This document shows, in pieces, positions 1 to 24,596 of a stretch of DNA of 24,596 bases (position 1 is its first letter; each line of letters starts with the position of its first letter). The translations under genes and the position numbers were made by a program. The DNA is taken from the IMG/VR virus record IMGVR_UViG_3300004457_000224, positions 1 to 24,596 of that record. One strand, written 5' to 3'. Below the pieces are notes generated by a model that worked only from the letters and a program-made list of their open reading frames with translations, was not told where the DNA came from and did not search any database. The stretch is from a virus.

Positions 1-26
1 AAAGAAGAAAAGGTTTTTTTAGCTAA

Positions 27-60
27 AGACGGAGGGGTAGGTGAAATCCCCTAAAAGTCT
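27..60 (-). terminator. Stem-loop downstream of the last leftward gene, possible weak terminator
   Basis: In the 119 bases left of the last leftward stop codon I see no open frame. The clearest structure is a two-part hairpin. The inner arms AGGGG (33-37) and CCCCT (48-52) enclose a 10-base loop, and the outer arms AGAC (27-30) and GTCT (57-60) are separated from them by a small asymmetric internal loop. On the minus strand it is followed by only a short T run, so it is a poor intrinsic terminator. It may end the late operon or be part of another structured RNA. Confidence 0.35.
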
Positions 61-119
61 CCACCCTTTGCTACATGTTTTGGTTATATATCTCTATTTT
101 GTATTATTAAATTACCAGT

Positions 120-698
120 TTAAACACCAGCCCCAATCCCCGCCATTGCAGCTCTCTGTGTACCAGCAGAAGCAATAACTTTACCCGCTTTGTCTAGCAA
201 AGGAGCAACAGTTCCAGGACGAAAGGCTAAAAGACTAGGAGCAAGTCCACCAGCAAAAGACAAGTCAGGATGTTGTGCCTGCTCTAATGCTCGTTGTTCT
301 TTTCCAAATCCTGCAGCTTCTTTAAGGGAGTCTGGGACATAAGACATTACTTTATTCTGTGCTTCATTTACTAAAGCACTTCCACCAAAGCCACCAGCAA
401 TACCAACTCCTAAACCCGTAGCTAAACCTAAAGCCGGATTAACTGCAGTGGCTGCAGAAATAAGAGGTGAGCCTACTGACACTGCTCCCATCATACCAGC
501 AATACCACCTGCTGTGGGAAGTAAGTTTTCAACACTAGCCTTACTGAAGGCAGCAGTTCCTGAAGTTTCTTTTTTAGAGCTTAAATGTTTATCTAATAAA
601 AGAATTTCATCATCAGACAGTTTATCTAAACCATGTGTCTGGTATTTATCCAAAGCTAAAATTTCTTCGTCAGACATAGTGTTTAAATCAACAGCCAT
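120..698 (-). CDS. Putative internal virion/ejection protein, N-terminal part, possibly truncated (192 aa)
   Basis: Not recognised with certainty. Residues 8-40 hold two similar short helical motifs, MSDEEILALDK and LSDDEILLLDK. A Gly/Ala-rich hydrophobic stretch follows (about 63-110), then SFAGGLAPSLLAFRPG near residues 147-162. An N-terminus of this kind, placed right after another internal-protein candidate, resembles the start of the very large ejection proteins of podoviruses. Here the frame stops in a small-residue stretch (GIGAGV) and none of the three leftward frames continues. The gene may be truncated, interrupted or simply short. The start has a good SD (AAGGA, 8 bases upstream) and lies one base after the preceding stop codon. 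Confidence 0.6.
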   Translation of the reverse strand: MAVDLNTMSDEEILALDKYQTHGLDKLSDDEILLLDKHLSSKKETSGTAAFSKASVENLLPTAGGIAGMMGAVSVGSPLISAATAVNPALGLATGLGVGIAGGFGGSALVNEAQNKVMSYVPDSLKEAAGFGKEQRALEQAQHPDLSFAGGLAPSLLAFRPGTVAPLLDKAGKVIASAGTQRAAMAGIGAGV

Positions 699-699
699 T

Positions 700-1695
700 T
701 TATTTTCCTTCTAGTCGTGCTCTCACTCGTGCAGCAGCAGCTTGTGTTTCTGGAGAGCGGGGTTTTCCAGAAGGTCCTACTGGACCTAGTGGTGAGATTG
801 GATTGGTAGCTATTCCTGCTGTAGCTCCAATATCAGCAGTTCCGTATTTAGTAATTTCAGCTTTTAGTTTAGCTGATTGAGCAGCTTGTGCAAAATAAAT
901 AGCTTGTTTGGCAGGATCTGTCTCGGCTCTACCCAATTCTAGGTTTTTTGCAATATCAGCTTCTAAACCTTTAGAATGAGATGCTCTAGCTTCTGCAGCT
1001 TCTTGTTTAGCAGAAGCAATTTCAGCTTTTTGGTTAGCAATAGCGAGTTGTGTAGCATTATTACCAGCCGCAATCTTCTCATGAGAGGCTAGTTTAAGCT
1101 GTTCTTCTTCCATCTTAGTTTTATAAGAAGAAGCATTCTTTCTAAAAGAATCGGAATAGGCCATTAGCTTCTTTGGAATTTGGTCAGGAGGAACATTAGC
1201 TAATAGATGTCCATATTGTCCTTTAGGAACCCCTAAACGTTCCATGTGTTGATTGATAGCAGATTCCCTAACACCAGGAAGAGCGGGAAGGTCATCAATA
1301 CTAAGAGCCACTTTACTCAACTCATCAGCAATCATATTACTCTGGTTTGCTTTATTTGTAAGCAGGGATAGAGCATTATCACTTTGAGTTTTTGCAATGT
1401 CTCCTGTTTGTGTTGCAGCAGCTGTATTTGCTTTTGTTCTCCATAATTCACTTTGAGCAGCTTTACCTGGGTTCTCAGCAGCTAGTCCTTCATTAGTATA
1501 TTGTTTGTTTATTACATCTAAAGGATTGGTACGTTCTTTTTGGGCATAAGTTTGCTGTGCGTCTTTGAGACGTTGAACCCGTAAGGCTTGTTCCTGTAAA
1601 GATGCTTGATTGTTCAAACCTTCTCTCTGTCCTGCCCATAGAGCAGGGACATAAGGACCCATATTTTGAAAGAGTGTTTCTAATGAATCAGACAT
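700..1695 (-). CDS. Putative internal virion (DNA ejection) protein, helical, 331 aa
   Basis: Role inferred, no catalytic motif seen. The protein is Ala/Gln/Lys/Glu-rich and predominantly helical. Coiled-coil-like stretches run over about residues 30-60, 85-130 and 195-285 (for example QKAEIASAKQEAAEARA), and the C-terminus is Pro/Gly-rich (NPISPLGPVGPSGKPRSP). Length, composition and position between a Gly-rich virion protein and another ejection-protein candidate fit the internal-protein set that podoviruses inject with their DNA. The ATG has an AGAGGA ribosome site and starts two bases after the preceding stop, so it is translated as part of the late operon. A structural scaffold role cannot be excluded. 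Confidence 0.6.
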   Translation of the reverse strand: MSDSLETLFQNMGPYVPALWAGQREGLNNQASLQEQALRVQRLKDAQQTYAQKERTNPLDVINKQYTNEGLAAENPGKAAQSELWRTKANTAAATQTGDIAKTQSDNALSLLTNKANQSNMIADELSKVALSIDDLPALPGVRESAINQHMERLGVPKGQYGHLLANVPPDQIPKKLMAYSDSFRKNASSYKTKMEEEQLKLASHEKIAAGNNATQLAIANQKAEIASAKQEAAEARASHSKGLEADIAKNLELGRAETDPAKQAIYFAQAAQSAKLKAEITKYGTADIGATAGIATNPISPLGPVGPSGKPRSPETQAAAARVRARLEGK

Positions 1696-1697
1696 AG

Positions 1698-2651
1698 TTA
1701 TCCTCTATAATTGGGGTTGGTTGGGTCCCACAACGCTTGATAGGGCTGTGGAAGACCTGCTTGTGGAGGATTGGCTTGTCCATATACACCAAACATTCCG
1801 CCAAGAGTTCCTGTAGAATTGTTTAAACCATTATTGAACATAGTGTTTTGAGAGGCTAGTGTACTACTAAGCATATTCCCTTTAATACCAGCAATTTTAC
1901 CTGCTAAGTCAACACTACGAGGACCATACTGGCTATTACGTCCAGCTGCAGCATCTTTACGAGACATTTCCTGCCACAAAGCATTATACTCAGGAGAACC
2001 TGGAGCATACATGTTATTAATTTGACCATTCACTTGGTTAAAGCGATCCATCTGTGCCTGTCCACGTTGGGCTTGGGCACGTGCTCCTAAAGCACCAGCG
2101 GCTAAACCACCAGGACCCATATTACCTAATGCTCTACCAATTCCTTGAGCAGACCATCCTTGTCCTAAACCTTGTGTGAAGCCTTGTCCCATGTTAGACA
2201 ACCAGCCATTGTCACTACCTATTTTGTTTAGTCCAGAGGTACCCATACTAGCACCTGTGGTCTCTTCTAGTGGTGTATAGTCTCCCATTGAGTTTAGGTT
2301 ACGAAGACTATCAGTAACAGTATTACCTAAATCGGTTCCTGGATAGAGGTCAGAAGTTACAGCATCTGCTCCACCTCCTAATACATCACCAACTCCACTG
2401 CCTCCTCCTCCAATAATGTCTCCTAATCCACCTCCAACAGCATCTCCAATACCACCGCCTAATACATCTCCTAAACCTCCAGATAGAGCACTATTAGCAC
2501 CTCCACCACCTAAAAGGTCTCCAGCAAAGGCATCACCGCCTCCACCTAGGATACCATCCATTCCACCAAAAAGACCTCCAAGGCCTCCTTCAGCAGCACC
2601 ACTACCGCCTAATACCTCAGCGGCAACTTCCGGTTCTACGCCTGTACACAT
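1698..2651 (-). CDS. Gly-rich virion protein, putative internal/ejection protein (317 aa)
   Basis: The N-terminal third (about residues 14-97) is a low-complexity Gly-rich region with repeated GGGLGD/GGGIGD-type units. The C-terminal half looks ordered and more typical of a conserved phage protein: GALGARAQAQRGQAQMDRF near 185-205, then YAPGSPEYNALWQEMSRKDA, then a Met/Asn/Gln-rich tail. Its place before the helical ejection candidate suggests an internal virion protein, by inference only. The ATG has an AAGGA site 9 bases upstream, and the first 16 bases overlap the end of the acetyltransferase gene. The Gly-rich part makes a long Pro-rich antisense frame that I regard as spurious. Confidence 0.6.
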   Translation of the reverse strand: MCTGVEPEVAAEVLGGSGAAEGGLGGLFGGMDGILGGGGDAFAGDLLGGGGANSALSGGLGDVLGGGIGDAVGGGLGDIIGGGGSGVGDVLGGGADAVTSDLYPGTDLGNTVTDSLRNLNSMGDYTPLEETTGASMGTSGLNKIGSDNGWLSNMGQGFTQGLGQGWSAQGIGRALGNMGPGGLAAGALGARAQAQRGQAQMDRFNQVNGQINNMYAPGSPEYNALWQEMSRKDAAAGRNSQYGPRSVDLAGKIAGIKGNMLSSTLASQNTMFNNGLNNSTGTLGGMFGVYGQANPPQAGLPQPYQALWDPTNPNYRG

Positions 2652-3112
2652 TGTTTAATTTCCTTATTAAAGATATACCCCATTAAGGAGTAGCCAAGAC
2701 GAGGGAAAAGGGTTTTACCCACTTCCATCTCAATTCCAGTAGTGTGGCCTACCACAATATGCTGCGCTTTATTGTCTATTGCCCATTGTTCAAAGGCTTT
2801 AAATAGTTTTAGGAATGCACTAGAACCTCTATAGGCAGGTTTTAAGAACATTCCAAGGTCTGTTGCTACACGTTCTCCAGAGAAGAATCTAGTAGACATA
2901 GAACCCATAATTGCTCCTACAACTTCCTCTCCCTCTTTTACATAAACTACACAAGTAGTGGAAGGGGAAGTTACAGATTTATCAAATAGTTTCCAAACAC
3001 GTTCTTTATCAAAAACACTTCCTTCATAGTGAACAGCCTCTTTGTGAAACTGTTCTCCTATTTCCAAAAGTTGTAGAGCATCTTCACTAGTAAGTTTTGT
3101 ATATAGCTTCAT
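2636..3112 (-). CDS. GNAT-family N-acetyltransferase (158 aa)
   Basis: Predicted acyl-CoA-dependent acetyltransferase; substrate unknown. The fold signature is visible: strand VVYVKEGEEVVGAIMGSM (about 55-72), motif A ATDLGMFLKPAYRGSSAF (83-100) with YRGSSA in the pyrophosphate-loop position, helix LKLFKAFEQWA, then a strand and the FPRLGYSLMGYIF end (137-148) typical of GNAT motif B. The length fits a single GNAT domain. It overlaps the preceding gene by ATGA and sits among virion genes. GNATs in this position occur in podoviruses, but their target, whether host or virion protein or small molecule, is not established here. Confidence 0.85.
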   Translation of the reverse strand: MKLYTKLTSEDALQLLEIGEQFHKEAVHYEGSVFDKERVWKLFDKSVTSPSTTCVVYVKEGEEVVGAIMGSMSTRFFSGERVATDLGMFLKPAYRGSSAFLKLFKAFEQWAIDNKAQHIVVGHTTGIEMEVGKTLFPRLGYSLMGYIFNKEIKQCVQA

Positions 3113-3588
3113 ACTAAGGCTACCGATTTAATAGTACCACCATCATTGGCATATAGCTTTAATGTTCCACCAGAAGTGTCTTTATAAATAGCCCATTTAC
3201 CTGCAGTAATGTCGGTTGTTGTAGGAACCCCTGCTTTTGTTTTAAAGGTATTATCTACAATATTATTAGCTGCATAATTAGAGGTACTAAGAATACCACT
3301 AGCTCCATAATTCGCAGTTGTAACAATTGTAGAAGCTGTAGGTAAAGCTGTAACATTAGCTGCTTCTGTACTAGACATGTGGTAACTACCAGTACCTAAT
3401 ACACCAGTCAACACTGCATGAGACTTAACTTGCAAGTCAGCGAGAGAACTTCCTGTTTTATCTATAGTGGTCCATGCAATTGTACCTGGAGAGGACAAGG
3501 ACCTATATAGGTTATTTTGCCAAGCTGTCCATACAAAATCGCCAGCCTGTCCCCTAATAGGAGGAGGTGGTAATGGCGTTATAGGCAT
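3109..3588 (-). CDS. Small beta-rich virion/tail protein (159 aa)
   Basis: No catalytic motif. The N-terminus is Pro-rich (MPITPLPPPPIRGQAGDF). A segment with an aromatic strand (FVWTAWQNNLYRSLSS) follows, then Ser/Thr/Ala-rich sequence with STEAANVTALP and a C-terminal beta strand set (KWAIYKDTSGGTLKLYAND). This composition is common in phage tail or head-completion proteins. It starts in a TAATG overlap with the gp10-like gene and has an AAAGGA site, so it is co-expressed with the connector genes. A short tail-knob or fibre-attachment role is possible but unproven. Confidence 0.6.
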   Translation of the reverse strand: MPITPLPPPPIRGQAGDFVWTAWQNNLYRSLSSPGTIAWTTIDKTGSSLADLQVKSHAVLTGVLGTGSYHMSSTEAANVTALPTASTIVTTANYGASGILSTSNYAANNIVDNTFKTKAGVPTTTDITAGKWAIYKDTSGGTLKLYANDGGTIKSVALV

Positions 3589-5036
3589 TATGCATTTCCT
3601 TTATTAATGTCTAGTTCCATACCTTCTATCCTAAGAAGATGAGGCAAAGAATATGTAAATTTAAAAGCTCTACGTCTAAACCCCCCTAGTTGTTTCAATT
3701 GAGGAAGGTCAGCATTGAAGGTTAGTACTCGAGGAGTTGACCAGGTTTTATAATCATCGTCACTCCAAGAAATGTTAATGGAACTATCTATTAGTGTTTC
3801 ATCTGGAACATCTCCAATAAGAGCTAACCTAGAGGCTGTCTTACGATTGATAGTTTCAAAGTCTAGTCTAGGAGTTACAATGGAGCAGGTAAAGGAGGTG
3901 CCAGCATCTGAGAAATAGTTTTCAGACATAGTGTAGACAATACCACCTGTCTTAGCTTGTAGGTAAGGAGCACCGTTTGGACCATCGTGAGCATAGCCAC
4001 ATAAGAAAGCACCACCAGCACTATCCCATTCTGTCCACATCTTTGTATCAAAGCTATACACTAAAGTACGAGCAGTTAAACAAATAACATAGAGCTTCTG
4101 CTGCGATACACGAATACAAAAAGCTGTAGCATTATATATAGCACTACCTTCTGCTAATAGAGCAGAACGAATAGCAGGCACAGAGATTTCTTTCTCTTTA
4201 AACCCGTCAATAGTCCACACAGTATGTCCACCATTGCCTGTCTCTCCTACCAATACAACTTCTTTCTCTGTTTGTACAATTGTTCTAGGAGCAGAAGTAC
4301 CAAACTGTTGAACAGCTGCTGCTTCTCTTCCTAAAGGACTTCCTGTAGCATTACCAATGTCATAGAAATACTCAATTGAATTGGTACCAATGGCGTATAA
4401 GAAGTTGTTGTTCTTGGACAGAGCCTGAATAGTATCTGGGTAGAGTTCTGCTGAAATAAAGCTACCAGCAGTCCAGAGTTCTGGATGGTCCAAATCACTG
4501 TTGTAAATGTCTTCAGAGTTGGCTTTAGCTAAGAATAGATAGCCATCTAAGAAAATTGGATTGGGTAAATGAGGTGTTGGAAAATCAGCATCAGTAATGA
4601 GAGTTCCAGCAGCTGTAGGAGAAGAGAAAATATATCCCTTTGTACCATCAACTAGCACTAAAGAAACTACACCAGATGAATTGACATACTCAGTGAAACC
4701 GCACTGTCCTGTACTTGTTGTTAGTGTTTGTAGGAATGTATTATTACTATACACACTACTATCAACTACAGAAATGGCATAAGAAACACCAGAAACACTC
4801 CAAGTATAAATACCACGTCCAGTACCAGAGGTAGTAGTATAGGTAGCAGATAAACCAGCTCTACTACGTGTGTAATATTTTGGATTGCTATTGGTTAGTC
4901 CTGGAATTTCTTCAATGAGCATGTTAATCATGCTAGCATCATAAGCTAAATTTCCACCCCGCTGTTGTGGGTTATTTACAAAATTAACCCGTTTAGTTGT
5001 ATAGGTAGAAACTGAAGGGGTATTTGTAAAGGCCAT
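3588..5036 (-). CDS. P22 gp10-like packaged-DNA stabilisation / tail hub protein (482 aa)
   Basis: Likely head-tail connector that plugs the portal after packaging. The N-terminal GGNLAYDASMINMLIEEIPG (27-46) describes trimming of 'source' data in related hubs. The central part is a beta-propeller-like series of short strands. The segment DGYLFLAKANSEDIYNSDL (164-182), then LWTAGSFISAELYPDTI and YAIGTNSIEYFYDIGN (214-229), resembles the P22 tail accessory factor gp10 family in my recognition. The length matches that family (about 470-480 aa). It directly follows the gp4-like adaptor, the same order as in P22-type tails, with a TAATG overlap. No SD of note; coupled translation is likely. Confidence 0.78.
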   Translation of the reverse strand: MAFTNTPSVSTYTTKRVNFVNNPQQRGGNLAYDASMINMLIEEIPGLTNSNPKYYTRSRAGLSATYTTTSGTGRGIYTWSVSGVSYAISVVDSSVYSNNTFLQTLTTSTGQCGFTEYVNSSGVVSLVLVDGTKGYIFSSPTAAGTLITDADFPTPHLPNPIFLDGYLFLAKANSEDIYNSDLDHPELWTAGSFISAELYPDTIQALSKNNNFLYAIGTNSIEYFYDIGNATGSPLGREAAAVQQFGTSAPRTIVQTEKEVVLVGETGNGGHTVWTIDGFKEKEISVPAIRSALLAEGSAIYNATAFCIRVSQQKLYVICLTARTLVYSFDTKMWTEWDSAGGAFLCGYAHDGPNGAPYLQAKTGGIVYTMSENYFSDAGTSFTCSIVTPRLDFETINRKTASRLALIGDVPDETLIDSSINISWSDDDYKTWSTPRVLTFNADLPQLKQLGGFRRRAFKFTYSLPHLLRIEGMELDINKGNA

Positions 5037-5743
5037 TAGAAACGTCCGAAGTTATTAGGTTGAATGTAAAAACTACTGTCTTCACTACCAAAAGAAAGAG
5101 CATTGGCATGGAAGGTTGTAGCCTGCATAGAGAGCAGTTTACGGTCTTCTAGGGGAATACCATACTCAGGAGCTAAACGGTCAGCCAATCCATAAATCAC
5201 TGCTTCTGTCCAATAGGCAGGGAAGTCTAGATTGTCTGTACTGCTGTTCATATCCTCGAAAGGGCGTTGATAGCGTATACTAATAGTGTTGCTGTTATCA
5301 GCAGGCAGAGGCCACAGATTAATTGTTCCATAGGTACTCAAAGGTTGATAATAGAGGTTGACCGGTGTTCCAGAGGAATAGGTTAAAGGCAAGATGTTGT
5401 AGTTGGTATTGCTATAGACATTCATAGGAATGTTACTGCTATTACTACTACCACGCCATGCCTGTACCACCTTCATGGGCATTGGAGTATTTAATGTTTG
5501 TCCTACACCAATGTTGTATGCTGCTACTCCCACTGTTGGAGTGAATGTGTAGCTGGACATAGCCCATAAGGGCATACCGTCTGCATAGAAACCCTTTAGG
5601 AGGGCATTTAAGGCCTCTGTAGCGTTAGTAATTTCATAGGTGGCTGGGGTACTACCACCTGACAATACAGCGAGCTTCCTGAGGGCTGCATTGATGATTG
5701 AGTCACGTTGTAAGCTCCATGTTGTGCTACCACTGGTACTCAT
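5036..5743 (-). CDS. P22 gp4-like head-tail adaptor (235 aa)
   Basis: Predicted connector protein that extends the portal ring. The N-terminal helical part carries RDSIINAALRKLAVLSGG (13-30) and NATEALNALLKGFYADGMPLW (about 40-60), a pattern of the gp4-like tail accessory/adaptor family. A beta-rich middle and C-terminus follow, with YWTEAVIYGLADRLAPEYG near 180. It overlaps the holin gene by ATGA and has an AAAGG site in the holin end. The next gene is the gp10-like plug, so the pair reproduces the usual podoviral connector order. The family assignment rests on motif recognition only. Confidence 0.72.
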   Translation of the reverse strand: MSTSGSTTWSLQRDSIINAALRKLAVLSGGSTPATYEITNATEALNALLKGFYADGMPLWAMSSYTFTPTVGVAAYNIGVGQTLNTPMPMKVVQAWRGSSNSSNIPMNVYSNTNYNILPLTYSSGTPVNLYYQPLSTYGTINLWPLPADNSNTISIRYQRPFEDMNSSTDNLDFPAYWTEAVIYGLADRLAPEYGIPLEDRKLLSMQATTFHANALSFGSEDSSFYIQPNNFGRF

Positions 5744-6123
5744 GCAACACCTTTAACTTTCTCAAAGGTACGTAAGCCACCTAAGCCAAGCATACCCATA
5801 AGAACAGGCATCATCTCAGAAATGTCTGCAGCTTTCAAATCAATTGCGTGAGCAAAGAAGGTTAAGGCTATAAACTTAGCTACTGATAGGCCAATCCAGT
5901 TCCAGGCACAAGCTGCTCCACAAACCCATCCAATGAAAGGACGCCAACCAGACACAAACGTACTTGGATTGGAAGCTTCTGCTTTGTTAATGTCGAGCTG
6001 TCCTTGGACAACCATAACCGCAGCAGCTAGTTGTTGCTTTTCTTGTTCTGTTTTATCAGGCCAAATTTTATTAATAACTGTACCAGCTAAATCGGTAACA
6101 GCGGTTAGGGGGTCAAGAGCCAT
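5740..6123 (-). CDS. Holin, 3-TM family (127 aa)
   Basis: Inner-membrane hole-forming lysis protein that times release of the cytoplasmic endolysin. It matches the 3-TM holin pattern: an N-terminal amphipathic part (to about 45), the conserved NPSTFVSGWRPFIGW block (52-66), hydrophobic segments about 62-79, 82-95 and 103-116, and the closing motif GLGGLRTFEKVKG (113-125). The length is usual for the family. The ribosome site AGGAT lies 8 bases upstream. The two genes just upstream also encode small membrane proteins, giving a lysis cluster inserted between fibre and connector genes. No endolysin lies beside it. Confidence 0.88.
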   Translation of the reverse strand: MALDPLTAVTDLAGTVINKIWPDKTEQEKQQLAAAVMVVQGQLDINKAEASNPSTFVSGWRPFIGWVCGAACAWNWIGLSVAKFIALTFFAHAIDLKAADISEMMPVLMGMLGLGGLRTFEKVKGVA

Positions 6124-6124
6124 T

Positions 6125-6367
6125 TTATTTATCCTGTTTCATGTCAAGTTTATTTTCAATGCGTTGTAAGAAGCCTAGGAGTTCTTGACGAAACTCTCTA
6201 AAATCGTCTTTGCGAACGTAGTGGTCAGCAATAGTTTCTTTTAATGTAGCTAGGTCTAAGCGTAGTTCTTTCACAGCACTCCATAGTTCTCGTGCAAACC
6301 AGCCTAGCACTGAGAAACCTAGTCCTAAAGCACCTAATGCTACATTGATAAATATTGGGTCATTCAT
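6125..6367 (-). CDS. Small membrane-anchored coiled-coil protein, lysis-associated (80 aa)
   Basis: One N-terminal membrane segment (about residues 5-24, FINVALGALGLGFSVLGWFA) is followed by a charged helical domain (AVKELRLDLATLKETIADHY, then REFRQELLGFLQRIENKLD). This could form a coiled coil on the cytoplasmic or periplasmic side. Topology and size resemble holin accessory proteins or a minimal inner-membrane spanin, but no specific family is recognised. It overlaps the preceding membrane-protein gene by ATGA and ends one base before the holin start, so the three are one translational unit. Confidence 0.65.
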   Translation of the reverse strand: MNDPIFINVALGALGLGFSVLGWFARELWSAVKELRLDLATLKETIADHYVRKDDFREFRQELLGFLQRIENKLDMKQDK

Positions 6368-6657
6368 GGCTTAATGTGTTTCCCAGAAGGAGCAATGGCA
6401 TCTAAGCAGGTAGTTATATACCTAGCAAAGCTTCCACGCCAGTCTGTATTGTGACGCAAACGAGCCAGTCGTCTGCTAAAAGTGGTTTCGCCTTTGCGAG
6501 GAATATCTAGTGTAAGAAAAGCAAGTTCTGTGTAGTTTAAAACAACATCAATAACAAAAGCTATAACAGCTACTGGAAATAAAAGTTTCCATAAACTACC
6601 ACGTTCGTACTGAATGCTTAAACTGTATAAAGGAAGAAGAACAAATACAGAAAACAT
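6364..6657 (-). CDS. Small membrane protein of the lysis cluster (97 aa)
   Basis: Two hydrophobic segments are visible, about residues 2-15 (FSVFVLLPLYSLSI) and 23-48 (WKLLFPVAVIAFVIDVVLNY and following). A basic cytoplasmic-type tail follows with DIPRKGETTFSRRLARL (51-67) and WRGSFARYITTCLDAI. The 'TFSRRLxRL' tail occurs in a phage membrane-protein family often found beside holins, but its function is unknown to me. It starts three bases after the fibre gene stop, with only a distant AGAAG site, and overlaps the next gene by ATGA. A holin or antiholin role is an inference from position. Confidence 0.6.
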   Translation of the reverse strand: MFSVFVLLPLYSLSIQYERGSLWKLLFPVAVIAFVIDVVLNYTELAFLTLDIPRKGETTFSRRLARLRHNTDWRGSFARYITTCLDAIAPSGKHIKP

Positions 6658-6660
6658 ATA

Positions 6661-7689
6661 TTAAAAACTTCTAGCGCATAAAATACGGTAATAAGCTGTT
6701 CCAATCGCTGTTAATGTTCCGCTAGTTGAATAACCTACATTTGATACAGCAGTTGATAAATCTATCTGATTACGTGGAGTAGTCGATGCTCTTTGCCAAT
6801 AACCAGCGCCACCTGAAAAGTTATTAGCTAATATGCGGTCATTTGTACCTGCCGCATCATCGGCAATAGTAACCACAGATGTGTATTTACCGTTTAATCC
6901 AATATTGTGATTTTTAGTATACGTACTATTAGCTGCTACAGAGAACCATCCACTATCATAACGTCCCATAAGGGCATACCATGTTATTGCAGTAACAACC
7001 GCTCCTGTCACAGTAACCTCTCCAACAAATACCCGGTACGTTTGTACAGCCGTTGTGCCGTTACCAACTTGTCCGCTCATAGATTGAATATTAAAAGTAA
7101 ATTGCCCACTAGACACTCCAAAAGTACCTCCCCATTGATAAATAGGAGATATTGTTGTACTACCTGTTGTACAAGTTCCATTTGAAGCTATATCTAAATA
7201 AAGATACATTGTACCATTAGTAGATAACCCAGTCCATGAAGGATTTGTGATAGAACCCACACGGTCTGTCTGACCTGTAGAACCAAAACCATTTGCAGCA
7301 GTAGCAATTAATGTGCCAGAGGCTGTAACTATGGTTGTACCAGTTGACCCCCCAAAAGAAGAGAGGCCTGAAGCATCTACTGGACCAGACATAACAGTTT
7401 GTCTAGTGGGAACTAGGGGTACAGAGGTAACTGGGATATTTGTAATTCGATTTTCAACAAATAATGTGTTAGCGATAGCTGTATTTGCAGTACCATTCGC
7501 CTGTGTAGGAACAGTGACAGTGCCCATTGAGGTGATATCAGTATTGGTACCAGCATTTGCTTTTGAACTATTCAAAGCAGAGATAGATGTACTATACCCA
7601 GGACCTGTAACATAGGTCATGTTGTTTACATCATTGAGCCAGTCTGCTTGGATAACTGTTTGTTGATTGATAAAATTGGTTGTTGCCAT
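6661..7689 (-). CDS. Tail fibre protein (342 aa)
   Basis: The N-terminus MATTNFINQQTVIQADWLND (1-20) is a conserved virion-attachment motif of phage tail fibres (the 'F-x-N-x-t-V-x-a-x-W-L-N-d-v-N' type). A Ser/Thr/Gly/Asn-rich beta region follows, and the C-terminal part has aromatic and Gly-rich strands typical of receptor-binding tips (GRYDSGWFSVAANSTYTKNH, about 246-265). I chose the ATG at 7689 because it begins this motif and follows the previous stop by one base; a longer frame to 7746 lies inside that gene. It probably binds the host surface. The C-terminal fold and receptor are unknown. Confidence 0.75.
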   Translation of the reverse strand: MATTNFINQQTVIQADWLNDVNNMTYVTGPGYSTSISALNSSKANAGTNTDITSMGTVTVPTQANGTANTAIANTLFVENRITNIPVTSVPLVPTRQTVMSGPVDASGLSSFGGSTGTTIVTASGTLIATAANGFGSTGQTDRVGSITNPSWTGLSTNGTMYLYLDIASNGTCTTGSTTISPIYQWGGTFGVSSGQFTFNIQSMSGQVGNGTTAVQTYRVFVGEVTVTGAVVTAITWYALMGRYDSGWFSVAANSTYTKNHNIGLNGKYTSVVTIADDAAGTNDRILANNFSGGAGYWQRASTTPRNQIDLSTAVSNVGYSTSGTLTAIGTAYYRILCARSF

Positions 7690-7690
7690 A

Positions 7691-8065
7691 TTAATAAAGT
7701 CTTCCTGTAATTGCGTAACCAGCCACAGCAAAAGCTGTGATGGCATTCTGTGTTGATGGGATGAATAGCACAGCTCTTCCTGTTATGGCACATCCTGCCA
7801 TTGCGACTCCGCCTGCAGCTTGTACACTATAAATAGAACAAGCACTTTCATTAATAAATGTATCTGGAGCTGTTTCAGGTCGTGCAAAAGGAACACTGAT
7901 ACGCTCCCTCTGCACTCGTAAGAAGTCCGAGGGATGTCGAGTCTCCCAGTCTTCTTTACAAACTATTAAACCATCCCAACGCTGCTGTAGCATAGAAGCT
8001 TTAAACTTCCTACCACAGCTGTCACACCTGGCATTCCAGTCTCCTAGTTTTAAATAGTTTCTCAT
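7691..8065 (-). CDS. Zinc-ribbon-like phage protein (124 aa)
   Basis: The N-terminal domain YLKLGDWNARCDSCGRKFKA (4-23), then QQRWDGLIVCKEDWETRHPSDF (about 27-48), is a pattern I know from many phage genomes as a conserved protein of unknown function. C14, C17 and C36 could bind zinc. The C-terminal part is Ala/Gly-rich with two copies of AGxAITGR (90-97 and 115-122). The ATG at 8065 gives a TAATG overlap with the preceding gene and begins exactly at the conserved block; a longer frame to 8095 is less likely. It sits in the fibre cassette next to another small zinc protein, suggesting a shared virion role. Confidence 0.65.
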   Translation of the reverse strand: MRNYLKLGDWNARCDSCGRKFKASMLQQRWDGLIVCKEDWETRHPSDFLRVQRERISVPFARPETAPDTFINESACSIYSVQAAGGVAMAGCAITGRAVLFIPSTQNAITAFAVAGYAITGRLY

Positions 8066-9570
8066 TATATGCCCGTTCCTGTCATAGTTCTCCAAGTAGT
8101 TATTGCACCAGTTGGGGTGTTGTTTGTTGTTATTGGAGCTGTTCCACTAAACACTAAGAAACCAGTAGGAGCTAACACTTTCGTTTTAAAGAAAGCAGAG
8201 GTTCCATTAAACTGAATATTTCCTGTAGGTACAAATGTCTTTGTGTGAGCTAAAACATTGTTTCCTGAGAAGGTTAGTGTACCACCAGGAGACAACGCTC
8301 TTGTGTGTAACATTGTAACACTACCGCTAAACGTTACAGTTCCTGAAGGGGACAGTGTATAGGTAGTAGATACGTATGGAACAAATGTTATACCTGCTGT
8401 ACTACTAAACTGTATTTGTCCTGTAGGACTAAACAGCTTAATTTTAGTTTCTGTAGCAGAACCACTATAGACAATAGAACCTGAAGGTGTAACTGTATAA
8501 ATCTTTATAGGACCTAATACACCTTGGGAAATTGTCTCCTGTTGTCCAGACATAGCTAGAACAAAAGCCGGTATCATACTACCAGTAGACATTGTAGCTG
8601 CTTGACCAGTTAAGGCCACACTACCTGCTGAGTTGGGTGTGATTGTCCCTGTATTTTCTGTCTCTGTACTTCCTAGCAATGCAGCAGAAGACGTAACTCC
8701 TAAACTACCCGTACCAGAAGCTTCAGAAAGGCCTGTTAAGGCGCTAGAAAGAGCTACTCCTAGGCTACCTACGTTGTCTGTCTCTTGTGCCCCTGTAAGG
8801 GCTAAAAGACTTGTAGGTACTAGAGTACCCGTTGACATGGTTTCAGCCTGTCCTATCAGTGCTATGTTAGTAGCAGCAGAAGGAGTGATAGTGCCTTGTG
8901 TAGCTGTCTCTGTTTGACCTACTAAAGGTAGAGCCAATGTAGCTATCAATGTGCCAGTTGTTTCTGTACTGCCTTGTCCAGATAAACCTGAAGACAAGAC
9001 ACTAGAAAGTATCCCTGTACTTATTGTCTCTACTTGTCCAACAATGCCCACACTAGATGTAGTGCTTAGAGAACCTTGAGTAGATGTTTCCTGTACTCCT
9101 GTCAATGCACTATTGAGAGTTGGGAGTAAACTACCCGAGCTATAAGTTTCTGCTTGACCTGTCAAAGCAACACTAACACCTGCACTAGGTGTAACTGTCC
9201 CCTGACTTATTGTTTCTTGCTGACCTGCTAAAACTACAGAAGTGTTAGCTGTCATTAGTCCCTGTAACGCACTCTCCACTTGACCAGCCATAGCTGTACT
9301 AGAAGTAGGAGAAAAGTTGCCAGGGGCTTGTGTTTCGTTGCTACCAACAATTGATAGGACAATTGCTGCAGCTAATGCTCCTTGCGTAACTGCCGTAGCA
9401 ATTCCTGCAAGAGCTAAAGAAGTTGATGGAGAAAGACTTCCTAGAGCCGTTGTCTCTCCTTGACCTGTAAGTGCTATGCTTAAGCCACCAGCACTTGCTG
9501 CTCTAGCTGGCAGAGAGGCTATAGGGCTTTGGCCAATTGTAAATAAACCTAGCATACTAGCACCATCCAT
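8065..9570 (-). CDS. Tandem-repeat virion surface/adhesin protein (501 aa)
   Basis: Two successive repeat arrays fill the protein. Residues 30-355 are sixteen units of 18-22 residues with consensus like (V/S)ALTGQxETxxxGTLxPTxx. Residues about 356-478 are about six units of roughly 20-26 residues built on (L/F)SPxGxxxFSG. There is no signal peptide or catalytic motif. Repeats of the ALTGQ type occur in phage and metagenomic virion proteins and probably fold as beta solenoids or beta sandwiches. The ATG at 9570 has an AGCAGG site and overlaps the preceding gene end. Fibre or baseplate-decoration function is inferred from the cassette. Confidence 0.7.
   Translation of the reverse strand: MDGASMLGLFTIGQSPIASLPARAASAGGLSIALTGQGETTALGSLSPSTSLALAGIATAVTQGALAAAIVLSIVGSNETQAPGNFSPTSSTAMAGQVESALQGLMTANTSVVLAGQQETISQGTVTPSAGVSVALTGQAETYSSGSLLPTLNSALTGVQETSTQGSLSTTSSVGIVGQVETISTGILSSVLSSGLSGQGSTETTGTLIATLALPLVGQTETATQGTITPSAATNIALIGQAETMSTGTLVPTSLLALTGAQETDNVGSLGVALSSALTGLSEASGTGSLGVTSSAALLGSTETENTGTITPNSAGSVALTGQAATMSTGSMIPAFVLAMSGQQETISQGVLGPIKIYTVTPSGSIVYSGSATETKIKLFSPTGQIQFSSTAGITFVPYVSTTYTLSPSGTVTFSGSVTMLHTRALSPGGTLTFSGNNVLAHTKTFVPTGNIQFNGTSAFFKTKVLAPTGFLVFSGTAPITTNNTPTGAITTWRTMTGTGI
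8137..8505 (-). repeat. Coding tandem repeat: about 6 units of the PxGxxxFSG type
   Basis: The C-terminal array of the 501-aa protein. Units start TPSGSIVYSG, SPTGQIQFSS, SPSGTVTFSG, SPGGTLTFSG, VPTGNIQFNG and APTGFLVFSG, each followed by about ten variable residues (one longer insertion after unit 2). The pattern suggests short beta hairpins stacked along a fibre. It is unrelated in sequence to the ALTGQ array just before it. Confidence 0.75.
8506..9483 (-). repeat. Coding tandem repeat: 16 units of about 20 codons
   Basis: The DNA behind residues 30-355 of the 501-aa protein consists of sixteen consecutive units, most of 60 bases and a few of 66. The unit core at protein level is ALTGQxETxxxG. 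The 66-base units (numbers 1, 5, 10 and 14) mostly carry an extra two residues after TPS/TPN, giving a higher-order spacing of four to five units. Units differ enough that the array is old or under diversifying selection, not a recent copy expansion. Confidence 0.8.
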
Positions 9571-9731
9571 TTACCTGCTGGACATTTAGACCCAGACAGC
9601 AGTGATTTGCTAACTATAGGACACTTGCATAACCCACACACATCATTACCGAAGCGTACAACTCTGTCGGGGCATTCTTTACAAATTGCAAGTCTCTCTT
9701 CCCTTTGAGTTTTGGTAGTGATTATGTTCAT
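9549..9731 (-). CDS. Small Cys-rich zinc protein (60 aa)
   Basis: Six cysteines form a zinc-ribbon arrangement: C17-x2-C20, C32-x2-C35-x-C37 and C50 in KCPAGKW. The pattern 'CxxCP ... CGLCKCPI..K ... CPAGKW' is a phage small-protein family of unknown function that I recognise. The ATG at 9731 directly follows the terminator-like hairpin and has no SD, which is unusual for this operon. Translation may rely on reinitiation or on an opened hairpin. The end overlaps the repeat-protein gene start by about 22 bases, so the two are likely coupled. Confidence 0.65.
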   Translation of the reverse strand: MNIITTKTQREERLAICKECPDRVVRFGNDVCGLCKCPIVSKSLLSGSKCPAGKWMVLVC

Positions 9732-9739
9732 AATTAAAA

Positions 9740-9759
9740 GGGGTGAGTTGCCCCACCCC
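9740..9759 (-). terminator. Intrinsic terminator after the Ala-rich fibre gene
   Basis: On the minus strand a six-pair stem GGGGTG/CACCCC (arms 9754-9759 and 9740-9745) with an eight-base loop is followed directly by TTTTAATT. It lies between the Ala-rich gene stop and the zinc-protein start. Because the operon continues, it probably reduces rather than ends transcription. Confidence 0.6.
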
Positions 9760-9766
9760 AGTAACG

Positions 9767-10651
9767 TTAAGCTGTCAAGCTAAGTTTAGAACGCATTGCA
9801 ACACGGAAGGCATGACCAATGGCCGCGCAATCAATGTTCTTAATTTCATTCTTATGAATGAAGTGTCCATGCTGCTCTTCATTACGGTCGTCCAATTCTT
9901 GAACGGCAGCACGAGCGGCATCAGCAGCTGCTTTAGCAGCATCAGCTTTTACACCTGCAGCAGTAGCGGCAGCGGTTGCAGCAGCAGCAGCTTGAGCAGC
10001 TGCATTGGCAGTTGCTACAGCAGAAGTAATATCAGCAGCCTTAACTTCTAACGCTTGGATGCGTGTAGTTAATGCAGCAATGGAAGCTGCTTGTGCAGCA
10101 TCACTTGCCTTAAGAGCTGTTACGTCAGTAACAATCTGTGCAATGGAAGTTGTGAGAGCTGTGCAATCACAGGCACCAGAACCACCAGCAGCAACAGCTG
10201 CTTCTAACGTTGTAATTGTTTGTGTCAGGTTAGTGACATTAGCAACTACAGCAGCAATGGCAGCAGCATTAGCTGCATCACCTGCTACACGAGCAGCTGT
10301 TTCAGCAGCAACTGTATCTTGTAGGGCAGCTACAGCAGCAGTGAGTTGTGCAACAGCTGTCGAAGCTTCTAGTGCAGTGATGCGGCTAGAGAGGCTAGTC
10401 AGTTGGCTAACAATTGCTTGAGCTGTGGCAGCATCAGAAGCATTGGTAGACTGCATCAAGCTATTGAGTGTAGCGATTTGAGCCGTTACAGCCGCAATAT
10501 CTACACCTTCAAGCTGAAGGACAGCGTTAATCTTTTCGTTTACCGCTTGACCAACTTCGTCACCGAAGGAGGTTGCAAGACAGGAAACTAGAGAAGCTAA
10601 GTCGTCGTTGTACGTGCCGACGACTGGGTCATGGAAATCTGTTGAAGCCAT
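9767..10651 (-). CDS. Ala-rich coiled-coil tail fibre/appendage protein (294 aa)
   Basis: No catalytic domain. Residues about 50-250 are Ala-rich helical heptad-like sequence (SSRITALEAS, TQTITTLEAAVAA, LTTRIQALEVKAADI, then a nearly pure Ala/Lys/Asp helix to residue 250), interrupted by a short GGSGACDCT hinge with two cysteines. The C-terminus is polar and His-rich (EEQHGHFIHKNEIKN) and basic at its end. This is typical of a trimeric coiled-coil shaft. An AAAGGA site lies 6 bases before the ATG. A terminator follows it, and the neighbouring 58-aa and YD-like genes lie upstream. A shaft joining fibre parts is the likely role. Confidence 0.65.
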   Translation of the reverse strand: MASTDFHDPVVGTYNDDLASLVSCLATSFGDEVGQAVNEKINAVLQLEGVDIAAVTAQIATLNSLMQSTNASDAATAQAIVSQLTSLSSRITALEASTAVAQLTAAVAALQDTVAAETAARVAGDAANAAAIAAVVANVTNLTQTITTLEAAVAAGGSGACDCTALTTSIAQIVTDVTALKASDAAQAASIAALTTRIQALEVKAADITSAVATANAAAQAAAAATAAATAAGVKADAAKAAADAARAAVQELDDRNEEQHGHFIHKNEIKNIDCAAIGHAFRVAMRSKLSLTA

Positions 10652-10670
10652 TTTGTTCCTTTATATATAA

Positions 10671-10691
10671 GCCGCCACTCACGCAGGCGGC
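10671..10691 (-). terminator. GC-rich hairpin at the end of the 58-aa gene
   Basis: Arms GCCGCC (10671-10676) and GGCGGC (10686-10691) enclose a nine-base loop that contains the TGA stop of the small gene. On the minus strand the stem is followed by TTATATATAA rather than a clean T run, just ahead of the SD of the Ala-rich gene. It may be a weak attenuator or an mRNA-stability hairpin. Confidence 0.4.
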
Positions 10692-10855
10692 GACTCGTTA
10701 CCACCACAAGAGGTACCAGCTAAGATGTCTTGTAATTGTTGAATTTTTGATACCTGAGCAGCAACCTCTGCTTTAATAATACATGCGATAATTTCACCAA
10801 CCTGTAAACCTACATCAGCTAAAACACATTTAAGTTGCTCTTCTAATTCATTCAC
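10679..10855 (-). CDS. Small helical protein with GTG start (58 aa)
   Basis: A gene too short for most ORF callers. It starts GTG at 10855, overlapping the TGA of the previous gene as GTGA, with a GAGGA site about 10 bases upstream. The product begins MNELEEQLKCVLADVGLQVG, continues as a predicted amphipathic helix with two Cys-containing hydrophobic turns (EIIACIIKAEVAAQVSKIQQ), and ends CGGNESPPA. No family is recognised. Placement between the YD-like and coiled-coil fibre genes suggests a small tail chaperone or fibre-assembly partner, which is inference only. SD, overlap and full use of an otherwise empty gap are the support. Confidence 0.6.
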   Translation of the reverse strand: MNELEEQLKCVLADVGLQVGEIIACIIKAEVAAQVSKIQQLQDILAGTSCGGNESPPA

Positions 10856-11316
10856 AACTGCGTTTCCTCGTTAAAGCGTCCCCAATTGTCATAATAGAAA
10901 TGTCGTTCATACTGTACGCCAGTGGGTGAAATCTCGATAATTTTGCGCAAGCGTCCATCCATGTATTCAAGCATTTGATAAACACCTGTATTGGGATAGT
11001 CAATGCGGACAATTTGCCCTTTATCGTCATATCCAAATGTACGAATGGGAGCGCCTAATATCTCAATAGGTGCAGGTACTGTTGTAGTAGGCGTAGTTGG
11101 TACTACCGTGCCAGATGTGTCAGCAGGAGTTGTACAAGCTACTGGGTCAGGAGGAGGCGTAAATAGTGTAGGTACATAAAGTCCGATAACACTAGAACCA
11201 CCTGTTGGGTCTGGTAATGTATTTCCTAAATAGTCACAATAACGAATGACGTTACCATTGAATACTTCTTCTAATACCTTAGCGCCTGAATCGAATTGGA
11301 TTTCATAATATTCCAT
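10852..11316 (-). CDS. YD-repeat-like tail protein (154 aa)
   Basis: Not assigned to a family with certainty. The N-terminal part (EYYEIQFDSGAKVLEEVF) is beta-like. A Pro/Thr-rich linker follows (about 53-85, PPPDPVACTTPADTSG and on). The C-terminal part holds three short Tyr-Asp motifs of the RHS/YD kind: YDDKGQI (96-102), YMDGRLR (118-124) and YDNWGRF (142-148), alternating with strands such as VRIDYPNTGVYQML. The gene starts three bases after the Gly-rich gene ends and overlaps the 58-aa gene by GTGA. The fibre cassette context makes a receptor-contacting beta-ribbon plausible. Confidence 0.6.
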   Translation of the reverse strand: MEYYEIQFDSGAKVLEEVFNGNVIRYCDYLGNTLPDPTGGSSVIGLYVPTLFTPPPDPVACTTPADTSGTVVPTTPTTTVPAPIEILGAPIRTFGYDDKGQIVRIDYPNTGVYQMLEYMDGRLRKIIEISPTGVQYERHFYYDNWGRFNEETQL

Positions 11317-11319
11317 GTG

Positions 11320-12204
11320 TCACCATTGGGTAATGATACAAATAGCATCGCCGCCTTTACCGCCTACGCCAGCGACTTGACCAGTGATAGCACCACCGCC
11401 ACCACCGCCACCGCATCCATAACCGCCATTACCCCCGTTACCACCTGCTCCCGTAGTGCCACCGCCTGAAGCGCCACCGCATCCGTTAGTTGGCAAGAAT
11501 ATGCCGTTATAGAAGTTAATACCATCAGCACCTTTACCGCCAGCGCTTGAAGCGCCAGCAGATGTGCCACCTAATGATGGTGCCCATACACCACCACCTA
11601 CGAAACCACCACCAGCAGAGCCAACCGCAGCAGCAGCAGGCAAGCCACCACCACCAGCACCAGCCACCGTGACAGAGCCACCGGTAGCTAAACCGACGGC
11701 AGTGCCTGCGCCTGTAGTGCCTCCAGCACCACCAGTTTGACCAGCAGCAACAACACCAGCAGCAGGGCCAATCCTTACCATTACAGCATTGGTTGAGCTT
11801 GTTCCACCTGTTCCCGCAGTACCAGCAGTACCAGCAGTAGCATTACCGCCGTTAGTTCCAGCGTTGGCAATACATAATAGACTTTGTACGTTAGTACTTC
11901 TATCAAATGAAATATAAGAACCAACGGCAGAGCCACCATAAGCAATGCTGAAGTAAAGCGTATCAGGCACGAAAAAAGAATCAATAAAGAATGACACCTG
12001 TGCGCCAGAACCACCACCACCACCTCCAGCAGCGGCACTGTTAGCACCTACTGCGCCGTTACCACCGTTACCACCCGCACCGATTAAGGTGATAGAGATA
12101 CCACTAGCGTTTTTATTTTTTGACCACGAAATCCATGAAGCACCAGCCGTTTGACTGTTAGCCGTGAGAATCGTTCTATTAATAGCTTTAGGAGAGCCAA
12201 ACAT
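11320..12204 (-). CDS. Gly-rich tail protein (294 aa)
   Basis: The protein starts MFGSPKAINRTILTANSQT, then a beta strand SISWSK-like segment, and becomes strongly Gly-rich (about residues 44-65 and 115-290, ending in long GG runs with interspersed Cys, YGCGGGGGGG, and GGKGGDAICIITQW). Such Gly-rich domains are found in phage adhesins and tip proteins (polyglycine helix bundles) and in disordered virion surface proteins. I chose the ATG at 12204, which forms a TAATG overlap with the previous gene; a longer frame would need a GTG inside that gene. Function as an adhesin tip is an inference. Confidence 0.65.
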   Translation of the reverse strand: MFGSPKAINRTILTANSQTAGASWISWSKNKNASGISITLIGAGGNGGNGAVGANSAAAGGGGGGSGAQVSFFIDSFFVPDTLYFSIAYGGSAVGSYISFDRSTNVQSLLCIANAGTNGGNATAGTAGTAGTGGTSSTNAVMVRIGPAAGVVAAGQTGGAGGTTGAGTAVGLATGGSVTVAGAGGGGLPAAAAVGSAGGGFVGGGVWAPSLGGTSAGASSAGGKGADGINFYNGIFLPTNGCGGASGGGTTGAGGNGGNGGYGCGGGGGGGAITGQVAGVGGKGGDAICIITQW

Positions 12205-12653
12205 TAGTATTGTCCCGCGATAGGAGTAATAACCCACCCAGCAGCTACCGCAGTTGCTAGACCTACATAAATCTTGAATGTTGCAGGAATGACAATTGCA
12301 CCGCCTGGCATCATAAACTCAGGTGAAACCACGGCAGCCGTAGCCGTTGCAGTTGTTGCGGGTAGCGTAACTTCCCCGATTAGCGTGTTGTTTGTTGCCG
12401 TTGTGTTAACAGAGCCATTGTTGATGTAGATACGTGCCACACTAGCTACGTTAGTACCGCCAGAGGTAAACTTCAATCGTTCAATACGAGCACCATCAGC
12501 GCCAGCAGTAAACACAAGTGAATTATTGGCACTAATACCTGTGTAATCATTGGCAGCAGCCGTGATTAATTGGTTCATGCCTGTTGTGCCATTATTTGTA
12601 TTATCGCCTTTGGCAATCCAAATTGGCTGTACGTTGCCTGTTGTTGTACTCAT
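12204..12653 (-). CDS. Beta-rich virion protein (149 aa)
   Basis: No catalytic motif. Alternating hydrophobic strands and Thr/Ala/Asn turns (NSLVFTAGADGARIERLKFT, IYINNGSVNTTATNNTLIGE, SPEFMMPGGAIVIPATFKIY, then YVGLATAVAAGWVITP) give a jelly-roll-like pattern frequent in phage head and tail decorations. A good AAGGAT ribosome site lies 6 bases before the ATG. It ends in a TAATG overlap with the Gly-rich gene and follows two other small beta-rich genes, so it belongs to the structural set. Precise place in the virion unknown. Confidence 0.6.
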   Translation of the reverse strand: MSTTTGNVQPIWIAKGDNTNNGTTGMNQLITAAANDYTGISANNSLVFTAGADGARIERLKFTSGGTNVASVARIYINNGSVNTTATNNTLIGEVTLPATTATATAAVVSPEFMMPGGAIVIPATFKIYVGLATAVAAGWVITPIAGQY

Positions 12654-12656
12654 GTT

Positions 12657-13037
12657 TTATCCTTGATATGCCTTCATGTTCATTGCTACTTGTTTACCCA
12701 GTGTGAAACTGTTGTCACGGGTAAATGCAAATGAAGCATTGGGCGAAATAAATACTCTTTTTGTTCCAGCACTAAATGACACAGGTACAGCAGCACTTCC
12801 TTTCTTTGGCACTTGACGAACCAACGTAGTAGAACTAGAAATGTAGCCTAAGCCAGTTTCCCATTCTCCTGTTGGTACATTGCTAGCATCCACACCCTCA
12901 ATAACATAATCAGTTAAGATGTTTAAACCTAAACCTATATTAAAAGTCTGGAAACCTGTAACAGCACCAGCGAGTGTTATACTGCCAGTGCCTGTAGTTG
13001 TCGATGTCTCTAGCACTCGGTCAGCATAGGTACTCAT
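12657..13037 (-). CDS. Small tail/virion protein with RVLETSTTTGTGSITLAGA motif (126 aa)
   Basis: The N-terminus YADRVLETSTTTGTGSITL (4-22) and the following GAVTGFQTF match a segment repeatedly seen in phage tail and baseplate-adjacent proteins ('RVxETtTTTGTGtxtLaGA'). GEWETGLGYISSSTTLVRQV and SFSAGTKRVFISP later in the protein are also typical. It overlaps the previous gene by one base (TAATG) without its own SD, so translation is coupled. Likely a small fibre-attachment or tail-knob protein; no direct evidence for its location. Confidence 0.6.
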   Translation of the reverse strand: MSTYADRVLETSTTTGTGSITLAGAVTGFQTFNIGLGLNILTDYVIEGVDASNVPTGEWETGLGYISSSTTLVRQVPKKGSAAVPVSFSAGTKRVFISPNASFAFTRDNSFTLGKQVAMNMKAYQG

Positions 13038-13486
13038 TAAGCAATACGCAAGAGGCCGTTAGTGGAATCGTTTGTTGGCATTGTGAGCGAGAAGTTACCA
13101 GCCGTCACGGTTTGTGAACCGAATGTGTACGCCGCTACTGCTTTGTTAGACTGGGTAGAGTTGTACAACAATACACAATCAAATGCCGTTGCTGTAAGAC
13201 CAGTCCAGCTAAATGATGCGCTAGGCGTTGTAAAGGCAGTCGTACCCGTGCTAGAAGGTGCTACCCATGTGAAGGTAACACCGCCAGCCGTGTAGCCTGC
13301 GCCCGATACCTCGTTGGTAGCTGAGTATGCTGTTGTTGATGCATTTACCGTTGCCGTAGCAAGGTATAGAGCCGCTTTGAATGTGTCAGCAGTTGTTGCG
13401 CCACGTACCACTGTAGTAGATAGTGCATGGATGCCGTTGAGCTGTTCAACTTTGAAGGATGTTGCCACCGCTTGTGTATTAGCCAT
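13037..13486 (-). CDS. Beta-rich virion protein (149 aa)
   Basis: It begins MANTQAVATSFKVEQLNGIH and continues with strands such as DTFKAALYLATATVN, GYTAGGVTFTWVAPS, SASFSWTGLTATAFDCVLLY and YTFGSQTVTAGNFSLTMP. The pattern 'fKvelLnGiHal.ttv.r....DtFkaALY' is one I have seen in many phage structural proteins of unknown exact role. AAAGG lies 6 bases upstream of the ATG. It is followed by a TAATG overlap with the 126-aa gene. A head-surface or tail component is likely. Confidence 0.6.
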   Translation of the reverse strand: MANTQAVATSFKVEQLNGIHALSTTVVRGATTADTFKAALYLATATVNASTTAYSATNEVSGAGYTAGGVTFTWVAPSSTGTTAFTTPSASFSWTGLTATAFDCVLLYNSTQSNKAVAAYTFGSQTVTAGNFSLTMPTNDSTNGLLRIA

Positions 13487-13507
13487 AAAAACCTTTAGAA
13501 ATGATAA

Positions 13508-13726
13508 TTAACCGATTGTCCCACCACTGAGCTCAAGTTTAGTACCCACAGGGATACCAAACACGCCAGAGTCTTCCCGTACAGGTTTTCCATCCAAATA
13601 ATACTTTTCCCAGTAGGTAATACTGCAAGAGGTAAAACTCCATCCATATCTACGTTCTAATGAAGATACTGGTAAATTCCCCAAAGAGGTATGAATAAGC
13701 GGCTCTGATGTTACTAAATCGGTCAT
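13508..13726 (-). CDS. Hypothetical small late protein (72 aa)
   Basis: No family recognised. The sequence mixes short strands and aromatic residues (RRYGWSFTSCSITYWEKYYL) with a C-terminal GVFGIPVGTKLELSGG. It begins two bases after the previous stop and has no strong SD. Position in the run of small beta-rich virion genes and correct spacing support that it is real. A small structural role is probable. Confidence 0.5.
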   Translation of the reverse strand: MTDLVTSEPLIHTSLGNLPVSSLERRYGWSFTSCSITYWEKYYLDGKPVREDSGVFGIPVGTKLELSGGTIG

Positions 13727-13728
13727 AA

Positions 13729-14127
13729 TTAATTAGCTGAAATTGTTGGTGTAATCTTTACTGCATCACCACTGTTGCGAATAGCAAAGGGAGCAGAACC
13801 ATCTCGTTCACTATAGAGAAGAGTTCCAGAGGAAGCTTGCACTACATAATAACCATAAATGTCATCTGTAGCTGCTCCAGAGCAGGTAAAGGTTTGTTGT
13901 GCTGAATATGTAATTGTTCCTGCCGCTGCTGCACCCCATGAGGCACCTGTTAAGGTAATGGCAGCATAACCAGGAAAGGTAGCTTCTGTATACGTACCAG
14001 CAGTATCAGTATCAGAAGGTGTAATGTTATTCTTGAAAAGCTTTAGGAGAAGATTCTGTGGGGCTGTCTTGTTGGTAATCATTTCCAACGAGAGGTTCTC
14101 TCCTGTGTCAGGGAAGTTAAGCGCCAT
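13729..14127 (-). CDS. Small virion protein (132 aa)
   Basis: No catalytic motif. It begins MALNFPDTGENLSLEMITNK, then KTAPQNLLLKLFKNNITPSD, followed by beta-rich sequence (YAAITLTGASWGAAAAGTIT, IYGYYVVQASSGTLLYSERD). The start was chosen at the ATG at 14127 because a GGAGC site lies 7 bases upstream; the longer frame would begin with a TTG at 14133. It overlaps the previous gene by 11 bases. It resembles phage proteins of the tail-fibre-connector class, but I cannot name the family. Confidence 0.6.
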   Translation of the reverse strand: MALNFPDTGENLSLEMITNKTAPQNLLLKLFKNNITPSDTDTAGTYTEATFPGYAAITLTGASWGAAAAGTITYSAQQTFTCSGAATDDIYGYYVVQASSGTLLYSERDGSAPFAIRNSGDAVKITPTISAN

Positions 14128-14407
14128 ATCCAAGCTCCATTGCTAAAGCCGCAGAAGGAGGTCTACGGTTGGTTGGAATTTCATTATAGCGACATTGCCG
14201 CAAGACATTCATAGGAACAAAGCCTACACCTGTTGTCTCACCGGTAATTGGGTCAGCATAATGAATTTCTGTTTGTTCGTCTAAGACTGCTATAAGAGCA
14301 GGTTTGTTCTGAAACATAACCCACATGCCAGTCTTCCATGTTTTATTTACAACTGGTGGAGCAAGCTTAGGAGCTCTCCACGAGGTTAGTACAGAAAAGA
14401 TACTCAT
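14117..14407 (-). CDS. Small beta-barrel-like phage protein (96 aa)
   Basis: The core KTGMWVMFQNKPALIAVLDE and EIHYADPITGETTGVGFVPM (about 25-66) looks like a small five-strand barrel, as in KOW/SH3-like domains, with a basic C-terminal part (RQCRYNEIPTNRRPPSAA). No established family name comes to mind. It overlaps the previous gene by ATGA and is itself overlapped by the next, so it is embedded in the structural unit. Confidence 0.55.
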   Translation of the reverse strand: MSIFSVLTSWRAPKLAPPVVNKTWKTGMWVMFQNKPALIAVLDEQTEIHYADPITGETTGVGFVPMNVLRQCRYNEIPTNRRPPSAALAMELGYGA

Positions 14408-14739
14408 AGGATGATGTAGTTGATACTAACACCAGTAGCAGTGCCTACTGATAAGTTGATATTAAGAGCTTCACCTACGTTTGTTTGAAACCATCCATGC
14501 TCATTAAAAGGAAGGACAAGACCACCATTAGCCCCCAAAGGGAAAGAAGCAGAGATGTCAGTAGCATTGGATTGGAATTTAACTGTGTTAGCTAAGGTGG
14601 AAACAAGGGCAGCGTCAATAACACGGATGCTCATACCGTTTTGTGCTGCAATAATTTGGGTAGCACCACTACTAGAAGAATTGATAAAAGTATTCTTAAT
14701 AGAGGGTTGCTGTGGAGCTGTGCGTGTTACATTACTCAT
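14404..14739 (-). CDS. Small beta-rich head/virion protein (111 aa)
   Basis: A compact beta-sandwich-like protein: ATQIIAAQNGMSIRVIDAAL, TVKFQSNATDISASFPLGAN, GLVLPFNEHGWFQTNVGEAL, then NINLSVGTATGVSINYIIL at the end. Similar small proteins near capsid genes act as decorations or fibre-base proteins in phages, but the specific role is not shown here. The gene lies just downstream of the strongest intrinsic terminator in the operon, so its transcript level should be lower than that of the capsid genes. Its ribosome site is weak (GGAAAA). Confidence 0.6.
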   Translation of the reverse strand: MSNVTRTAPQQPSIKNTFINSSSSGATQIIAAQNGMSIRVIDAALVSTLANTVKFQSNATDISASFPLGANGGLVLPFNEHGWFQTNVGEALNINLSVGTATGVSINYIIL

Positions 14740-14755
14740 AAGTTTTCCATAAAAA

Positions 14756-14774
14756 GAGGGGGACTAGCCCCCTC
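14756..14774 (-). terminator. Strong intrinsic terminator
   Basis: On the minus strand GAGGGGG, a five-base CTAGT loop and CCCCCTC form a perfect seven-pair stem, followed at once by TTTTTAT. It is the cleanest rho-independent terminator in the window. It lies after the 144-aa gene that follows the capsid gene, and its loop sequence is the same as in the hairpin after the capsid gene. Confidence 0.85.
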
Positions 14775-14781
14775 CAAAGTG

Positions 14782-15216
14782 TTATCGAACGTACACAACT
14801 GAAAAGAGCCAAGGACCGCCTGTGGTAGACGCTGCGCCCGTTTCTGCATAAGTAGCAGTGATACGGAGGTCTCCTGTAAGGGGAATAGGTTCAATGTTGG
14901 GTAGACCGGGCATCTGTACCAAAGCAGTAGTTGCACCAGTGGTCTTTACGTCAACAGCAGTGCCAGTTGAAATGGCACCAGTATTATCAGAGATAACTAC
15001 AGCAACAGTAGCTGTTGTTGCAGCATCTGAGTTAGAACTACCATTTTTGGTAATACTAAGAACAGATGAACCTGCAGGTAACACCACTTTAGTAGACGAA
15101 ACAGTGTCTGTTCGAGACACTTGGAACACCTTAGTATAGAGGTCTTTACTTGCAGGAATTAACGCTGTTGGTCCCGTAGGTTGAAACGGGGTAATATCGG
15201 GTAGTTTTAAGCCCAT
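14782..15216 (-). CDS. Virion protein downstream of the capsid gene (144 aa)
   Basis: It begins MGLKLPDITPFQPTGPTALI and has alternating beta strands (TKVFQVSRTDTVSSTKVVLP, SSVLSITKNGSSNSD, TATVAVVISDNTG, DLRITATYAETG, WLFSVVYVR). This fits a beta-sandwich decoration or head-completion protein. A strong AAAGGA site lies 8 bases upstream. Hairpins precede and follow it, so it forms a separately controlled segment with the capsid gene, suggesting high copy number. No specific family recognised. Confidence 0.6.
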   Translation of the reverse strand: MGLKLPDITPFQPTGPTALIPASKDLYTKVFQVSRTDTVSSTKVVLPAGSSVLSITKNGSSNSDAATTATVAVVISDNTGAISTGTAVDVKTTGATTALVQMPGLPNIEPIPLTGDLRITATYAETGAASTTGGPWLFSVVYVR

Positions 15217-15236
15217 AGTTTTTCCTTTGTAAGAGA

Positions 15237-15253
15237 GGGAGGACTAGCCTCCC
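15237..15253 (-). terminator. Hairpin after the major capsid gene, attenuator-like
   Basis: Minus-strand arms GGGAGG and CCTCCC around the loop CTAGT form a six-pair stem directly after the capsid gene, followed by TCTCTTAC rather than a long T run. It shares the loop and much of the stem with the strong terminator 480 bases further on. It is probably a leaky terminator or an RNA 3'-end protector for the capsid message. Confidence 0.55.
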
Positions 15254-15263
15254 CCTAGGTCAA

Positions 15264-16172
15264 TTAGGCGCCTGCACTTCCGTAGATACCACGAACGTCT
15301 GTCGCACCAAACGAGTAACGAGCGGTTGCTTTGAACTTAGCGTTCTCAGTGTCCCAATCGTTGTCCATGTCGAACTGGTCGCCACGGCGTTCAAAATACT
15401 TCATACCGTGTGGTACGTTAGTACGGATGAACCATGCATCTGGGTCAGTCAAGAAGTGGCTAGTAACAACTTTAGGAATAGAACCAAGAGTCTTGATTGC
15501 ATTCAATTCGTTGTTGTCTGTACCAACACGACCATCACTACCCAAGATACGTTTAGCTTCAAAAATCAGCTGACGAGGAATAATGAGGCTTTCCGGACGC
15601 ACAGCGATGAGGAGACCTGCATCGTTTGTGAAACCGGCAATGTCGATACATGCCTGCTCAATTGCTGCCTCAGACAAGTCAGAAGCTGTAGCAATTTGGT
15701 TAGACCAAGTACCACCCTTCAGATTGACGTGAGAAGCACTGATAAGAGCTTGACCATCACCATAGGTATAACCACTGTTGAATGCACGGTTGTACACGTT
15801 AGCAGCAATTACTTCCTTAGTTTGACGCATTGAGAACGCAAGGCCTTGGGCTTTACGTTGACCAACCACATCATACTGGTCATCTTCCATGATTTCACGT
15901 GTGATGATGAAACCAAGAGCATACACAACGTGTTGGTAACGCGTGATGAATGCTTGACGCTCAGAGTCATACGACACTGGAGCACCCTCAGCCTTTTGCG
16001 AGGCTAGACCAAAAGAAGAAACGCCGACGTCTTCTTCAAAAGCTTTACTAGAAGTAAACTTATCAAAGAGTTTGTCATATTCAACTTCATACTCATCGTA
16101 TGCTTTACCATACCATGCATTTACGCCAGGCCAGAGGGCCTTGGCAAAACTTCCACTATTAATTACGGACAT
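15264..16172 (-). CDS. Major capsid protein, HK97 fold (302 aa)
   Basis: Main head-shell protein. Residues 70-160 carry the segment I recognise from phage capsids of this type: AFITRYQHVVYALGFIITRE, EDDQYDVVGQRKAQGLAFSM, RQTKEVIAANVYNRAFN, then GDGQALISASHVNLKGG. Later come LLIAVRPESLIIPRQLIFEA, DPDAWFIRTNVPHGMKYFER and a C-terminal DWDTENAKFKATARYSFG. Length and order match the HK97-fold capsids common in environmental podoviruses. An AAAGGA site lies 8 bases upstream. The genes around it (decoration-like protein and scaffold upstream, small virion proteins downstream) and the following hairpins are as expected for a highly expressed capsid gene. Confidence 0.88.
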   Translation of the reverse strand: MSVINSGSFAKALWPGVNAWYGKAYDEYEVEYDKLFDKFTSSKAFEEDVGVSSFGLASQKAEGAPVSYDSERQAFITRYQHVVYALGFIITREIMEDDQYDVVGQRKAQGLAFSMRQTKEVIAANVYNRAFNSGYTYGDGQALISASHVNLKGGTWSNQIATASDLSEAAIEQACIDIAGFTNDAGLLIAVRPESLIIPRQLIFEAKRILGSDGRVGTDNNELNAIKTLGSIPKVVTSHFLTDPDAWFIRTNVPHGMKYFERRGDQFDMDNDWDTENAKFKATARYSFGATDVRGIYGSAGA

Positions 16173-16190
16173 TTATATTTCCTTTATCTA

Positions 16191-16817
16191 TTAAACACCA
16201 GCAGAACCAGTACCAGTTGCCAACGACGCGCTATTAAGCTTAACGTAGTAACTGAAGAATTGGTCGCCCGGGATGTTATCAGGACGATTTGGAAAGCCGA
16301 CAATCTTAAGTGGCAGCGTGGCGGTTGTAGCCAAACCAGCACTGTCAAGCTGCATACCAGACGAACCCGAAGCCGTGTTACCAGCAGTCAATGTGAACTG
16401 ACCATTCTGCATCACGTTAGCGGTGATGGTGGCAGCAGCCACTGAAGTACCAGCGTACTGAACTTCATAGATTAGGTTGGGGTCATCAGCGACAAGCAAA
16501 TAACGGTCTGTAGATGCACGACGATACACAGGTGTATTGAGGTCATTAACAGGAGGCATGTTGGTCAAATCACCAACACCAGTGAATGCAATGCCCACCA
16601 CGATACCCACTGGAATGTCGGTAGCAGCAGAGACACGAGTCACTGTAGGGGCGCCAGAAGCTGCACGGGCATCACCCGAGAGCTTAACAGCATCTCCAAC
16701 CATGATTACTGTGGAATCAGAAGCTGGAACGAAATACAAATTACTTTGCCCATTATAAGGGGCACCAGTAATAGATTTAACGGGACGAAACCCGTTAATA
16801 CGAGATACACTTGCCAT
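16191..16817 (-). CDS. Capsid-adjacent head protein, putative decoration protein (208 aa)
   Basis: It begins MASVSRINGFRPVKSITGAP and continues as a beta-rich protein (NLYFVPASDSTVIMVGDAVK, DIPVGIVVGIAFTGVGDL, PVYRRASTDRYLLVADDPNL), ending with a segment FFSYYVKLNSASLATG. The opening 'NGF.PvksitG.py' is usual in a family of phage head proteins encoded beside capsid genes. The ATG at 16817 was chosen because GGAG lies 8 bases upstream; the longer frame would start with TTG. It may cement or decorate the shell, but the exact location is inferred from context. Confidence 0.7.
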   Translation of the reverse strand: MASVSRINGFRPVKSITGAPYNGQSNLYFVPASDSTVIMVGDAVKLSGDARAASGAPTVTRVSAATDIPVGIVVGIAFTGVGDLTNMPPVNDLNTPVYRRASTDRYLLVADDPNLIYEVQYAGTSVAAATITANVMQNGQFTLTAGNTASGSSGMQLDSAGLATTATLPLKIVGFPNRPDNIPGDQFFSYYVKLNSASLATGTGSAGV

Positions 16818-16864
16818 TAGCAATTCTCCATTAATTTATGAAAATTCCCTAACGGCACTTAAAA

Positions 16865-17275
16865 TTAGCTTCGAGAAATATCGAGCTTTCCATAAGTACC
16901 ATCAAGAGCTTTGTCTTTGGTGGCTTGTTCTTGGGCAGCAACTTTTTCCTGTTTCTTGGCCTGGTCTTCTTGGTACCATTCCTTTTTGATTTTAACTAGA
17001 AACGCTTTTTGTCCCTGACCCACAGAATATTGACCCACGGAACCTTCCGGCGTAGCCGTACCAGCACGTTTGTCTCCCACCCTGACAGAATCTGCGGATT
17101 CGATTTCGTAACCGGCATCCAGAAATTCCGCTACCCTGTCTCCAGAGTCATTGATAAACCGATACTCATAGTTGGGGTCTTTACCCAACACATTGAGAAT
17201 GTTCCGTGTTCCTACTGGAATACGTTGCGGACGTCCTCTCGGCGCTTTCGCAATTGCTTCTTTGATTTCACTCAT
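16865..17275 (-). CDS. Small conserved phage head-region protein (136 aa)
   Basis: Not named with certainty. It carries PRGRPQRIPVGTRNILNVLG (12-31), then KDPNYEYRFINDSGDRVAEF and LDAGYEIESADSVRVGDKRA, a block that is conserved among phages between scaffold and capsid genes. The C-terminal half is charged helix (KIKKEWYQEDQAKKQEKVAA). It starts one base after the scaffold stop with a CGGAG site 7 bases upstream. A minor head or assembly role is likely. Confidence 0.6.
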   Translation of the reverse strand: MSEIKEAIAKAPRGRPQRIPVGTRNILNVLGKDPNYEYRFINDSGDRVAEFLDAGYEIESADSVRVGDKRAGTATPEGSVGQYSVGQGQKAFLVKIKKEWYQEDQAKKQEKVAAQEQATKDKALDGTYGKLDISRS

Positions 17276-17276
17276 T

Positions 17277-18050
17277 TTAAACTCCGTTTAAGTTTTTAAT
17301 ACTGGCGATATATTCTTTTTCGGTCATTGCACCAGTACGAACAAAACGCTGCATCACTTGACGCTCAATATCAGAAAGGGCATAGTTGTCTGTGCCTTTT
17401 CCGCTCTTTACACTTCCTTCTACTGCCCCTGGCTTTTGGCGATTGGGGTTAGTGAATTTATGTGGAAATTCTTTTCGTACTTCTTTTTCGACTTCTTGCA
17501 ATACTTGCAGAGGAGCCATTCCTTTAGAAGCTAGCGATTTCCCTAATGAATCGGCATACCCTCGCATACCAACATCATTATCATACCACTTATTTTTGTC
17601 AACCCATGCAACAAATTCTGGATTTACTTGTGGCACGTCTGGTGGTGCCTCTTCCATTTTTCGTTGCTCTGTTTTTACTAAGTCGATTTGGTCGTCAATA
17701 GCAATAACAGAATCGGCATTGCCTTCTTCTAGGGCTTGTTTCTTTTGACTCTTTAAAGAAGCTAGAGCACGTGCATACTCTACCTCACGAGTCTTGGCTT
17801 GTAGATGTTTCATATCATCTAAAGCACGTTTCATATCCTTCATAGTGCGGTTTTGGTCTTCAATTTTCTTGAAGAGTTCACCACGGTCTAGGAATTCTTT
17901 AGCAGGACGCCACTGGTCAGGGTCTCCACCCCACTCAGCTTCTGGTACCCAACCTGCTTCCATTGCTTTTTGTTCAACGGCTGTTAGTTGTGGTGCGGCT
18001 GTTTCTACTGCTTGTTCGCCTTCTGGGGCGCTTACGTTTTCTTCTGCCAT
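17277..18050 (-). CDS. Capsid scaffolding-like protein (257 aa)
   Basis: Predicted internal scaffold that organises the capsid shell and leaves before maturation. It is highly charged and helical. An acidic N-terminus (MAEENVSAPEGEQAVETAAP) is followed by KAMEAGWVPEAEWGGDPDQW (about 30-47), then a long coiled coil (60-140) of Lys/Glu/Gln-rich heptads, and a C-terminal basic patch (about 195-215). The length and place directly before the head and capsid genes fit scaffolds; this is inference from composition and position. AAGGAG lies 8 bases upstream of the ATG. Confidence 0.75.
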   Translation of the reverse strand: MAEENVSAPEGEQAVETAAPQLTAVEQKAMEAGWVPEAEWGGDPDQWRPAKEFLDRGELFKKIEDQNRTMKDMKRALDDMKHLQAKTREVEYARALASLKSQKKQALEEGNADSVIAIDDQIDLVKTEQRKMEEAPPDVPQVNPEFVAWVDKNKWYDNDVGMRGYADSLGKSLASKGMAPLQVLQEVEKEVRKEFPHKFTNPNRQKPGAVEGSVKSGKGTDNYALSDIERQVMQRFVRTGAMTEKEYIASIKNLNGV

Positions 18051-18060
18051 CTAGGGCTCC

Positions 18061-18387
18061 TTAGTCTTGATGAAAGACACAGCAAAGGTCTTCGTCATTT
18101 ATTAAAACAAACTCTTCGTCTGTGTAGGGGTCAGTGATAATTTTACCTGCAAACCTTGCATAGGCAACATAACTACCAACCTCAATGGGAGACGTCGCGT
18201 TAAAGTCTTTAAAGGCTGTGGGTCCAATGGACACTACAGTACCTCTATCTACTCCTGCTTGCGCTCGTGCCTTATCGGCTGTCTCTGGCATGATGATGCC
18301 CGCTGCTCGTGCCATTTTGTGTGTAGTATCTACATCCTCTAGCCGGTCAGCTTTAATTAAAATACGATGTAACGAAGGAACAATCAT
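18061..18387 (-). CDS. GroES-like co-chaperonin (108 aa)
   Basis: Cpn10-family homologue. The pattern is complete: the opening strand SLHRILIKADRLED (5-18), a mobile-loop region with AGIIMPETADKARAQ (29-43), VDRGTVVSIGPTAF (46-59), VGSYVAYARFAGKII (70-84), then EEFVLINDEDLCCVF (91-105). GroES proteins cap the GroEL ring; phage versions such as T4 gp31 adapt the host chaperonin to fold the capsid protein. It starts in an ATGA overlap and has a near-perfect GGGGAGGA site 7 bases upstream, the strongest in the operon. Its place between portal and scaffold genes supports a head-assembly role. Confidence 0.88.
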   Translation of the reverse strand: MIVPSLHRILIKADRLEDVDTTHKMARAAGIIMPETADKARAQAGVDRGTVVSIGPTAFKDFNATSPIEVGSYVAYARFAGKIITDPYTDEEFVLINDEDLCCVFHQD

Positions 18388-18590
18388 TGCTGTTCCTCCC
18401 CATCATACTCAATATTTAGCACATCCTTATAGGCCTTAATGGCCCCTACAAATTGACTGTCTTGTACAGGGTCTTGTCCTGCACTCGAACCTAGCATCTC
18501 CTGTAGGTCCTGGACACGTCCTTGCAATTGAGAGAAAACCACCTGGGTTACAGGATGGCGTTTCCAATCTACAAAATCTGCCTTATTCAC
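18384..18590 (-). CDS. Small protein following the portal gene (68 aa)
   Basis: Conserved-looking but unnamed. It begins MNKADFVDWKRHPVTQVVFS, then a helical stretch QLQGRVQDLQEMLGSS, and an acidic end (NIEYDGEEQQ). Start codon is GTG at 18590, overlapping the portal stop (TAGTG), with ACGGAG about 10 bases upstream. Similar small helical 'W..HP.T' proteins follow portal genes in other podoviruses. A virion or assembly function is likely. Confidence 0.6.
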   Translation of the reverse strand: MNKADFVDWKRHPVTQVVFSQLQGRVQDLQEMLGSSAGQDPVQDSQFVGAIKAYKDVLNIEYDGEEQQ

Positions 18591-20632
18591 TATTTCTTAG
18601 CTCCGTTAGATGGCTTCTTAGCCTGTTGAGATGCTGCTTGTTTCGCATGATGCATAGACTGCTGGTGTTCAGCATCCTTGTGCATCAACTTCTGAATAAA
18701 CTCTGCTTGGTCTTGAGCAGAGAATGCACGAAGTTTGTGAATTTCAGCGGCACCTTTGATATTTGCCATTTCAGCTGCCTGTTGCATGTTCATCGCATGC
18801 TCCTGCTGCTTCATAGCAAGTTGTGTCTCTTGTCCCCTTGTCTCCAGCTCCATCTTATGTTGCTGTGCTTGGGCTTGTAAAGCAATTTTCTGTTGCTCTG
18901 CTTGACCTTTCATCTGCAGTTCTTGCAGCTTGGGGTCTGGTGGTGGAGGAGGCATTTGGCCTGTTTGTGCCACACTAGCTTGTAAAAGTTCTTGCCAGTT
19001 GGGTTGTTCTTGTGCATCTAGGATGCGTTGTACAACTTTCACTGGGTCTAAAATACCTGTTGGCAGCAGTTCCATTAAGCCTTGTGCTTTTAGGAGTTTT
19101 TCTGTCTGCGAAATGGCAGTGGGGTCTGCGCCTGGATAAATCTTATGGGACGACATGTCAAAGTCTTTTGGACCAACTTCCATCCCAACAGTTTCTACAT
19201 AAGTCTGTGGATTTAAGTATAAGTTGTTCAACCTTGCAAGTTTGATAAACTCCTCAGTTAATGACCTATACAAACGCTTATATACCGCCGTGAATACTTT
19301 CATGCCCTGTTCCACTGTAGCCATTGTTGTAGTGGCTGGAGTGTTCTGACCTGGCATTTTACCAGTGAAGATTTCTGCAATGGAAGCTAGTTCTTTACCA
19401 GAGGTAATCAAACTGCCCATAAGCTGAAACAACACACTGGAGGGTTCCTTCGTTGGAAGAGGAACAATTTGTTTCTTTAAGTCATCGCCTGTGCTATTCA
19501 CTGCTTTCCACTCACCAGGAGAGAAACCAGTATCACCCATCTTCAAGCGTAGTCCTTTACCAAGGAAACCTGCTTGTAAGGTGGAGAGGTGACCTGCATC
19601 TAGGAGCTGGTTAATCAATGTGTTAACACTCTCATTGAGAGGTCCTAATAGCATACCGAAACCAATGTCGTAAAAACTCCCATCTGGGTTTGGAATGAAA
19701 CCAAACTTGGTGTAATATTGAATGGGGTCAATACGACGTACACTACCATCATCATTAAGCTTAACTGTCGTTTCATCATAGCGAGCTACAATACGAACAA
19801 CCTTATGGCTTTCTTTGTGAAAGGTAACAATGTAAGGCTCTTTATAGCCATCATCATCCAGATCCAAGAAGGTGTGCTGTTCAATGATGGTGTAGGGAGT
19901 TGTTTCATCCTGAGAGGCAAACTTGTTGTCCTGTCCAAGAGGAGAGGGTGCTGCACCTAGGTCAATGTCTAGCCACAAACCACTTTGTTGGCGTTCCTTG
20001 ACCTTACGTGGAGACATCTCCATAATTTCTGAAATACGCTCTGCATCCTTTAGTGTACGAGCCCAGTAGTTTACTACTAGGTTCTTAGGCATCACTAAGG
20101 TTGACTTGTTACATTCGTTTAAACTGTCCCAATAGGTCTTCTTAAACATTGTACCTGTAATGGGGAGCATAACCAGTAGCTTATCCATTTCCTCTTCCCA
20201 TCCATCCATCTCTTCCAAGAGTTGATAGGACATATAAGTGGAAACAGCTTCTGCTGTCTTGGTTTTACTACCATCTGGGTCCTTGCCAATAGGCTTGCTA
20301 GAGACAAGTTTACCGTTGCTAGGTAGCAGAGAGGGATAGGCCCTAGCTGCAAACTGCATGGCTGCTGTAGATAGCAAAGGATATTTAATGTTGGAAGCTT
20401 TAGGCCAGGGATAGCTCTTAGGTTCAATGGTTTGCTTTGCTAGTTTGGTCCAGGCATCAATGTGCTGGTCCCATTCTGCTCGGCTCTGCATGTCATGGTC
20501 AAATCCCTGAAAGGCATCTGCTCCAATGCGATGTAGTTCCTGGTCATCTAGCTTTTCTGCAATGTTTATAGACTCCAACATAGCCGCAAGAGGCTTCTGC
20601 TGAGGAGTGTCTTCTTGTGGTTGTTCTTCCAT
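18590..20632 (-). CDS. Portal (head-tail connector) protein (680 aa)
   Basis: Ring protein at the packaging vertex through which DNA enters and leaves. An N-terminal wing includes SYPWPKASNIKYPLLSTAAM (73-92) and AARAYPSLLPSNGK (95-108), which I recognise from portals of environmental and Bcep22-like podoviruses. The central clip and stem region has VNTLINQLLDAGHLSTLQ and GKMPGQNTPATTTMATVEQG. The last 115 residues are a Gln/Lys/Met-rich helical tail after a PPPPP stretch (about 557-565), like the long barrel of P22-type portals. The gene begins right after the terminase stop (TAAATG) with AGGAT 7 bases upstream. Length and order after the large terminase are typical. Confidence 0.9.
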   Translation of the reverse strand: MEEQPQEDTPQQKPLAAMLESINIAEKLDDQELHRIGADAFQGFDHDMQSRAEWDQHIDAWTKLAKQTIEPKSYPWPKASNIKYPLLSTAAMQFAARAYPSLLPSNGKLVSSKPIGKDPDGSKTKTAEAVSTYMSYQLLEEMDGWEEEMDKLLVMLPITGTMFKKTYWDSLNECNKSTLVMPKNLVVNYWARTLKDAERISEIMEMSPRKVKERQQSGLWLDIDLGAAPSPLGQDNKFASQDETTPYTIIEQHTFLDLDDDGYKEPYIVTFHKESHKVVRIVARYDETTVKLNDDGSVRRIDPIQYYTKFGFIPNPDGSFYDIGFGMLLGPLNESVNTLINQLLDAGHLSTLQAGFLGKGLRLKMGDTGFSPGEWKAVNSTGDDLKKQIVPLPTKEPSSVLFQLMGSLITSGKELASIAEIFTGKMPGQNTPATTTMATVEQGMKVFTAVYKRLYRSLTEEFIKLARLNNLYLNPQTYVETVGMEVGPKDFDMSSHKIYPGADPTAISQTEKLLKAQGLMELLPTGILDPVKVVQRILDAQEQPNWQELLQASVAQTGQMPPPPPDPKLQELQMKGQAEQQKIALQAQAQQHKMELETRGQETQLAMKQQEHAMNMQQAAEMANIKGAAEIHKLRAFSAQDQAEFIQKLMHKDAEHQQSMHHAKQAASQQAKKPSNGAKK

Positions 20633-22150
20633 TTAATATCCTGTAAGGGCATTCCTGCCTTGGTTGTTTAAGTCAGAATCGCCTAGTTCATCTAGGTATT
20701 CTTCTTCTTCAAATTCTTCATTTGTCTGTGCTTCGATGAGATTGTCCAACATTAAACCCAAATAGGCAAAAGCGTCTACCTGGTCATCGTGTTTTCCCCT
20801 AGGAAACTGCAAACATTCATTCTCAAATGAGGGATACCAGTCACTTTCCTTATCAAACCTAAAACCATGTGCTCTCATACGAGCTTGACAGCTCTTAGCA
20901 CGGGTAAGTTTGTCCTTACCACCATGTTTTAGTGAAACAAGAGAGATGAATGTGTTGTTCTTAACCATTTCCTCCCGTAAGAACGGGCCAATGGCTTTAG
21001 AAACCTGCATATCCTCAACACCCATAGCCACTGGCTCGTAAATACGCTGTAGAGACAAGAAAGTATCTACAATTTCCTTACCATCCATACGCTCACGAAT
21101 GATATTCTTCACATGAATTATCTTATCCTCATCTACGCCAGCTACAATGAACACTGAGAAGTCAGCTTTCTCCGTTTGGGAGATGGCTAAGTCGGCTGTA
21201 ACGTAGTAGTTGAGCCTCATCTTCTCTTCATCTTCATCAATTTCTAGGAAATCCCCCTTTTTGAAGAAAGATACGCTCTCATCAATGGGTTCATTTAGAT
21301 ATTCCTGGCTGTAAATGTCTGTTGTACCATCTAGCACAGCTTCTTGGTAGAGCATTTTAAACTCGTCAATTGACTTCTTCTCAGGCCATAAGAGGTTTTT
21401 AAACTCCCTATCGTGGGCACGATATTTAACCGCTTTCCACATACCCTTACGAGTAGAATATTGCTTAAGTTCCTCTACCACTGTCTGTTTATCTGAGGGG
21501 TTGGGCATTAGTCGTTCTAGCAAGCTGTCAGCATGTAGAATAGTACCTACCATCCTAACAATGCCTCTATCGCTACGGCAAGGGAGCAACGCTCCTTTAA
21601 ACCATTTCCTCATCTTATCACGCCGGTCCTTGTTCATCACAAGCTCGTCGTTTTCCATATCGTCACACATAATGATGTCAGGACGAGACCCATTCCAAAT
21701 CAATCCACGGAGCTTCTGTTCCGCTCCTTTGGCAATTATTCGGAACTTATGTCCGTCCGTACATTCAACTATGATGTCAGCCTCGCTATCCTTAACGAAG
21801 CTAACCAATCCTTTTTCATTCTTTTTAATGTTGAAGAGAGAAATGAGCTCTTCGTTGTCTTGTAGTTCTTGCTTAAAAGTTCCTAAGAACAAACATGCCT
21901 GGCTTTCTGTGTCTGACACTAGCAGCATAAACTTACGTTCTCTAAACAAGAGAGTGGCAAGTCCATAGCCTAGCGTAACAGCAGAACTCTTAGCATGTCC
22001 ACGAGGAGCAGCAATTGCTAGAAACTTCTCTGGGCCTGTACATAGGTCCCAACATTCCTTATGGAAGTCTGGACTAGCTGCCTGGCCGTCAAAGCGAGGA
22101 GCAAGTACACTGCCTACGAAACCGGCTATAACATCGCCAGAAAGCTTCAT
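20633..22150 (-). CDS. terL: Terminase large subunit (505 aa)
   Basis: Packaging motor and nuclease. Walker A is APRGHAKSSAV (48-58) and Walker B with catalytic acid DIIMCDDMEND (158-168). A C-motif-like VRMVGTILHADS (198-209) follows. The RNase H-like nuclease domain shows D320 in YYVTADLAIS, E379-D380 in MGVEDMQ, and the final metal site GKHDDQVDAFAY (452-463). It has a normal length for the family and an acidic tail (EEFEEEEYLDELGDSD). The gene overlaps the HNH-like gene by ATGA and is directly followed by the portal. The ATPase and nuclease sites are intact, so it should be active. The packaging mode (headful or cohesive end) cannot be read here. Confidence 0.96.
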   Translation of the reverse strand: MKLSGDVIAGFVGSVLAPRFDGQAASPDFHKECWDLCTGPEKFLAIAAPRGHAKSSAVTLGYGLATLLFRERKFMLLVSDTESQACLFLGTFKQELQDNEELISLFNIKKNEKGLVSFVKDSEADIIVECTDGHKFRIIAKGAEQKLRGLIWNGSRPDIIMCDDMENDELVMNKDRRDKMRKWFKGALLPCRSDRGIVRMVGTILHADSLLERLMPNPSDKQTVVEELKQYSTRKGMWKAVKYRAHDREFKNLLWPEKKSIDEFKMLYQEAVLDGTTDIYSQEYLNEPIDESVSFFKKGDFLEIDEDEEKMRLNYYVTADLAISQTEKADFSVFIVAGVDEDKIIHVKNIIRERMDGKEIVDTFLSLQRIYEPVAMGVEDMQVSKAIGPFLREEMVKNNTFISLVSLKHGGKDKLTRAKSCQARMRAHGFRFDKESDWYPSFENECLQFPRGKHDDQVDAFAYLGLMLDNLIEAQTNEEFEEEEYLDELGDSDLNNQGRNALTGY

Positions 22151-22452
22151 CGTTTTTTACGCTCTCGTTTAGAAGTTTCACTCTTCATACTGCCATCAGC
22201 ATTGCGTGAGAAACTCCGGTTTTGTCCTGGGTTTTGTACAAAGAGATTGGAAAGGCTATTAGTTCCTCCACGAGAAACTGCAGTTTTATGTCCTACATCG
22301 CCCTTAAGAGCTGTCATTGCAACTCCCTTTTTCTTAGCTACAGCGGCTCTAGCTGCATGGCGTTTAGCCCTGTCAGCAGCACGTGTTCCGTGGTTGCGGT
22401 CCCAAGCATCTTCCTTCTTGTAATCACGTTTCCCGTTGGTCATGTACGGCAT
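22147..22452 (-). CDS. Small basic HNH-like protein (101 aa)
   Basis: The N-terminal part is Lys/Arg-rich (KRDYKKEDAWDRN, RAADRAKRHAARAAVAKKKG). The C-terminal block DVGHKTAVSRGGTNSLSNL (52-70), then NPGQNRSFSR, resembles the beta-beta-alpha core of HNH nucleases: H55, N69 and N78 correspond to the H-N-N/H positions, but the usual first catalytic pair (DH) is here GH, so activity is uncertain. HNH proteins beside terminases assist packaging in some phages. The AAAGGA site 7 bases upstream supports the ATG at 22452. It overlaps the cupin gene by 29 bases and terL by ATGA. Confidence 0.7.
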   Translation of the reverse strand: MPYMTNGKRDYKKEDAWDRNHGTRAADRAKRHAARAAVAKKKGVAMTALKGDVGHKTAVSRGGTNSLSNLFVQNPGQNRSFSRNADGSMKSETSKRERKKR

Positions 22453-22936
22453 GGTGTTCCTTTATTGTTTGTTGGTGCTCCTCACCTACAGGTTCTCCTG
22501 CCCAATTGACAGTTACAGAAGAAGGTTCTTGAGTATTCCATTTCTCAAAGCTAAGAAAAGCTCCACCTTCATCAAACACTTCCAGAGAGTGTCCAGTACT
22601 GGAGGGATGGGTAATAAACTGTCCTAAAAGAAAATGACGTCCGTTAGGACCTTCTTTTTGTAAATCACGTAAAGACTGAGTTAGAACCCCATCAAACGAA
22701 ATTTCTAAATTGCCACCTAAATAGACAAAGAAACTATCCACTCCTGGGTGATGATGGTTGGGAGAAGAGGTATTAGGCTTACAGATGTAAAGCTCTACCT
22801 GATACTGACCCTCACGAAAAAGCACTAGAGAATAGGCAATGTCCGTAGTAAACACTGGATTTTTAAAAGGAGGTCTAATGGTACATCCATGAGAAAGCCA
22901 CCATTTTGCAAACTCTTCTACTGTGTTATACGTCAT
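22424..22936 (-). CDS. Cupin-fold protein (170 aa)
   Basis: A single cupin-like domain. The metal-site motif NHHHPGVDSFFVYLGG (60-75) has H61/H63 and D67 in the place of the usual Glu, and the second part ITHPSSTGHSLEVFDEGGAF (108-127) supplies H116. Preceded by strands YSLVLFREGQYQVELYICKP. Cupins bind metal ions or small ligands and act as dioxygenases, isomerases or sensors; the reaction here is unknown. I chose the ATG at 22936 (overlap of 11 bases with the small terminase stop, AGAAAG upstream). The alternative starts (22957, and a TTG at 22963) lack a ribosome site. Between two packaging genes, a metabolic cupin is unexpected. Confidence 0.65.
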   Translation of the reverse strand: MTYNTVEEFAKWWLSHGCTIRPPFKNPVFTTDIAYSLVLFREGQYQVELYICKPNTSSPNHHHPGVDSFFVYLGGNLEISFDGVLTQSLRDLQKEGPNGRHFLLGQFITHPSSTGHSLEVFDEGGAFLSFEKWNTQEPSSVTVNWAGEPVGEEHQQTIKEHHAVHDQRET

Positions 22937-23510
22937 GTTCTGTACTTTCTGTCTCATTGGCAACTACATCGACAACATCAACTCGCTCTGCAAGAGGTGT
23001 CTGGGGTTTAACGAAGGTGGCAAAGCGTTCAGCTAGCTTTAACAACCGGTCTCCGTCTTGAATGTCCTGTGCTAGAGGATTGTTATTCTTTTCTAAAAGC
23101 TCTTGTTTAGCCATGAGGTCAACAGAAACTTTATGAGCATCTTTCATAGAAACAAGCTTGCGTCGCATTTCACCCGTCTTCTGGTCATAGATGAAATCAC
23201 CATTGGTTAGCCTGTCTTCCACAACTGTGAGAGCAGCATTGGCAATTTTCTTAATTTTACCAGATAGCTCAACCTTCTCTTGGAGCTTTATCTCCTCAAC
23301 CTGGTTGTTCCACCACTCCGTTGCTTTCCATTGCCGGAGAGTAATTTCAGGAATGTTGAGAATACGTCCTGTCATCGCAAGATTGCCTAACAAGAGATAG
23401 CTTTGAATTGCTTCAATTTTCTGCTTATCACTCCAACGACTTTGTACAGCAGTTGTTTTTCGTGGTTTGTAAGCTAAATGCTTACTTCGTTCATTATCTG
23501 AGAGAGCCAT
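22926..23510 (-). CDS. Terminase small subunit-like DNA-binding protein (194 aa)
   Basis: Likely recognises phage DNA for packaging. A helix-turn-helix lies at about 28-68 (SDKQKIEAIQSYLLLGNLAM, GRILNIPEITLRQWKATEWW), followed by helical oligomerisation regions (about 72-140) and an acidic C-terminus (VVDVVANETESTEHDV). First gene of the late operon, two genes before terL, as expected for terS. An AAGGA site lies 7 bases upstream of the ATG, and the 5' leader hairpin and consensus promoter are 30-80 bases upstream. The identification is by HTH, size and position, since small terminases diverge strongly. Confidence 0.75.
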   Translation of the reverse strand: MALSDNERSKHLAYKPRKTTAVQSRWSDKQKIEAIQSYLLLGNLAMTGRILNIPEITLRQWKATEWWNNQVEEIKLQEKVELSGKIKKIANAALTVVEDRLTNGDFIYDQKTGEMRRKLVSMKDAHKVSVDLMAKQELLEKNNNPLAQDIQDGDRLLKLAERFATFVKPQTPLAERVDVVDVVANETESTEHDV

Positions 23511-23533
23511 AGTGTTTCCTTAAACAAGCGAGA

Positions 23534-23551
23534 GCTGCTATTTTTAGCAGC
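23534..23551 (-). promoter_or_regulatory. 5' leader stem-loop of the late operon
   Basis: Arms GCTGCTA (23534-23540) and TAGCAGC (23545-23551) form a perfect seven-pair stem with a four-base AAAA loop in the transcript. The expected leftward transcription start is near 23555, so the RNA would begin only a few bases before the stem. Hairpins at an exact 5' end protect transcripts from RNase E/RppH-type decay; that role is inferred here. Confidence 0.65.
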
Positions 23552-23561
23552 CTATACATAT

Positions 23562-23590
23562 ATTATACCACAAAAAGATAAACTTGTCAA
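23562..23590 (-). promoter_or_regulatory. Consensus sigma70 promoter for the leftward late operon
   Basis: On the minus strand TTGACA (23585-23590) and TATAAT (23562-23567) are both perfect consensus hexamers with an ideal 17-base spacer. The start should be near 23555. It drives the small terminase gene and probably the whole packaging/structural operon. A promoter this strong usually needs repression or timing control, and two palindromes lie directly upstream. Confidence 0.92.
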
Positions 23591-23593
23591 TAG

Positions 23594-23629
23594 ATTTCTA
23601 GAAAAAGTGGTATGTATTTCTAGAACAAG
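23594..23629. promoter_or_regulatory. Twin TTCTAGAA palindromes, candidate operators
   Basis: Two copies of the 14-base motif ATTTCTAGAAMAAG (M = a or c) lie at 23594-23607 and 23616-23629. Each contains the palindrome TTCTAGAA, with centres 22 bases apart (two helical turns), just upstream of the -35 box of the late promoter, at about -45 and -67. This arrangement fits a dimeric regulator binding cooperatively on one face of DNA. Confidence 0.6.
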
Positions 23630-23660
23630 AAGGTTTGTTGTTAGACAAACAACCTTTCTT
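23630..23660 (+). terminator. First tandem hairpin, rightward terminator-like
   Basis: Left arm AAGGTTTGT (23630-23638) pairs with ACAAA and ACCTT-side bases to 23656, nine pairs with a three-base bulge, followed by TTCTTT. It reads as a terminator only in the rightward direction. It ends in TTTCTTTGGA, the same tail as the next hairpin. Confidence 0.5.
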
Positions 23661-23700
23661 TGGAGCTACGACTGTAAGGAGTAGCTCTTTCTTTGGATTT
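23651..23700 (+). repeat. Left copy of an imperfect direct repeat bracketing the AT-rich island
   Basis: Shares, in the same order, AACCTT, GCTACGACTGTA (23665-23676), CTTTCTT (23687-23693) and GATTT with 24555-24589. Between the second and third blocks this copy has ten extra bases that form the second arm of the hairpin; the right copy lacks them. Confidence 0.6.
23663..23694 (+). terminator. Second tandem hairpin, rightward intrinsic terminator
   Basis: Arms GAGCTAC (23663-23669) and GTAGCTC (23681-23687), seven perfect pairs with an eleven-base loop, are followed by TTTCTTT. Together with the preceding hairpin it should stop rightward read-through coming from the left (antisense to the late operon) before the rightward promoter at 23751. 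The left arm and loop contain the 12-base core repeated near the right end. Confidence 0.65.
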
Positions 23701-23714
23701 GTTTAAACAAGATG

Positions 23715-23734
23715 TTTTATCTTTTATGATAAAA
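23715..23734. promoter_or_regulatory. AT-rich dyad upstream of the rightward promoter
   Basis: TTTTATC (23715-23721) and GATAAAA (23728-23734) are perfect inverted arms separated by six bases, a 20-base dyad lying about 17 bases before the rightward -35 box. It could be an operator. As an RNA hairpin it would be weak because it is AT-rich. Confidence 0.4.
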
Positions 23735-23750
23735 TATTTTGTTTAATCTA

Positions 23751-23778
23751 TTGACATTTATAAAAAGTATGATATACT
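23751..23778 (+). promoter_or_regulatory. Rightward sigma70 promoter, divergent from the late promoter
   Basis: TTGACA (23751-23756) and TATACT (23773-23778) with a 16-base spacer. The stretch ATCTATTGACA is identical to the one containing the -35 box of the leftward promoter. It points into the AT-rich island and the GIY-YIG gene, and beyond the window perhaps to the early genes. Confidence 0.7.
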
Positions 23779-23853
23779 AATATATATATATTATATATAA
23801 GTATATATATATATATATATAAGTAATAATATATATGTATTTATTATTATATA
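23779..23853. repeat. TA-rich low-complexity tract
   Basis: Almost pure alternating T and A, including a 19-base TA run at 23802-23820 and the palindrome TTATATATAA. It holds no gene. It marks the left edge of the AT-rich island, and it is easy to melt and prone to slippage or mis-assembly. With the promoters, operators and hairpins to its left it fills the otherwise gene-free stretch 23511-23853. Confidence 0.75.
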
Positions 23854-23979
23854 TTATTTCTTTCTTTTCTTTATATTACTTTCTTTTCTTTCTTTACGCG
23901 CCATTGTTTTTTTACAATATATACATTTATTCCCCGAAAAATAATCAGTATATAATTTACAATAATTACAGTATTTCAT
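23854..23979 (-). CDS. Mini zinc-knuckle protein (41 aa)
   Basis: An ORF below usual length cutoffs. It begins MKYCNYCKLYTDYFSGNKC and continues IYCKKTMARKERKESNIKKR. Two CxxC knuckles, C4-C7 and C19-C22, are spaced as in a zinc ribbon, and the tail is strongly basic. Similar CxxC...CxxC plus Lys/Arg tails start homing-endonuclease-associated (Endo VII/HNH-type) proteins in large viruses and phages. A hydrophobic 62-aa frame on the other strand overlaps it and is less plausible. No SD is visible, as also for the GIY-YIG gene; the two are divergent with 82 bases between them. It could be a remnant of a longer nuclease. Confidence 0.5.
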   Translation of the reverse strand: MKYCNYCKLYTDYFSGNKCIYCKKTMARKERKESNIKKRKK

Positions 23980-24061
23980 ATATAATATTAACTATATTTC
24001 ATAATGTTAAATTAAATTTGTAAAATTTATACTATAGTATTTTTTTTCTATATTTATATAT

Positions 24062-24556
24062 ATGATAAAAGGATATATATATAAAATCTCATGTAAATCT
24101 GAAAATGTTAATGAATGCTATATAGGGTCAACAGTTAATATATTAAGAAGGAAAATACAACATAAATATGATTTGAAAAAACAACCTAACAGACCAATAT
24201 ATAAATTTATTAATTCTAATGGTGGTATAGATAATTTTATTTTTGAGACATTATTAGAAGTATATATAGAAAATAGACTAGATTTATTTAAAATTGAAAA
24301 ACAATATATAAAATCAGAAAAAAAATTAATTAATTGTAATGTTCCATGTAGACAAAGAAAAGAATATTATAATGATAATAAAAATATTTTAATTCAAAAA
24401 TCAAAAGATTATTATTATCAAAATCAACAAGAAATATTAAATAAAAAAAAATCAATAAAAATAACATGTGAATGTGGATCAATATTAACTAAAAATCATT
24501 TCAACCGTCATTTAACATCAGATAAACATATAAATTATTGTTCTCTTAATCCGTAA
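24062..24556 (+). CDS. GIY-YIG homing endonuclease with C-terminal zinc finger (164 aa)
   Basis: Site-specific nuclease of the mobile GIY-YIG type. GYIYKI (4-9) and CYIGST (19-24) form the namesake strands, R29 in NILRRKIQHK is the catalytic Arg, and E79 in DLFKIEKQYI with N91 in LINCN completes the core. A Tyr/Asn/Lys-rich helical linker (about 100-130) leads to CECGSILTKNHFNRHLTSDK (136-155) with C136, C138, H150 and H156, a C2H2-like zinc motif for DNA binding. This architecture is known from large DNA viruses and some phages. It is far more AT-rich than the operon, has no SD, and lies between direct repeats. It may act free-standing. Confidence 0.85.
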   Translation: MIKGYIYKISCKSENVNECYIGSTVNILRRKIQHKYDLKKQPNRPIYKFINSNGGIDNFIFETLLEVYIENRLDLFKIEKQYIKSEKKLINCNVPCRQRKEYYNDNKNILIQKSKDYYYQNQQEILNKKKSIKITCECGSILTKNHFNRHLTSDKHINYCSLNP

Positions 24557-24589
24557 CCTTGAGTTGCTACGACTGTACTTTCTTGATTT
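24555..24589 (+). repeat. Right copy of the imperfect direct repeat
   Basis: Begins within the GIY-YIG stop codon. It holds AACCTT (24555-24560), GCTACGACTGTA (24566-24577), CTTTCTT (24578-24584) and GATTT (24585-24589) in the same order as the left copy at 23651-23700, but without the ten bases that close the left hairpin. Base composition returns to the phage average here. Confidence 0.6.
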
Positions 24590-24596
24590 TCTAAAT

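Follow-up and report, generated by a model that had tools for sequence, protein, structure and literature searches.

An apparent GIY-YIG homing cassette beside a homopyrimidine mirror repeat in the divergent control region of a tailed phage

The linear IMG/VR record IMGVR_UViG_3300004457_000224 (24,596 bases, analyzed over its whole length and referred to here as the window) comes from a tailed phage, and its right end is the divergent control region. The best explanation for its organization, which we consider probable, is that a GIY-YIG homing cassette was inserted next to an ancestral promoter, leader and mirror repeat, and that the short direct repeats on either side of the AT-rich stretch are copies of a leader motif. 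The homing gene is of an ordinary, known kind and its setting is unusual. The novel part is the conserved mirror repeat, to which a putative function is assigned below from sequence comparison.

Results

The control region and its relatives

The minus strand of the window carries the structural half of a tailed phage, with large terminase (phrog_38), portal and capsid genes recognized by Pfam and PHROG profiles. The predicted TerS (22926-23510) was named from its place upstream of TerL and from its homologues in relatives. Many relatives were found among viral contigs, with large terminases 69-83% identical to that of the window; among named records, Alcaligenes phage vB_Af_QDWS535 (OK172329) and Caudoviricetes sp. 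ct2os315 (MW202796) come closest. A cupin-like ORF (22424-22963, minus strand) lies between TerS and a conserved small gene, and no counterpart of it was found among the relatives examined. The features of the control region, with promoters predicted from their consensus matches, are as follows.

23562-23590, minus strand: leftward promoter of the TerS/structural operon, TTGACA-17-TATAAT, matching the consensus at 12/12 positions and shared by relatives
23594-23629, unstranded: two near-identical copies of ATTTCTAGAA(A/C)AAG (ATTTCTAGAAAAAG), 22 nt apart, with a palindromic core (TTCTAGAA), between the divergent -35 boxes
23627-23697, plus strand: two hairpins, the second with TTTCTTT on either side; contains the left repeat copy
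23703-23746, unstranded: 19-bp AT-rich hairpin directly upstream of the rightward promoter (z -5.7)
23751-23778, plus strand: ancestral rightward promoter, TTGACA-16-TATACT, matching the consensus at 11/12 positions
23779-23856, plus strand: ancestral AT-dinucleotide leader, found in relatives including OK172329
23857-23895, plus strand: homopyrimidine mirror repeat, composed of TTTCTTTCTTTTCTTT (23857-23872), the loop ATATTAC (23873-23879) and TTTCTTTTCTTTCTTT (23880-23895)
23854-23979, minus strand: 41-aa C4 (CxxC...CxxC) ORF, its N-terminal part in the cassette and its C-terminal part antisense to the mirror repeat
23897-24556, plus strand: inserted cassette of ~660 bp, left edge at 23896-23903 and right edge at 24554-24557
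24062-24556, plus strand: GIY-YIG nuclease gene, 164 aa, with a C-terminal Cys2His2-like motif; probable free-standing homing endonuclease
24555-24596, plus strand: right flank, a phage-like tail with the right repeat copy (12-mer at 24566-24577), where the contig ends

The paired copies between the -35 boxes look like a repressor operator pair. The plan of the double-hairpin element at 23627-23697 (pyrimidine arm, hairpin, pyrimidine arm) is also that of the leaders of three relatives (L110, L118 and L122).

The region to the right of TerS was compared in about 50 relatives. A divergent promoter pair, with a spacing of 6-130 nt, was present in most of the 49 tested. The rightward promoter of these relatives, of the TTGACA-16/17-TATAAT type, runs into a nearly pure A/T stretch of 20-133 nt, which in about one third of them is followed by a TTTCTTT-type tract and then, commonly, by a GC-rich GCGAGGC element. 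About 40 relatives have the divergent promoters and the AT-rich leader without an inserted GIY-YIG gene, among them vB_Af_QDWS535, in whose record (OK172329) the rightward promoter and the AT leader are present and the nuclease gene is absent. Since promoter and leader occur in relatives that lack the nuclease gene, positions 23751-23897 of the window are ancestral, and the foreign segment therefore starts only after 23896.

Three further features were seen around this region in relatives. Typical relatives (L041, L033, L063, L036 and L032) lack a convincing gene for about 1 kb past the rightward promoter; this non-coding control region is unusually long and contains conserved GC-rich blocks (GCGAGGCC..GCCGAGC). 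Others (L049, L052, L048, L045 and L120) carry a small ORF between TerS and the leftward promoter, its N-terminus resembling a signal peptide; this ORF, which may be a variable accessory gene, is absent from the window. Genes for tRNAs (Trp, Tyr, Met, Thr and others) adjoin TerS in L037, L040, L042, L060 and L102, a further sign of a variable slot.

The inserted cassette and its edges

The extreme AT-richness noted in a preliminary description of this DNA was borne out: the segment has a GC content of 17-23%, against ~43% for the phage. The cassette was delimited by composition and by the uninterrupted site in L103 and L102. In L103, a tract nearly identical to that of the window runs on as CTTTCTTTACCCTGTAGGCTACGCTCTGCGAGG without a gene; in the window, ACGCGCC comes next, then ~650 nt of very low GC, and after the stop codon ACCTTGAGTTGCTACGACTGTAC. 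The cassette lies directly 3' of the mirror repeat. L103, L102 and OK172329 are all uninterrupted at this site, the comparison resting, in the window, on a right flank of only 40 nt. The site is non-coding leader in most relatives, and none of the relatives has this GIY-YIG gene there. The 40-nt tail of the window bears a weak likeness to the continuation of the tract in L103 (ACCCTGTAGGCTACG), which is suggestive only, the score being reached by 28/1000 shuffles; compared with the leader continuations of all relatives, the 40-nt tail gave a summed score that was not significant.

The preliminary description had named an assembly join as the alternative, i.e., a chimera in which a read of high AT content, from a giant virus for instance, was joined to the phage contig at the low-complexity tract near 23860-23900. 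Such a chimera would account for a segment of 17-23% GC in a phage of ~43% GC, for the low complexity of the join point so close to a contig end, and for the nucleocytoviruses among the best viral structure matches of the encoded protein. However, the tract has the standard form of the lineage right up to the junction, and phages often carry homing genes of foreign composition. An assembly join is further disfavoured because the GC content of the 40 nt behind the stop codon resembles that of the phage, whose own flank has the exact 12-mer, and more, in common with them. We regard a chimera as distinctly unlikely.

A second nuclease gene was found in the same region of L103 (291-791, minus strand). 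Its product, 166 aa long, combines a helix-turn-helix at the N-terminus with an endonuclease VII/HNH domain (phrog_3322, E 9e-27); the gene is placed directly between the leftward and rightward promoters, away from the site of the window's cassette. That two related phages carry unrelated nuclease genes in this control region suggests a favoured slot. Nuclease genes have been reported near essential phage genes (PMC10448857). The insertion of a homing-endonuclease-type gene beside the divergent promoters, as proposed in the preliminary description, is thus supported by the family and fold of the protein, the foreign composition of the DNA, the uninterrupted relatives and the second nuclease gene; the duplicated target that formed the other half of that proposal is not.

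The same description had counted a zinc-knuckle mini-protein among the contents of the segment. The second half of this C4 ORF is the antisense of the ancestral TTTCTTT tract and the other half is cassette, so it is probably a truncated or chance ORF and not a stand-alone gene. It had no family match and no phage match.

The GIY-YIG protein

The 164-aa protein scored 25.6 bits against Pfam PF01541 (cut-off 22.6) and matched the PHROG homing endonuclease families phrog_19446 and phrog_5123. The catalytic Tyr/Gly, Arg and Glu residues are in place; across 13 sequences, Y7, G22, R30, H34 and E79 are invariant and Y20 nearly so. Structure prediction from the single sequence gave a mean pLDDT of 29, and a model from the 13-sequence alignment gave a usable N-terminal domain, with pLDDT 72-96 over residues 1-90. 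A Foldseek search placed this domain with the I-TevI catalytic domain (1mk0/1ln0; probability 1.00, TM-score 0.67 on the target, E 2e-3). In a comparison with viral models, proteins of a Marseillevirus and invertebrate iridescent virus 6 ranked first, followed closely by those of mavirus and a Chlorella virus; Bodo saltans virus was also represented among the top structural matches. The earlier impression of something giant-virus-like is backed by these matches, which do not prove the source.

Sequence searches were less productive. The protein had no close relative in the collections searched (at best ~40-45% identity over part of the domain), tblastn against phages gave weak matches only, a PDB sequence search returned no GIY-YIG match, and a collection scan with the C-terminal coding motif was empty. 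One GIY-YIG relative, at L004:2974-3213 in a 188-kb viral contig, has a TAG codon near its start, an interruption that may indicate stop-codon reassignment.

No Rfam match to a group I intron was obtained at the gene, which lies outside any intron or intein. Both the GIY-YIG gene and the mini-ORF lack Shine-Dalgarno sites, as had been noted; this does not set them apart from the operon, as had also been claimed, 6/20 operon genes tested being without one as well. Translation initiation sites are recognizable for only half of the free-standing genes of T4 (PMC2988022). From its profile matches and modelled fold, the gene is apparently a free-standing homing endonuclease.

The direct repeats

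Four blocks (AACCTT, GCTACGACTGTA, CTTTCTT and GATTT) recur in the same order at two places, as the preliminary description had recorded. AACCTT lies at 23651-23656 and 24555-24560, the right copy starting inside the TAA stop codon of the GIY-YIG ORF. The 12-mer GCTACGACTGTA is exact at 23665-23676 and 24566-24577 and has no further copy in the window, where 0.10 matches with at most one mismatch are expected; two matches arose in 0/100 shuffles. When the last 40 nt were aligned with 23511-23905, the score was 30, a value reached in 0/2000 dinucleotide shuffles. The likeness of the right tail to the left flank is real but gapped: missing from the right copy are the 10 nt AGGAGTAGCT, in which the 3' arm of the left copy's hairpin lies.

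These repeats had been taken to bracket one island, i.e., the whole AT-rich segment (23698-24556) would have entered at GCTACGACTGTA and left a duplicated target. The recurrence of the 12-mer and its flanking blocks in order, beyond chance, is the observation on which this reading was built, but the relatives largely refute it. Between the repeat copies lies ~150 nt of promoter and leader that relatives share, many of the ~40 that lack the nuclease gene having the mirror repeat as well. The left copy is ~220 nt from the real left edge and upstream of the ancestral rightward promoter, and it therefore cannot be the boundary of the insertion. The 10-nt gap between the copies also speaks against a duplicated target, and a relative with a single copy of GCTACGACTGTA at an empty site, which the preliminary description had proposed to look for, was sought and none has one. 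Free-standing phage homing endonucleases move by double-strand-break repair and their cut site is far from the gene, so that flanking target duplications are unexpected (PMC2988022). Entry of the whole island at the 12-mer is accordingly very improbable.

Two related candidates were also rejected. A transposon-type insertion with target-site duplication calls for identical repeats abutting both ends of the insert, which were not found. The combination of the 12-mer and CTTTCTT was considered as a lineage marker; no related viral contig carries the pair, and the five matches given by a viral-contig scan were all unrelated.

The CTTTCTT block and AACCTTTCTTT also occur in the leaders of the relatives L099 and L102. 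As part of the overall explanation given at the outset, and with the same good probability, each of the two direct repeats is a copy of a leader-type motif (a hairpin arm plus CTTTCTT), and together they are not a duplicated target. The earlier observation thus holds in that the repeats are present and exceed chance, and fails in that they do not bracket one insertion: short direct repeats around an AT-rich stretch mimicked an insertion scar, and it was the relatives that put the edge ~220 nt away.

The mirror repeat

In the window, the right arm of the mirror repeat is the left arm reversed and not complemented, with perfect 16-nt arms and a 7-nt loop. Homopyrimidine-homopurine mirror symmetry is the sequence requirement for H-DNA (PMC4666352), and 23857-23895 has this form, with a short loop. 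A search of 1.63 Mb of retrieved loci for pyrimidine arms in perfect mirror symmetry, 12 nt or longer, found these only in the control region of the terminase relatives and in loci that had been selected by the tract. The arms vary between relatives (T runs of 3-4-3, 4-3-3, 4-5-4, 3-3-4-3, 6-3-2, 8-3 and others), and each matches its own partner exactly.

The order of the T runs was permuted in segments picked by TTTC density, not by symmetry, the arms then being taken as the best mirror. The observed summed symmetry was 271, against a permuted mean of 201 and maximum of 228, so that 0/300 permutations reached it; as the compared sequences are related, such counts are not strict probabilities. 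Direct repeats were slightly raised under the same permutation (220 against 202, 4/300). A scan of viral and genome contigs was made with one exact pattern, in which the loop and right arm were fixed and only three bases of the left arm were specified. It returned eight records, seven of which have a mirrored left arm, of 15-26 nt, and five of these seven are phage contigs with large terminases sharing just 24-27% identity with that of the window. For seven loci the underlying records were surveyed: four have a single copy of the element each, and three have none.

The element is ~205-215 nt upstream of the terS start in L197 and L198 (TerS of L198 by phrog_2606), 347 nt upstream in the window, and ~1.9 kb upstream of a gene homologous to terS in L200. 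In L197 and L198 the arms are perfect over 26 nt, and the position at which the two elements differ is the same in either arm. An element of the L198 type was not found in named phages, and a phage element of this kind was not found in the literature searched, the coverage of which was partial. At L200:6627-6690 the perfect arms are 24 nt long and extend to 33/34 mirrored positions. In a Marinimicrobia MAG, the mirror repeat, with the loop ATGTTAC (L204:2114-2150), is found directly downstream of a gene resembling tyrosine recombinases, which may point to a prophage or integrative element.

Slippage in a TTTC/TA-rich tract might also yield mirror symmetry, as a functionless by-product, because simple repeats with self-symmetric units look mirror-like. 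The AT-only leaders are compatible with this, their mirror tendency being weaker and their excess over unit-order shuffles modest (2/150), with inverted symmetry not raised. The pyrimidine leaders are not: their symmetry exceeds the permutation maximum while direct repeats rise only slightly, left arms outside the search pattern are mirrored in 7/8 records, and the outer-arm difference between L197 and L198 is matched on both sides. Slippage is therefore an unlikely source of the symmetry. Symmetry that is kept while the sequence changes argues for selection on a folded, three-stranded form.

Discussion

Under the preferred explanation, the ancestral state would have been a rightward promoter and an AT-rich leader ending in the homopyrimidine mirror repeat. 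A cassette of ~660 bp with one GIY-YIG gene would have entered immediately 3' of that repeat, and its protein would be expressed early from the rightward promoter. The endonuclease would then cut cassette-free relatives during mixed infection, and recombination repair would copy the cassette into the cut relative, as the seg genes of T4 do.

For the mirror repeat, we tentatively suggest that an element kept upstream of terS by matched changes in its arms, in divergent tailed phages, may act through H-DNA in the control region, where it would belong to a replication origin, to a packaging start or to a switch of early transcription; we regard this as a possibility, somewhat less likely than not. 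An origin is plausible in that both complete named genomes have their AT-richest 100 nt and their cumulative GC-skew minimum in or near the control region. The closeness of the mirror repeat to terS makes a packaging start the rival role.

The mirrored arms might instead act in RNA, either as a clamp on a purine-rich strand, as in the U.A-U triple helices of ENE/MALAT1-type RNAs, or as a leader attenuator composed of a hairpin and a U-tract. In L110, L118 and L122, the arms do flank a hairpin with a U-rich tract behind it, shortly downstream of the rightward promoter. However, a small ORF in L197 and L198 has the purine strand as its coding strand, whereas in the window it is the pyrimidine strand that follows the promoter. 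The transcribed strand is thus not constant, which favours a role at the level of DNA, and we consider a role in RNA quite improbable. Were the mirror repeat indeed under selection to form a triplex, it would be one of few natural examples of H-DNA whose function has evolutionary evidence behind it, and small phage leader fragments on plasmids would make the biological roles of H-DNA directly testable.

Several known systems invite comparison. The GIY-YIG endonucleases of the T4 seg type (PMC2988022) are alike in their domain, their intergenic position and the lack of an intron, and T4 free-standing endonucleases are also alike in forming a cassette between conserved phage sequences with poor translation signals. 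In contrast to the seg genes, the window gene is in the leader of the main divergent control region and has an extreme AT content, and its protein, known from sequence alone, has a C-terminal Cys2His2-like motif and giant-virus structural neighbours. The intron-encoded I-TevI has the catalytic-domain fold (1mk0, 1ln0) and catalytic residues in common with the window protein, which is shorter, has a different C-terminal domain and is not associated with a group I intron.

The primary origin of T7 consists of promoters followed by an AT-rich stretch. The control region is alike in that a promoter leads straight into an AT-rich tract, with a GC-skew minimum nearby in two complete relatives, and differs in having a sigma-70 type promoter and a mirror repeat, its role as an origin being putative. 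The G/C-rich intrastrand triplex motif of E. coli and cyanobacteria (PMC4666352) is likewise a recurrent triplex-type motif in intergenic prokaryotic DNA; it is present in many copies and was not found associated with phages, whereas the mirror repeat is T/C-rich and occurs in the control region, once per phage contig examined. With other H-DNA sequences (PMC4666352), the window repeat shares the form of a homopyrimidine-homopurine mirror repeat with a short loop. Unlike them, this candidate triplex is conserved at one genomic place, upstream of terS, while its sequence varies.
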